Shown here piece after piece: positions 1 to 64,000 of a DNA stretch of 64,000 bases. The stretch covers positions 13,643,075 to 13,707,074 of the forward strand of contig JAGMWU010000027.1 in the NCBI GenBank assembly GCA_018697195.1, written 5' to 3'. Every line of letters starts with the position of its first letter. Position 1 is the first letter of the stretch. Source of the stretch: Certhia americana (taxonomy: Eukaryota; Chordata; Aves; Passeriformes; Certhiidae). Made by a program: the position numbers and the translations under genes. The notes beneath the pieces were generated by a model, which saw nothing but the letters and a program-made list of their open reading frames with translations, had not been told where the DNA came from and did not search any database.

Positions 1-605
1 ATGCCCCTTATGCTTTGTTAGCCCAATGGGATGATGTTCAAAAGCACCCTCTCGTTATTTTAGAGTGGATTTTCTTTCTGCATCGATTTGGAAAAAACAT
101 TTTTTCCTGCATTGAACTGATTTCACTGTCAATATAGAGAGGTTGACAGCATCTGCTGCAACTTGATGGTGCTGATCCCTCTGTTATCTACCTACCCATG
201 ACCCAAGATTATTTAGATTGGCTGCAGAAACACTCACTGGCTTTTCAGGTTGCCCTGCAAGGATTTTCTGATCAATTAAACATTCATATGCCTTCTCATA
301 CTTTGTTGAACAGCCTATCACAGTTGAATTTTATTGAAAAAACTTATTGTTCCCCAATTCCAATTGTCAGTGCCCACACAGTGCTTACAGATTGCTCTGG
401 AAAGACTAGACGGTCTGCAATAGTGTGGCAAAGTAACAAGCAGTGGCTGCAGGATGTAGAAGTAGTTCATGATTCTTCTCAACTGGTAGAATTAGCAGCT
501 GTGGTTAGGGCTTCTGAAAAATTTCAAGATAAACTTAACATTGTTACTGACTCTGCTTATGTTGCAGGTATAGTGACAAGAATAGAAGCAGCTTATATCA
601 AGTAA
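1..605 (+). pseudogene. pol: pol remnant: RT connection and RNase H
   Basis: The second half (198-605, 135 residues) reads as the RNase H region of a class II pol. It has the pattern LVELAAVVRASEKF followed by IVTDSAYVAGIV, the latter holding a catalytic aspartate, and matches the same region of provirus F closely. The first 200 bases align to the RT connection of F only by changing frame and passing stops. The frame ends after the second RNase H block. It is a dead fragment with no start codon or promoter of its own. Confidence 0.8.
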
Positions 606-779
606 CTAACCCATTGCTCTTTTCTTTATTACTACATTTGTGTTTTGCTGTGCAGTTGCATATGAAAAGGTATTATATCCTACATGTACATTCCCGTATG
701 GGTCTTCCTGGCCCCATCTCTGAAGGCAGTTCCTGTGCAGACCAGTTAGGTGGGGCCATTGTTGCGCCAGATGTTTTTT

Positions 780-1122
780 CTTAGGCACGTCTGTTACATG
801 AGTTTTTTCACCAGAGTGCAGCAGCTCTTTGAAAACAATTTCAGCTTACACATGAGCAAGCACAGCAAATTGTGCAAGCCTGTGCCGACTGTCAACAAGT
901 AGCACCCTTGCCTGCCGTTGGAGTTAATCCCCTGGGACTGCAAGCTCTATAAATCTGACAGACTGATGTTACACATATCCCTGAGTTTCGTATGTTAAAA
1001 TACGTTCATGTTATGATTTATACCTTTTCAACATGTATTTTTGCCTCCGCCCATACAGGTGAATGCACAAAACATGTCCAGCATCATTTTTTGTCTGGTT
1101 TTGCAGCCCTTGGAGTACCTGT
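780..1122 (+). pseudogene. pol: pol remnant: integrase zinc domain and first core strand
   Basis: Translation shows an HHCC-like zinc domain (a histidine region, then CADCQQ) and the first catalytic aspartate in a QTDVTHIP context, followed by FASAHTGE. All have counterparts in provirus F. At least two stops and a frame change are present. The match stops abruptly at 1122 and resumes at about 1758, so an insertion separates the halves. The bases between 606 and 779 correspond to the degraded end of RNase H. Confidence 0.75.
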
Positions 1123-1757
1123 ATAAGTCAGGGGACTTAAGTAAGTAAGGATTTATTAAATGCTTAAACTACACTTGTTGCTTAACATTACTTTTACTAG
1201 ACTTGTAAGAGACAAGCCTGCAGCACACAGAGTGTACATGCAAAAAACTAACTGAAAGTAATACTAAAAAACATGATAAAGAGAGACTGTTTATGAAAAA
1301 TCAAGTGCACAGTGCCAGCCTTCCAAGGCATCAAAATAATAGAAGCTCCTAAAGATCCTAACAACCAAACAAAACCAACCCTATAGTTTAGACTAAGACC
1401 AAGGGCCTAAAAAGCATGCGTAGAGAGACGGGGTGAGAAATTAATTCTAAAAAAGACTACCTACCTTCATCCTTTCACAACTCCCGTGCAACCCCCAGTG
1501 GGCACTACGCGTGTGCAAAAAGACTAATACAGCAATTAGCGTACAAAGCAAGAGTAAGCAAAACTAAAGGATGAATATGCATGAAAGTATTGCAAAATTC
1601 ATATGCATACAAAGATAAAAGAGAGTACAAATGCCACAAGATGTGCACATGCCTTTAGAGGAATTATCCCCCGTGCGCCTTCAGCGCTGAATAAAGTGTA
1701 CCAAACTTTTACAACTCTAACGAGTTGTGGAATTAATTTTTCCACGTATCCTGCATC
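1123..1757. other. 635-bp insertion in integrase, unidentified
   Basis: Integrase homology breaks at 1122 and resumes at 1758, so this AT-rich segment was inserted. It begins near a TATAAGTCAGG string and contains TTTATT (AATAAA on the minus strand) close to its left end, as expected of an antisense LTR. The ends are not a clean TG...CA pair. ATAA at both edges might be a short target duplication. No coding frame is credible. An antisense LTR is the likeliest identity. Confidence 0.4.
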
Positions 1758-2071
1758 CATAAAGACTACACATCCAGATGGATGGCCAACTTTTTCATTT
1801 CTGGGGTATGCGCTATGTCACGGCTTATCCACACTCCCCTACAGGTCAAGCAATTGTTGGATGGGCCCATAACAGTCTCAAGTCCATGTTGTTAAAACAA
1901 AAAAGAGGGAGTGCAGGAATGGGCTATACACCCCACCACCACCACCCCACCTCTGAAGACTGCAGAAAGCACTATATGTTCTTAATTTTTTGCATCGCAT
2001 TCAGAAGACCTAACCCCCATCCAATGGCATTTTGGTGAATCACAGGCTCGATTAGAAGAAGCTAAGGTTAG
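1758..2071 (+). pseudogene. pol: pol remnant: integrase core, second half
   Basis: Reads as the distal half of the integrase catalytic core. SPTGQAIVGWAH corresponds to the region of the catalytic glutamate in provirus F, but this copy has glycine in its place, so the triad is destroyed. A histidine run follows, and the segment ends in EEAKV exactly where the LTR at 2072 interrupts it. Frame changes occur near 1765. Confidence 0.75.
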
Positions 2072-2800
2072 TGTTGGGGGTTGGGTTGCTTTCTTATAGA
2101 ATTTTTTCCCAGAAGTTGCTAGAAAGCTGATTGCTGGGTGCTTGTGGGTACTCATGGGTGCTTAGGAAAGACAAAGGAGGCAGCTAAGTCAGAGACAGGG
2201 TGGTACCCTGACTTCACTTTGCTCAGAGGGAACTGCCAAGACTGCTGTCTCTGGACTGCAGGGAGATCTCACCATCCCTCACCTGCAGCTCAGCTCAGAG
2301 TGACCCACCATCATCTCTTCGTGTGTGTCCCCCGGGATTTCAGAATCTGTTCTCTCACTGTCCTGCTGAGAGCTCCTGCCCCATTGCCCTGCACCTGCTG
2401 CTTCTTAAGTTTTGCTCAAGGTTTCCCCACGCTGTGTTCTACATCCCGTGCCTAGCCGAGACATTTCTACAGCTCAAGCTACCACCGCCGAACCTCGGAT
2501 ACACCTCATCCCCCGGGACTGCTGCTCGCTCTGGTAGCTTGTGATGGTACCAAAGGGGGGAAGGTGCCAGAGGAAAACTGTGACTGGGTTGGTTTTTTTT
2601 TTTCTCTCTCTAGTTCTGCTTGTTGTTAACACTATAATTATTGTTGTTAACTTATCTTATTAGATGCACTAGTAAAGAACTGTTATTCCTACCCTCACAT
2701 CTTTGCCTGAGACCCCTTTAATTTTAGAATTATAACAAGTCTAAGGGAGGCTTCTGTTTTTGTTTCCCTAGCAGACACCCCTGTCTTCCAAACTAAGATA
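2072..2800. mobile_element. Solo LTR, family shared with 47972-48723
   Basis: A 729-bp LTR beginning TGTTGGGGGTTGGG and ending CTAAGATA. It is clearly the same family as the 752-bp copy at 47972-48723, with near-identical start, GC-rich middle and CTTCCAAACTAA end. TTAG stands directly on both sides. Removing the LTR and one TTAG joins the integrase codons into a continuous frame, so the insertion point is well supported. It contains a pyrimidine run and no coding potential. The strand is not certain. Confidence 0.85.
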
Positions 2801-3125
2801 TTAGGAATCTTGAAAGTGAAAAATGGGAAGGTCCTTTTCCACTGATAACCTGGGGGAGCGGATATGCTTGTGTTTCTACAGTGTGTAGTCCAAGATGGGT
2901 CCCTGCAAGAGTAGTCCAAACAGCCTTGGTTACTCCAGCTTCATAATCAGCTTGTGGGGAAGATAAACTCTTGTGAAGTCATATTCCTATCTGATATTAA
3001 TAAAGATTTAGGCAAATTTGAAGGTATTTTACAGAAACCCTCTCAGACAAGGCTTAAGGTTCTGGCCAAGCCCTAGCCCTGGCTGACTGGGGACTATACC
3101 ATCACACACAGGTGTTTCCACCACT
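2801..3125 (+). pseudogene. pol: pol remnant: integrase C-terminal domain
   Basis: The first part reads as the integrase C-terminal domain. EKWEGPFPLITWGSGYA corresponds to the GPYELVTWGRGY block of provirus F and is followed by a PRWVPARVV-like stretch. Stops appear after about 50 codons. Beyond about 3050 the match is no longer recognisable. Confidence 0.7.
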
Positions 3126-3512
3126 AAAAGTGTAATCAAGTCACTTTGACTTGCCAATCTGATCTTCTGAAAGCTGGACCCCCTTTCAAAGTAAACTTGG
3201 AAGTCTTTCCTGGGAAAGGCTCTCCAAGTCTTCACTGTGAAATGGGACTCCCCAGTAATTGCAGACTCTGGATGATGGCAAAGTTTTTAGACAATTTTAA
3301 GTTGTTTCTCAAGGTTCTATCTGTTCAATCACTGTCTCCATTCATGGGAAGGAGATGTATGTGGTTACCAGTTATTGAGTGTTTTGATCTATCCCCCTGT
3401 TCATAGGAAAGATAACTACTTTTGTAAGAAATGGAGCTTGTTTGGTTCAAAATGTGGGCCAAACATGTTCTAATGTTAGAAGTGTTTTGTTTCATGATTC
3501 TTGTTGGTATAA
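3126..3512 (+). other. Degenerate tail of provirus A between integrase and PPT
   Basis: About 390 bases with no recognisable domain. A hydrophobic translation near 3440-3510 could be the end of an envelope membrane segment, but too little is left to claim env. Confidence 0.3.
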
Positions 3513-3529
3513 AACAAAAAAGAGGGAAT
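3513..3529 (+). promoter_or_regulatory. Polypurine tract of provirus A
   Basis: The purine run ACAAAAAAGAGGGAAT directly precedes the TGTGAG start of the LTR, which is the canonical position for the plus-strand primer. Confidence 0.8.
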
Positions 3530-3901
3530 TGTGAGAAGAGATGGGATGGAGTTGCACTGTGGGCTGTGGGATGCACCTGCAGAAGCACATGGCAGCACAG
3601 AGAAGCACATGGCGGTACAGAGAGGCTTGTCTCCATCTGACCTTGGGGGGAGGAGGTGTCATGCGACAGACACCTACAGAGAGGAGCCTGCCAAAAGCTG
3701 ACAAATGAACAGCTTATGAACACCTCATAGAAGGACATTAAGAAAGCGTACTGCTGATGTGGCAATGTGAGATAGGTCACATAGTAAGAATCACCATATA
3801 AGGAAATACTATGCCTTGAAAAAGTATATAAAACCAGCTCGTTTCTTTGAATAAACAATTCGGATTCCCTACTGGACTGAGTCCATGTCTCAGTCATTAC
3901 A
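3530..3901 (+). repeat. 3-prime LTR of provirus A (372 bp)
   Basis: Starts TGTGAGAAGAG and ends CAGTCATTACA. It contains a TATA box (GTATATAAAA, about 3823) and an AATAAA signal at about 3850, so R lies in the last 60 bases. The polypurine tract abuts its left end. No second copy lies in the window. Confidence 0.85.
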
Positions 3902-4161
3902 CCTGGGAATCTTGGTCAATGAAAAGTTGAATATGAATAAGCTGTGTGCCCTGGCAGCCAGGAGGGACAACCTTGTCTTGGGGTGCGTTAGGTAAAGCAT
4001 TGCCAGCCAGTCAAAGGAGGTGATTGACCGACTCTGCTCTGCACTGATGCAGCCTCACCTTGAGTGCTCTGTGCAGTTTTGTACACCACAATGAAAGAAA
4101 GATATTAAGCTATTAGAGAGTGTCCAAAAGAGGGCCGTGAGGATGGTGAAGGGTCTGGAGG
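3902..4161 (+). mobile_element. CR1 LINE fragment (ORF2 C-terminal region)
   Basis: Translation gives LGILVNEKLNM, then QPHLECSVQFCTPQ, then a KRAVRMVKGLEG-like end. This is the distal ORF2 region also seen in the long CR1 at 49423-50948. It is truncated on the left by the provirus A LTR and ends at about 4161. A frame change and stops mark it as dead. Confidence 0.85.
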
Positions 4162-5061
4162 GGATGCTTTTTTTCTTTTACATATTCTCTGTATTCTTTA
4201 CACATATTTGTAGCCTTGTAGCTTCTTATTGTAGCTTAGCTTCAATATTTTCCTAGGCAGAAAGACAAAAAGAAATTCCCAGATCCCTATGCTATCTTGG
4301 TTCTCCTTAGAAACCAAGGCTGAAAACAGCTTTTCAAGACATATTTTTGTAAACAGGGCCTGGATCTCATCCTAAGGGGGAAGAATCTAGAAGGTACTAG
4401 AACTGGGGCATAACTTCATCAGGTGGGTCCCTAATGGGGGGGGGGGGGTGTCTTGTCAGATATGCTAATTTGCAGAATCTATAAAAATTGCACGTGTCAC
4501 ACTCAGTGTGCTTCTTCAGAATTTTCCACCTGACGAATGGAGCACCTGAGGATCCTCATATAAAGGTATCCCTTTTATCACCCTAACTGTGTCTAGCTCA
4601 TATTTTTAGGACCAGAGAAAAAGGCATCAGTTTCTGGTGACTGCTTTCTAGACAAGAGTTTCTTCTGTCAAGATACAGCTTTTTGGATCAACAATCACCT
4701 AGCACTTTCCCCATTCCGCTGGAATTTCAGAATGAGGGTTTTGCAGTGATTGGGGAAACTGTGAAACTGCAGAAGTTCCAAAAGAATCCAGCACAGAAGG
4801 AAGGTAAGATAAAAGGGGTATTTCATCAAGGCTAGCATCTGGGGGTTTTATATCTAGAGATCTCTGGTGGTCCGGTGAGGAGGGGGGTGGCCAGGGGGCC
4901 ACAGCGGGAGATGCTGTTCCTCTCATGGAAGCTGGGACACCCTTTCCCTTTCACATAGCCTGAAGGTAGTATATATCTTAGTTTGTTAATGCCGGGAAGG
5001 GGAAGTGTAAGTTTGAATCCCAGGTCGGACTTTGTTCCTAGTAGCTTTTCTTAGCATTGTT
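4162..5061. other. No gene recognised; LTR-like first half
   Basis: AT-rich DNA with a CTATAAAAATTGC promoter-like string at about 4480, a G run at 4437-4448 and a second TATA-like string at 4557. Positions 4162-4650 could therefore be a degraded LTR, but I see no matched ends or duplication. Positions 4650-5061 show nothing identifiable. Confidence 0.35.
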
Positions 5062-5065
5062 TCCC

Positions 5066-5562
5066 TGTTGTGATAAATATATTACAGTGTTTGGCTTTCA
5101 CAATTGTTAAAGTGAATACTATGTGTTTTAAAATGTTGACTTTTGTAAGAGACGTTTTGCTAAAGTTTAGAGAGTTCTTTTAATGAAAATGTTGTGTTGT
5201 GATACCAGTGTTGGTAAAGAGTTGTTGTAATGTTAGCATTTAACCAATGAAGGAATTGAAACCTGTTGAATGTATCGAAAAGTAACAAATGACCATGACT
5301 AGGACCACTGCACATGCTCCAAAAAAGCGGGACAGAGGAGGAACTATGTTAAAATGTTTGAATATGTATGACCATTTATGAATAAGTATTTGGCTGATGC
5401 AATACCCAGGGTACATAAGGGATGTTGCCGTGTTGACTGATGTGCCACTGGCTGCAGCTAAGCACCCAGCACTGTTCCTTTTGCTTTATTGACTTTGTCC
5501 CCTATTGTCCCTTACTAAATTTTCTTTAAATTTTGACTGAGGAGTGGGCTTCATTTCTCACA
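5066..5562 (+). repeat. 5-prime LTR of provirus B (497 bp)
   Basis: Starts TGTTGTGATAAATA and ends TTTCTCACA just before the PBS. It matches the 3-prime LTR at 26032-26553 in patches, with shared GTTGGCTTT, TTTGCTTTATTG and TTCTCACA-like ends. The two copies have diverged considerably, so the insertion is old. Confidence 0.75.
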
Positions 5563-5564
5563 AC

Positions 5565-5582
5565 TGGGGACTTGTCCAGGAT
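5565..5582 (+). promoter_or_regulatory. Primer-binding site, tRNA-Pro type
   Basis: TGGGGACTTGTCCAGGAT lies two bases after the LTR end and differs at only a few positions from the proline-tRNA PBS of gammaretroviruses (TGGGGGCTCGTCCGGGAT). This supports class I assignment of provirus B. Confidence 0.85.
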
Positions 5583-6885
5583 AGATGTCTCATCTCCGTG
5601 GCCCTAGGAGATTTCGAATGAGAGGTGTGCCCCACCGATTTTGGTGATTTGATCCGTTTCTTCTGGCATCATTGGTGATTGCAGGCTGACACCCCGTGGA
5701 CAAGAAGGGACTCAAAGCAAAAGAAAGGGGGAAGGATAAAGGCTCCCTAAGAAACTGCAGTAACTGGCCCACAATTCTTGTGCATGAAGACCCTGACAAG
5801 AAAAAGGACTGTAAGTACTGTGCAGGGAGCGGTGTATAAGGGTTGACTGGTGTGTGTGTGAGACATGAACTGGACAGTCTGGATCTGTGAAGCGAGTGTG
5901 AAGTCTTTCTAGCTGCGGTTCCATAGCTTCATGAGGAGACTGGCCAGTGAAGAGACAAAGCAAAAGGCAAAGACTAAGTGATCCCCCGGGGTATCTGGGA
6001 CAGGGTCCCAGGGAAGGGTTGGACCCCTAATATAGAGACAGGAGAGGGAGCAATTTCCTAGGCAGTCCACTAGGAAACAGGGGGCGGGAGTAAGGGTCCC
6101 CAGTTTTGAAAAGGTTGCCAGATTGAGGGTTGGAGTCCATGAAGGCTAGGAAAATACCTCCAGACGGGATGTGTGGAATTGAAGGCTAGGAAAATTCCTC
6201 CAGACAGGAAATGTGGATTTGAAGGTTAGGAAAACATCCTAAGGATCCTATATCCAAGAGCATCTGGGGTTGGCCAATAACATTTGAGATTTTGATCATA
6301 TGCCTTGAATTTGAGCATTTTTTAATTTGATAAGTAACACCTGCGGGTGAAGGTTAACAAGTGATTTGAAAATAAAGGTACCTTATTGTTGTGTTGTCAT
6401 TCTGTTATTATAGTGGAGTAAGTGGGAGAGAGTAAGATGTGTCGTGGATATGGGGTGAGTGCGGGGCAGGTGCGGGGCTCTGTCTGCGTTCTATGGCCCA
6501 GCAATGGGAGCAGCTGGAAAGGGGAAGAGCAAGTGACTGAGTTAATGAGTGTAGGTTATGTCAGTTGTTGGTCTGGAGTTCGGCCTTGTCTGAAAGGAGG
6601 TGGATTGTGTTGCTGGAGGAGAGATTTTCTGTGCTTAGTGTGGAAAACAACTGTGGGGAGTGGGTGGTATCCAAGCTGCCAGAGGAGTGAACTAGAGCAA
6701 AGGAATAGAGATTAGGGCCAGGCGGGTTAGGTCCAAGGAAGATGAGACAAGGAACAAGTAAGTCGGGTCTGAGGAAGAAGGGGAGCAAAAAGGTGCTGGC
6801 AGATATACCCCAGGATAGTCCCCTAGGAATTAAGTTAGCTAACTGAGATAGTAATCCATGTACAAAAGGAAAAGACAAAGTCAAA
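5583..6885 (+). other. Untranslated leader of provirus B
   Basis: About 1.3 kb between PBS and the first gag-like frame, purine rich. It presumably held the packaging signal. Apart from the 40-bp tandem repeats at 6141-6240 I see nothing specific. A G-rich stretch at 6420-6715 is open by chance. Confidence 0.6.
6141..6240 (+). repeat. Two and a half 40-bp tandem repeats in the leader
   Basis: GAAGGCTAGGAAAATACCTC recurs with small changes at 6141, 6181 and (partial) 6221. The period is exactly 40 bp. Confidence 0.8.
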
Positions 6886-8310
6886 ATGATTCGGTATTGC
6901 ATGACAGAGTGGATGAAAAAGGAAATAAGATTCCATCATCTCTACTGGCCTAGGTATGGGTCTTTTGAGGGTTGGATTTTTCAAACTCTAAACATATTTG
7001 TAAACACAAAAGAACCTCTCAGTCTTGAGGAAAGTGAATATGCCTCCTGCTGGACAGGAGAAATTTGGCCCCAGGGGATAAACATTTTTAAGGTATCAGA
7101 AGCCTCAGAGACAGGGCGAGCAGAAGAAAAAGAAAAGAGATGGGAACCACTAGAAGCATTAACCCCCTGTACCCTCCCACTGCTCCAGCGGCCCCTGCTT
7201 CTCAAGAGGCTCCTACTGCTTCTCTGGCTCCTCCTCCCACCGGTGGGGAACCATACCAAAACACTAGGGGAAATTCAGCAAAAACTCGAGGGCCGCTTGA
7301 TAAGTCTTCCCCTGCCACCACCCCACAGCAAGGGAAAAAGGTCTTTCCTAAGGTCATAATGATTGAGGAACAGAAAGGCTGGTCTGATTTGGAAAGAGAT
7401 CAAGAAGTTGGCTTATTTCCTTTAAGGGAAGTGCCTATGGGAGGGGCTCAAGGGGGGATAGAATTTCTAAATATTTCTTTGACCTCTTTGGAAGTCAGAA
7501 ATTTTAAAAAGGAAATTAGAGGGTTATTAGAAGATCCCATAGGTTTAGCTGAACAATTAGACCAATTTTTAGGCCCCAACATTTTTTACTTGGGAAGAAA
7601 TGCAGTCAATAATGGACATTATATTTTCCCAAGAGGAGAAGCAGATGATTAGCGCTGTCAGAATGAGAATTTGGGAAAAAGAAAATCCACAAGGCCCACC
7701 AGGGGACCAGAAAATGACAATAGCCTCTCCTAATTGGAATCACAATGATACAGCAAGACAAGGAAATATGAATGATTATCATAATCTAATAATCAAAAGG
7801 ATAAAAGAGGCAGCACCCCGAGGGCAAAATGTTAGCAAAACTTTTAATGGGCAGCAAGGAAAGGAAGAAACTCCAACTGAATGGCTAGAGAGGCTCCAGA
7901 AAAACATGCATTAGTACTCTGGGATAGACCCTGATAGTATAGCAGAGCAAGCCCCTTTTGTTCACTTTGTCACCCATGCCTGGCTAGATATTAGGAAAAA
8001 GTTGGAAAATATTGAGGAATGGCAACATAAGGGGTTAAACAAATTATTCAGAGAAGCCCAAAAGATTTATGTGTGGTGGGATGAAGAAAAAGCCAAGGCA
8101 AAAGCTAAAATTATGGTAGCCACCATGCAAGAAAGTAACCCCTCAAGGAGTCCGCGGACCCCAGGTACTATTCCCAGATATTTGGATTCTAGAGATAAGG
8201 GAAGGGGAGGAAACAGGCCCCCTGTATGATCAAGATCTCAGGAGCAAACTAGAAATGTCTGTTTTTATTATGGAAAAGAGGGACACTGTAAGAGAGTGCC
8301 CTTGCCGGAA
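6886..8310 (+). pseudogene. gag: gag remnant of provirus B (matrix, p12, capsid, nucleocapsid)
   Basis: A gammaretrovirus-type gag read across several frames. Matrix lies at 6886-7140 (a WPRYGSFEGW block). A proline and alanine rich p12-like stretch spans 7140-7340. Capsid starts near PLREVPMGGAQGG (about 7425), runs through EDPIGLAEQLDQFLGPN, and continues in another frame from about 7600. The major homology region is visible as KEETPTEWLERLQK at about 7866. A stop interrupts it at 7912. A damaged zinc knuckle (CFYYGKEGHCK) follows at about 8259-8291. At least three frame changes make it non-functional. The order of parts is intact. Confidence 0.85.
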
Positions 8311-8624
8311 CAAGTATCTGAAAGTATTCAAAGAAGTACACTCAGAAGCATTAGCAGATTAGGGATGTCAGGGGCTTTATTTCCTGGTGGAGAAATACCA
8401 TCTAGAGCCCTTGATAACTTTAAAAGTAGGCCCCCATGAGGAGGCATTAGAATTTATAGTTGATACTGGGGCAGAGAGAACTTACTTGTGTAGTTACTAT
8501 TCCAAAGAAGTGTAATGTAAGCAATGACACTATAAAAGTAACAGGAGCTAAAAGAGAAGGGTTTAAAGTTCCTGTAATCAAAAATGTAGTAATTGAAGGA
8601 GAAACTAGAATAGGGAGGGAAGAT
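8311..8624 (+). pseudogene. pro: Protease remnant of provirus B, N-terminal part
   Basis: An aspartic protease fragment with the active-site motif VDTGAE at about 8459-8476. The alanine that normally follows the glycine is kept. A frame change follows and the region runs through KVTGAKREGFKVPV to the insertion point of provirus E at 8625. The protease resumes at 14824. Confidence 0.75.
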
Positions 8625-8873
8625 TATGACGGCAAAACAGCTGGTCTGTGAAGCCTGAAAGGAGGGGTTTGGTTACAGAGAGCCAACCCCTGATGAAAAC
8701 ATAACCAGGCAGCTATTGGTCAGTGAACTGGGTGATAACCAGTCATAGCTAATCAGGTTCAAATGCTAAGTATTTTGAATAGGATATCTAAGAGCTGTGT
8801 AAGCCATTAAAAGCTCTCTTTGCTGCACGAACCTCAGAGTGGCATGTCGTCTCTGTCTCCCACCATTGCAATA
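8625..8873 (+). repeat. 5-prime LTR of provirus E (249 bp)
   Basis: Starts TATGACGGCAAAACAG and ends CCATTGCAATA. Nearly all of it aligns with the 3-prime copy at 14572-14823, with scattered substitutions and small indels. Confidence 0.9.
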
Positions 8874-8875
8874 TA

Positions 8876-8893
8876 TGGTGACCTCCAACGTGA
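8876..8893 (+). promoter_or_regulatory. Primer-binding site, tRNA-Trp type
   Basis: TGGTGACCTCCAACGTGA follows the LTR after two bases. It differs at two positions from the tryptophan-tRNA site used by avian leukosis-type viruses (TGGTGACCCCGACGTGAT). Provirus C has a related PBS. Confidence 0.8.
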
Positions 8894-9239
8894 AGATGAT
8901 AACTAAGCCATGAGAAAACAAAGGAGACCAGCCGAAGATCTGTTATCAACCATATCTGCAAAGAAAGCAGCCAGAGTTGTGAGAGAAAAACAGGCTGAGA
9001 GCTGTTGAGGAATGCAGCCAAAGAGCTGCCTACACCCGGAGAGCTACAGTCTACAGAGCTGTGTGAAAGAAAAGCCAGTGAGCTAACAGCCAAGGCTGCA
9101 CAGAAAATAGCCAGAGCTGTGTGAGGAAAAAAACCAGCCTACAGAGCTGTGTAAAGGAGATAGCCAAAAGAGCTACTGACAACCGAGGAGCTGTGACCAT
9201 CTAGAAGAGGACAAAAAAGGGTGAGCCACTGCTGGGAAC
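8894..9239 (+). other. Leader of provirus E with short AG-rich repeats
   Basis: Purine-rich leader in which short units like GAGCTGTGTGA and GCCAAAGAGCTGC recur irregularly. No frame is credible. Confidence 0.55.
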
Positions 9240-9486
9240 AAGGGGTGATACAATTTCTGCAGAAGATCAAGCTATAGTGAATAATTGGACTTTGATTTTA
9301 AGTAAAAGAGGGCTTGAGCATGATGAAGAGGCTCTAGACACTTTATCAGTTTTGCAAGAGCCAGGGTATAGAAACCACCACAGATGATGCCTTTAATGTT
9401 AAAATCTGGGAACAAGTCAGCCAATTGATCTTTGCCTCTGCCTCTAGAGACGACAAAATTGGTATGAGTGTTTTAACCACCTGGAG
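9240..9486 (+). pseudogene. gag: gag matrix remnant of provirus E, first part
   Basis: A class II matrix-like frame (WTLILSKRGLEHDEEAL then VLTTW at its end) with one frame change near 9385. It stops at the LTR inserted at 9487. Taking out the LTR and one GGAG copy joins VLTTW directly to the continuation at 11405. Confidence 0.6.
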
Positions 9487-11404
9487 TGATGCCTTAGGTT
9501 TTAGCTATTATATTTTTTAAACTCTGTGCTGTTTTGGTGAGTAGTTTTAGGTTTCATATTAAGTGCTACTAAGTTCTCTTTGCAGTGTAGATAGACAAAA
9601 CAATTCCTTCTCTAGTTTGATACTAAGGACAACTTTCAGGCCTGTGAGATGTTATATGGTTATTCGTGCATTATAGAAACAAATTATGAGATTTATATAA
9701 ATAAGAATACTGTGCTTAAAATAAAACATGGACATAAGGCAAAGGAACATATAATAATTTCATTATTTTGTTTTGAATCCCTTTGGTGTACTGACTTTTG
9801 ATATTATGTATTTCTTGCCAAATAATTATACCCACTTTTATGTATAAGGAAAGCTGCAAAATTGTGAAAACATGTAAAGGCTTTTTACTGCTGGGGGCTT
9901 TTGCGAACACGTAGAGACTTGTTACTGCTGCTGCCTACTGGCTGGGAGCGTAACCTAGCGACGTGTTCGGGTTTTCCCCAGACCTGATGGGGCTTGTGAC
10001 TGCTGCTCCTGGTTTGTGAGACTACAAAATAGCCTAACATGCCCGGGCTTGTTCAGACTTGTACCTCAGCACAATAAACATGACACAGCACAACGAGAAA
10101 CTGCCTATAAAAGGGGCAGTGACTGAGGGTAAGGTGGACGTGTTGGTAGAGCAGAGACTCGCTGCATGCCCCAGCGCTGGCTTGCTTGTTCCTTATTGTT
10201 AAAAATGAGGAGCTTGACTCAGCCAATATATCAAGCAGTTATTCAATTTATTAGTTAATATGGTAAAATATGAGCAAAACAGCACTGGGTACAGTGGTAG
10301 GAATTTTTCCTCCAACTGCACACCGATTGCTGAGGCCTGCTGGTATTTATACATATATATCCATAGGCTTTCTCAGCAGTTTCTAATTCCAGTTTTTACA
10401 TCACAATTCTATACTTCAGGATGTAAATCAACAATAGTGATAGCTGGTTTCTTTACAATTTCTATACTCCATTGTGATCCATTTCTTCCAGAATGTACTC
10501 TGGGATGTGTATTCCAGATGATGGGGGTCCAGCTTCCAGATATGGGGTCCAGCTTCTATTTTCTAGGACCGGTAATCTATAATACTGATGTCCAGCTTCC
10601 CTTTTCAAAGCCATTAGTCAGCGAGTTTTTGTCCATCTTTCTTTCTCAGGCTGTTTTTTTCACCATTTTGTTAGGAATTTGAGATAGACCTACTTCCTTC
10701 TTTTGTTATACATTCTACAGCTACAGTTTAAAAAATCCTTAATACAAAGCAATATTCTAAAAAAAGAGTTCTTATTACAAAACAGCTTAAGGATTAATTA
10801 CAAGCAGAAAGTTCTTGTCAAGAAGCAACATCTAAAGTTATAATTCACATATTCTTACTACAAAACAACTTAAGATCTATAAGTTAATTGGGAACAAAGG
10901 ATTAGTTCAAAGGCCTTCTTCCATGTTTACTATAACTCATCTTTATAACTGTCCCATGGCTGTGTTCCACACATTTCACAACTAGAATTACACAAATTAT
11001 CTTGATTTACCTGACATGAAACATAACTTTGTATTTCACATTATCAACAAATTAATAAATTGCCTTATTGATTGACCAACCCAATTGTGGTGAGAAATTT
11101 ATAACAAGGCCCAAGAATGAAAACAACGGTGAAGTGAGAAGAAAAAACAAGGAAGATGGAGCTTCATAACCTGAAGCTATGGTTGGACAATTGATTCTAA
11201 TATGCTAATGGACCAGAACTTATAAAAGTGTGAGACCTCATGACCGGGTGTCCATTCTGTGACCATTTTGTGGTTCATCTTGGGTGTGGTCCAGCTGGAC
11301 TCTTGTGCGACCCAGGTGTACCCATTGAGGCCTTTTAATAAATACCTACTTTATCCTTTTGCCCTGTCTAGTCTCTGTTCCAGGTCAGCCTCCAGAAGGC
11401 ATCA
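9487..11404 (+). mobile_element. Solo LTR with perfect terminal inverted repeats, itself interrupted
   Basis: Starts TGATGCCTTAGG and ends AAGGCATCA, so the outer nine bases are exact inverted repeats. GGAG flanks both sides (4-bp duplication, class I-like). The same LTR occurs uninterrupted at 48860-49323. Here it is split at 9643-11106 by another insertion, leaving about 450 bp of LTR sequence. TATA-like ACTTATAAAAG lies at about 11220 and AATAAA at about 11338. Confidence 0.9.
9643..11106. mobile_element. 1.46-kb LTR-like insertion, third nesting level
   Basis: Starts TGTGAGATG, ends TTTATAACA, and is flanked by a perfect AGGCC duplication (5 bp, as for ERVL). The left third carries a plus-strand promoter (CCTATAAAAGGGGC at about 10107). 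From 10197 on, signals run on the minus strand: a TATA-like string at about 10345 and AATAAA at about 10250 read antisense. It may be one long LTR or a fusion of two LTRs facing each other. Confidence 0.7.
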
Positions 11405-11545
11405 GGAGGACATTAGTGGACAGTCTAAAATTGATAAAAGCCGCAAGAAACACAAAAGCGGCAGCTAAAACGCCTGTGCCAGTAGCTCAAGATGGCATAA
11501 GCCTGCGAAAAAAAAACAAGATGGCGGACACTACATGGCTTTGAG
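11405..11545 (+). pseudogene. gag: gag matrix remnant of provirus E, continued
   Basis: Continues the matrix frame after the LTR: RTLVDSLKLIKAARNTKAAA, then a lysine-rich end and a stop at about 11542. The basic, alanine-rich composition fits the end of a class II matrix domain. Confidence 0.55.
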
Positions 11546-12330
11546 TCACTCACCCAAGATGGCAGTTGCCATGTGGCATGGGAGCTGCCCGCTCAAGATG
11601 GTGGAGCTCGCGCTCAGTGGGTGGAGCCTGCCGAGACATCCCGGAATGGTGGGGCGCGGGGAGAAGCCCGCGGGGAAAGAGGTGGCGCATCGGACGTGCG
11701 GGGGGAGCAGCTAGAAGGGGAGTGGCCATTGTTCGGGCTCTCCAGTCACGCAGTGCCGGTGGGCCATGCTATTGGGGCTGGGCTCCCCCCACCGCTTGCG
11801 CTAGGTGCATTTGCACAGCCCGCACGGCAGCCACCCCCCTAGGAGTGCCAGAAGCTCCTGCAGCGTCTGCGCGCTGTCCAGGGTCGCTCCCGCTGTGCCT
11901 ACAGGACCCATTTGCCACTTCTTCCATGCCCCGTGTTGCTATGGAAGCGCTCAGCCCACCTCCACCTTCAGCTGATTGGTTCAGTCCTGGAGCTCGGCCT
12001 TTGGTTGACACGCTCACTTGCAGCAGCACCACGCCTCCTGGAGATCCCGGAACAGCGTCGGAACCCAAAAGTCAGGCAGTTCCCAAACCCGGAAGTGCCG
12101 GCAGCGCGCTCCCGGACCCTGCTGCCGCCGCTGCCACCGCAGCCTAACCACGCCTGCAGCCGAGGCTTGAACAGCCTAAGAAACCCATATTGCTGATGGA
12201 TATGCGAGACCCCCACAGAGGGAACCCGAGTCACCGCCCTACCACTAACCCCCAAAAGGAAGCCTTCGCCGCACTGCCAGTACCAGCTCCATCACCACTC
12301 CTATCGGATACCATCCCAGCACATGCTAAA
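11546..12330 (+). pseudogene. gag: GC-rich gag section of provirus E
   Basis: A CpG-rich segment (most of 11566-12160) that is open in several frames, rich in proline, alanine and arginine. It lies where the variable middle of gag is expected; provirus F has a similar proline-rich, GC-rich section at the same place. No capsid or zinc knuckle is seen, and at about 12340 the sequence jumps to RT thumb, so an internal deletion has removed the rest of gag, protease and RT palm. Confidence 0.45.
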
Positions 12331-12348
12331 TTAAGAATATGAGCCCTG

Positions 12349-13083
12349 ATGAAAATTGCAAATATGTCTACTCCAACCTACAGGTACTCAAGCTTAAAAC
12401 TAGACCCCAAAGAATTATATGCACAGAAACTTTCATATATATATGCACCAAAACTTTTGAGTATCATAAACCGGGTAAGACCCTATTTAGAGTTAACCAC
12501 TCCACAGTTATCAGCCCTGTTCAATATTCTTGAAGGTGACCCTGAGTTAACCTCTCGGAGAAAATTAATTCCAAAGGCAAAAACTGTTCTAGAAACAGTA
12601 GAGCAAGCCATAATAGACAAACAAGTTTACCGGGTATGTCCTGAAGTTTGTATTATTGTTAATTTGCAATCTACAGGAATTACTGGTCAATGGAACACAT
12701 AGTGGTCTAACCCACTTCACATTTTAAAATGGATCTTTTTGCCCCACCAACCTAAAAAGACAGCATCTGCTATTTTTAGACTAATTGCACAGTTAATTAT
12801 CAAATGCCATCTAAGGTATGTGCAGTTAAATGGTAGAGATCCTTTAAAAATTGTTATACCAGTACAAGAATGTTTTGAATGGTGCTTTGCAAATAACATA
12901 CCACTACAAATTGCTTTGCATAACTATACAGGGCAAGTTGCCTATCACTTACCCAGCCACAAATTGTTACAATTAAGCAGGACCACTGTGCTATCACTGA
13001 AACCACAGAACAAACCACAGCTGTGCCAAGAACCACCATACTGGAAAGGTATGCCGCCCACAGCATTTGGCTTTGCACAATAA
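12349..13083 (+). pseudogene. pol: pol remnant of provirus E: RT thumb to RNase H
   Basis: Two overlapping open pieces correspond to the RT thumb and connection of provirus F. RVRPYLELTTPQLSALFNIL matches the WVRPWLGLTNEDLDPLFNLL block, and a later piece with AYHLPSHKLL matches the start of the RNase H region. Stops and frame changes occur at about 12700. Catalytic residues of RT are not included. Confidence 0.8.
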
Positions 13084-13889
13084 TAACCTTTGGAGAGTCT
13101 GGTGTTTAATTCTGCTAACTAATTTTAATTTACCCACTTAAGAATAATCTAAAGGCTTTTAAAGGTGCCTTTTCAATGTCTAGCACAAACAGGGATCCAG
13201 CCATATTATTTGATGTTACTTGTGTACATTCCTTTGATTATTTGTAAGTTGTTTATGTTAGGGAATGTTTTCAGTACATATTAATAAAGGTTTGTTTTAA
13301 AATATGTTAGGGAAAACCCTCCCAACCAAGGTCCTTGCTAGGAAAAGAAGCACCCCAGCTATAGCAGACCCTGGGAGATAGTAAGCACTTAAGCAGTTGC
13401 AAGTATTTTTGTTCAGTGGTGTTTGTTGTTTATTAGATGTATTGCTTTATTGTTTATAATGAGGAAGGTGTATGTTGTGCTAAACACCCTTCTGAATTTA
13501 ACAGAATTAATTATGTTCCTATTATAGTTATAACTGAAAACAGAGGTGAGTACTGATATCCTGTTCAGCTACCACAGCAAACAAAGCTTATTTGCCTTAA
13601 TATAAAACACATCTAATTAGTATTATACAGTGAGATGACAAATTGTGATTGACTAGTGCTCACCAGGTCAAGGCCTTCATGAGCACTGAAACCTTTTAAG
13701 TAATCCTGTTTAAAAAATTGTTATACTCCAGCCTGACAGCCAACATTCATAAACTTAAGGCTTCTTAAAGAATTGTCCAAGATACCATAATCCACTGAAT
13801 TTTTATCAGTGACATTGATTAACAAAATTTTACTCTGTATTAATCTCAGCAGTACAACCTATATACAAAATTGTAGGCTGCTATCACCA
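13084..13889 (+). other. Unassigned AT-rich internal stretch of provirus E
   Basis: About 800 bases between RNase H and integrase remnants where the integrase zinc domain and first core half should be. Homology is no longer visible to me. Two small AATAAA-like strings occur near 13283. It is either heavily decayed pol or an unrecognised insertion. Confidence 0.35.
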
Positions 13890-14235
13890 ACTCACCACAA
13901 CCAAACATGCTGACACAAGTAAAGCATGCCTTTGAAAAACAGAGAGGGGGGGATGTGTGTGATGAGACCCCCACAGAGTAGGATGGCCAAAGCCCTGTAC
14001 ACTTTAAACAGTCTAACAATATTGCAAAACTCCCAAAACCCTATCATCTTAAATAATTTTTTGTCATTGCAGCCCTCTAGTGACATCCAGTTACCTAAAC
14101 CTAAGGTATTGGTACAGGACCTTGTCACTTGGGGGCACAGATATGCATATATTTCCACAGATGCCAGTATTCAATGGATAACAACCCTTTGCACCAGCTG
14201 GATAGAAATCTATGGAATGACAACTCACCTGTGAT
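13890..14235 (+). pseudogene. pol: pol remnant of provirus E: integrase C-terminal part
   Basis: Open frame with AKALYTLNSL, PKVLVQDLVTWGHRY and ASIQWI. These match the KAMFTINFL, PPVLIRD, VTWGRGY and RWIPQ blocks of the provirus F integrase tail. One frame change lies before 13926. The catalytic core is absent. Confidence 0.8.
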
Positions 14236-14554
14236 GTCACCTGGACCTCAAGAGTAAGACACTTTAAAGACATTACTAGTAAAAGGAAATGCTACCTCTG
14301 AAAGTTTTAAATGTTACCTCTGATAGTTTTTAAGTTTGTTTGTAATGTTCAAGTTGTAAGTTAAACATTTTAAGTAATTAGCCTGCAGCATGCCACCCAG
14401 TAACATTGTGCCTTTGATAGATCCTGGACATGATCATAAAAATTTTGATGGGACACACCAATAGCTAGAAATTATTCTCCTTGAAATGTGTTTGTTGTCC
14501 TTCCTACAAGGGGCCCCATGGAGAGATAATAAACACGGCTTTTATATTTTATAA
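14236..14554 (+). other. 3-prime untranslated region of provirus E
   Basis: No frame. The last part (GGGGCCCCATGGA ... GATAATAAACACGGC) resembles the end of provirus C before its PPT, suggesting the two are related families. Confidence 0.5.
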
Positions 14555-14571
14555 AACAGAAAAGGGGAAAT
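14555..14571 (+). promoter_or_regulatory. Polypurine tract of provirus E
   Basis: ACAGAAAAGGGGAAAT directly precedes the 3-prime LTR. Confidence 0.85.
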
Positions 14572-14823
14572 TATGACGGCAAAACAGTTGGTCTGTGAAG
14601 CCTGAAAGAAGGAGGGGTTTGGCTATAGAGAGCCAATCCCTGATGAGAATGTAAGCAGGCAGCGATTGGTCAGTGAGCTGGGTGGTAACCAATTATAGCG
14701 AATCAGGTTCAAACACAGAGTCTTTTGAATAAGGTATATAAAAGCTGTGTAAGCCATTAAACACTCTCTGCTGCACGAACCTCGGAGTGTCCTGTTGTTT
14801 CTCCATCTCCCCCAATTGCAACA
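14572..14823 (+). repeat. 3-prime LTR of provirus E (252 bp)
   Basis: Starts TATGACGGCAAAACAG and ends CCAATTGCAACA. A TATA box (GGTATATAAAAGC) lies at about 14733. It is followed by GGAGAT, the right copy of the target duplication, after which the protease of provirus B resumes in sense orientation. Confidence 0.9.
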
Positions 14824-16056
14824 GGAGATGTCTTACTAGTTCCTGGAGCAGGTTGCAATTTATTGGGGAGAGACTTGCAGATACAATTAGGAATAGGGGT
14901 TATGCCTGAAGAAGGGAAAATGGTAGCCAAAGTGCTAAAACTCCGCCAAGAAGATGAGGAAAGGATTAAGTGGGAAGTTTGGGCTGAGGAAGGAAATAGG
15001 GGAGGATTGAATATTGACCCCATAAGGGTAATGACTGAGAGAGAAGAATGTCCCATATGTGTGTGTCAGTACCCTATATCATTAGAAGGAAGAGAAGGCT
15101 TAAAGCCAGCAATAGAAGAATTGATAAAGGATGGGACACTGGAACCTTGTATGTCTCCTCATAATACCCCTATTCTCCCAATAAAAAAGCACAATGGAAT
15201 TTACAGATTAATTCAAGATTTAAGGGAAGTTAACAAAACAACCCGGACTCGGTACCCAGCGGTACCTAATCCCTATACCCTTTTAAGTAAAGTCCCGCCT
15301 CAGCATCAGTGGTTTAGTGTTGTGGATCTTAAAGATGCACTTTGGGCTTGTCCATTAGCAGAAGATAGTCAAAATATTTTTGCTTTTAAATGGGAGGATC
15401 CAGGTACTGGGCAAAAACAGCAATTAAGATGGACAAAACTGCCACAGGAGTTTACTGAATCTCTGAATTTATTTGGACAGACTTTAGAGGAAATATTACA
15501 GACCTTCCCTGCTTCTCCTGGAGTACAGATTCCCAATATGTTGATGACCTTTTATTATCGGGAGAAATTGAGGTTGAAGTTCGGAAGGCAACTATAAAAT
15601 TTTTGAGTTTTCTGGGGGAGAAAGGATTGAGGGGATCAAAAGGAAAACTACAATTTCTGGAGTTAGAGATGAAGTACCTTGGTCACTTGATCAGCAAAGG
15701 TAGCCAAAAATTAAATCCTGAAAGGATTGTTGTGATTTTATCTCTTCCCCCTCCTTCTTCAAAGAAGGACGTTAGAAAACTGCTTGAGTTATTGGGGTAT
15801 TGCAGGCTGTGGATTGAAGGACATACTCGGGCAGTGTATGAAAATATATGAAAAATTGACAGAGGAAGACAAGGTAAAGTGGACTAGAGAAGTTGACAAT
15901 AAATTAGAGGAATTAAAGTTTAAACTCACCTCAGTACTAGCTTTGAGTTTACCCTCATTAGAAAAGCCCTTTTATCTCAATGTGAATGTGGAAGATGGAG
16001 TAGCTCGTGGAGTTTTAATTCAGGAATGGTGAGGAGTGAAAAGACCAGTAGCCTAT
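14824..16056 (+). pseudogene. pol: pol remnant of provirus B: end of protease and reverse transcriptase
   Basis: A class I pol. The protease end (PGAGCNLLGRDLQIQLG) runs into RT. The fingers have PILPIKKHNGIYRLIQDLR and the palm has VVDLKDALWACPL. The YVDD catalytic box is encoded at 15537-15548 but sits one frame off the upstream reading. Thumb and connection follow (MKYLGHLISKG, later KPFYLNVNVEDG). The TPQ-like LPQEF region is kept. There are frame changes near 15530, 15600 and 15840 and a stop at about 16030. Sequence ends at GVKRPVAYC where provirus C begins; RNase H is missing. Confidence 0.88.
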
Positions 16057-16319
16057 TGTAGGCACACAGTTTGTGGTGATTGGGAATGGGGCTGCGGCCA
16101 AGCCTCATCCCTAATGGGCTACAGCTGAGTAAGACAGGTGACGACTGTTAAAGGTAAAGAGACCTGGAATGCTGAGGGGTATGAATCAATCACAGAAAGG
16201 TGAAGAGGGTCACACAGGTGTAATGCATGTAGGATGAATGGTATAAAAGGTTGTTCAGAAGAACAAGAAATTAGTGGTGTTTGGAACCATTCAAGAGGTT
16301 AGTTGTATGTTCTCCTTCA
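16057..16319 (+). repeat. 5-prime LTR of provirus C (263 bp)
   Basis: Starts TGTAGGCACACAGTTTG and ends GTTCTCCTTCA. It is nearly collinear with 25090-25362. TATA box GGTATAAAAGG lies at about 16240. Confidence 0.9.
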
Positions 16320-16321
16320 TC

Positions 16322-16339
16322 TGGTGACCCTGATGTGAT
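16322..16339 (+). promoter_or_regulatory. Primer-binding site of provirus C, tRNA-Trp type
   Basis: TGGTGACCCTGATGTGAT lies two bases after the LTR and differs by two bases from the tryptophan-tRNA site of avian alpharetroviruses. Confidence 0.85.
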
Positions 16340-16829
16340 GAGAAGACAGGATGTGGGAATGAAGCTAGGCAGAGAAAAGTCTGTAGAACAAGATGCTGAT
16401 ATGATGAAGACCAGAGCCAGGCAGAGAGAGAACCTGAAGAACAAAGCCAGAGAGTGTAAGAAAGGAGACAGGCAGAGAAAAGTCTCTAGAATAAAGCAGG
16501 CAGACCAAGGACCTGAAGAACAAAGCAGGTGAACCAAGAGCTTGCATTATCAGATGACTTCTAGATAAATACACCACCCCCAGGTGAGTGGCTGGAAGCT
16601 TAGGAATGGAGGTTTAAATACTGGTAGAAGCAGAGTCCATACTGGACTGCTGCGCATATTACAAAGAAAAGGTATTAAATGTGAGGAGTGGGCACTACAT
16701 ATTTTGCTTGTTTGGTGTGGAGGAAATGGTGTGAGAATGAATGTACAGACTGCCTTCTTTGGAAGCAGGGCACACGCTGCGGGACACACTCACACTGGGG
16801 GACAAGATAGCCGCAGGGTTGTTTAACAT
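16340..16829 (+). pseudogene. gag: Leader and matrix-like gag fragment of provirus C
   Basis: A purine-rich leader with GACAGGCAGAGAAAAGTCT-type repeats (16340-16560) is followed by a frame with LLRILQRKGIKCEEWALHIL, which resembles the matrix start of provirus E (LILSKRGLEHDEEAL). A later LWKQG piece may match IWEQV of E. The frame passes a stop at about 16809 and then enters the coiled-coil sequence in the same register. The gag assignment rests on a short similarity and is moderate. Confidence 0.5.
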
Positions 16830-17198
16830 TAGGCAAACAAGAGTATCTCCTGAAAGAAAGGGAGGAGTCTTTAGCAGAAATAAATAAACAGGTGAATTTT
16901 TTTCAAGACAAGATGAATAACTAGTCAAGAAAAGCTGCAGGCTGAAGGCAAAAATGTAGCAAGATCACCTCATCAAAAGCTTAATGTCACAGGTCAATCA
17001 GCAGAAGGATTTAATTTCTAGTCTAAGCCAGCAAATGAAAGAAAAAGACTTGTCTGTTACTCAGGTCATGGAGTTATTGTCTAATGAAGTGCTGAATTTT
17101 TCTGAAAAGAGGAGTACATTAATTGTCAAACTGCAAGACCTTGAAGCTGTTCATAATAGTTCAGTGGCAGAGCTAAACTGAGTATTGCAGGAACTTGG
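16830..17198 (+). pseudogene. Captured coiled-coil (giantin-like) fragment 1
   Basis: Reads as heptad-rich helix: LGKQEYLLKEREESLAEI, then from 16984 a 65-residue frame with SSLSQQMKEKDLSVTQVMEL. It is rich in Glu, Lys, Gln and Leu with no retroviral domain. Two stops near 16920-16960 disrupt it. It ends at the LTR inserted at 17199 and resumes at 17811. It is part of one long tropomyosin-like or golgin-like coiled coil. The giantin assignment comes from fragment 4. Sense orientation and lack of introns suggest a captured cDNA or a piece of one very long exon. Confidence 0.6.
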
Positions 17199-17810
17199 TG
17201 TCCTGGGGTGACGTTGTGAGGTTTGTATCCCCAATCGTCTGTTCTGTTTAGGCTGGATATGTTCTTCAAGACTGGCTCAGGGAAGTTTTGTTTTGGTTTT
17301 ATCAGCTTGCTGATAATAGTCAAAGGGACACAGACATATAGTGCTGCTTTTGCAGCTGCTTTTGCTTGCTGGCTTTGCTTGCTTGCTCTTGCCTCTGCTT
17401 TTAGCTCTTTAGTTAGTTTAGCTAGACAGTCTGAGTTTCCTCCGGACTGTTTTTCTTTCCCTCTCTTCTTTTATGGAATCATTCAAGCCTGTTCTGGACT
17501 GGGACCTGGGAAACACCGAGAGTCTGCACTCTGTGGCCTGCAGCAGCCTGCCCAGCGCCGGAGAGACTGACAACAGAGTGACCACTCCCCAGAGAGAAAC
17601 TTTCTGAATTTGTTATCTCGTCAGAACAGTGATCCAGTATTGTTCATCTTGTGTGTTGGGGGGTGCTCTGTCTGTTAAATAAACAGGTTCTTTCCACTTC
17701 TCTTTGAGGAGTCTTTCCCAAACCGGTTGAGGGGGGAGGGGCCACGGGGGTTTGCTCTCTGAAGGGGCCTCTTTGGGAGTTTCTCCCCAAACTTGCCCTA
17801 AACCAGGACA
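17199..17810 (+). mobile_element. Solo LTR, TGTCCTGG...CCAGGACA type (612 bp)
   Basis: Outer eight bases are exact inverted repeats (TGTCCTGG and CCAGGACA). CTTGG stands on the left and CTTTGG on the right, a 5-bp duplication with one extra T. AATAAA is at about 17676. The CTAAACCAGGACA end is shared with the LTR at 26825-27282 and the remnant ending at 63358. It interrupts the captured coiled-coil sequence. Confidence 0.88.
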
Positions 17811-18866
17811 CTTTGGTATTGTAAGAAAGAACTGGAACATAACCAGGTTATGTAAAGCAGTAGAGAAGCTGAGTTTCAAGATTTAATGAATGAAAAAGAG
17901 GAGATGAAGTGCAATCTTGGAAAAATGGGCAAGGAAAAAGAGAATTGAAAAAAGAAGCTACAAGTGGCATTCATAGTCAAAAGTGATCTAATGCAAAAAG
18001 TTGGGAAATTAGAAAAGAGTGGACAGGAAGAAATAGAAAAAGAGCAGAAAAAAGCAGAGGGAGCTGTTGAAGCAAGTTAGTGAGTTAACAGACAAACTGA
18101 AACTAATTGAAGGACAAAGTAATGCTTTTGAGTCTCATCTTGGAAATTTGAAACAACTTGTAGAAAAAGATGGCAAAATAAATGATCTGACCAAAATCTT
18201 ATCTTCAAGAGCATCATATTTAGAGGAACTTCAGCACAATATTGCAGAAGTGAATGATGTCATAGCTGAAAACCAAAATGTTTGTCAGCAGAACCTAAAA
18301 TCTTTAGGAGAGAAGGAATGTATGCTTGCTCATCTGCGATCTGTTCTGGATAAAAGAGCAAGGGCATATCACGAGAAATGTTCTCAGTTGATCTCAACTC
18401 TTCAAGAGGTCAAGTCTGAACTTGGAAAGTTGTTGAAGAAAAAATTCCAGTTTAGAAGAGCCTAGTTCAAATGCAGGAGGCAGAAATGAGTGTCTGAATC
18501 CCAGCAATGATGTTAATGCCATAAATCAATTACAAAAAGAAAAAGCACCTTTACAGATGGAGTTTTTCGTCATGAAAGAAGATATGAAAAAATTCAAGCA
18601 AGAAAGTGAAGAGCACATAAAACTGGCAACAGATTTTGATGAACAAAAAACCCACCTTGAGCAACTGAAGCAAGAACATAAAACAAGAACCAAGATTCAG
18701 GTTGCATTCTTAGACAAGTTAGAAAACATGATCACCTCAGTACCAAGTGAAGACACCTAGCTAAAAGAACTAAGAAGTGATTATGCAAAACAGGAGGAAA
18801 CAGAGATGTTAAGGAAAGAGCTGAGAAAAATATTGGTCAAATTCAGTGATGATAAAGAAGGAACAA
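17811..18866 (+). pseudogene. Captured coiled-coil (giantin-like) fragment 2
   Basis: Longest continuous part of the captured sequence. After about 250 bases with stops, a 132-residue frame (18067-18465) reads VSELTDKLKLIEG ... ILSSRASYLEELQ ... LRSVLDKRARAYHEK. A 67-residue frame follows (18557-18760, KKFKQESEEHIKLATDFDEQ). Heptads of Leu, Glu and Lys dominate. There is no signal peptide, membrane segment or viral motif. It has no splice-like breaks. Provirus D is inserted at its right edge with a 6-bp duplication. D plus one duplication copy is a multiple of three, so the frame continues at 23283. Probably part of a long Golgi or centrosomal coiled-coil protein; identity is not proven by this fragment alone. 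Confidence 0.65.
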
Positions 18867-19325
18867 TGAAGCATCCGATTCTAGCCCAGATGAGATAACC
18901 AGCGCTTCATCTCAGGTCACCCACCTTTGGCGTCTTTGTGAGAGAGACACTCTGATTCGCTCATCCAGAAACAGAACTTTTTAATACCGGGAAAATAACA
19001 AACTATAAGCCGTAGACGGTACAAGGGAACAGACCGAAAAAGAGCGTGAAAGTCCAGGGTAACAGCATTCTTAAGCACAAACACTGGGGAGGGGTTTAGG
19101 GAGGAGAAAGTGGGGATAGTCCAATGGGGGAAGGCAATTAGGAATATGGAAAATACTGCAGCAAAATACAACCAGTAACAACAACGAGAGCTGAGAACTT
19201 TTTGGAAATGATTTCCATAAACCAAATGAGGTAATTGGGGGTGGGTACCAGCTCACCCTGATTGAGAGCTGACCCATAGTTTGGAGTTAAGATTTCCACC
19301 CCTATCTGCAGGGCAGACCACTACA
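18867..19325 (-). repeat. 3-prime LTR of provirus D (459 bp)
   Basis: On the plus strand it begins TGAAGCATCCG and ends CCACTACA, so the LTR reads TGTAGTGG...GCTTCA. It matches the copy at 22824-23282 with few differences. Confidence 0.92.
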
Positions 19326-19345
19326 TCTCCCCCTATTTTTCTATC
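19326..19345 (-). promoter_or_regulatory. Polypurine tract of provirus D
   Basis: TCTCCCCCTATTTTTC on the plus strand is a purine run (AAAAATAGGGGGAGA) immediately upstream of the LTR in element orientation. Confidence 0.8.
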
Positions 19346-19560
19346 TAAGACAGAAAGGTAAACTGTTTTTTTAAAGGTTTTGAACATAAACTTGAATAAA
19401 CAAAAACAAACAACTATTAATACAAGCACAAATAAGATCAACAGTCCAGTTTTTATGATGCTTCCTGTTGATCTTCTGATGCTACTGGAGATTTTTTCTT
19501 CAGGTGCTCTTCTGGTTCTGTTGCAAGTGTTGATTTTCTTCTCTTCTGTACTGCTGGATA
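19346..19560 (-). pseudogene. Hydrophobic C-terminal tail, possibly envelope transmembrane protein
   Basis: The minus-strand frame shows a basic, serine-rich stretch (SSIRRSTGSII), a strongly hydrophobic segment (LLILFVLVLIVVCFCLF) and a lysine-rich tail (KTFKKT). The frame runs into the PPT and LTR, as the end of env often does. A membrane-anchored C-terminus of Env is the simplest reading. No surface domain, fusion peptide or CX6C motif is seen, so an unrelated membrane protein cannot be excluded. Confidence 0.4.
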
Positions 19561-21323
19561 GTTAGCTTTGTTCCTTCATTTGCCTTTCCTACCTTTTCTC
19601 TGTAATATTGAACTAATACCATCAATTAGATTGTTTTGAAATTTACACAATATTTTATATGGGTAAACATGAAACAGATATACACAAGAAATTAATTTTG
19701 ACGTATGTGAAGAGTGAACAGTATAGGTCAGAAAGTTTAATGTAATAATTAATGTAATAATTAAAGCCTTCCTTTTAATTTCTTTACTCTCAACCTAATA
19801 CCCTTCATTCTTAGTAAACCACTCCTTTTCTTCTACACTATTACCCTTCATCTTACCATTAAATAGCTTACTCATACTTCTTCTTTACTTGCTCTTTCAT
19901 TCTTAATGAAACTTCTGTTACTTTCCCACTTATAAAAATTGTAGTTTAACACATTAAGTGCGAAAGTGAAACATATCTTCTATAAAAACACAAAATAAAA
20001 TTGTTTTAGATTGGTGAAAAATTAAACATCAAGTTAGACTTATTATAGCTTCAACCTCTATTCTACTGTCAAATTAAACTTATACTTTCTTACAATAAAA
20101 CATCAAATTAATTATACCTTCATACTTCCCCCATTTTTTTATTATTTAAATTTCTTTAGAGATTACTCTTTATTATTAGAACCATGAATATTGTCCTTCT
20201 GTGGGGCCCTTTGCAGAAAGGGCAATGGTCAGGGCATAAAGAGCATGTTTTGGAAAATTTATTGCTGAAAATAATTAAAATAGATGGGTTTCATGATTTA
20301 TGGAAATAAAATTTGCTTTAGTATCTTCTAAAATTTGATAAAATAGTGGGAGTTAGGACTATTTGTATCACATTAATTTTTTGTAACTAGCTGAGAACTA
20401 TTTACATTTATGTATATAGGAAAACGAATAGATAATGATTTGCAAAAATTAAGTTAACATTAACAAATTTAGTAATAGTACTGATACTTAATACAACTTC
20501 AGTTATTACAGAGATGTGGTACTGAAACTGAGCTTAAAATTTATTTCAGTTGAGATTAATAGGTCTGGAATATAACTGGGAGAGCAATGGAGGAAACGTA
20601 AAATTAAAATGACTAAAGCTTAAGCATTGTAGAGATTGTCTTAGAAAAGCTCAAAATTTATATTGTTAAGTTAAAATTAATAACAGTAGGTTGCTTTTTA
20701 AAGTAAAATATGGAATGAAAACAAAACTAAATTTGACATCTATAAAAATAATTTAGCTTCTTAATTTAGAAAACTCAGGCTTGAAACAACAAAAATAATT
20801 AACAAACATATTTTCAATATAATATAGAATTCACTTGAAACAATCTGAGTACAACTGAAAACGTGTTTACAAAGAAGGGAGAGTGTTAGGATTAGCACAG
20901 AATATTTTCACATTAATATTAATTTGTTGTTTTATGCAGGTCTGGTGGATTAGCTCTTTCTTTAGGGAAAGAAAGAAAATTAATTCCTTAAGTAAACTAT
21001 ATAACCTTTTGTTGGAATCGAATTTTAGAATTCTCTGCTTGTTCCATAATTTCTGCAACATAAAAAAAATCAGTTAAAAACCAACAAAGAATCTGATAAA
21101 CTTTTACTCTATTGAAAAATTAATCCATATAGACGTGGACTCTCTCCTAACACAGCAAACAAAAAGGGTAACTGGTGGAGAGTTTGGAAAGCTGCAAACA
21201 GATTTTGCCCTCGGGGTAAAATGAGACATGAGGTTCATGTCTCCTTTTAACCAATTGAATAGAGGCTTGAAACGCTGAGAATCTAGTTAATAGTTCATGC
21301 AGTGTGTTGAGAAAGGTCTGTAA
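19561..21323 (-). other. AT-rich interior of provirus D, no domain recognised
   Basis: About 1.8 kb of unusually AT-rich sequence with only short frames on both strands. Position implies it replaces protease, pol and most of env. TTAAATTT-type runs dominate. I see no catalytic motif. Confidence 0.5.
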
Positions 21324-21813
21324 TTAGCACTGACGGGGCAGCTGGCAACTCCCATCTGGTGTTTGCTGGCACAGAAGCAGGCAGGTTTTCAATGATGTGC
21401 TGCAGCTGTGAAATCTCGGGACCTCGCTGCCTCTGATCACAGGTGACAGGGATTCTTGGGTCATCACATGCTTCTGTCCTGCATTCAGCTTGGAGTTTCT
21501 TGAGTGACCACAAGCAGCCTGTTTCAATAGCTGTTTCTGGCCAGGTGAGGTCTTCTTCTCATGAGGAGAGGCATCAGTGAAGTCAGGTGGGGAGGAATAG
21601 CTGCCTGCCAGAAGCACCTGTACTGTGCTGGGCTTCAATTTATCTCTCGGTAACATGGGTGCTGCCATCTTGGACGCGGGCCCTTCCGGTTCACCGGCAG
21701 GTCTGGTTCCGACCCCCCCCCCCAGGATGCACCACGTGTTGCCAGCAGCGGCGGGAAATCCCGGGTCGGGGCAGCCAGCATGCTCGGGTCTTAACTGTGT
21801 GAACTGTGTAGTA
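21324..21813 (-). pseudogene. gag: Distal gag-like part of provirus D
   Basis: A proline-rich frame follows the matrix region, one frame off it. A G run of about 17 bases at 22020-22036 is a likely site of the frame change, or of a sequencing error. No major homology region or zinc knuckle is seen before the AT-rich interior begins. Confidence 0.4.
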
Positions 21814-22569
21814 CTATCGGCAGGAATGGGGAAGGGGGGGTCCCAACGGACTGTGGCATCGGCTGGAGAGGTTAGAGTACTCCCGGGAGTGGCTAGGGTT
21901 GTTAGAACAGCAATCCGACGACGTGTCACAGCCACACGCAATTACTACAGAGCCAGACTGCTTTATGTTAATAGAGGAAGGGGGAAGAGGAGAGAGCGAG
22001 GGAAGCAGTGGGATGGAGCGGGGGGGGGGGGGGGGGTCCGGGACAGCCTGCGCACTGCTGTCTCGGCTCCCAGTTGGAGGGTCTGGCACGGACGGACACG
22101 GAGTAGCGGGGTCACCAGCTAGGCTGCATTTCTCCCCGGGCCAGCTGCGGGCACAGGCAATTGCCACCTCTGCTTCATATCTGTCTGCTGGGGTTTTCAC
22201 AGGACAAGCAATGGCGGGAAGGGGTTTCTCGGCTTTCCCGGGCAGTTCCGAATCGGTTTTTTGCCGCTCCGCCGTGACTAAGGTCTCTGTTATTTCGGTT
22301 TGGACCACGTCAAAGGTGATTTTAAAGACTGGAATCAGTTTTTGAGCGGACCGGTCCCGATTTGCCACTAAGTAATAGATCTTCTTCCCGATCGAATCCC
22401 AAAAGTCCAATGTAAATATCGCGGTCTCTGTCGCATCAGAATTTTTTAAAATGAAGCGGGCAAGCTTTTTAAGTTCTTTTTTCTCAAATTTCATGTCCCG
22501 GTTGGCCAATTTTAACTTAGGAGTTTTATAAAAGTCTCTCTCTCCTACGGTTGACATCTTCACACCCAT
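21814..22569 (-). CDS. gag: gag N-terminal region of provirus D (matrix-like)
   Basis: An open frame of 251 codons starts MGVKMSTVGERDF about 235 bases after the PBS. The glycine after the initiator methionine fits N-myristoylation. Residues 25-110 are a compact charged domain (KKELKKLARFILKNS, then TLDFWDSIGKKIYYLV) as expected for matrix. From about residue 120 it becomes proline, alanine and serine rich with a run of prolines encoded by a long C/G homopolymer. The true gag probably shifts frame there. It is next to the 5-prime LTR in the element's own orientation. I cannot assign it to a named gag family. Confidence 0.6.
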   Translation of the reverse strand: MGVKMSTVGERDFYKTPKLKLANRDMKFEKKELKKLARFILKNSDATETAIFTLDFWDSIGKKIYYLVANRDRSAQKLIPVFKITFDVVQTEITETLVTAERQKTDSELPGKAEKPLPAIACPVKTPADRYEAEVAIACARSWPGEKCSLAGDPATPCPSVPDPPTGSRDSSAQAVPDPPPPPRSIPLLPSLSPLPPSSINIKQSGSVVIACGCDTSSDCCSNNPSHSREYSNLSSRCHSPLGPPLPHSCR

Positions 22570-22803
22570 TTTAGAAACTTAACTTTTAAAAAAGATAACT
22601 AAAATTAAGAAAAATGGGACAGATGTTGGCCCTTCTCCTACCTTCTCTCGAAGGCCCTCGATAAGGCTGTGTCCTCCTCACACCTTATCCGGCGAAGTCC
22701 TCACCGCTTCGCCCTCTGCCGGCACCAATCGAGAAGGGCAAGGTCCTACTACCCACTCCTGGAGGCAGGGTGGGTCCCTGAGCCGTCTCCTGAATGTCAG
22801 GAG

Positions 22804-22821
22804 TCCCTGTTCAGGGCACCA
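22804..22821 (-). promoter_or_regulatory. Primer-binding site, tRNA-Lys3-like
   Basis: On the minus strand TGGTGCCCTGAACAGGGA follows the LTR after two bases. It closely resembles the lysine-tRNA site TGGCGCCCGAACAGGGAC. Confidence 0.8.
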
Positions 22822-22823
22822 GG

Positions 22824-23282
22824 TGAAGCGTCCGATTCTAGCCCAGATGAGATAACCGGCGCTTCGTCTCAGGTCACCCACCTTTGGCGTCTTTGTGAGA
22901 GAGACACTCTGATTCGATCATCCAGAAACAGAACTTTTTACTAATGGGAAAATAACAAACTATAAGCTGTACACGGTACAAGGGAACGGACTGAAAAAGA
23001 GTGGGAAGGTCCAGGGTAACAGCAGTCTTAAGCACGAACACGGGGGAGGGGTTTAGGGAGGAGAAAGTGGGGATAGTCCAGTGGGGGAAGGCAATTAGGA
23101 ATATGGAAAATACTGCAGCAAAATACAACCAGTAACAACAACGAGAGCTGATAACTTTTTGGAAATGATTTCCATAAACCAAATGAGGTAATTGGGGGTG
23201 GGTGCCAGCTCACCCTGATTGAGAGCTGACCCATGGTTTGGAGTTAAGATTTCCACCCCTATCTGCAGGGCAGACCACTACA
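22824..23282 (-). repeat. 5-prime LTR of provirus D (459 bp)
   Basis: Same length and ends as 18867-19325, with few mismatches, so D is a comparatively recent insertion. Confidence 0.92.
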
Positions 23283-23978
23283 GAACAATCAGTTTAAAGC
23301 TTTTGAGACAGGAGGAGCAATGTCAAGGCAGCTTGTTAGAAGACATAAAGCATCCACAGAAAAAGCTAAAATGCACATCAGACTAAAACTATAGAACTCA
23401 AGGCAGTGCTTGAACATGTGGATATTGAGAAAAAAAGCACTTATTAAAAAAGGTGAAGAGAATTACAAGATGAGCCAAGAGGGACTACAGAGGTCAAAAC
23501 TGAAGCTAAGCAGGAGGTTGCAGAAAAGAACGAAGAATAGAAGCACTGAGATGTTCACTTACGGATTTAAAAGAGAAACTTGGTCTGGAGAAAGAATTAT
23601 TAAACCGAGCCATAAAGGAGGGCCAGGAAGAAACCCACCATTACAAAACAGCATTTGAAGACATGAAGAGTGAAAAAGAGGAACTTCTCTCAGTTCTTTG
23701 GAAAAGTTCAAATTTGGAACTAATTAAGTTGAAAAAGAAGGTAGAACATTTCAGTAAAGAAAACAAAAATCTTGTGGCAGAGCTGTGTATGCTGCCTGAG
23801 AAGGCTGAGATGAGTAAACCTGTGGTGTTGGGCAAAGAGCTTAAGGAAGAAAAGGAATTGGGAGAGGTTGGTTCAGCAAGTCATGCCCTTCAAAGGAATT
23901 TGGAAGGAAAAGTCACTGCTTTTCAACTATCAGAAACTGATTACTCAAAGAAAACTAAACTGAGAGAACCAACAGAAT
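23283..23978 (+). pseudogene. Captured coiled-coil (giantin-like) fragment 3
   Basis: Continues after provirus D. Up to about 23560 there are stops and frame changes. From there the reading is clean: LTDLKEKLGLEKELLNRAI, then a frame from 23663 with SEKEELLSVLWKSSNLELI and KKKVEHFSKENKNLVAEL. Strong heptad pattern, no viral similarity. Codon use and AT content match fragments 1 and 2 and differ from the neighbouring ERV sequence. Confidence 0.65.
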
Positions 23979-24270
23979 GTGAAATCCAGAAACAAATCAG
24001 TAGAAGAGCCACTAGCAAAACCTGCAAATCTAAATGATTCCAAATCCCAAGAGCAAAGAGCTGCAACTGAAGAGAAATCCAGAGAGCACCTCCAAAAGAA
24101 ATTACAGGCAGCTTTAGTATCGCCTGAAGAAGCCTTGAGAGAAAATAAATGTCTAATGGAACAGATTGGTCAGCTGATGTTGGAAAGAGAAGAACAAGAA
24201 CAAACTCAGATTAAACAACATCAAATGCTTAAAGCCAAATCAAAAAACCCAACAGCCTAGCTCTGGGATT
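23979..24270 (+). pseudogene. Captured coiled-coil fragment 4, best giantin match
   Basis: A 93-residue frame with SREHLQKKLQAALVSPEEAL followed by RENKCLMEQIGQL. From memory of the family, giantin (GOLGB1, the large Golgi-membrane tethering protein) has a very similar run of the type RKLQAALISRKEALKENK. That is a long enough match to favour a giantin-derived origin. Upstream residues (LNDSKSQEQRAATEEK) lie where giantin has a comparable linker. The frame ends at a stop at 24258. It is one frame off fragment 3, so at least one indel lies between. An alignment to bird GOLGB1 would settle identity. Confidence 0.5.
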
Positions 24271-24469
24271 AGTAGCATAGAAGCAGAAATATTGAGAGCT
24301 AAATAATCAGTACAATGTGTTTCTTTCTTAATAAAACCTATGTGTTGTATTTAAACATGTCTTTCTACCTATTAGTCCTACATGAAATATGTGAATATGT
24401 CATAATATCCATTTACCTAAACCTGTTCTTATAGAAATGCTGCAATTTTATAATTTAAAAAGAAACCAT
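24271..24469 (+). other. Non-coding piece after the coiled-coil sequence
   Basis: AT-rich, with an AATAAA signal (TTAATAAAACC, about 24330). The stretch TACAATGTGTTT...GTTGTATTT (24311-24352) recurs at 24792-24833, marking a duplication of the 3-prime end. Confidence 0.6.
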
Positions 24470-24785
24470 GAGTTGGAGGAAGATGGAAACAGTTATTGCT
24501 GAAAGCAGTCATGCCTCTGATAAAATGCAGTTGTGCCAATTACCAAAGAGTGGGAACAGTCTTGCCCTCACAACTATGGATGGATTGTATGAAAACGACT
24601 ACAGAACTGCACAAGGTCAAGCATTGAAAAGAACAAGATGAGAGAGAGAAGCAGCAAGCAGAAACATTATTTTAGCAGATAGAAGAACTGAAATTACAGA
24701 AGACAAAAGCAACAAAAACTGAAAAAGGAACAAGAGAATTTACTAAAGCAGCAGTGGGAGCTAGAGACAGAGCAGCCGTTCTATT
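24470..24785 (+). pseudogene. Captured coiled-coil fragment 5
   Basis: Short helical pieces in shifting frames: DEREKQQAETLF, QIEELKLQKTKAT and KLKKEQENLLKQQWELETEQ. The composition matches the preceding fragments, but several stops are present. It lies between the two copies of the TACAATGTGTTT segment, so it may belong to a duplicated or rearranged part of the captured sequence. Confidence 0.45.
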
Positions 24786-25068
24786 ATTCAATACAATGTG
24801 TTTATTTGCTGGTGAAACATATATGTTGTATTTGTGAATTGCAGCCATTAATCTTTGTCAATATTCCGTAGGCATAGGTATGAAAGTTAATTCCATAGGT
24901 ATGAGTACAAAAACTTTGACATTTGATGTAAGTTTGAGAAATTAATTAAGGTCAGTACACGGACACATTCCAGAGGTAGTAGAATCTGCATAAAAAGACA
25001 CTAGTACCATGTTTACTGTTTCTTCTGCAAGGGCCCTGTAGAAGGATAGTAGACATGGCATTTATTTC
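24786..25068 (+). other. 3-prime untranslated region of provirus C
   Basis: No frame. The end (GCAAGGGCCCTGTAGAAGGATAGTAGACATGGC, given here only by its outline) resembles the pre-PPT region of provirus E. Confidence 0.5.
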
Positions 25069-25089
25069 AAAAGAAAAAAAAGTGTGAAT
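25069..25089 (+). promoter_or_regulatory. Polypurine tract of provirus C
   Basis: AAAAGAAAAAAAAGTGTGAA directly precedes the LTR start TGTAGG. It is purine rich with two T interruptions. Confidence 0.7.
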
Positions 25090-25362
25090 TGTAGGCACAC
25101 AGTTTGCGGTGATTGGGAATGGGGCTGTGGTGATTGGGAATGGGGCTGTGGCCAAGCCTCATCCCTAATGGGCTACAGCTGTGTAAGTCAGGAAAAGAGT
25201 GTTAAAGGTAAAGAGACCTGGAATGCTGAGGGATATGAACCAATCACAGAAGGGTGAAGGGAGTCACACAGGTGTAATGCATGTAGATGAATAGTATAAA
25301 AGGTTGTTCAGAAGGACAAGCCGTTAGTGATGCTTGTGATGTCAGTTGTATGTTCTCCTTCA
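25090..25362 (+). repeat. 3-prime LTR of provirus C (273 bp)
   Basis: Matches 16057-16319 but carries a local duplication of GTGATTGGGAATGGGGCTGTG near its start, which explains the extra length. Confidence 0.9.
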
Positions 25363-25870
25363 GTTTACAATGGTGGAAACAGCCACTGGATGGATGGCGA
25401 TGTACCTTGTGTCTCACACCGCTGCCCAGAACACATCTTGGGCCTTGAAAAGAAATTTCTGTGGAAACATGGGACCCCAGAAAGAACTGAGTTGGATAAT
25501 GGGACTCATTTTAAAAACAGCCTTCTATTCCCTATTATGCATCAGCCTCTGGGAAAATTGAATGGTACAATGGATGGCTAAAACCCACAGCAGAGGCAAT
25601 GTGAGGTAGGAACTTTAAACATTGGAATCTGCATTTAGCAAAGGCCACCTGCTTAGTTAACACCCAAGGCTCTACCAATTGAGCTGACCCTGCCCAATCA
25701 AAACCTGCATGTATCTTAGAAGAGAATAAAGTCCCCATGGTGCATATAAGGAATGTGTTAGGGAAGACAGTTTGGATTAGTCCTGCCTCCAGCAAAGGCA
25801 AACCCATTCATGGAATTGCTTTTGCTCAAGGACCTGGGTGCACTTGATGAGTAATGCAGAGGGACAGGGA
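25363..25870 (+). pseudogene. pol: pol remnant of provirus B: integrase core end and C-terminus
   Basis: A class I integrase. TATGWMAMYLVSHTAAQNT is followed, one frame over, by HGTPERTELDNGTHFKNSLL, which holds the second catalytic aspartate. The third catalytic region is decayed. A C-terminal block with KTVWISPAS and GIAFAQGPGC follows. There are at least two frame changes and stops at about 25840. The zinc domain and first aspartate are missing, as is RNase H, so about 0.7 kb of pol was lost where provirus C sits. Confidence 0.8.
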
Positions 25871-26031
25871 AACACCATGTGTACCTCAGGAAGATTTGAT
25901 TTTTTTTGTAACAACAGTCTGTAATGTTGAATTGTATGATATTATTTGCCGAATGACACTGCCACTGTATGCCATAACTCCCATGGACAACGAGGATGGA
26001 CTGCTCCAGATACAGCAGTCATGAGCTCCTT
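25871..26031 (+). other. Short 3-prime end of provirus B
   Basis: Only about 160 bases between the integrase remnant and the LTR, so no env is present. No clear PPT remains. Confidence 0.6.
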
Positions 26032-26553
26032 GTTATAAATACGTACTATAAAGTTGGCTTTTTACAAATATTAAAATGAATGCTATATGTACAATGTTGG
26101 AAAACTTTGCTGCATTTCTGCTATTAATGTATATATTTCTTGGGCTATAGCATAATGTTAAAATGGTAGGGTGCTTTCTTGGTAAAGATAATCAGGAAAT
26201 TCTTCACATTCTTGGATTATCCTATCTGGATAAAGAAGAGGTGACAGAAACCAGAGCCCCAGGGAAGGAATTTATTGACCATCCTTTATCAGAGAGTGTT
26301 CCAGCCACAAGGAGAAATATTTACACGATGGAATGGGGGGTAGGTTGGGGAACTCAAAGGAATGTTTTTGAATAATGCATAAGGGTCTATGTATATGCAG
26401 CATGCTGGTGCATTTAAAGAAGTGTTTCTGAGATGGTAAGGTGTGCTCTTGACTGAATGCCAAGTACCCAGCCATATCACTTTTTGCTTTATTGTCTTGT
26501 CTTTTATTAAACTTTTTTACGTTTTACCAGGAAAGTGAACCTCGTTTTTCACA
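26032..26553 (+). repeat. 3-prime LTR of provirus B (522 bp)
   Basis: Starts TGTTATAAATACG and ends TTTTTCACA. Its order of short matches is the same as in the 5-prime LTR. Divergence is high. TCCT follows. Confidence 0.7.
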
Positions 26554-26824
26554 TCCTGATGCAGCTTGCAGCCATCTGACAGCACACCAACCCCCCTGCC
26601 CTGGAAGACATCTAGGACAGATAGAACCCACAGTCATGGACTAAATGAACTCAACAGACATCTTGGAGGGATGGCTGTTGACTATGTAAATGACACCCAT
26701 GCTTGTGTGTGTATAAATATATAAATATCTATCTATACATCTCTCTCTCTCTCCATATATAGAGAGAGTTGGAAGGTGTAGGACCTGGGCTTGATGTAGA
26801 TGGTAAAGAAAGAGGGGTGGGTAG
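26554..26824. other. No gene; microsatellite near 26706-26770
   Basis: Flanking DNA with TATAAATATATAAATATC and CTCTCTCTCTC/TATAGAGAGAG runs at 26706-26770. Nothing else recognised. Confidence 0.6.
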
Positions 26825-27282
26825 TGTCCCAGTTTTGGCCAGGACAGAGTCAATTTTTTCACACTAGCCATGAGGGGGGCAAACCCTGGAGCCATATGGA
26901 TGTGTCTAGGTTGTTATTCTATAGTCTTAAGTTATAACCAAGTGGGAATTAAGGAACTCTCCCTTGATAAGAGGGGCATGGCTTGGGGGTCAAGAAAAGC
27001 ATTGCTGGAGGGGGAAACTGTCTGCCATTGTTCATTATAGCCTGGGGTCCTTGGTGAGCATTTTGCATGTAAATCACTCTTGCTTTTGTACACTTTTGTT
27101 ATTAACATTGCTGCTGTTACTTTTTGTTTTCTTATCTCATTGCTGTTTCTAGTTTAATGTTCTTATCTCAACCCATGGTCTCTTCCTTTTGTGTCTCTCA
27201 TTGGAGGGAGGAGGGGAGTGGCTCATGGTTTTCTTTTTAGTGGGAGTACTAAATTGGGGAATACCATTCCTAAACCAGGACA
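26825..27282 (+). mobile_element. Solo LTR, TGTCCC...CCAGGACA type (458 bp)
   Basis: Starts TGTCCCAGTTTTGGCCAGG and ends CTAAACCAGGACA, the typical ends of avian ERVL-like LTRs. A long T-rich stretch lies at 27080-27170. No convincing target duplication is seen. Confidence 0.75.
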
Positions 27283-29664
27283 GAGGGGATGCCAGATATA
27301 GGGATGAGCCCATCCCAGCTTCATGGGTGCAGAGCAGACTACTGAGAGAGGGCCATATTTTTATAGCCAAGACTGAAAGAGGAAGGATCTGGGCTGCCTA
27401 ACAATCTGGCTAAAATGACAACTGCCCAACCTTGCAGTGCAGAAAGAGTGGGCAAGAGAGGATGTGGAGAGGATGAGGACTCTGTATGGTAAATAACATC
27501 ACCTCATCAAAGGGCTGTCCCTGAGCTCCAAAGAGACCTGTCCTTCAGCTGCTACTACCCTAGAAGGGTCTGTGATCTGTAGGGTCCCAGGAGCAAGCCT
27601 TCACACCATTGCTGGACACTGATTCCTCCTCCTCCATTCAGAATGACAGCAGAGGGGATGCTTGCCCATGATCCACCCTTCTCCCCCGGACACCTGTGTT
27701 GACTTCATCACTCTTAAGGAACCTACTGTATCTGACCAAGTCCACATGTGAGCTGGTCCCTCTGAGCTACTTGCAGAGCTGACAGGGAAAGGACATGGTT
27801 ATCCTCAGATAGGAATCATTTAGCCTTCTCTGGATCTCTACACTGAGATGTGACAATTCATGTTCCAATGTGTCCATGCCTCTCCTAGGGCAAGAAATTT
27901 AAGTGACTAGCCCACACAGAGGTCCTGCCTTTACTCACATGATCTCCACACTGAACTGTAATGTCTGACTTGAAAATACTTGTCAATGAGGAGGGGTTCC
28001 AATGCCTGCTAGGTGCTTAAATTCAGTGAGATCCCAGCATGGTCAGGAATCCCTGCACTTCTAAGCCTGTTTGGACAAAGTCAAGAATACGGTGGTGCTA
28101 AGAGGAACATGAGCAATTAGAGAGTCTGCCTTTCTCCTGAGGAGCTGCTGCCTTATTTTTCATCCAACAAGGAAGCTGGATGACAAGTATAGCCTGAAGA
28201 CAAACAAGTAATTTATTATAATTCCAAGCATATGATAAAAAGGGTCAAAAATCAGTAAGGAAACAGAAGGACATGAGCTGCAAGACAATTAAGATGCTAA
28301 ATCAAATTATATCAGTGCTGTCTTCCAAGTTTACCCTACACGACCAGTGAAGCCCAGCATTTGAAAAATGCCATCTAACACAAGACAAGGAGCAGCTGGC
28401 CAGCAAAGGCACAACCACATTTTTCAGAGGAGGTCAGGCCCATCCTGGAGGCACGAGTCAAACAAGCTGAAAGCCAAAAAATGCAAGATTGCAAGATTCC
28501 AGTTTACAAACCACTTGAGACATGTCCCAAAACTCTCTGATCATTTTCTAGCATCATTTATAGCATGTCCCCATGGCATGCAACCTCCTTTATCCTTTGT
28601 GAGCTACAGCAGCTTCACAGGGAGGAGGGGGAGTATTTTGTAGGACATGACTCCCTGGGTTGTTTTCTCTGATAAGTATAGACTTTGCCAAGGGCTTGCA
28701 GTCCAAGGACTCTATCTAGGACTGGGACATTTGACTGTGACACATCCAAGCATGAAAGTCTTTCCAAGCATTTGCCAAAGGGAGCAAAAGAAAAATGCAC
28801 TAACTCAGCCCTCCCTGTGATGTCTTCATGATGCCAAGATGGTTATGTGGTCTCCTTCAACAAACTAACTGAGATGAAAATGGAGAAGATGATGAAGACC
28901 AGCTCTGCATGTGAGCTGCACATCTCAAATGCAGCAGTTAACTGATCCTTCCTGGAGTGCAATAAAAAGATCTTATGAATGGGGAGTACTTATCTTCAAA
29001 AGATTATTTTCTTCCAAAGTCATTTTTTGGCAGCACTTAGGTGAATTACTGCCCAAATCCAGCTACAGATTTATCAGTAAGAAGAGATGAAAAGGTTACA
29101 GCTACCAAGCTGAGCCAAAGCAATGACCTCATGAGTGCCCAGCCATGAAGTTTTCAAAACAAAGCCTATTTAACAGTAAGAACAAGCACCTCAGAAGACC
29201 TTTGAAAAGATGGGGCAGGAGAAAGCTTCAAAATACCAGTTGTGGTGAAGGAGTTTACCCACTGCCAAAGCAGAGACAATTTGCCTGCCTGTGCATGTCC
29301 ACAAGATAGCAGCGTGCCATGGTGCAAGAGCATCTCTGAGGAGCAGATGAACCCATTCTCCAATTTCCAAACAAAAGAAGAGGATTTCAGGGGTAGTTGG
29401 TTTGGGATTTATTTTTTCGCCTTTTAATTGCCAAATAGTTATAGGCTTTCCTTGGAATATTTTGTTAAAATACTATTGCTAGATTCTAGCAGCAAAACTC
29501 ATGTATATATATTAGCATCCAGTTATCCAGAATATTCTGCTTAACCCATTAGAGGTGTCACTGCATCTCTCTGTAGAGATACACATATAGATCTGGATGT
29601 ACACTACAAATTAGTTGTAGATTCATGTCCTATTATACCTTATCATCAAAGGAACACAAATTTC
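27283..29664. other. Apparently single-copy DNA, no gene recognised
   Basis: 2.4 kb without recognisable repeats, LTR ends or credible coding frames; short frames of up to 91 codons have no family look. Together with 36486 onward it is the locus into which provirus F inserted. Confidence 0.55.
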
Positions 29665-29670
29665 CAAAGC

Positions 29671-30016
29671 TGTTGCATTCCTTTTAGGGAATGATCTCTC
29701 CTCAAAAACCCCTTCCCCAGAGACTGTAACCTGGCCTGATTTACCTGCCCCTTGACTCTGACCTATGGCTTTCAGCCAGGTAATCTGACCCCGACCCCAA
29801 AAGGGATAAAAACCCCTGTTCCTCCATGCTCCTCTTTCTTTGCCTCCTGGGATCCCTTCATTGAGAATAAAGCTTTGGAATACATCCTGAGGTAAGGGGC
29901 CTCTTTTGAACCTCTTATCCCTACACTGAAGATCCCCTCTCCAAAATCCCCCGAAATCTGAGCTAGCAGCTTGTGGGGGGGGGGGGGGGGGGGTGGGGGG
30001 AAAGGGGAAAACTTCA
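29671..30016 (+). repeat. 5-prime LTR of provirus F (346 bp)
   Basis: Starts TGTTGCATTCCTTTTAGGG and ends GAAAACTTCA. It has a GGATAAAAACCCC TATA-like box at about 29802, AATAAAG at about 29867, and a G run at about 29976-29992 whose length differs between the two LTRs. Confidence 0.95.
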
Positions 30017-30018
30017 TT

Positions 30019-30036
30019 TGGCGTCCCAACGTGGTA
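30019..30036 (+). promoter_or_regulatory. Primer-binding site, tRNA-Lys1,2 type
   Basis: TGGCGTCCCAACGTGGTA lies two bases after the LTR and is close to TGGCGCCCAACGTGGGGC, the lysine-tRNA site of betaretroviruses. Confidence 0.85.
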
Positions 30037-30508
30037 TTTCCAAACCCACGTAAGAAGCTGGAGTCTCTTCCTGAGATCTCAAAAGCTTTTTAGGACAGTT
30101 CAATTACCTCTCTCACTGATTCAGCTGTTTTTTGCATGGCTGAGGAGGGGGGGGGGGGGAATGAACCGGTAGCCTGAACCCATACAGGTCGGTTTGATAG
30201 GGAACTTCTGTGGCCAGAAACAGGAATTTTATTTTTTTTTTCTTATGGTTTGTTCCCCCTGAAGGCGCAGGCGCCGGCGCGGCCCAGGGGAACCCCGCAT
30301 TTTGGGTGTGTTTATGAGCTCTGGGGGGACTCCGGACAGCCGAGCCCCTCCCACAGCCCTAGAGCTGGGGAAATCACCGTTTCTCCCCTGCTCTACTGCA
30401 CCCCCCCGTCCCCTCCCGGGTCTCTGGTGAAAGCAGGAGGGAGGGAAAGTCCTGTTTCTCTGTTATATCTCGCTCAGAAGTTTATAGAGTTGGACACATT
30501 GTAATCTA
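30037..30508 (+). other. Leader of provirus F
   Basis: Untranslated leader with a G run at about 30148-30158 and T-rich stretch at 30228-30242. It is GC rich in the middle. No coding assignment. Confidence 0.65.
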
Positions 30509-31095
30509 ACATGGGAACAACACCCTCTTTTCCACAAAAGAGTTTATTAAAACAAACTACTTTTAAAAGATCTTAAAATCCCTAAGAAGCTACTAAAACA
30601 TTTCAGCTCTTGGTTAGCTACGGAATATCCAAATTCTAACTGGGAAAATGTCACTTCTGTCGCATTTTGGGATCATATTGGGCTAATATTGACCGAAAAA
30701 GCTGAAAATGGTGACAAAATTGTTCCAAAATTCATCCCAATTTTTTAAAGGCACGCAAGCACCTATTGGAATCAAAATGCTACAGCCAGCCGCAGAAATC
30801 CACTTTAAATAACCCTTTTATGCCTCCGCAGTTTTCTATATCCAGCAGAGAAACATCTGAGCCACCTTTTTACACAGCCCGGCATGACAAAGATGGTGCA
30901 AGCACGTGGCTGGGTCTCTTCCTTCTAACCCGTTTGTCTCTCAAAGCCCCGCCCCTCGCCTGTACCCCCTCCCCCACAACCCCGCCCCTACCCCATATCA
31001 CCCACCCTACTCCTCCGCCCCCAGCTTTGCCCCCTGTTACTATGGCACACCCCCCTCCCTGCGCGGCGCCGCAAGCAGCTCCCCCTCCCCCCCCC

Positions 31096-31195
31096 NNNNN
31101 NNNNNNNNNNNNNNNNNNNNNNNNNNNNNNNNNNNNNNNNNNNNNNNNNNNNNNNNNNNNNNNNNNNNNNNNNNNNNNNNNNNNNNNNNNNNNNN
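31096..31195. other. Assembly gap (100 N) flanked by C runs
   Basis: Exactly 100 unknown bases between homopolymer C runs in the proline-rich part of gag. A fixed 100-base size usually means unknown true length. Confidence 0.98.
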
Positions 31196-32419
31196 CCCCC
31201 CCCCTTCCCACGTGGCGCGGCGAGCGGTTACTGCGGCTCCCCTTCCCCCCCTCCCCGCGCGGCGCAGCGGGTGGCCCCGCACACCCACCACGTGGCACGG
31301 CAAGTGACGGCCCTGCCCCCTTGCCCAGCGGCGGCAAGGGGCAAGTGGGGCCCCCGCTCCCTCACAGCTGTGGTGGGTGCAGCGATTTGCTCACAGTTCC
31401 AGAGCAGGAGCGATTTATATCCCGACCTGAAATGCAAATGCATAGCCACATGCACAGTGGTACCATACCTTCTACCTTTCACACAACAGAACTTCCAGAA
31501 ACTATAACCGAATCTGATGAAAACATACCCTTTGTGGCACCCGTGGTATATCTTGGCAGGAAAAATGGTAGAAAAGAATATAAACCATTTTCTTACCAAG
31601 ATAAGAAAGAGCTATGCAAAATACAAAAGAATTTGGCAGATATAGCCAAATTTTTAAAAGCATGATAATTGCCACATTCAGTTCAAATGAATTAGTACCT
31701 ACTGATATTAAAGACTTATTCAGATGTTTATTAACACCCTCAGAATATGAATTATGGGAAAGCATTCGGAAAAAAAAATTAAAAACAGTATTACAGGACA
31801 TTCACCTAACACCTGATACAGCTAAGGATAATGACAATAATGATATGACATTGGATCACTTATGTGGTGAAGGTGAATTACATTGTCCTGAAAAGCAAAC
31901 TCGATTACTATCACAGCAAATATTATATAAAATTTCTATTGCTGCAAAAAAACCTTTTTACCAGTTACCCACCACAGACATTCAAGGCAGTTACACAAAT
32001 ATCAAACAATTTCCTTCAGAAAATTTTTTGCAATTTGTAGACCGTTGAAAAACACAGGTCGAACGACAAGTCCAACAACCATCTATCCAGATCGAACTCA
32101 TTAAAGAAATAGCTCAGAGGAATGCTAATGAGACCTGTTGTAGGATTATCCTTAGCCTTCCTCTGGACCCATCCCCAACCCTTGCTCAGATGACTGAAGC
32201 CTGTTCCAGGAAAGCAGAGCTGTTCAGCGCACCTGATCCAGGACTGCCTCATCCCAGGGCTGCAGCACTGGTGCAACCTGAAGCAATGCAGCAACCACAA
32301 TCACAAGATCGCCTGCGGCACATCATATGCCACCTCTGCAAACAGCCTGGACATTTTGCAAAGGCCTGCCCCCAGAACAAGAACCAGAGTCAAAGTCAGA
32401 AAAAGAAGTCCAACAAACA

Positions 32420-32426
32420 AAAAAAC
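32420..32426 (+). promoter_or_regulatory. gag-pro slippery site A_AAA_AAC
   Basis: The heptamer A AAA AAC lies in gag register immediately before the gag stop TGA. The following protease frame is -1 relative to gag, exactly what a -1 ribosomal frameshift needs. The same heptamer is used at gag-pro by mouse mammary tumour virus. Confidence 0.85.
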
Positions 32427-32429
32427 TGA

Positions 32430-32995
32430 CTTCTCAGCCCGCCCCCGTCATTATTAATGTCACACGCGAACACACAAATAGACAGGGTCCCCCACCAGCT
32501 AATACCTCTCTCTTAACAGATAAGGGGGAAGGGGTGGGGGAGGAAAAAAATAAAAATGTCAAATGTTCAATTAACAACGTTTGGCGGCCGCGGGGCCGAC
32601 ATAGGCTCGTGACTGACAAAGGTTTTAATTTCAGATCTACTGATTGGACAATAATCACGGTGGACCTGTCAAACATCCCACAGGACCAGTCGGTCAACAT
32701 GGAAATGGACAGTGAGTATTTTGTCATTGGAGACACGGCACACACACCAGAACAAATTGAGGGAGTTCCCATGACCATTAAGGGAAAAATAACAAACCTC
32801 ATGCTCTTAGCACACTGCAAACACCCACCTTTCTACCTAGCAGAAGGGCAAATCCTTGCCCAAGCCATTCCTGTTCCGGCAGAGATAGTAGCAGATGGAA
32901 AATCACCAGAAATCTACTGGGCAGAAGTGGTGGGAGAGGACAAACCTTCCATGGCATGCAATATAGCAAATGGGTCAGATCGCCTCCATGTATAG
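32430..32995 (+). pseudogene. pro: pro N-terminal part with dUTPase-like domain
   Basis: Frame -1 to gag. After a linker of about 60 residues comes a domain beginning DWTIITVDLS with a later EYFVIGDTAHT and an end AEGQILAQAIPVP that resembles the last conserved motif of dUTPases (G.RIAQ). Betaretroviruses encode a dUTPase at this place. The catalytic motifs are not clearly recognisable, so it may be inactive or a derived fold. A TAG at 32993-32995 separates it from the protease. Confidence 0.6.
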
Positions 32996-33271
32996 GGAGT
33001 TTTAGATACAGGTGCAGATATCACAATTTTACCAGAGAGCAAGTGGCCATCAAACTGGGAATTGCAACCTGTGGCAGGCAAACTTCAGGGCATAGGAGAA
33101 ATCACATTGGCTAAAATCTCAAAGAATATTGTGCAAATTGAGGGACCTGATGGAAAAATAGCAAGTGTTCGTCCATTCATTGCAAATTATAAAGCCCCCT
33201 TGTGGGGACAAGACACCATGTCCCAGTGGGGAGTCCAATTGGTCATTCCTAAGACACCCCAGGATTTTTAG
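32996..33271 (+). CDS. pro: Aspartic protease of provirus F
   Basis: Continues in the same frame after the TAG. The active-site motif LDTGADITIL sits at about 33002-33031 (DTGAD at 33005-33019). The flap region has GIGEITLAKIS, and the end has NYKAPLWGQDTMSQWG. The length of about 92 codons fits a retroviral protease. It ends with TAG at 33269-33271, overlapped by the second slippery site. Apart from the upstream stop it looks intact. Confidence 0.85.
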   Translation, partial: GVLDTGADITILPESKWPSNWELQPVAGKLQGIGEITLAKISKNIVQIEGPDGKIASVRPFIANYKAPLWGQDTMSQWGVQLVIPKTPQDF

Positions 33272-35409
33272 AAGTAGCCACTGTGACGCGCCCTACCCAC
33301 AAATTAACATGGTTACAAGACACCCCAAAGTGGGTACCAATGTGGCCATCGAGTAGAGAAAAGCTCAAGGTGCTTGAGAAACTTGTAGAGGAACAGGTGG
33401 CCCAAGGCCACCTAGAAGAAACAACAAGCCCTTGGAATTTCCCAGTCTTTGTAATAAAAACACCGGGAAAGGACAAGTGGAGACTGCTTCATGATCTCAG
33501 GGAAATAAACAAAATCATAGAAGATATGGGACCACTCCAGCCAGGGATGCCCTCTCCAACAATGCTCCCTCGAGGCTGGAATTTAGCAGTATTAGATATC
33601 AAAGATTGTTTCTTCCAAATTCCTCTGCACCCAGAAGATGCCACAAGGTTTGCATTTTCAGTTCCCACCCTAAATCGCCAGGCCCCCATGAAGAGGTATC
33701 ACTGGAAGGTGCTACCTCAGGGTTTGAAAGCCTCGCCGTTCATATTCCAACAGTACGTAGCATCATTACTGTCACCTGTACGTGCTGAGAGACAGGATGC
33801 CATCATCCTTCACTACATGGATGATGTGCTGGTGTGTGCCCCCAAGGACTCCATACTCCAACACACGCTTGACCTAGTGGTTAAAGTTTTAACCTCTGCT
33901 GGATTTCAATTACAGGAAGACAAAGTTCAAAGGATGCCACCTTGGAAGTACCTGGGCTTGCAAATTTCAGAGAGGACCGTTGTTCCTCAAAAATTGGAAA
34001 TCAAGTGTAATCCTAGAACCCTAGCAGATCTCCACTCCCTGTGTGGATCATTGAATTGGGTAAGACCCTGGCTAGGCCTCACAAATGAGGATCTAGACCC
34101 TCTTTTCAATTTATTGAAAGGGGAGAGGGATCTGGTCTCCCCCAGGGAACTGACCCCAGAGGCAAAGACAGCAATCCAAAAGGTACAGAAAGCCTTGTCA
34201 GAGAGACAGGCTCACAGGTATGAACCAAGCGTACCTTTCCATTTCATTGTGCTAGGAAAGCTGCCACACCTGCATGGTCTGATTTACCAATGGATCGATG
34301 GGCAGAGAGATTCACTCTTAATCATAGAGTGGGTCTTCCTCTCTCACCAAAGATCCAAGACCATCACTGAGCCAGAAGAGTTGATAGCTCAATTGATTCA
34401 GAAAGCCAGGATAAGGTTGTGTGAACTGGCTGGTTGTGACTTTACATGTATTCACCTCCCGGTCAAACTCTCAGAGGGAAGGAACTCTCCAAAGAGACTG
34501 ACCAAAGAGATGTTTGAACATTTGCTCCAGAGCAATACCTGTCTCCAGTTATCTCTGGACAGCTACAGGGGACAAATATCAGTCCATGCCCCATCCCACA
34601 ATCTTTTTAATGAGGAATTCCACCTCATTCCTTGTGAGAAAAGGTGTTGGAGACCACTCAAAGCTCTCACAGTGTTCACGGACGCATCTGGGGCTTCCCA
34701 CGAGTCGGTGATGACTTGGAGAAACCTGCAAACTCAGCATTGGGAAGCTGATGTGGAGTTGGTAGAAGGGTCCCCCCAGGTAGCTGAACTAGCAGCTGTG
34801 GTAAGAGCCTTTGAGAAGTTCTCGGAACCATTTAATTTGGTGACTGACTCTGCATATGTGGCTGGAATAGTGTCCAGAGCGGAGCAGGCTGTGCTCAGAG
34901 AAATTGAGAATGAGCATCTCTTCAGATTGCTCTCAAAGCTGATTTATTTGGTTTCTCATCGAGAACATCCGTTCTTTGTGATACATGTATGGTCACATTC
35001 AGACCTACCTGGTGAAATTGCAGAGGAGAATCGTCGAGCAGACTCCCTTGCTGCACGACTTGAAAAAGCACGTCTCCCTGATGTCTTCCAACAGGCAAAA
35101 CTGAGTCACCAACAATATCATGAAAATGTGCCAGGTCTGATCCGTCAGTTCCAGCTAACACGGAGTCAGGCTCGAGCTATTGTGGCCACCTGTCCCAATT
35201 GCCAGTTCCAGGCCATGCCATCAATGGGTATGGGGGTTAATCCCAGAGGCCTTGGCAGTTGTGAGGTGTGGCAGACAGACATCACACACATTCCTAGTTT
35301 TGGTCGCTTCAAATATGTTCATGTAAGTATAGACACACATTCAGGTGCAATGTATGCCTCTGCCCATGCAGGAGAGAAAGCTGTGCATGCTAAACGACAC
35401 CTAGTGTAA
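33253..35409 (+). CDS. pol: pol of provirus F: RT, RNase H, integrase N-terminus
   Basis: An open frame of about 718 codons; the first ATG is at 33283 and residues are counted from it. RT occupies about 20-330: LPQGLKASPFIFQ, then YMDD at 178-181 (33814-33825), the variant typical of betaretro- and lentiviruses. RNase H lies at about 460-600, with FTDASG (Asp 467) and VTDSAYVAG (Asp 522). The integrase zinc domain has His 609, His 613, Cys 637 and Cys 640. The first core aspartate is in QTDITHIP (Asp 666). It is entered by frameshift from pro, not by its own ATG. A TAA at 35407-35409 cuts it in integrase; the frame continues unchanged afterwards. Confidence 0.93.
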   Translation, partial: DTPGFLEVATVTRPTHKLTWLQDTPKWVPMWPSSREKLKVLEKLVEEQVAQGHLEETTSPWNFPVFVIKTPGKDKWRLLHDLREINKIIEDMGPLQPGMPSPTMLPRGWNLAVLDIKDCFFQIPLHPEDATRFAFSVPTLNRQAPMKRYHWKVLPQGLKASPFIFQQYVASLLSPVRAERQDAIILHYMDDVLVCAPKDSILQHTLDLVVKVLTSAGFQLQEDKVQRMPPWKYLGLQISERTVVPQKLEIKCNPRTLADLHSLCGSLNWVRPWLGLTNEDLDPLFNLLKGERDLVSPRELTPEAKTAIQKVQKALSERQAHRYEPSVPFHFIVLGKLPHLHGLIYQWIDGQRDSLLIIEWVFLSHQRSKTITEPEELIAQLIQKARIRLCELAGCDFTCIHLPVKLSEGRNSPKRLTKEMFEHLLQSNTCLQLSLDSYRGQISVHAPSHNLFNEEFHLIPCEKRCWRPLKALTVFTDASGASHESVMTWRNLQTQHWEADVELVEGSPQVAELAAVVRAFEKFSEPFNLVTDSAYVAGIVSRAEQAVLREIENEHLFRLLSKLIYLVSHREHPFFVIHVWSHSDLPGEIAEENRRADSLAARLEKARLPDVFQQAKLSHQQYHENVPGLIRQFQLTRSQARAIVATCPNCQFQAMPSMGMGVNPRGLGSCEVWQTDITHIPSFGRFKYVHVSIDTHSGAMYASAHAGEKAVHAKRHLV
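33262..33268 (+). promoter_or_regulatory. pro-pol slippery site G_GAT_TTT
   Basis: G GAT TTT stands in pro register directly before TAG. A -1 slip leads into the pol frame, which is open from 33253. Mouse mammary tumour virus uses the related G GAT TTA at pro-pol. Confidence 0.8.
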
Positions 35410-36018
35410 GCTTTTTCAGTGTTAGGGATCCCAAAAAAAATTAAAACTGACAGTGGCCCAGCATACGTGTCCAATGAGTTCCTGGAATTTGTCCAGCAGT
35501 GGGGAGTGGAGCATAAAACTGGCATTCCCGACTCCCCCACAGGCCAAGCTGTGGTTGAGCGTGCACATCAGATGCTCAAACAGGTTTTGGCTAAACAGAG
35601 TAGCACGATGGTGGGGATGCCTCCACAACAGAAGCTCTGCAAAGCCATGTTTACCATCAATTTCCTGAACTGTTCTTTTGAAAACATGAGTCCACCTATA
35701 CGTCATTTTAACAGTGGTAATCAATTTAAACTGTCTCAGCGTCCACCTGTCTTGATTAGGGATCCAGAAACTTGGGAAACCAAGGGTCCCTATGAGCTCG
35801 TGACCTGGGGCCGTGGCTATGTGTGGGTAGCTACTCCCTCAGGCCCTCGGTGGATCCCCCAGAAGTGGGTAAAGCCTTTCGTTCCCAGAAATCCAGCTCC
35901 AGCAGAAGGAGATAGAAAGCAAGTAGCCACTGCCTCCAAGAGAAGACGCCATCGGATGGAGGAAGAAGAAAACCTTCCTAGGTGTGGACTCCATCCAGCA
36001 GAAGCAGAAAATTTTTAG
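35410..36018 (+). pseudogene. pol: pol of provirus F: integrase core end and C-terminus
   Basis: Same frame as the upstream pol, cut off by one stop. It holds the second catalytic aspartate (IKTDSGPAY, codon at 35449) and the catalytic glutamate (GQAVVERAH, codon at 35557), giving the D-35-E spacing. A C-terminal domain follows with PYELVTWGRGYVWV and RWIPQKWVKPF. Ends 118 bases before the LTR. Confidence 0.92.
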
Positions 36019-36120
36019 CATGTTTTAAAAGTGTTTTGTTTTCCCTTTGGAAAAAAAAAACCTACTTCTTGTTATCCACACTCCATGTAACCCAAATGTT
36101 TCTCCTTTAACTTTCTTAAA

Positions 36121-36135
36121 CAAAAAAGGGTGAGA
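36121..36135 (+). promoter_or_regulatory. Polypurine tract of provirus F
   Basis: CAAAAAAGGGTGAGA directly precedes the LTR start TGTTGC. Confidence 0.8.
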
Positions 36136-36479
36136 TGTTGCATTCCTTTTAGGGAATGATCTCTCCTCAAAAACCCCTCCCCCAGAGACTGTAACCTGGC
36201 CTGATTTACCTGCCTCTTGACTCTGACCTATGGCTTTCAGCCAGGTAATCTGACCCCAACCCCAAAAGGGATAAAAACCCCTGTTCCTCCATGCTCCTCT
36301 CTCTTTGCCTCCGGGACCCCTTCATTGGAAATAAAGCTTTGGAATACATCCTGAGGTAAGGGGCCTCTTTTGAACCTCTTCTCCCTATCCTGAAGATCCC
36401 CTCTCCAAAATCCCCTGAAATCTGAGCTAGCAGCTTGTGGGGGGGGGGGGGTGGGGTGGAGGGAAAGGGGAAAACTTCA
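36136..36479 (+). repeat. 3-prime LTR of provirus F (344 bp)
   Basis: Almost the same as 29671-30016; visible differences are a few substitutions and the G-run length. CAAAGC follows at once. Confidence 0.95.
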
Positions 36480-36485
36480 CAAAGC

Positions 36486-39400
36486 AGCCTGCAAGTAAGA
36501 CTCACTACATCTCCCAAACATGATACTCTTAACCGTGCTATAGTTGATGAAGCACATTCAGCAGCAGAACATTTTCATCTTAGTCATGTTGAAGGATGCT
36601 TGGACCACCCCAGTGATTCTTGGAGGGTGCTCTGACCACCTCAGTGGCACTGAAGGATGCTCAGATTTGCCTCTCCATCCATGTACAGCTGCTGTAATCA
36701 ACCCCTGAGTTCTTAAATAGAGAACAAGAGTTTTTATATCTCCAACCTGAAAAGCCTCTTCTTCAGGATATGACACAAACATAACCACAGTGTGGGACAG
36801 CCCCATAGAAGGTGAATTTTTCTTCCATAGGCTCACCCAAATATTTTCCCTTATGCCCGCAAACACTGCTCCACAGAGTCATTTGAAACATGGGAAAAAA
36901 GCCAACAAAATCACTGTTGGCATTTCACAATTACATTCAAATCCAGTTAATTATATGTCAGGATTAAACCAGCTGTCTGCAAGTATTTCACTTGTCAATG
37001 CCAAACAAGATAAATCCTTACACAGAACTACCCAGTTCCTAGTTCCCACATGCACATATGACTGTACAGGCCTAGGTAAGTGTGTCTCCAAAATAATGCA
37101 TCATTGCACAAGTCTGTCCAGAGGCACAAACAAAACACCAAATCCAGCATTCCCACTAGGTTTTCCAGCTTAGAGATGCCACACTAGGAATTAATCTAGA
37201 TATCAAGGTATATATTGAAATTAATTCACTGGAGTCAATGGACAACCTGGTGTTAGGACAAGATAAGATGACAACTTCATGTTAGGACAAGATCAGACAA
37301 TAACCAGACCAGGAGGATCTGGTTTATTTAATAGTTGTTGACTGAAAGTTAAACCCTAGAGAAAAAAATCAGTTTCTTGCACCAAAGATGGTTTGATTTC
37401 TCATTTCCAATTATTCCTCAGGGAAAATCACCTTATTTTACAGAATTACTGGGATCTGTATCAGCTGAACCTGATGTTTTCTTCATGTGACCTAAAGTCC
37501 AGACATATCAAGCATGGAAAAGACTGAGCAGGAAGCAGCTGCAGGCTTCCTGGCAAAGTTAGCAGCACTTCTCCACTTCTTCCACTGATTTGTGTATTTA
37601 ATGCCAGCTAGCTCACCCAAAAGAAACAGTAAGGCAGATCATCCCATGTTTTTCAGGATGAGCAAAGCTTTTCCTCACATGATGCATAAGCAAGAAGCCC
37701 AACTAGCTTTTTGCTCAACACTGAAAAGGGTAACGCTACCAAACTACATGAGATGTCTCCACCCTTCCTGCTGAAGGCAGAGAAGACCAGCAAAAACATG
37801 CTGAGCATCCTCAGAAACTTGCCTATCCCAGAACACTCAGATCCATTGAGGATTTGGACTCTGGAAAGTGAAAAATTATATGATGCTGACAAATTGACTT
37901 ATTTAATTTGACTTTTTAACTGAGGGTCTTATCCTGCTATTTTCCCAACATCCAAACATTAAAGGTCATTTAACCAGAACTACTGAAACTGGGCTGTATA
38001 TAGAGATTTGGAGAAGGAACAGGCTGGAGAAAACATGCAAGTGGATGACGACTGCATTTAAACATACGTACACTGCATAGGGGAACCACCTGGGTCAGCA
38101 CACCATCACTGCTGGCTTCCTGGCAGCAATTTATTTTGGAGCTGTCAGGAGGATTGATGCTTTTCAAAACCTCCTTTCCAAAAATATATGAGTTTTGTGT
38201 ACATATACCTATATATATGTATGTATATATATATATATATATATATATACTGTCCTCAACATTTCACCTCCCAATGAAATCTACATGATAACTGCCCTCA
38301 CCCAGCATTAAGGGTCATTTTGGGGCTTGCTGAAACCACAGGCACAATTCTCCATCATAAACCCCAAAGGACCATAGTTCAGCACATCCAACCCAGCAGT
38401 TTTCCCATTTCTGGGGAGACTTTTGTAAGGATAGGTAAGGTAGGGAAGGAGCTGCTGGTCTCCACCATAGCATGAGCAGGAGATGTCCTAATCACCTACC
38501 TGCCACACTGGAAGGACTTTCTCTATGTCGTTCAAGTTGATGCTATCACCATCCTCGAATTTCCCTTTTCCAAGCCTGTGGCAAGAAGAAAACAAACAAA
38601 ACCACATGAAACCTCACTGGAGCCAAAGTTAATTTTCTATTATGGCACATAGGGAAGATTACTTACTGCAAAGGACCCTCATGAAAACAAAGAGGGTCTC
38701 TGAAGCGAGTATACTGTGCCTTGAAAACACTCCCATGAAGGCACAAAGCCATTAATACAAAATTAAATGCTTTTCTCAGTCCTGCACCTGCACCATCTGC
38801 CACAGCATTCAAATGCTTTTGGTAATAGCAGCAGTGAGAAAACCAAAGGCAATCCTGAGCAGTAGCATTGGGTGATTCAACTCCCACTTGAAGAAACAGT
38901 GAAAGCACAGCCCACGTGAACAAAAAAGAAAAAGAAAAAAAAAAAAAAAGGACACAAAAAGTAATAAAAAATGTTTCCTTTGAAGCACTTCTCATTTCCT
39001 GGTCTTCTACAGGAGCTCCAGTTCCATGGCTGAGAAAGGTGTTGGTAAACAAGCACATACATCTCAGACAGCAAAAAAAGTAATCAGTATAAATACAAAC
39101 ATACAATTTGTAAGTAAAAAAATTGGGGTGAGAAGCCAAGCACTCACAGACCAAACACAGCTGGCAGCTAAAGGACTTTCTTGTATCAAGAAAGTAACAA
39201 AGCCAATTCAAATATAATTACTAACTGGATGCAGAGAGTTTGTAATGACACTGAAGAAGAAAAAATGGTCAATAAATATCATCCTTCTGCATTTATAAAC
39301 AATTGAGGTGATCTTTTTTTATTATGCAAGAATGATAATATAATTTTTGATCAATGACAAGATCTTGTTAAATAACATATATTAAACAGAAACTTTGATA

Positions 39401-39562
39401 GGAGCAGACACAGGTAATCAGTGCCTGGAAGTCAAAGAACAACATATTTTGGTGGAATTACAGCAAATGGGGGGGAAAAATCCAGAAAAATGGCATGTGC
39501 TGAAGTACTAGGCTCAAAAAGCAGCAAGCTGAAGGGAAACAATTAATTTAATTAACCTAGTG
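36486..39562. other. Apparently single-copy DNA, no gene recognised
   Basis: 3 kb without LTR ends or credible coding frames. Contains an AT dinucleotide run at 38201-38251 and an A-rich stretch at 38924-38950. Frames up to 182 codons on the minus strand are low-complexity and cysteine/phenylalanine rich, without family features. Confidence 0.55.
38201..38251. repeat. (TA)n microsatellite
   Basis: TATATATA run with TATG interruptions at its left side. Confidence 0.95.
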
Positions 39563-39652
39563 AAAGGTGTCCCTGTTCATAACCACGGAGTTGGAACAAA
39601 ATGGTCTTGAAGGCCCCTTCAACCCAAACCATTCTGTGATTCTATGATCAAT
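39563..39652 (+). mobile_element. CR1 LINE 3-prime tail
   Basis: CCTTCAACCCAAACCATTCTGTGATTCTATG (outlined) is the standard CR1 end: a GGTC..TTGAAGG stretch and ATTCTATG octamer. Only about 90 bases, as usual for 5-prime truncated copies. Confidence 0.9.
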
Positions 39653-40837
39653 GGGAAATCAGAGGTGTTCAACAACTGACTTTCCCTCATAGATGAAATA
39701 GTGACTTTAATTTACAAAGGGAAAAATATACAATATATATATACATATATATAAATAAATATTTGTATATATATTTATATATATGATAAAAATCAAGTAA
39801 AACATCTGTGGACAAGTAATATCAGTACAGGTACAGAACGTGCAAGCATATTGTAGGAAAAGGTTGTCTGAAAAGGTTGTCGACTGTCCCAGGTTGAATG
39901 TCTGATGCCAGACTGTGGCATAAAGGCAGGGGATGAGGATATAGGGATTAGGGGGATGAAGGTAGCTTTCCTCTAGAGACAGCATGCACATCTGAGGCTA
40001 CAGGACTGCAGGCAGTACTGGCAGTCATGTTTCAGAGGTGTTAGAGAAATTTCTTAGAGTACAGAAAAAACTAAAGTAGTACATGGGCTTGGGAGATATC
40101 TGGAATGAAGAGAAAATATCAGCTACAAAAGGTTGTTTGAACTGGAAGAATAAAAGCAGAGCAAGAGCTAATGCTGGAGATTAAAGGCAGACGAATTCAG
40201 GTCAGAAATGAGGTACAGTTGCCCAGTATTCCTTAACCACTCTGTTTTGATTATTCATCATACCACCAAGCTCAGAATTTTCCAATAAAATCAGATGTGT
40301 CTCTGGAGGAAAATGCTTCAGCCAAGCAAATGTGACAATGTCAATCAACTGGATGCAACTACATGGCCAATCTTGGGCAAGTAATTGGACTAAGGAATAA
40401 AATGGTCCCTTTGGTACTTACAGTGCAGAAAACATACTGAACATCATCTTTCTTTTTTTTTTTTTTTTTCTATTAATTTGTTCATTGCACAGCTAGCATG
40501 TTAAAACAATCCACTCAAGCAAGAGGGAAAATGCCTAGCTAGCAGGTAGAGATTCTTGGTTCAGCAAATGGGATCATGCTCAGCACAGATTTGGCACAGA
40601 GAGCTGATGAATGCACAATACAAACTACTTTAAAAGTTAAAAGATAAAACAAATTTTTTCTGTGCTTTCTCTATTCTAACAAAGGTTACTTATATGACCT
40701 GCATTTTTGGAGGTGCATTGCTTGTGCTGACAGCATCTGTCTAGCTTTTCTGCATATGCACTAATTCTTATTCAATTTTTACATCAGTAATATTTAGGAG
40801 TAATTAAATATCTCACCTTCACACTTCCTTCTCTACG
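39653..40837. other. No gene; AT-rich microsatellite and poly-T
   Basis: AT-rich run TATATATATACATATATATA and similar at 39727-39790, T run at 40451-40469. Nothing else identified. Confidence 0.6.
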
Positions 40838-41298
40838 TGTAGTGGTCTGCCCTGCAGATAGGGGTGGAAATCTTAACTCCAAACCATGGGTCAGCTCTCA
40901 ATCAGGATGAGCTGGGACCCACCCCCAATTACCTCATTTGGTTTATGGAAATCATTTCCAGAAAGTTCTCAGTTCTCGTTGTTGTTATTGGTTGTATTTT
41001 GCTGCAATATTTTCCATATTCCTAATCGCCTTCCCCCATTGGACTATTCCCACTTTCTCCTCCCTAAACCCCTCCCCCGTGTTCATGCTTAAGACTGTTG
41101 TTACCCTGGACCTTCCCGCTCTTTTCTCGGTCCGTTCCCATGTACGGTGCACGGCTTATGGTTTGTTATTTTCCCATTAGTAAAAAGTTCTGTTTCTGGA
41201 CGACCGAATCAGAGTGTCTCTCTCACAAAGTTGCCATAAGGTGCGTGACCCAAGATGAAGCACCGGTTATCTCATCCGGGCTAGAATCGGACGCTTCA
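40838..41298 (+). mobile_element. Solo LTR of the provirus D family (461 bp)
   Basis: Starts TGTAGTGGTCTGCCC and ends GGACGCTTCA; same family as the two LTRs of provirus D, here on the plus strand. TCTACG on the left and TCTGCC on the right may be a decayed 6-bp duplication. Confidence 0.9.
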
Positions 41299-41945
41299 TC
41301 TGCCTGTTTTCATCTTGGGCATTCACAGTACACCAGGAACTAGAGGCAAACAAAAAATCAGACCCTGCTGCATCCTCCCTATACATAGCAGGTGCCACTG
41401 GCAGGATCATCTGGCAAGTGCCATCAACCATGGAGCATATTATATCTTATTTTACAGAGAGTACTTCATCGTATTTGTCAAAACCATCCATAAAAATGTG
41501 AGTAAACATGTCTAAGGCACATAGTGACTTAAAAATTTAGTGTCACATTGTTTCAAATATTCTGAAAATTTCTGCTTATATACCTACAATAAATATTTAC
41601 AGTGCAAAAAAAAAAAAAAAAAAAAAGAAAAAAAGTCTTATCTAGTTGTGTGAATTTGCCTGTCACTATATGGTATGGGAGCCTTCTGCAGATGCTGAGC
41701 CTGGGCTGGGGTGGGATTGCTGGCCTGGTGTTTCTAATCACGATATGCAGCCCATACATATGGTATTAGCCAGTATTTTGGCAAAACCAATGTATCAACA
41801 GAAAAACTCTGAGAGAGGATTTCCATCCCCACATGCAATGTGGCAATGATATATCACCTGCAATCATCTCAACCCCATCTTTTAGACCCATTTTGATTTT
41901 TTCTACTTCATAAATGTCCTGAACAATAAGGAAAGGAAAACTCAA
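41299..41945. other. No gene; poly-A run
   Basis: A run of about 22 A at 41607-41628, followed by AAAGAAAAAAAG. Nothing else recognised. Confidence 0.6.
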
Positions 41946-42268
41946 ATGATAGAATAGAATAATTTAGGTTGGAAAAGAACTCTAAGATCAAGTCCAACTG
42001 TTAACCCAACACTGCCAATCACACCACTACACCATGTCCCTGAGTGCCACATCCATATCTTTTAAAACCCTCCAGGGATGGTGACTCTAGCACTTCCCTG
42101 GCAAGCCTTTTCCAGGGCTTGACAACCCTTTCTGTGAAGAAATTTTCACTTATATCCAATGAAAACCTCCCTTGGTGCAACCTGAGGTCATTTGCTCTTG
42201 TCCTATCACTTGTTACTTGGGAGAAGAGACTGATCCTCACCTCGCTACATCCCCCTTTCAGGTAGTGT
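41946..42268 (-). mobile_element. CR1 LINE 3-prime fragment
   Basis: Antisense CR1 end: GATAGAATAGAATAATTTAGGTTGG at the left (the tail read backwards), then the distal ORF2 region where the minus strand has [13 protein letters not shown] and [21 protein letters not shown]. Stops are present. It matches the corresponding end of the long CR1 at 49423. Confidence 0.9.
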
Positions 42269-42678
42269 TTCTCAATCTCCAAAGAATCTGCAGAGAAAGA
42301 GTGATGGTCATCTAAGCAATATCGGTGATTGTTATGGTGTCAGTATGCATTTATTTGTCTTAACCAACCAACAATCAAAGAGAAATCCAGCAATACCATA
42401 AAACCCCCTGGAGACTGTCAACACCAAAAGGAGCTATTTAATATTCTCACAAATTTATGGCTAGCAGGGGGTGAACACTTGGATCTACATTTATCACATT
42501 GATGTTCTCTCCTTCCCTGAAATCTTGCTGGAGAGAACAGCAGAAGACCGGTTACCTGTAACCAGGATCAGCAGTAAGGCAGGATCTTTACTCCAATATT
42601 CTGAGATGTTTAAATCTAGGAGACTTGGATCTAGAAAACTTGGATCCAGCATAGTCTAAAGACTGAACTCTATCAAGT
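42269..42678. other. No gene recognised
   Basis: About 400 bases with a short direct repeat of ACTTGGATC at 42626-42650. Nothing else. Confidence 0.5.
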
Positions 42679-43234
42679 GTCCTGGGTTTGCCTCAATTGA
42701 GTCTTTTTGGTAAGGAAAAGGAAGTGACCTTCCCTATGGAAATATAACAGCTTCCTCTGTGGCTGACAGAACCAATAACCAGCTAAAATTGCCCTACAAA
42801 GCCATATATTTAAGAAAAGAAGAGTGGGAAAAGCTCTCTCTTGTTTCTGTTTCCGGCTTTTGAAGAGAAAAGCTGTCATGTCCATCCCGCCCCCCCCCCC
42901 TCCCCCCGCTCGAGGTCATGTGACCAACAGCGGAAAGGCCATTACCTAATACAAGGCCTGGGTAAGATTAACTCTTTCAGTGTTGTAGAATTCCATTTAA
43001 AAACAGATAAACCTGTGGGTGCCACTTCTCCCGAATCAGAGAAAAGGAAAGGTAAAGGCAAGTGAAGAAAACAGCATAGAGACACCAACGTCAGCAAAGA
43101 AAGAAGAGCCAAATCCCAGATAGGAGGAGAATGAGGAGATTCCTTAGTCTTAGGCTGAAATTCTTTTGTAAAGCCATCGTGATGGACTATGATACATTAA
43201 AATATCCCTGTAAGTCATGAAAAGATTGGGGGAT

Positions 43235-43678
43235 TGTCAAGAAAATTAATCCACAAACACCAGAGGTTTATGTCCAAAAAGGAGACAGAGGGATCCTGTA
43301 GCTTTATTAGAATAAAGAGAGACATAATTGGGCATTCCTCATGGGGTGTCTCAAAACTTTTAGAGGACGCAGCCTCCTTTTTATCCTAATTTCCCGGCCA
43401 CATTTCCCTCTCTCTTTCCCCATTGGCTGAGGTATTTGAGATGTACAGAATTCCCGAAATGCCTAAGACCCCCTTCTAATGTATACTCCCCCCTCATTTT
43501 TCCTTGTGTCTGTTTTTTTTCTCTAAATCAAGTAACAGTCTGTGTCAATCAGTGGAATTCGTATGGAATTTATGGTTCCCCCCACTTCTTCTTTCACCTC
43601 TCCATATCTGGCCTTATCTACCATCAGGCCCACAGTTTGTTTGTAAAGACACCTTCTCATTCCTTTCAGGATGGAGCA
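43235..43678 (-). mobile_element. Probable solo LTR, antisense (444 bp)
   Basis: Plus strand starts TGTCAAGAAAATT and ends CATTCCTTTCA, flanked by GGAT on both sides. Read on the minus strand it has a CCAAT box (GCCAATGGGG), GGATAAAAAGG as TATA box, and AATAAAG, in the right order and spacing for U3-R-U5. Confidence 0.65.
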
Positions 43679-43961
43679 TTCAAACCATAGACATGAGCAA
43701 AAGCACCCATTCCGAATCAAGCAAATGTTTAAGTATCTGTGATCCAGTGAGAAGCTTGAATAGAAAGAGATGAGAGTAATGAAGACCCTTTGACCACAGA
43801 GAAAAAGAGAAAGACCACTGTTCCCAGACATGAAGATAATCTCAGAGATAGCTGAAAAGAACCTTTGCTTCTGAACAGCTCATCCTTAAACTATCCTTGT
43901 ACCCTATTAGCTAAAGATTGAGCCCTCGAAAACAATTGTGGGGGAAGCTGTAAGTTGAGGG

Positions 43962-44315
43962 TGTTAGCGTACAGACACACATAATTACAGAAGGATTATA
44001 TGTGAGGTGCTTTTATTAATGGTGGCCGGGGTGCTAGGGGTGCAAACTCAAATCTAGCTCCATCAGCCTTGTTCAAAATGCACATTTTTATACTATTTAA
44101 TTATATAACTTCATTTGCTTAAGCAATATTAATCATACTCATATTGTTCTATTATATGTGCTATCGTAAGTACACTTAATCACAGGTACAATTTCTCATG
44201 GCCTACCGAAAACAATGCATAACATTCCTTTCCTACTTCCCTTGGATTTACGTTTGATTTTTTCCATGATTTTCAGAACATTTTTAACTCAGAACTTTTT
44301 AACCCTATACTAACA
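43962..44315 (-). mobile_element. Solo LTR related to the provirus G family (354 bp)
   Basis: Plus strand starts TGTTAGCGTACAGACACAC and ends CCCTATACTAACA, like the G LTRs, but the middle has diverged. AGGG flanks both sides (4-bp duplication). AATAAA reads on the minus strand at about 44012. Confidence 0.88.
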
Positions 44316-44736
44316 AGGGGTGGGACTTTCACATAGCAACAAATTTCCATCTCCCAGGTGACTGTTGCACTGTGACACTAAAGCCATGAGAGAACTGTTT
44401 CTTGTGGAAAAGTCTCCATGGCACAGAAAGAGAGACTCCTCTCCCTAAGTAAAGAAAGATTATTTTAGAGGTGGTAAACTGACTGAAAATTCCAGGCTTT
44501 GTCTCTACATTGTCAGTGGGAAAGGAAAGAAGAGTTGGGGGGAGAAGTGTTCTGAAGGTTTATTCTGATTCTTATTATTCTTCTTTTAGTTCTGTTAATA
44601 AAGTTTTCTTTATACTCTTTAAAGTTTTGAGCCTGCTTTTGCCCTTCTCTTAATTGTTATGTCACAGCATAAAATGAGTAAATACTTCTAGTGAGTGTAT
44701 TGGTGTTGGGCCAGCACTCAACCCACCATACTGAAT

Positions 44737-44754
44737 TGGTGCCGTGACTTGGAT
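44737..44754 (+). promoter_or_regulatory. Primer-binding-site-like sequence, tRNA-His type
   Basis: TGGTGCCGTGACTTGGAT differs by one base from the histidine-tRNA site used by some class I ERVs. It lies after a probable LTR end with a spacer longer than usual. No ERV body follows that I can recognise. Confidence 0.5.
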
Positions 44755-47394
44755 TAGAAAACCAAAACTGCTACACTTTATTGGTGTTTCCGCCTGTTTG
44801 AACCGAAACCGCTACACAAAGCAAGGGAAAACAACAGTGAACAACTCTGCTTTAGCCCAGAACTGGATGATAGAAGAGTCAGATTGATAGACTGATTGTG
44901 GCATCCTCAAAGCCCGTATGTGGTCCAGCACCTTTTCCCCATGTTCTCTACATGAACCATGCCACCAAGCTAGCATTCTCACAAAAAGAGAGAAGTTAGA
45001 CACCTTCCTGGAGAGCACATGCCCCATCCCTCTGTAAAAGGGGGAGTCGGGGAGAATTCCTTTTGATAGATTTCTTGGATGAAAATAAAGTGCCAAAGCA
45101 GCAAATATTATATCTGAGAACTGTTTATTGATAAAGAAAGATAAGTGTTCCTAGCAAAGGGGAATAGAAAAGGGAGCAGAGGGGGGAAAGAGAGATGGAA
45201 AGAGAAACAGAAGACAGGGACAGCTTTACCACTAGCACCCCAGGTGCCCTGTCAGCATCAGCTTGGCAGATGGGGAGTGAGTGCTGCAAGGTGCGGTGAG
45301 CCTGCGTGGCTCTTGTGACCACTAGTGCTATTTCCTAGCGGCAGTGAGCAGCTTGCGTCTGGCTTCAGCGAATGACAGCTGCAGGCTGGCTGCTGTGGAC
45401 TGTTGCTGGGCAACACAGGAAACATGGTGCCAGCAACGGCTGTGGCGTGGGTGCAGGCAGGGTGCAGGTGGCAGCTATTCCATTGGGGAAACAACAGAGC
45501 ACTAGGTTGTCACAGCAATGAACTGCCTTGGGGAAGCGGTGAAGCAGAGCAGGTGGACAGGTGCAGACAGGGAAGCAGGACCGCAGGGAGGAAAAGGCAG
45601 GGGGGAGGGGGGCCAAGTTGGAAAAATGCTATGGCTCTTCCCATAGCCTGATTTCCTTGGGATTTTTTCCCAGGCATCAGGGAGTCTGCCCCGCTGGCAA
45701 GGCGGGGGAATCGCTTGCAGCCCAATCACAGAAGCTTTCTCTTCCCTGAATGGCTGCCAGGTGAGGTCTCCCCAGGGACAGGTCTCTCTTTCATTTTCTG
45801 CCTCCTTAACACGTGACACGTGTTAAGGCTCCCAGCACATATACAGCCCCTATAGTAATTTTTCACCTCATGTATAACATATGCTGAGGCATAAATAAAA
45901 ATCAAATTGGTCCCTCTCATCATGGTATTACATGCACAGCACTCACCCTTCTCTATCTTTTTGAGGCAACAGGTGTTTGGAGGTGTTTGGCAGCTTCTTG
46001 TGAAATTGGGTGAAATCTAGTTTTTCAGGCTGCAAGTCCCATGTCGCACCACTAGGAAAGAAAAATGGGAAAAAACAAAGAAAGAAAGTCCACTACTAAC
46101 TAAACACCACTGCACTGAAGAGCAGAGGGCACATAGGAACCTACAGGCAAGGAAAGCTGGTATTTCTCAAGGCACCACTCCCTGTTGCAGAAAGCATGGA
46201 TGCAGGCCTCCAACCTTCGTACTTGTGTATCTCCTTTAATTTTTTTTTCTCTATTTTTTTGAGATGCTGAGCTCCTGTTGCTTGATCTAAGCCCCTAGTT
46301 TTGATATATGATGCAGCATGATCCAGCACACACCTTGCAAGCTATACTTACTCTCTGTATAAAGGGGGTATTGCAACAGGTAGTGGTCTGGTCCATTCAA
46401 TGGAGATGTTCTCTCTGGTCCTGCACAACCTGATCCAATGGCCTGGAGTAAGTGCCAGGTGGGAACTCAACCCCCACAGACTCTTGCAGTGCTCCAGGCA
46501 CAGAGAGAGAGATGCATAAAACTGGACAGAAAGCATATCTCACTGCTTTCCCCATGTTGAAGCAGGAGTTGAAGAGCTCTTTTCAGTAGCTGCAAAGCCA
46601 ACACATGATCACACCTCCATTTAATGTAAGAGTAAAAACCTGGAGCAGTAGCTCAAAGCCACCTCAAGTCTTGCTTGTGCAGCTCTTGGATGATTAAAAG
46701 TAATTGAATCAGCACCAGTTTCAGATGTTTGGACTGCAAATCCATTCAGAAGCTTCTCCAAAGCACATAGGATACTTTAAGTAGATTGATTGTGCTTAGT
46801 GCCGCAGGTTAAATTGGGATGGAGAGGAGGAGGAGCAGTGATGTGAGTACTGGCAGGGTAATCACTGGTGCTTGGGTACTGGCAGGATGGATATGCAGGC
46901 AAAGACTGAGAGGCCACAGTCCATCTCTCTCTTAAAGCATTTTAAAACTGACTTACCTGAAGGAGTCAAAAGTGTTGGCAGCCCAGATGTCTGTGCCCAG
47001 CATGTCAAGGGAGCTCTCCTTGTTGCCATTCTAGGAGGGAAGGAAAAGCAGTTACTGGCCAGAAGGCGCAAAGTGCTATCTGAACCACAAAACAGCCTGG
47101 CACAGCCTCTCCCACGGCCATCTGCTGAAGTGTTCCAGCTTTGCATCTGGGCTCTTCCACTCCTATATGAATCCATGTTCACTGCAATGCAGAGTCCCCT
47201 TGCCCACTGCAAAAGTGCACCATGAAGGCAAGGAGTGACAGTGTTTCAGTCTTGGAGACACAAATCTGTGGACAACATGGAGCAGACAATTTATAGGCTC
47301 AGCTCTGACTCCAGCCCTGTCCACAACCTTCAAAACCCACTAAGGTCCAATGGGTGCAATGCCATTCCAGTCATGAAGACACTCAGCTTCAGTC
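44755..47394. other. No gene recognised; antisense LTR-like start and an E-box palindrome
   Basis: Position 45124 has AATAAA on the minus strand in a context similar to antisense LTRs (CTGTTTATTGATAAAG), so 45080-45930 may be an antisense LTR, but no ends or duplication are convincing. A GC-rich part at 45230-45700 is open in several frames by composition. A palindrome is listed separately. 46130-47394 shows nothing recognisable. Confidence 0.4.
45804..45828. promoter_or_regulatory. 25-bp palindrome containing two CACGTG E-boxes
   Basis: CCTTAACACGTG is followed by one A and then its exact reverse complement CACGTGTTAAGG. The two CACGTG cores lie at 45810-45815 and 45817-45822. Such cores bind USF, MYC or TFE-type factors. 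Regulatory use here is inference. Confidence 0.6.
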
Positions 47395-47560
47395 ACAGAC
47401 CTGTTGAGGTGGGAAGGAACCTCTGAAGCTCATTTTGTCCAGCCCTCCTGCTGAAGCAGGGTCACCTAATATAGAATAGTTTGGGTTGGAAGGGACCTTT
47501 AAAGGTCACTTAGTCAAATCAGGTGCCAAAGACCACATCCAGATGACTTTTGAATATCTC
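47395..47560 (-). mobile_element. CR1 LINE 3-prime fragments
   Basis: Two antisense CR1 ends in succession. The first (47395-47461) has GGGAAGGAACCTCTGAAG...CCAGCCCTCC. The second (from 47462) has AGAATAGTTTGGGTTGG and GGACCTTTAAAGGTCA. The second runs on weakly to about 47680. Confidence 0.75.
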
Positions 47561-47971
47561 TAAGAATGGAGATACTCTTTACCAGCAGCTATCAGAGCCT
47601 GCTGTCACCAACAAGGGTAGGGAAAGTCATCCTGTTTCTTCAAGGAGTCATGGTGTCATGACTTCTTGCTCTAAAAACAGGCAGGGAATGTTGAAATCCT
47701 GCACTGTGCCACCTCTGCCGTGCACACCAGCAAATGGGTTCACATGGATATTCTGGTACACATTATACCAGCACTAAGGTGAAGACCTCACACTCATACT
47801 TCAAGGCCATTTGCCAGTCATCAGCCCTCACATACTATCGTGGATTTAGTTTGAAACCGGGTAGAAACACTAATTTTATGTTCTGGTTTGGATTTGTTAA
47901 TTTGAAATATCTTAATTAAGAGCAAAACAGGTTTCAGCTTAAAAGGAAAAAAATTTTATTAACTAACACTA

Positions 47972-48723
47972 TGTTGGGTGTTGGGTTGCTTTCTTATAGA
48001 ATTTTTTCCCAGAAGTTGCTAGGAAGCTGATTGCTAGGTGCTTGTGAGTACTCATGAGTGCTTGGGAAAGACAAAGGAGGCAGCTAAGTCAAAGACAGGG
48101 TAGCACCCGGACTTAACTTGGCTCTGGGCAGTTTTTGCTTTTGGAGAGAACTGCCAGGACTGCTCGGCTCTGGACTGCAGGGAGATCTCACCAACCCTCA
48201 CCTGGAGCTCAGCTTGGAGTGACTCACCACTGTCTCTTCGTGCGTCCCCCGGGATTTCAGAACCTGGTCTCTCCCTGCCCTGCTGGGAGCTGCTGCCCCA
48301 TTGCCCTGCACCCGCTGTTTCTTCAGTTTTGCTCCAGGTTTCCCCACGCTGTGTTGTACACCCTGTGCCTAGCCGAGACATTTCTATAGCTCCAGCTACT
48401 GCCGCTGAGCCCCAAATACATCTCATCCCCCGGGACTGCTGCTCGCTCTGGTAGCTTGTGACGGTACCAAAGAGGGCAAGGTACCAGAGGAAAACTGTGA
48501 CTGGGTAGTTTGGTTTATTTTCTCTCTATAGTTCTGCTTGTTGTTAACACTATAGTTATTGTTGTTAACTTACATTGTTAAACGTACTAGTAAAGAACTG
48601 TTATTCTTACCCTCACATCTTTGCCTGAGACCTGTTTAATTTTAGAATTATAACAAGTCCAAGGGAAGCTTCCATTTTTGTTTTGTTTCCCTAGCAGACA
48701 CCCCTGTCTTCCAAACTAAAACA
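47972..48723. mobile_element. Solo LTR, same family as 2072-2800 (752 bp)
   Basis: Starts TGTTGGGTGTTGGG and ends CTAAAACA, with a perfect CACTA duplication (47967-47971 and 48724-48728). Only about 135 bases separate it from the next LTR. Confidence 0.92.
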
Positions 48724-48859
48724 CACTAAAAGGAAAAAAAAACAAGAATTAGAATGAAGAACAAGAATCAGAATGAAACTTTCAAAACACTTTTCTTTCC
48801 TCCACTAACTATTCACTTTCTTACTCTAATATATAAAGACAAAACTTGGGATTCTCAGT

Positions 48860-49323
48860 TGATGCCTTAGGGTTTAGCTGTTGTTTTTGGTTTTTTTTTT
48901 TTTTTTGATTTGGTGCTGTTTCAGTGAGTAGTTTTAGGTTTCATATTAAGTGCTACTAAGTTCTCTTTGTGATGTAGATAGACAAAACAATTCTTCTCTA
49001 GTTTGATATCAAGGACAACTTTTAGGTCCAGGAACAAAAACAACAGTGGAGTGAGAAGAAAAAACCGAGGAGGATGGAGCTTCATAACCTGAAGCTATGG
49101 TTGGACAATTGATTCTAATATGCTAATGGACCAGAACTTATAAAAATGTGAGACCTCATGACCTGGGGGGCCATTTTGTGACCACTTTGGGGTGCATCTT
49201 GGGTGTGGTCCATCTGGACCCCTGTGTGGCCCAGGTGCACCCATTGAGACCTTTTAATAAATACCCACTTTATCCTTTTGCCCTGTCTAGTCTCTGTTCC
49301 AGGTCAGCCTTGAGAAGGCATCA
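48860..49323 (+). mobile_element. Solo LTR, same family as 9487-11404 (464 bp)
   Basis: Starts TGATGCCTTAGG and ends AAGGCATCA, with a perfect CAGT duplication (48856-48859 and 49324-49327). It has a T run at about 48891-48906, an ACTTATAAAAATG TATA-like box at about 49137, and AATAAA at about 49257. Confidence 0.93.
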
Positions 49324-49422
49324 CAGTCAGTTATCACCTTTCACAGAATCAGAATCACAGTATTTCTAGGTTGGAAGAGACCTTCAAGATCATCAAGTCC
49401 AACCCATGTTCTGACACCTCAA

Positions 49423-50948
49423 CTAGACCACAGCAGGAAGTTCCACATCCAGGGATGGTGACTCCACCATCTCCCCAGGCAGGCCATTCCAGTACTTTAT
49501 CACTTGTTCCGTAAAAGACTTTTTCCTAATATCCAACCTATATTTCCCTTGACACAGCTTAAGACTGTGTCCTCTCATTCTGTCTGTTGTTGCCTGGAGA
49601 AAAAGACCAACCCCTAGCTGACCACAACCACCCTTCAGGAATTTGCAGAGAGTGATAAGGTCACCTCTGAGTCTCCTTCTCTCCAGGCTAAACAATGCAA
49701 ACTCCCTCAGTCTTTCTTTATATGGCTTGTGTTCCAAGCCCCTCACCACCCTTGTTGCGCTCTTCTGTATGCGGTCAAGCATCTCAATGTCCTTCCTAAA
49801 CTGAGGGGCCCAGAACTGGACACAATACTCAAGGTGAGGCCTCACCAGTGCCAAGTACAGGGGAAGAATGACCTCCCTGGTCCTGCTGGCCACACCATTC
49901 CTGATACAGGCCAGGATGCCATTGGCCTTCTTGGCTACCAGGGCACACTGCTGGCTCATGTTCAGTCGGCTGTTGACCAGCACCCCCAGGTCCCTTTCTG
50001 CCTGGACACTGTCCGGCCACACCATCCCCAGTCTATAATGTTGCAGGGGGTTGTTGTGGCCAAAGTGCAGGGCTTGGCACTTGGACTTATTAAACTGCAT
50101 CTTGTTAGACCCTGCCCATCCATCCAACCATTCCAGGTCTCTCTGAAAAACCCTCCGTCCTTCCAATAGACTGACACACGCTCCCAGCTTAGTGTCATCT
50201 GCAAATTTACTAATGAAAGACTCAATACTCACAACCATGTCATCAATAAAAATATTGAACAGAACTGGCCCCAGCACAGACCCCTGAGGGACACCACTGG
50301 TGACTGGCAGCCAGCTGGATGCAGCACCGTTCACCACCACTCTCTGGGCCCAGCCATGCAGCCAGTTCCTAAGCCAGCACAGAATGCTCCTGTCCAAGCC
50401 ACGGGCTTCCAGCTTATCCAGGAGTATGCTGTGGGAGACAGTGTCGAAGGCCTTGCTGAAGTCCAAATGCACAACATCCACAGCCTTCCCTGCATCCACC
50501 AGGCACATCACCTGGTCATAAAAGGAGATCAGGTTGGTCAAACATGACCTACGCCTCCTAAACCCATGTTGGCTGGGTCTGATACCTTGGCCATCCTGTA
50601 AATTTTGTGTGATGACACTCAATATAAACTGTTCCATTATCTTGCCAGGTACTGAGGTCAGGCTGACTGGTCTGTAATTACCAGGATCCTCCTCCACACG
50701 CTTTTTGCAAATGGGTGTCACACTGGCCAACTTCCAGTCATCCGGAACCTCACCAGTGAGCCAAGACTGTTGGTAAATGATGGAGAGTGGCTTTGCAAGC
50801 TCATCTGCCAGCTTTCTCATCACGCTGGCATGGATCCCATCTGGTCCCATAGATTTACGGATATCCAAGTATTTCGACAGTTCTCTGACTGCCTCCTCTT
50901 GGATAATGGGGGGACCATTCTGTTCCCTGACACCATCAACCAACCCAA
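49423..50948 (-). pseudogene. CR1 ORF2, reverse transcriptase part
   Basis: An open frame of over 500 codons with the full set of non-LTR RT blocks: [64 protein letters not shown], the catalytic FADDTKLG, then [16 protein letters not shown] and a C-terminal [13 protein letters not shown]. The enzyme makes cDNA on nicked chromosomal DNA. It is intact in itself but separated from the endonuclease part by provirus G, whose CCAA duplication lies at 50945-50948. The frame begins inside LTR sequence, so its apparent first methionine is not the real start. Confidence 0.95.
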
Positions 50949-51371
50949 TGTTAGCATTCAGGAACACACATAATCATGGATTGATTATACGCAGGTGCTT
51001 TTATTGAAGCGCGTGGGAGCTAGGGGTATTGCAACCCAAATCTAGCTCATTCGTCTTTGTCCAAGGTGCACATATTTATACAATTTCAGCTATAGCAGTT
51101 ATACAACTCTAGTTACATCAGTAATCACTATAACAACCTTATCATATTGATTCATGAGAGTTAGCCCATCCTTGTACCACCCTTGTACCATCATGTACGA
51201 ATCTTATCTCTGGGTGGGTGTCTTAGAGACCCCAAGTACCAGTTCCCGTCAGGGGTGGATATTTTGGAAAACCCAAGTACCCATTCCTGTAAGCCTTTAC
51301 CCATCCCTAATACCAAGCATTCTTGCGGCCAACTTCTACATGACTTTAAAGCCTTTAACCCTATACTAACA
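50949..51371 (-). repeat. 3-prime LTR of provirus G (423 bp)
   Basis: Plus strand starts TGTTAGCATTCAGG and ends CCCTATACTAACA. On the minus strand it has a TATAAATATG box and AATAAAAGC. Confidence 0.95.
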
Positions 51372-51386
51372 TTTCCCCCCTTTGAA
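51372..51386 (-). promoter_or_regulatory. Polypurine tract of provirus G
   Basis: Plus strand TTTCCCCCCTTTGAA is AAAGGGGGGAAA on the element strand, directly upstream of the LTR. Confidence 0.9.
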
Positions 51387-51619
51387 AGTATTTCACTTTA
51401 CTACAATAAGTGTAATGCTTTCACTATATACAGTCTTTTGGTTTTGAATTTATACTTGGTGTTCATCTTCAAATCCATCGTTGTCATAAGTGTTGCAGGA
51501 GACTGGAGGGTCTGGAGATGAAAAATGCAGATGTGGATCTCTGTCTCGTGTCAGTGCTTTGATTATCTTCTGGTTCCAGAATACTCTTTTCTGTATTTCT
51601 CCTTTCAAAACTGCATAGA
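51387..51619 (-). other. Short region after integrase in provirus G
   Basis: About 230 bases with stops in all frames between the integrase end and PPT. Too short for env. Confidence 0.6.
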
Positions 51620-52561
51620 TTAACCAGACTGCTGATAGGGTCCATTCCACTTTTCCTTTAATGGTTCTTCGTTCCAGGTTTTAACGTACACTTCATCTCC
51701 TAGGTGGATATCATGAACTGGATTTTCAAGAGTCAGCAGCCTATTCCACACGAGGGTGCTCCGAAGTCGCGCTAGAACTTTTCCAAGAGACAAAACATAA
51801 TTATACACCTCTTGTTTTCCTGTAACATGTACATTTGGATTAGGGTCAGGAGATTCATATGGTTTCCCATGCAATATCTCATAGGGACTGACTGACATCT
51901 CACTTCTGGGCTTTACTCGAATCTTTAGCAGTGCTATTGGTAAGGCTTGTGGCCACTGTAATTTAGCTTCTTGGCATATTTTGCTGATCTGCCTCTTCAG
52001 TGTCTGATTCATCCTCTCTACCTGTCCACTTGATTGGGGTCTCCATGGTGTATGGAGATCCCAAGCTATTCCCAGCAACTTACTCACCTCCTTTACTACT
52101 GTGGCTACAAAATGTGGGCTCCTATCTGATGATATTCCTAGAGGCACCCCAAATCTTGGAATGATTTCCTGCAGTAACCATTTGACTGTCTCTTTTGCTT
52201 GATTTGTGCGACAGGGAAGGTCTTCTGGCCATCCTGAAAATGTGTCAACCCCTGCCAGTAGATATTTGTATCCTCAAGTTCTTGGTAATTCTACAAAATC
52301 CACTTGCCAATAGTCTCCTGGTTCTACTCCTACTCGAATTCTCCCTAACTGTGCTTGTTGTCTAGCTACTGGATTGTTTTTTAAACAAATTTCACATTTT
52401 GATATTACTGATTTTGCCATTGTTAACATCCGTACTGAAATTAAATTTCGTTGTAACAATTTCACCAATGCCTCTGCACCCCAATGACATTTGTTATGTT
52501 TAACTTGTAAAATTTCTCTCATTATCAAGGGACGTACCACTATTTGTCCTTGTGCAGTCAC
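51620..52561 (-). pseudogene. pol: pol of provirus G: integrase
   Basis: The zinc domain has HNKCH and CEIC spaced correctly. The catalytic residues are visible: Asp in YWQVDFVEL, Asp in GISSDRSPHF and Glu in SSGQVERMNQ. The C-terminal domain has GDEVYVKTW and KEKWNGPYQ (GPY motif typical of gammaretroviral integrases). One in-frame TGA at 52274-52276 interrupts it between the first and second core blocks; otherwise the frame is continuous with RNase H. Confidence 0.92.
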
Positions 52562-52735
52562 CTACCACCCTTCTGAATTCTTCTGTGTATTCAGTGAGCG
52601 TGCCAATTTCTCATTTTCTATTGAATATTTTGGCTCTGGAGGTATATTAAATTGAGATACATTAATTTTTAAAGGTATCAATGCCATTGTAGTTTGTACT
52701 TCTCGAGCAACTTGTCAGGCTGTCCAGTCTGCTTT

Positions 52736-53122
52736 TCAATTTCCTTCATGAATTTTGGAGCTTCCTGATTGGTGAGCTTTGCAATGCATGATTGCTACTT
52801 GCTCAGGATTTTGTACTGCTTTTATTAACTGCAGGACTGCATCTTGATGTTTAATGTGTGTGCCTTGAGAAGACAGCAGTCCTCTTTCTTTCCACAGTGC
52901 CCCGTGTACATGTACCACTCCAAAAGCATATTTTGAATCAGTCCAAATGTTTACCTTTTTCCCTTCACTCAGTTTCAATTCCCTGGTTAAAGCAACCAGT
53001 TCTGCCCTCTGGGCAGATGTATTTGCTGGTAAGGCCTTTGCCTCCACCACTGCACCTATTGTTGTTACCGCATATCCAGCGTATCTGGTTCTGTTCTCTA
53101 CAAAACTACTTCCATCTGTAAA
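52736..53122 (-). pseudogene. pol: pol of provirus G: RNase H
   Basis: Contains FTDGSSF (first catalytic Asp), AQRAELVALTREL (Glu), NIWTDSKYAF (Asp) and HCKAHQSG (His), so all RNase H positions are kept. It is bounded by stops at about 53123 and 52734. The stretch 52562-52735 between it and integrase has two or three stops but stays in frame. Confidence 0.9.
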
Positions 53123-53493
53123 CTATTCCCAGTCTACCTGTTCTAGTGGGACGTCTTTTAGATCTGCTCTAGCTGAACAGGCATATTCTATCACTTCCAC
53201 ACAATTGTGTTCCAGCGGGATTTCTTCAATTGTGGTACTTAAAAACAAAGCTGGATTCAAAAGGTTAGTTGTCTTTAGTGTGACATCATCTTGCTCGGTT
53301 AGAATTACCTGGAATTTCATCATTCTGCTTGGCGACAGCCAATGGCTTCCCTTTTGCTCTAAAACGGTGGTTACCATGTGTGGCACATAGACATCTATGT
53401 GTCTGCCCATCGTGAGTTTCCTAGCTTCTTGTATCAGCATCACAGTGGCAGCAACTGCCCGCAGGCATGGAGGCCATCCCGCACTCACATTGT
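53123..53493 (-). pseudogene. pol: pol of provirus G: RT connection
   Basis: Frame of 121 codons reading GWPPCLRAVAATVMLIQEA and later LVVF-like and LNPALFL pieces typical of the gammaretroviral RT connection. It is joined to RT once the LTR at 53494-54117 and one ATTGT copy (629 bases) are taken out: the two frames then agree. Confidence 0.85.
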
Positions 53494-54117
53494 TGTCGGA
53501 GTCCAGAACACTCCTCTGACTGTCCTGAGAGATTCCAGACCCGAGCAGGGGGCTGGGAAGCCTTGGCAGGGAGTCAAGGACTCCTGCGGCTTTGATTTTA
53601 GCCCCTGGGAGAAATTACCACCATTGTGTGAAGAATTACAGACCACGGGAGTTTAGATAGGGTGATAATTAGCTACACACCGGGTGAAAAGTAGATTTAT
53701 GTAATGTTTAGGTTAATGGGCAAAAAACACAAAATGGAGTCTCCACGTGGCTTTGGGGTTTCTTCCTTCTTCTTCGTCTTCTCCATTTTCCTCTGTATCA
53801 TGGGCATCTTTGGTTGGCTCAGAACAGAGTCCTACCTTCTAACACGGGAGACAGGTATTGGGGATCTTTTGTAAATATAGTATACGTAGTTTGTGGTATA
53901 AAGATAATCGTCACCTTCGAGGCTGGGCCTTTTCCCCGTGAGCTGACCTGCAGAACAGATCTCTGTGGGTCGGAGAAGAAACTGTACTGATAAGGGAAAA
54001 ATAAACAGCCTTGAAGAAGCAGAGGAGACGGCTCTCAGTTTTTTTTCTCTCTATCTCGGTGCTGGGCAAAAGACTTTTACACTCTCGGGAAGAACAACAT
54101 CACATAAAAACCCGAGA
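53494..54117 (+). mobile_element. Solo LTR in pol of provirus G (624 bp)
   Basis: Starts TGTCGGAGTCCAG and ends AACCCGAGA, flanked by ATTGT on both sides (5-bp duplication). TATA-like GGTATAAAGATA at about 53894 and AATAAAC at about 53999 indicate plus orientation. Related to 58873-59610. Confidence 0.88.
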
Positions 54118-55060
54118 ATTGTCAAGCTGTTTGGAGAAGTAGCCTACCGGCCTTTTCCTGCTTCCCAAACGTTGGGTCAACACTCCCAATGCTAGACGCA
54201 GCCTTTCATGTACGAACAGTTGAAAATCCTTGGATAGATCAGGCAATCCTAATGCCGGAGCTGTTGTCAATGCTTCCTTCAGTTTGAGGAAGGCCCCCTT
54301 CTGTAGTTTGCCCCAGGTAAATGGCTGTGTCTTCTGGGCCTCGTACAGGGGTTTTGCAATTAGTCCATAGTCCATGATCCACAGGCGGCACCGTCCAGCC
54401 ATCCCGAGAAAGACTTGCAGCTCATGCAGGTTCTGGAGTTCTAGACTATCACAAATAGCTTGAATATGGTTAGTACCTAGCTTTTGTTGCCCTTGTGAAA
54501 TCTCACATCCCAGGTAAATCACAGTCTGCTGGGCTATTTGTGCCTTTTCTTTAGACACCTTATATCCTCCCATTCCTAGCTGATTTAAAATTTCAATTGT
54601 TACCTTTATGCAGGTTGCTTTTTCCTCTGTAGCTATTAGTATATCATCAACGTACTGTAACAACAGGTATTGTTCTCTTGGTACTTGCCCATTTTCGGTC
54701 CAAATCAGCTCTTTAGCTAGCTGGCTTCCAAACAGTGTTGGGCTGTTCTTGTATCCTTGTGGGAGTCGTGTCCAAGTGAGCTGGATTTTCCTTCCGTTTT
54801 CTGGGTTTTCCCATTCGAAGGCAAACAGTTTCCTACTTTCTTTGTCAAGGGGTATGCAGAAAAAGGCATCTTTTAAATCAATTACAGTAAACCATTTATA
54901 TTTCTCTTTCACGGATGTTAATAATGTATAAGGATTAGCTACCACTGGGTAAATATCTTTAGTTATTCCATTTATTGCTCTCAAATCCTGTACCAGCCTA
55001 TACTCACCATTTGGTTTCTTTACTGGAAAGACTGGTGTATTAAATTCTGTTTCACATTCT
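54118..55060 (-). pseudogene. pol: pol of provirus G: reverse transcriptase
   Basis: From the first methionine at 54984 the frame runs for nearly 295 codons. It has VIDLKDAFFCIPL (catalytic Asp), LTWTRLPQGYKNSPTLF, and YVDD at residues 111-114, the class I form. Thumb has YLGCEISQGQQKL and MAGRCRLWI. The fingers N-terminal part upstream of 54984 (reading PVFPVKKPN and YRLVQDLRAIN on the minus strand) is open too. A frameshift separates it from protease somewhere between 55060 and 55380. Confidence 0.93.
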
Positions 55061-55379
55061 TCTAAAATTTAGTATTTCAAAAACTTTTCAATAATCTTTA
55101 CTATTCCTTGCCGTACTTCTGGTTTTATAGGATACTGTTTGATTTGTACAGCTTTTGCTGCTTCTTTTAACTCTACATGTACGGGTTGTGCCAACTTAGA
55201 TTTCCCTGGTATGTCTGTCTCCCATACAGAGGGAATTACTGCGTCCTCTACTTCCCGAGGGATAGCAGGGACTGGTCTTTCTTTATCATTAAAATTTGTC
55301 CTGTCTTTGATTCAGGTATTTTCATCAAAAGTTCTCCATTTTCAAAAGTTATCACTGCATCAAGTTTTGCTAATAAATC

Positions 55380-55652
55380 TCATCCTAACAGTGGAATTGG
55401 ACATTCAGGCATATATAAAAATTCATGTGTTAACACTTTGTTTCCAAAACACAAATCTAGGGGTCGCAGGAATGGTCGATTTTCCTCCTTCCCTGTGGCT
55501 CCAACTATTGTTGCTGTTTTGTGTCCAATTTGCCCTCTTAGATCATTTAGCACAGAATATGTAGCCCCCGTATCTACCAAAAATTTTACTTCTTTATCTC
55601 CCAATTGTATAGTCACTAAAGGTTCTTCTATTGGTTTTTGTTCCGATTCTAG
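55380..55652 (-). pseudogene. pro: Protease of provirus G
   Basis: In the same frame as nucleocapsid and directly after a UGA. The active site reads VKFLVDTGATYSVLND; a flap-like IVGATGKEE follows and the end is ECPIPLLG. A TGA at 55380-55382 stands where related enzymes have an arginine (GRDLL), a probable CpG-decay stop. Confidence 0.9.
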
Positions 55653-55655
55653 TCA
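55653..55655 (-). promoter_or_regulatory. Readthrough-type stop UGA-CUAG between gag and pro
   Basis: The gag frame ends ...GEYSS, then TGA, followed at once by CTAG and an open protease frame in the same register. Gammaretroviruses make Gag-Pol by suppression of a single stop at this place, usually UAG. UGA followed by CUA is known from other systems as a strongly leaky context. Confidence 0.75.
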
Positions 55656-55856
55656 GCTGCTGTACTCTCCAGCCACCATCAATTTTGAAGCGTCTTGATT
55701 CCGATTAAACTGATTGCCCTGGTTAAGCCGATTCGGGCATTCGTTTTTCCAGTGCCCCTCCTGTCTGCAATAAGCACATTGATTTAACCCCTTATCTTGG
55801 CAAAACCGATCCCCCTCGTCCTCTGCCAAGTCCGCCCCTCCCCAGTCCACGACCAC
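55656..55856 (-). pseudogene. gag: gag of provirus G: nucleocapsid
   Basis: One zinc knuckle, CAYCRQEGHWKNEC, as in gammaretroviruses, followed by asparagine- and glutamine-rich sequence. It is one frame off the capsid frame; the shift lies in a glycine-arginine repeat at about 55800-55860. Confidence 0.92.
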
Positions 55857-56616
55857 CTATGCCACGCCCCCTAAAACTTGGATTCTCTCTTCCTTGTATC
55901 ACTGCCAAAAGATTTTGCTGCTGCTTTTTGCTAACTTCTTTTTCTCTGTTATTGTATACTTTCCAAGCCACTTCAAGTAATTTATTCAAATTCCTTAAGT
56001 CCTCTCCCTCCAGCTTCTGCAGCTTCTTCCTAATATCATTCTGCGATTGCCCCAGAAAAATGAATGCAAGCTGGACATTCGCTTGTTCTGTATTCAATTG
56101 GAGATCTGTGTACTTTCTGGACGCCTCTTTAAGCCTTTCCAAAAATGCAGCAGGGGATTCTTTCTTTTCCTGTCTTACCTCATACAATTTAGACCAATTC
56201 ATAGCCTTAGGTATAGCATTCCGAAACCCTATCTGGACCCACTCTTGATATCTCTTCAGCCTCCGCATACCTTCAAAAGTATTGGGATCCCACCCTGGAT
56301 CCTCAGTCGGAAAGTTCTCATCTAAAGTCCCCGTCACTACCCCAATTCTAAGATCTTCTCTCGCCTTCTCCTTGGCTGCTCTAAGCACCATTTCTTTCTC
56401 AGCAGAATCCATTAAATTATCCAATATTACTTGTATATCTTCCCAATCTGGATTCTGAGTTCTCATAATCATTTTTACCACCCCTGCCACTTTATCAGGA
56501 TTTTCTCTGTAGGTTCCAGATGACTGTTTCCAAATCACTAAGTCTGCAGGTGAAAAAGGCACTTTCACAAACACCAGTCCCTCTACTCCTACTCCTTGTC
56601 TCAAGGGGGCAATCAC
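55792..56616 (-). pseudogene. gag: gag of provirus G: capsid
   Basis: Frame of 274 codons. It starts in the N-terminal capsid (VPFSPADLVIWKQSSGTY), contains the major homology region (KKESPAAFLERLKEASRKY) and ends in a charged helix (WKVYNNREKEVSKKQQQN) and RGRGIGGRGLGRGG, a Gly-Arg repeat expected to bind RNA. It is linked to p12 by a frame change near 56615. Confidence 0.93.
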
Positions 56617-57050
56617 AGGCCGCCTTTGTCTTTTCCCGCTTTACCCAGAACCGGAGCAAGCTTTGACCGAGTCCAATGGGATACTGGTGTCGCTGATTTA
56701 TTATCATCATTCTCACTGCTATCCTCCTCCCTAGCATTTTTCCCATTCCTATGTATTACAGTTCGATTTTGATCATCTCCCGGAGGAGAAGGATCGGGTG
56801 AAGGCGGTAAAGGAGGATAAAGAAGGTAAGGTGAAGGGGAGTTAGGTTCGGGTAAAATAGGATTAGGTGAAGAAGTGGGGGCAGACAAGACAGAATCAGG
56901 TTCTCTTGGCCTTGCTGAAACCACTTGTAAATCAACATCCATTTCTTTTCCTTGACGCAAACTTTCTTTTAATGCCAAGTGCTTCAAACAACCTTTTTCT
57001 TTTGCACAAACCTCACATTTATCACTCGCACATTCTTTAATTACCATCAA
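56613..57050 (-). pseudogene. gag: gag of provirus G: matrix end and p12-like region
   Basis: A cysteine-containing start (CEVCAKEKGC), then a proline-rich part with SPYLLYPPLPPSPDPSPPG. LYPPL is an LYPxL-type late domain that recruits ALIX for budding. A charged linker follows and the segment ends near the capsid start. Confidence 0.8.
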
Positions 57051-57080
57051 GCTGCACTCAGCCTGCCATTCTGGCTTATC

Positions 57081-57425
57081 TCACAAATAGAAAAACAAAT
57101 CCACATATGGAATCTCATCCATTTTTGCTGTTTGTTTGCAAAACAACATTAACTGTAAAATAGTGTTATATTGCAAAGATCCTTTTCTCAGCCACTTTTC
57201 CCCACTCTCCAGATTATATTCTGGCCACCACATATTACAATAATCAATCAACTTTACTTGACGTAAATCTTGTCCAAAGTTGCCCTGTTTCCAATGTGCT
57301 AATAAGCACCCCAAAGGAGAAGTCCGCGGTATAGGAGCATTGCTACCTAAAATCCCTTTAAGCTTCTCCATGTTACAACTACAATACACCACACACCACT
57401 GATACTGAACCTGCACTGCTTTCAC
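57081..57425 (-). pseudogene. gag: gag of provirus G: matrix
   Basis: Reads PLGCLLAHWKQGNFGQDLR, then YCNMWWPEYNLESGEKW and LQLMLFCKQTAKMDEIPYVDLF, a pattern seen in avian class I ERV matrix domains. The true start codon is uncertain: a methionine about 18 residues in (MEKLKG) is as plausible as the first. A stop at 57081 separates it from the next part. Confidence 0.8.
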
Positions 57426-57660
57426 AATGTCTGACGTACGGCAGCCTAGGCAATACCACCAGGAATTCCTTTAGCCCAACCGTGCGTAGCTTTCACTGCG
57501 TCTTATCGGCAGGCACCAGACGAGACTGAAAAGCACCTTACATCCCTCAGAGGGACGTTGTGAGCGGCGGAGACGGTCGCGGCCTGATGGGCTCCCCGAG
57601 AATCCCTCGGTGCCGGCTGGAGCGTGATCGGGTCACGAACTCGCTCAGCAGCACTCACAG
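57426..57660 (-). other. Leader of provirus G
   Basis: GC-rich and CpG-rich short leader between PBS and gag. No more can be said. Confidence 0.7.
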
Positions 57661-57661
57661 G

Positions 57662-57679
57662 GTCCCATCTGGGTCACCA
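57662..57679 (-). promoter_or_regulatory. Primer-binding site of provirus G, tRNA uncertain
   Basis: On the element strand TGGTGACCCAGATGGGAC follows the LTR after TTT. Position and TGG start fit a PBS. The first eight bases match the Trp type but the rest does not, so the primer tRNA is unassigned. Confidence 0.7.
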
Positions 57680-57682
57680 AAA

Positions 57683-58107
57683 TGTTAGCGTTCAGGAACA
57701 CACATAATCATGGATTGATTATATGCAGGTGCTTTTATTGAAGCGCGCGGGAGCTAGGGGTATTGCAACCCAAATCTAGCTCATTCGTCTTTGTCCAAGG
57801 TGCACATATTTATACAATTTCAGCTATAGCAGTTATACAACTCTAGTTACATCAGTAATCACTATAACAACCTTATCATATTGCTTCATGAGAGTTAGCC
57901 CATCCTTGTACCATCCTTGCACCATCATGTACGAATCTTATCTCTGGGTGGGTGTCTTAGAGACCCCAAGTACCAGTTCCCGTCAGGGGTGGATATTTTG
58001 GAAATCTCCTAGTACCCATTTCCGTAAGCGTTTAACCCATCCCTAATACCAAGCATTCTTGCGGCCTACTTCTACATGATTTTAAAGCCTTTAACCCTAT
58101 ACTAACA
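57683..58107 (-). repeat. 5-prime LTR of provirus G (425 bp)
   Basis: Plus strand starts TGTTAGCGTTCAGG and ends CCCTATACTAACA. Nearly the same as 50949-51371. Followed by CCAA. Confidence 0.95.
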
Positions 58108-58111
58108 CCAA

Positions 58112-58872
58112 GAGGACAGTTGTCTTGAAGGCAAGTTGTCTTCCCACTGAAAACTGAGGCAAATAGGCATTAAGCACTTCTGCCTTCTCCTCATCTGCAG
58201 ATACTAAGTTCCCTTTCTCGTCCAATAAAGAACAAAGGTTGGTCTTACCCTTCCTTTTACCATTAATATATTTGTAAAAACATTTTTTATTATCCTTTAC
58301 AGAAGTTGCCATTCTAAGTTCAAACTGAGCTTTGGCCCTCCTAATTTTTTTCCTACATGCTCTAGCAGCCCTCTTAAATACTTCCTGAGAGACTTGGCCC
58401 TCTTTCCATAGATGATACATCCTCTTTTTATTCCTAAGTTGCTCCAAAACGTCCTTGCCCATCCAGGCTGGATGTTTACCCCGTCGACTTATCTTTCGGC
58501 ACACTGGGACAGTCTGTTCCTGTGCCCTCAAGATCTCTGTTTTGAGGCATGCCCACCTTTCCTGAACTCCTTTGTTTTTAAGGGCTGTTTCCCAAGGAAC
58601 TCTCTGAATAAGTCTCCTAAATAGGCCAAAGTCTGCCCTCTGGAAGTCCAATGCAAGAGTCTTACTGGTGCTCCTTTTACTTTCACCAAATATTGTGAAT
58701 TCTATTATTTCATGATCACTCTGCCCCAAGCGACCTCCAATCACCACATCTCCTACCAGCCCATCTCTATTTGTAAACAACAGATCTAACATAGCCCCTC
58801 CTCTGGTGGGTTCACCCACCATCTGTGACAAAAAGTGTTGGAGTCTGGAAATATGAGGAATATCTCTTTGCA
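58112..58872 (-). pseudogene. CR1 ORF2, end of endonuclease and linker
   Basis: Reads PTRGGAMLDLLFTNRDGLVG and GQSDHEIIEFTI, the last endonuclease blocks with the catalytic SDH, then a basic linker (KKRMYHLWKEGQ, RKKIRRAKAQFELRMA) leading to RT. A one-base frame change lies near 58190, just before the provirus G insertion. Confidence 0.92.
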
Positions 58873-59610
58873 TGTTTGAGAGATTTTAGAATCTCTGACA
58901 AACAGTGTTTTTAACCTTTGTTCATGGAAAAAGGGCTTTTAAGCTCTGAAATGAAGCAGGGTTTTCAAGAGTGTGTATTAAATAGTAGAATAGTGCATAG
59001 TTTTATCACAGGGTGAGAATTGTAGATATATGGGGTTTTTAGGATGGTAGACAGGTGAAGGCAAGATGGAGGAAGCACATGGCTTTTGGGTTTCTTCCTT
59101 CTTCTTCCTTGCCTCCATGTTCTGCTGTGAGGTGGCACATTATAGTTGGCTTAGAATAGAATCTAACCTTCTAACATAGATAATAGTTATTGGAGTAGAA
59201 TTATAAATACTGATTACGTAGAATGTAGTATAAATATCCACGCCACCCTGAGGGTGGGAACATTAGGCATTTAGACATTTAGCATTTAGACATTAAGCTT
59301 TTAGACATTTGACATTAAGCTTTTTGCACTTTGTAGGGAGCATTTAGACATTATATATTAGAACATTAGTCTTTTAGTATTTCATAGTGAGTAGTTGGGC
59401 ATTTGTACATTTTGTAGTTAGCTTTGGTATTTGAAATGATAAGAAAAAATAAATTATGAAGAGAAAAGCCTCACGCTCGCCTTTCTTTCAAGATCTCTGG
59501 CTGGCTGGTGAAAGCAAAACAATACTTTACATTCTCGGAAGACAGAAGAGATAAACAGCCGGCCGGCAAACAGAAAAACAGAAAAAAAATAGATTTTTAT
59601 AATTCCGAGA
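58873..59610 (+). mobile_element. Solo LTR in CR1 ORF2 (about 738 bp)
   Basis: Related to the LTR at 53494-54117 (shared TTGGGTTTCTTCCTTCTTCTT and CCTTCTAACA stretches). GTATAAATATCC TATA-like box at about 59228 and AATAAA at about 59447 give plus orientation. Short repeats of CATTTAGACATT fill 59265-59350. The exact ends and duplication are unclear. Confidence 0.75.
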
Positions 59611-60131
59611 AAAAAGTTGTCCTCCATACACTCTAAAAATCTCCTGAACTGCCTCTTGTCTGCTGTATTAAGTTCCCAGCAGATGTATGGTAGGTTGAAG
59701 TCACCCACAAGAACAAGGGCTGATGATCCTGAAACATTACCTAGCTGCTTATAGAAGAAGTTGTCCACCTCTTCCTCCTGGTTGGGTGGACAATAACAGA
59801 CTCCCAGTAGGATGTCAGCCTTATTGGCTTTCCCCTTAATTCTTACCCATAGGCATTCAAGTCCATCTTCCTTAGTTTCAATCCCTACAGCATCAAAAGT
59901 CTCCTTGATATAAAGGGCCACCCCTCCACCTCTTCTTCCTCTCCTGTCTCTTCTGAAGAGCCTGTACCCATCCAGTGCAGCGCTCCAGCCATGTGAGTCA
60001 TCCCACCACGTTTCCATGATGGCAACTACATCATAGCTTTGGTGTTGCACCATGACCTCCAGCTCTTCTTGCTTGTTACCCATGCTGCGTGCATTGGTAT
60101 ACATGCACCTCAGCTGGGCTGCTGATTTCAC
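59611..60131 (-). pseudogene. CR1 ORF2, apurinic-type endonuclease N-terminus
   Basis: Starts near MKSAAQLRCMYTNARSMGNK, with the conserved Asn in TNARSM, Glu in IMETWW, and VLVGDFNLP holding the Asp and Asn of the active site. It nicks DNA to prime reverse transcription. The frame runs into the LTR at 59610. Intact up to there. Confidence 0.93.
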
Positions 60132-60201
60132 CCCAACTCAGCTTTACGACTCTCAGGTCTGCTTCCAGAAAACTCAGCTGCATCCCCTTCCCCCTTCAAA
60201 C

Positions 60202-61395
60202 CTAGTTTAAAGCCCTTTCAATGAGGTCTGCCAATTCATGAGCTAAAAACCTTCTGCCCTTAACTGAGAGATGGAGCCCATCTCGTTCCAGCAAAGCAGG
60301 CGCCGTAAAAGTTTCTCCATGATCAAAGAATCCAAAATTTTGCTGATGACACCAACCCTTAAGCCACTTGTTGATGATGTGGGTTCTCCTGTTTCTTTCA
60401 TCATTTTTCTCTGCCACCAAAGGTACTGAACAGAATACTACCTGTGCTCCTGCCCTATCAACTACTTGACCCAATGCCATAAAGTCCCTCTTAATTGCTT
60501 TGACACTCCTCTTTTCAATCTCATCACTGCCAGCCTGGAGCATCAGCAGTGGGTAATAATCAGAGGGCTGAATCAGCCCAGGAAGTCTCTCAGTGATATT
60601 TTGTACCCAGGCCCCAGGGAGGCAGCACACCTCCCTGTGGGATGGGTCCAGTGGACATATGGGGCCCTCAGTTCCCCTCAGAAGAGAGTCACCTACTACG
60701 ATTACCCTTCTTTTCTTCATGATGTTAGAGGTGATGATCTGTCCTACAGATGAATCATAATTGGGAGGCTCACTGGGCAGGCAATTTTCTTCTAAATCTT
60801 CTGGCTGGCTCTCTAGGTCCAGGGCCTCATACTTATTCTGAAGTGGCACCTGGCTGGGGGATGGGGAGAAGTTTTTGTTATTACCTCCCTGAGTGGGAAC
60901 CCATTTCCACTCCCCTTCATCTACCAGGTGCCTTTCTATTGCCTGAGAGTGGGAGGCATATGAGTCCTCAGACTCTCGGTCAGAGGCCTTCCTTAAAGAT
61001 GGAAGGGCTGAACTCCACCAGTCTATTTCCCTTTCACTTTCCCTGATACGCCTTAATCTTTCAACTTCCTCCCTAAGCTCAGCCACCAGTGAAAGGAGAT
61101 CACTCACCTGTTCACACTGCAGGCAGGCCTCCTCCACTACACCCCCTGAAGCCGCTGATAAGCTCAAACACTCTGGGCAGGAATGGGTCTGTACAGATGC
61201 ATCCTTTTTGGAGGGCTCCACTTGGTCACATACAATTATACCATCACAGTTTTTGACTGTGTAGAAACCATTACTAACAGAAGCCTCAAAAGCAACCAAC
61301 CAGCAGAAGCAACTAAAGCAACACAGAGGACACCTTATTAGCAAGAAAACTTGCACCCCTGCCTGCTTGCCCTGCCTGTGTGAACTGCCATGCAA
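60202..61395 (-). CDS. CR1 ORF1 protein with SGNH-type esterase domain
   Basis: An intact frame of 397 codons. Residues 60-100 have paired cysteines (CPECLSL and CLQCEQ) that may bind zinc, followed by a short coiled coil (LLSLVAELREEVERLRRI). From about 230 an SGNH/GDSL-like hydrolase fold is visible: VIVVGDSLLRG (nucleophile Ser), LMLQAGSDEI and DGLHLSVKGR (catalytic His near the end). CR1 and some L2 elements carry such an esterase in ORF1; its role in transposition is not settled. The first 45 residues are hydrophobic and cysteine rich, so the real start may be a later methionine. It ends about 70 bases before ORF2. Confidence 0.9.
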   Translation of the reverse strand: MHGSSHRQGKQAGVQVFLLIRCPLCCFSCFCWLVAFEASVSNGFYTVKNCDGIIVCDQVEPSKKDASVQTHSCPECLSLSAASGGVVEEACLQCEQVSDLLSLVAELREEVERLRRIRESEREIDWWSSALPSLRKASDRESEDSYASHSQAIERHLVDEGEWKWVPTQGGNNKNFSPSPSQVPLQNKYEALDLESQPEDLEENCLPSEPPNYDSSVGQIITSNIMKKRRVIVVGDSLLRGTEGPICPLDPSHREVCCLPGAWVQNITERLPGLIQPSDYYPLLMLQAGSDEIEKRSVKAIKRDFMALGQVVDRAGAQVVFCSVPLVAEKNDERNRRTHIINKWLKGWCHQQNFGFFDHGETFTAPALLERDGLHLSVKGRRFLAHELADLIERALN

Positions 61396-61510
61396 ACTGC
61401 CTTGTCTGCAACCCTGTTTGCCCGCTCCTGTTCACCACACTCCCCGGGTCGCTCAGAGACCTCTTATAATCAGCCACTCAGCAACAAAGGAAGCTCCACC
61501 CTCTGTCCCT
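61396..61510 (-). other. CR1 5-prime untranslated region
   Basis: Cytosine-rich on the plus strand, continuing the CR1 up to about 61510, where composition changes. The exact 5-prime end cannot be fixed without a consensus. Confidence 0.5.
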
Positions 61511-62046
61511 GAATAATTATTTCGTAATTCATTAAAGGGAAAGGAGTTTCTCTTGAATACCATAGAGATTTTTCACAAGATACTAGTTCTCTTGCTCTCA
61601 CACTTCACGAATGGCCCAACCGGGGAAGGAAATTTGCCATTGTGAAGTCCCTCCCATGAGACAGTCTTTACAGTTGCTCATGGGTTATATCAGCTTATTA
61701 GGGTACAGTTTAAGGATGCTTTTTCTAGTATAAAATAAGAGTTCTCTTCATCTATTTCATTTTTATCTCAAGAAACAGAGGTTAGCTTCTCTCATTGGGG
61801 AGACGACGTCATCTTTCTCTTTCTCAGTTTTCTTTTGTTTAATTTCTTTATTAGATTACAATTACATTAATTCACAGCTATGACTTTTTGGAAAGGAAGA
61901 AACAGGAAAGTCCTATAAATCTGACTACTTATCCAAAGATGCTAAGAATGAAGAAACTAGAAGAGACATTGAAATGAAAGCAGTGTTTGTCTGAATGTTT
62001 ACAGAACAGCTTTGGCTGACCAAAGGTCTTTCTCTCTTTTTTAGGA
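61511..62046. other. No gene recognised; promoter-like string
   Basis: AT-rich DNA with AGTATAAAATAAG at about 61728 and GAGACGACGTCATC at 61800. It could be part of an LTR, but no ends are seen. Confidence 0.4.
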
Positions 62047-62569
62047 ATGTAATTTACTAGCAGACATACCAAAACCAGAACAGACCCTTCTTCCCTGGCT
62101 TGCCAGGAAGGGACCCCTGATAAGAGTTAGAGATTAGAAAGTAGTAAAACATGGTAATGTAGCGATTCCTATAGGATGTATGTAAATGTAAAAATTTGTA
62201 TTTGAAACTAGATTGTTAATGAGAATGTAGAATATTCAACACAGAAAGAGATATAAGTCATTGTAAAAGGAGAGTTCACTCTCTTACTCTCCTGCTCTTG
62301 CCTCTCATATTCTTTTGTTCTCCTCTCTCTTACCTTCCTGCTTTTGCTCTTATTCTTTTGTTCTCTTCTCTCTTCCTTTCTTGCTCTTATCCTCTTATGC
62401 TCTCTTGCCTTGTGCTCTCTCCTGCTCCTTTGTTCTCTAGCCTGCTCTGAGCTAACCCCGAGTGGGCTCTTTTCACCCACACCCTATGTAATAAACTTCA
62501 AAACTTAACCATAGAGATCTCGGCTGAGTACTGTCCCAGATCGTTCTGGCACATAACTGCTCCCACAAT
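62047..62569 (+). mobile_element. Possible LTR with pyrimidine-rich R/U5
   Basis: TGTAATTTACTAGC at the left and CTGCTCCCACA at the right could be LTR ends. AGATATAAGTC at about 62239 is a TATA-like box, followed by a CT-rich stretch (62280-62445), and AATAAAC at about 62491. The order is right for an LTR, but no duplication was found. Confidence 0.45.
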
Positions 62570-63516
62570 GACTAGAACTTTGCATCCCTCTAAAAAACAT
62601 TCTATATGTTACAGGGTATTAAGTCTATTCTCTATGGCCTTACAAGAGAAGTCTAACTTAACTACGCCACTCTTTCAATCTTGCTTTTAATTTAAAATTT
62701 TTCTCTCACTTTCTCTGACATTAGGTCTCACGCTGCATCTTTTTACATTTCATTTTGTCTCTTCTTTTTCTCACTGGGCAAGATTCATGCTGTGGAAGTT
62801 TCATCTGGTCAGGAAAAAAGTTAACATAGGCCACAGCCAGGACAAGGCAGTCATGTGATGAATTACAGTTGTGCTGGAGCTGGGCCAGGATCTCAAGGCC
62901 TGCTATGTTTAATTTCAGCTGTGCTGAGAGAAGGAGGCTAGGATCTTTTTTCAGCCTGTTCAAGCCATAGCTGTAACACGCCAGGGCTGATCACTCTCCA
63001 TTTCCCTGCCCAGCAGCTGCCAAGCCTGGCCCAGCTCCCGCTTTGCTGTGTGGGCCATCTTGGATTAGCAAATCTCAGCAGCCAGGGACTGGACTAGCCG
63101 GCCTTTCCTTCACTGCCTCTCCTTCCCCTTTGCCTGGCCAGGGTTGCCGGGGGAGGGTAGAGGGGACCTTGGCCCGGCCCAGCCATGGGAAGAAGCTGAG
63201 CCGGGCTTCCTACCTTCCACACTACCAGAAATCAGAAGAGGCAGAATTCCAGAATCTCACCTAAAAATGTGTTTTCACAAGAGGCATATCCACCCTTTTC
63301 ATTGGTTTCATCAGGTGTCAATATTACAAAATTGTTCAATAAGGTCTAAACCAGGACACATATCCTCCCTGCAGAAAGTGGGCTGCCATCTCTACCCTTC
63401 AAAGGGGAAGACGTAAAGCAGATTAGATTTTACAATTCAATACTATTCAAGAAATCAAATGACTCAGACTTACATGGGATTGACATGTAAATGCATCACA
63501 AATAGGGAATCCCATA
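62570..63516. other. No gene; LTR remnant ending at 63358
   Basis: CTAAACCAGGACA at 63346-63358 matches the 3-prime ends of the LTRs at 17199-17810 and 26825-27282. GC-rich DNA at 62950-63240 may be its body. The matching 5-prime end is not seen. The open frames in this area are short and unlike known proteins. Confidence 0.4.
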
Positions 63517-63520
63517 TTAC

Positions 63521-63934
63521 TGTTAGCGTTCAGGAACACACATAATCATGAATTGATTATATGCAGGTGCTTTTATTGAAGCGTGCAGAAACTAGGGGTA
63601 TTGTAACCCAAATCTAGCTCCGTCGTCTTTGTCCAAGGTGCACATATTTATACAATTTCAGCCATAGCAGTTATACAACTCTACTTACATCAATAATCAC
63701 TATAACAACCTTATCATATTGATTCATGAGAGTTAGCCCATCCTTGTACCATCATGTACAAATCTTATCTCTGGGTGGGTGTCTTGGAGACCCCAAGTAC
63801 CAGTTCCCGTCATGGGTGGATATTTTGGAAATCCCAAGTACCCATTCCCATAAGCCTTTAACCCATCCCTAATACCAAGCATTTTTGCGGCCAACTTCTA
63901 CATGATTTTTAAAACATTTAACCCTATACTAACA
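63521..63934 (-). mobile_element. Solo LTR of the provirus G family (414 bp)
   Basis: Plus strand starts TGTTAGCGTTCAGGAAC and ends CCCTATACTAACA. TTAC stands directly on both sides (63517-63520 and 63935-63938), a perfect 4-bp duplication, so it is a true solo LTR and not the edge of a provirus. Confidence 0.95.
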
Positions 63935-64000
63935 TTACCAGTTCATCCCCCCCATTTCTTATGCATTTTCAGATTATTCATAATCTTGAACATATTTAGA

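What the first reader, a model, noticed from the sequence alone, without database searches (positions are those of the whole stretch)
16057..25362. Retrovirus-like element carrying a host-like giantin-type coiled-coil sequence
Between a PBS (16322) and a PPT (25069), flanked by matching LTRs, provirus C holds about 2.5 kb of intronless, sense-oriented coiled-coil coding sequence in five pieces where protease and pol belong. One piece (about 24085-24150) reads SREHLQKKLQAALVSPEEAL, close to a run I know from giantin (GOLGB1). Replacement of viral genes by host sequence in sense orientation is the structure of transducing retroviruses. I know of no described ERV with a golgin insert; that novelty is a guess.
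Basis: partly seen in the sequence, partly recalled or inferred. Interest (0 to 1): 0.87.

Follow-up and report, generated by a model that had tools for sequence, protein, structure and literature searches.

The report
Songbird retrovirus family carrying golgin exon
A retrovirus-like element in this bird genome carries, where viral genes would be, a 2.3-kb piece of one exon of a host gene related to the Golgi protein giantin; the same piece was found at 43 other places besides the gene itself, and was likely captured once in a songbird ancestor and then copied around the genome.

Summary
Between the LTRs at 16057-16319 and 25090-25362, window 16826-24194 matches, collinearly and in sense, about 850 codons of "golgin subfamily B member 1-like", a bird paralog of giantin (GOLGB1), not giantin itself. 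The source gene lies in the same genome (contig C5), and the captured stretch is internal to one giant exon, so lack of introns says nothing about RNA versus DNA capture. The gaps between pieces are two later insertions (a solo LTR, a 4.4-kb minus-strand ERV). The fifth piece (24474 on) is not golgin but U3 of a long form of the same LTR. The decisive test, other copies, is positive: golgin sequence at 43 other places; 18 inspected; the same junctions recur; all 12 aligned rows share one 132-nt deletion; proviral copies form one clade (100/99) inside oscines. One capture was thus followed by amplification, probably in trans. Shared frameshifts show that broken copies multiplied, so the cargo was probably a passenger during the burst. 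Against or open: this locus has no target-site duplication, no parent virus was found, and copy-to-copy dN/dS (0.57) leaves some past constraint possible.

The parts
16057..16319 (+). 5' LTR (short form)
   Evidence: pairs with 25090-25362, 230 of 252 aligned bases; 40 scored places of 324 candidates in the genome
16322..16339 (+). primer-binding site; resembles the 3' end of tRNA-Trp (recalled, not tested)
   Evidence: two bases after the LTR end
16340..16825 (+). element leader, no recognised protein; holds a donor-like CAG|GTGAGT at 16581-16589
   Evidence: 16320-16825 found 50 matches, 70 candidates, 40 scored; Pfam none
16826..17198 (+). golgin-like exon, piece 1
   Evidence: tblastn P0154 aa 136-274; 5' junction compared with source gene
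17199..17811 (.). solo LTR inserted later (CTTGG / TTTGG flanks)
   Evidence: sequence at both ends; the golgin sequence runs on without it in L010
17812..18866 (+). golgin-like exon, piece 2, with the shared 132-nt deletion near 18685
   Evidence: tblastn P0154 aa 277-677; deletion in 12 of 12 rows
18867..23282 (-). nested minus-strand ERV, later insertion
   Evidence: LTR pair 438 of 460 identical, TSD GAACAA
23289..24194 (+). golgin-like exon, piece 3, up to the 3' junction
   Evidence: tblastn P0154 aa 676-987; 42 genome matches
24195..24473 (+). element 3' region, ending in a decayed purine tract (24457-24472)
   Evidence: 24195-25088 found 41 matches, 98 candidates, 40 scored; tract in L009 and L028
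24474..25089 (+). U3 part of the long LTR form; contains an unidentified coding-looking stretch
   Evidence: L037, L038, L039 begin here as solo long LTRs
25069..25088 (+). purine tract before the short 3' LTR
   Evidence: sequence
25090..25362 (+). 3' LTR (short form), with a 21-nt internal duplication

Best explanation
This provirus is one of many copies of a defective retrovirus-like element that carries, in sense between its LTRs, a stretch of about 850 codons from inside a single exon of the host's giantin-paralog gene, likely captured once by an ancestral retrovirus in an oscine and then likely copied with proteins supplied by a relative. Shown: the source gene in the same genome; the same two junctions and the same 132-nt deletion in copies at different loci; 6-bp target-site duplications at some; one clade of copies inside oscines. 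Inferred: viral and host sequence were joined inside the exon, probably by template switching of reverse transcriptase (the shared deletion lies between two AAAGCA repeats, as slippage would leave). Inferred: since no gag, pol or env was recognised and copies sharing frameshifts still multiplied, proteins came in trans and the golgin frame was not needed during the burst. Changes found in one copy only fit neutral decay.
For: Collinear match to the paralog. Source gene on C5: one uninterrupted match over P0154 aa 184-1487 in L021 and an open frame of 1,066 codons upstream in L031; the captured 2,562-nt stretch lies inside. Golgin piece 3: 42 matches = 40 elements, one the source gene, 39 proviral including this one, plus 5 inspected loci not on that list (L032-L036). 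Junctions in 18 other loci: 3' exact in 14, one base off in 1, ragged in 2, no data in 1; 5' exact in 7, a few bases off in 3, with a shared inner deletion in 5, not covered in 3. 132-nt deletion in 12 of 12 rows. Exact 6-bp TSD in L009, L012, L013, solo L018, solo long L038; 5 bp in L011. Tree: 10 proviral rows one clade 100/99; with the oscine genes 100/100; next to the host gene 83/72. Singleton changes N/S 2.83 against 2.96 expected; minority-shared 2.25 against 2.30.
Against: No TSD at this provirus, L010, L014, L017, none clear in L033, L034, L036, L039. The parent virus was not found, so junction microhomology and a helper are untested; RNA versus DNA capture is undecided. Copy-to-copy dN/dS has a median of 0.57 (64 pairs, 0.45-0.89), and no nonsense or frameshift is common to all rows although 22 amino-acid changes fall on the founder branch: some past coding use is possible. 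Inserts in L009 and L010 were not identified. Sister placement to this host's gene is only 83/72. Some listed places look like segmental duplicates.
Confidence: 0.85

Rival explanations
1. The golgin stretch was a working viral gene: the founder element is predicted to have made a truncated golgin-like coiled-coil protein that helped it, and the frame was lost only during the burst.
For: No nonsense (0 of 55 differences seen in at least 80% of copies) and no frameshift common to all rows, with 22 amino-acid changes on the founder branch; the shared 132-nt deletion keeps the frame; copy-to-copy dN/dS 0.57.
Against: Minority-shared changes have the neutral N/S (2.25 against 2.30) and include 12 nonsense. 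A 20-nt frameshifting deletion is in 5 of 8 rows and a 2-nt one in 5 rows. An in-frame TAG stands a few codons before the golgin junction in 8 of 11 copies (window, L010, L012, L025, L028, L029, L030, L032; not L011, L033, L036), so a gag fusion is unlikely.
Confidence: 0.14
2. Capture happened at DNA level: a provirus next to or in the exon, a deletion, and read-through transcription, rather than template switching onto a host mRNA.
For: Both junctions lie inside one exon, so no spliced intron testifies to RNA.
Against: None decisive; the 132-nt deletion between AAAGCA repeats suits reverse transcription but could come later.
Confidence: 0.35
3. Unrelated LTRs happen to flank an ordinary gene fragment or pseudogene, with no transduction.
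For: This locus has no target-site duplication.
Against: PBS and purine tract are in place; the same arrangement recurs at other loci with the same junctions; no poly-A tail follows the golgin stretch.
Confidence: 0.01

Closest known systems
Transducing (acutely transforming) retroviruses (general knowledge, no call)
   Same: host coding sequence in sense in place of viral genes between LTRs; defective; needs a helper (here inferred)
   Different: cargo is not a growth gene; no gag fusion (in-frame stop before the junction in 8 of 11 copies); known here only as an old germline family of tens of copies
LTR-mediated retrocopies in animals (Tan et al. 2016, as told in passages of PMC5408686; the paper itself not held)
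   Same: part of a host transcript between LTR-element ends; PMC5408686 reports such retrocopies in chicken, zebrafish and mosquito, explained by template switching
   Different: here the chimera multiplied to tens of copies with fixed junctions; intron loss cannot be shown because the stretch is inside one exon
Bs1 of maize (passage in PMC5408686)
   Same: LTR element that took up cellular gene sequence
   Different: plant element, three cellular genes according to the passage; here an animal retrovirus-like element with one identified donor
ENS-1/ERNI of chicken (passages of PMC3958431 and PMC3362752)
   Same: multi-copy avian ERV whose studied gene encodes a coiled-coil protein
   Different: that protein is described as of retroviral origin with a role in the embryo; no sequence comparison was made here

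Membership tests
transducing retrovirus | LTR pair with PBS and purine tract | tested here: met
   both LTRs also in L009-L013
transducing retrovirus | host coding sequence in sense replaces viral genes, donor gene known | tested here: met
transducing retrovirus | chimera is transmitted as a unit by integration | tested here: met
   same junctions at 18 other loci as far as covered; 6-bp TSD at some
transducing retrovirus | cargo expressed and altering the cell | not testable with these tools
   no expression data; frame broken in the copies aligned
transducing retrovirus | infectious with a helper | not testable with these tools
   no parent or helper found among inspected loci
LTR-mediated retrocopy | introns removed | tested here: inconclusive
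   stretch lies inside one exon of the donor gene
LTR-mediated retrocopy | microhomology at both junctions with the parent element | tested here: inconclusive
   host side compared; parental viral side not found
giantin (GOLGB1) copy | closest to GOLGB1 | tested here: not met
   paralog matches far better
LINE-type processed pseudogene | poly-A tail and duplication at the ends of the host stretch | tested here: not met
   sequence at both junctions
alpharetrovirus-like ERV | tRNA-Trp PBS, 6-bp TSD, pol phylogeny | tested here: inconclusive
   6-bp TSDs; PBS identity recalled; no pol in the element

The most novel reading that the evidence does not exclude
A songbird retrovirus took up part of a giantin-paralog exon, kept its frame open as an accessory coiled-coil gene while it still replicated, and left a germline family of tens of copies, concentrated on one small ERV-rich contig (probably the W): a heritable transducing retrovirus whose cargo acts on the Golgi rather than on growth.
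Probability: 0.14. Interest if true: 0.85.

Novelty: new variant of a known kind. Interest (0 to 1): 0.68.

Why it matters
Capture of host genes by retroviruses is known mostly from tumour viruses and from retrocopies. Here donor exon, both junctions and tens of descendant copies lie in one genome, so capture, spread and decay of a cargo that is not a growth gene can be dated and counted. It also warns that annotation of songbird golgin genes may pick up proviral copies, and it raises the testable question whether transcripts or small RNAs of the copies act on the donor gene.

Tried and rejected
Giantin itself as donor: rejected. Pfam and PDB sequence searches of pieces gave nothing informative. 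Viral contigs with P0154: no relative. Phage records with 16057-16830: no match. Splicing as cause of the 132-nt deletion: no GT-AG within 8 bases; AAAGCA repeats instead. The 30-nt difference at exon position 1492 is an insertion in this host's gene (absent from all 12 rows, and from the other bird proteins aligned). Gag-matrix reading of 16569-16826: no support. 24474-25088 as a second captured gene: replaced by the long-LTR reading, though the coding-looking stretch there stays unidentified. L037-L039 as parent virus: rejected, their upstream parts do not match each other. Ten paper searches listed no ERV with a golgin insert; several returned over 100 papers of which at most 20 were listed.

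Full report
Observation. The LTR pair, the primer-binding site at 16322, the purine tract before the 3' LTR and the coiled-coil pieces in sense are in the sequence as described. The LTRs agree at 230 of 252 aligned bases, K2P 0.093. The provirus sits in the pol gene of another ERV: Pfam RVT_1 in 14761-15597 (30.9 bits, cut-off 29.6) and below cut-off in 15459-15851; integrase-like residues after 25363 are my own reading, Pfam gave none for 25300-25581. By that reading about a kilobase of pol is missing between the flanks, and there is no target-site duplication. In the tree of piece 2 the window groups with L012 (100/97), yet it lacks L012's 648-nt deletion and has a 20-nt deletion that L012 lacks. 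This locus may therefore be a product of recombination between two copies.

What interrupts the golgin sequence. A solo LTR (17199-17811) and a minus-strand ERV (18867-23282, TSD GAACAA) were inserted later. The inner ERV's LTRs are more alike (438 of 460) than the outer pair, as nesting requires.

Identity of the cargo. A recalled giantin query gave 211 proteins, 120 listed. These GOLGB1 proteins match the window weakly. One window frame (23510-24034) found 32 proteins, all bird GOLGB1-named models of 1,022-1,414 aa, best 82% identity in Horornis vulcanius. Another (18037-18462) found four longer models, three named golgin subfamily B member 1-like. This is a second gene: in five species with both, identity between the two is 25-35%. 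The longer models match the window collinearly.

The donor gene. One golgin match in the same genome, on contig C5, runs uninterrupted through P0154 aa 184-1487 (L021); the sequence upstream continues one open frame of 1,066 codons (L031). The captured 2,562 nt (854 codons of the donor) lie inside this exon, with both junctions in its interior. In GOLGB1 the corresponding stretch is also inside a giant exon. Absence of introns is therefore no evidence for RNA capture.

Copies. LTR: 40 places scored of 324 candidates. Golgin piece 3: 42 matches, 53 candidates, 40 scored; these merge to 40 elements, one the donor gene, so 39 proviral including the window; of the 40, 24 have the listed 3' region within 20 nt and 16 a listed LTR within 4.5 kb. 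Five inspected loci (L032-L036) carry golgin sequence but are not on that list, so golgin sequence lies at 43 other places at least. Some places look like segmental duplicates (L009 and L015 have identical translations of the 3' region; pairs with equal scores on C14 and on C138/C27), so independent integrations are fewer. Fourteen of the 39 are on the 15.8-Mb contig C27 of a 1.07-Gb assembly. C27 is probably the W chromosome (untested; PMC8310711, seen as a listing with the start of its abstract, reports the avian W as an ERV refugium). Of the ten loci, five are complete copies, one is truncated and four show an LTR only. All 15 inspected loci with the leader also have golgin sequence; the other leader places were not inspected.

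One capture. One search covers 18 loci: 3' junction exact in 14, one base off in 1 (L036), ragged in 2 (L025, L030), no data in 1 (L035); 5' junction exact in 7, a few bases off in 3 (L012, L032, L033), joined to golgin position 288-289 in 5 (L009, L013, L024, L034, L035: a shared inner deletion), not covered in 3. All 12 rows that span it (window and 11 copies) lack the same 132 nt (up to 139 in some) between AAAGCA repeats. In the protein tree of a 229-codon piece the 10 proviral rows form one clade (100/99), next to the host gene (83/72), within oscines (100/100); an earlier tree without the host gene also put the window with five oscines (100/98). The DNA trees have very short inner branches, which suggests a burst.

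Target-site duplications. Exact 6 bp in L009, L012, L013, solo L018 and solo long L038; 5 bp in L011; 5 of 6 in L016 and L037; none in the window, L010, L014, L017; not clear in L033, L034, L036, L039.

Age. LTR K2P: window 0.093, L009 0.122, L010 0.040, L011 0.092, L012 0.105, L013 0.064, L033 0.167; L034 and L036 (0.20, 0.24) have damaged LTRs. At recalled avian rates of 2 to 3.3 per billion sites per year, the median of the first six would mean some 14-23 million years (inference).

Selection. Changes in one row only: N 609, S 215, nonsense 41, N/S 2.83 against a neutral 2.96. Shared by a minority: 126, 56, 12, N/S 2.25 against 2.30. Shared by a majority: 48, 32, 0. Fixed against the host: 31, 32, 0; this class includes changes of the constrained host branch (734 codons). 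Copy-to-copy dN/dS: median 0.57, range 0.45-0.89, 64 pairs; the method ignores transition bias, so its neutral value is below 1, and no simulation was run. Founder branch: 22 amino-acid changes, host branch 24, unresolved 9, no nonsense; no frameshift common to all rows. But a 20-nt frameshifting deletion is in 5 of 8 rows and a 2-nt one in 5 rows. So the frame was probably open when the burst began and was not needed during it. An in-frame TAG precedes the junction in 8 of 11 copies (for L028 and L029 read from the printed bases).

LTR forms. L037, L038 and L039 begin at or within a few bases of the equivalent of 24474 and end with the same LTR; their further flanks do not match each other, and the start is preceded by a TSD in L038 and, 5 of 6, in L037. 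In the golgin elements a purine tract precedes this point. The family thus seems to use two alternative U3 starts, giving long and short LTRs.

Mechanism. Most likely an ancestral retrovirus joined part of the golgin-like exon or transcript to its leader and 3' region in a songbird ancestor, with loss of its own genes, and the chimera was then packaged, reverse transcribed and integrated by proteins of a relative. Shown: structure, donor, shared junctions, monophyly, several TSDs. Inferred: template switching, supply in trans, passenger status. Unknown: parent virus, infectivity, expression, species name.

Noticed in passing
24474-25089: U3 of the long LTR form holds a coding-looking, coiled-coil-like stretch of unknown origin, conserved in other copies.
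   Followed up: partly
18867-23282: Minus-strand ERV with near-identical LTRs; a third copy of its LTR lies at 40838-41302 in the other orientation.
   Followed up: partly
17199-17811: Solo LTR of another family inside the golgin stretch.
   Followed up: no
L021 and L031 (contig C5): The host golgin-like gene has a 30-nt in-frame insertion that the proviral copies and the other bird proteins aligned lack.
   Followed up: partly
L009 and L015 (C27, about 13.72-13.73 Mb): Two golgin copies about 9 kb apart in opposite orientation with identical translations of their 3' region: probably an inverted duplication.
   Followed up: no
49423-50973, minus strand: 516-codon open frame that reads like a non-LTR (CR1-type, recalled) reverse transcriptase; a Corvus GOLGB1 model (P0052) matches at 49811-49999, so that model may include a repeat fragment.
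   Followed up: no
33253-36018: Long retroviral pol-like open frames (718 and 202 codons) of another ERV between repeats at 29668 and 36133.
   Followed up: no
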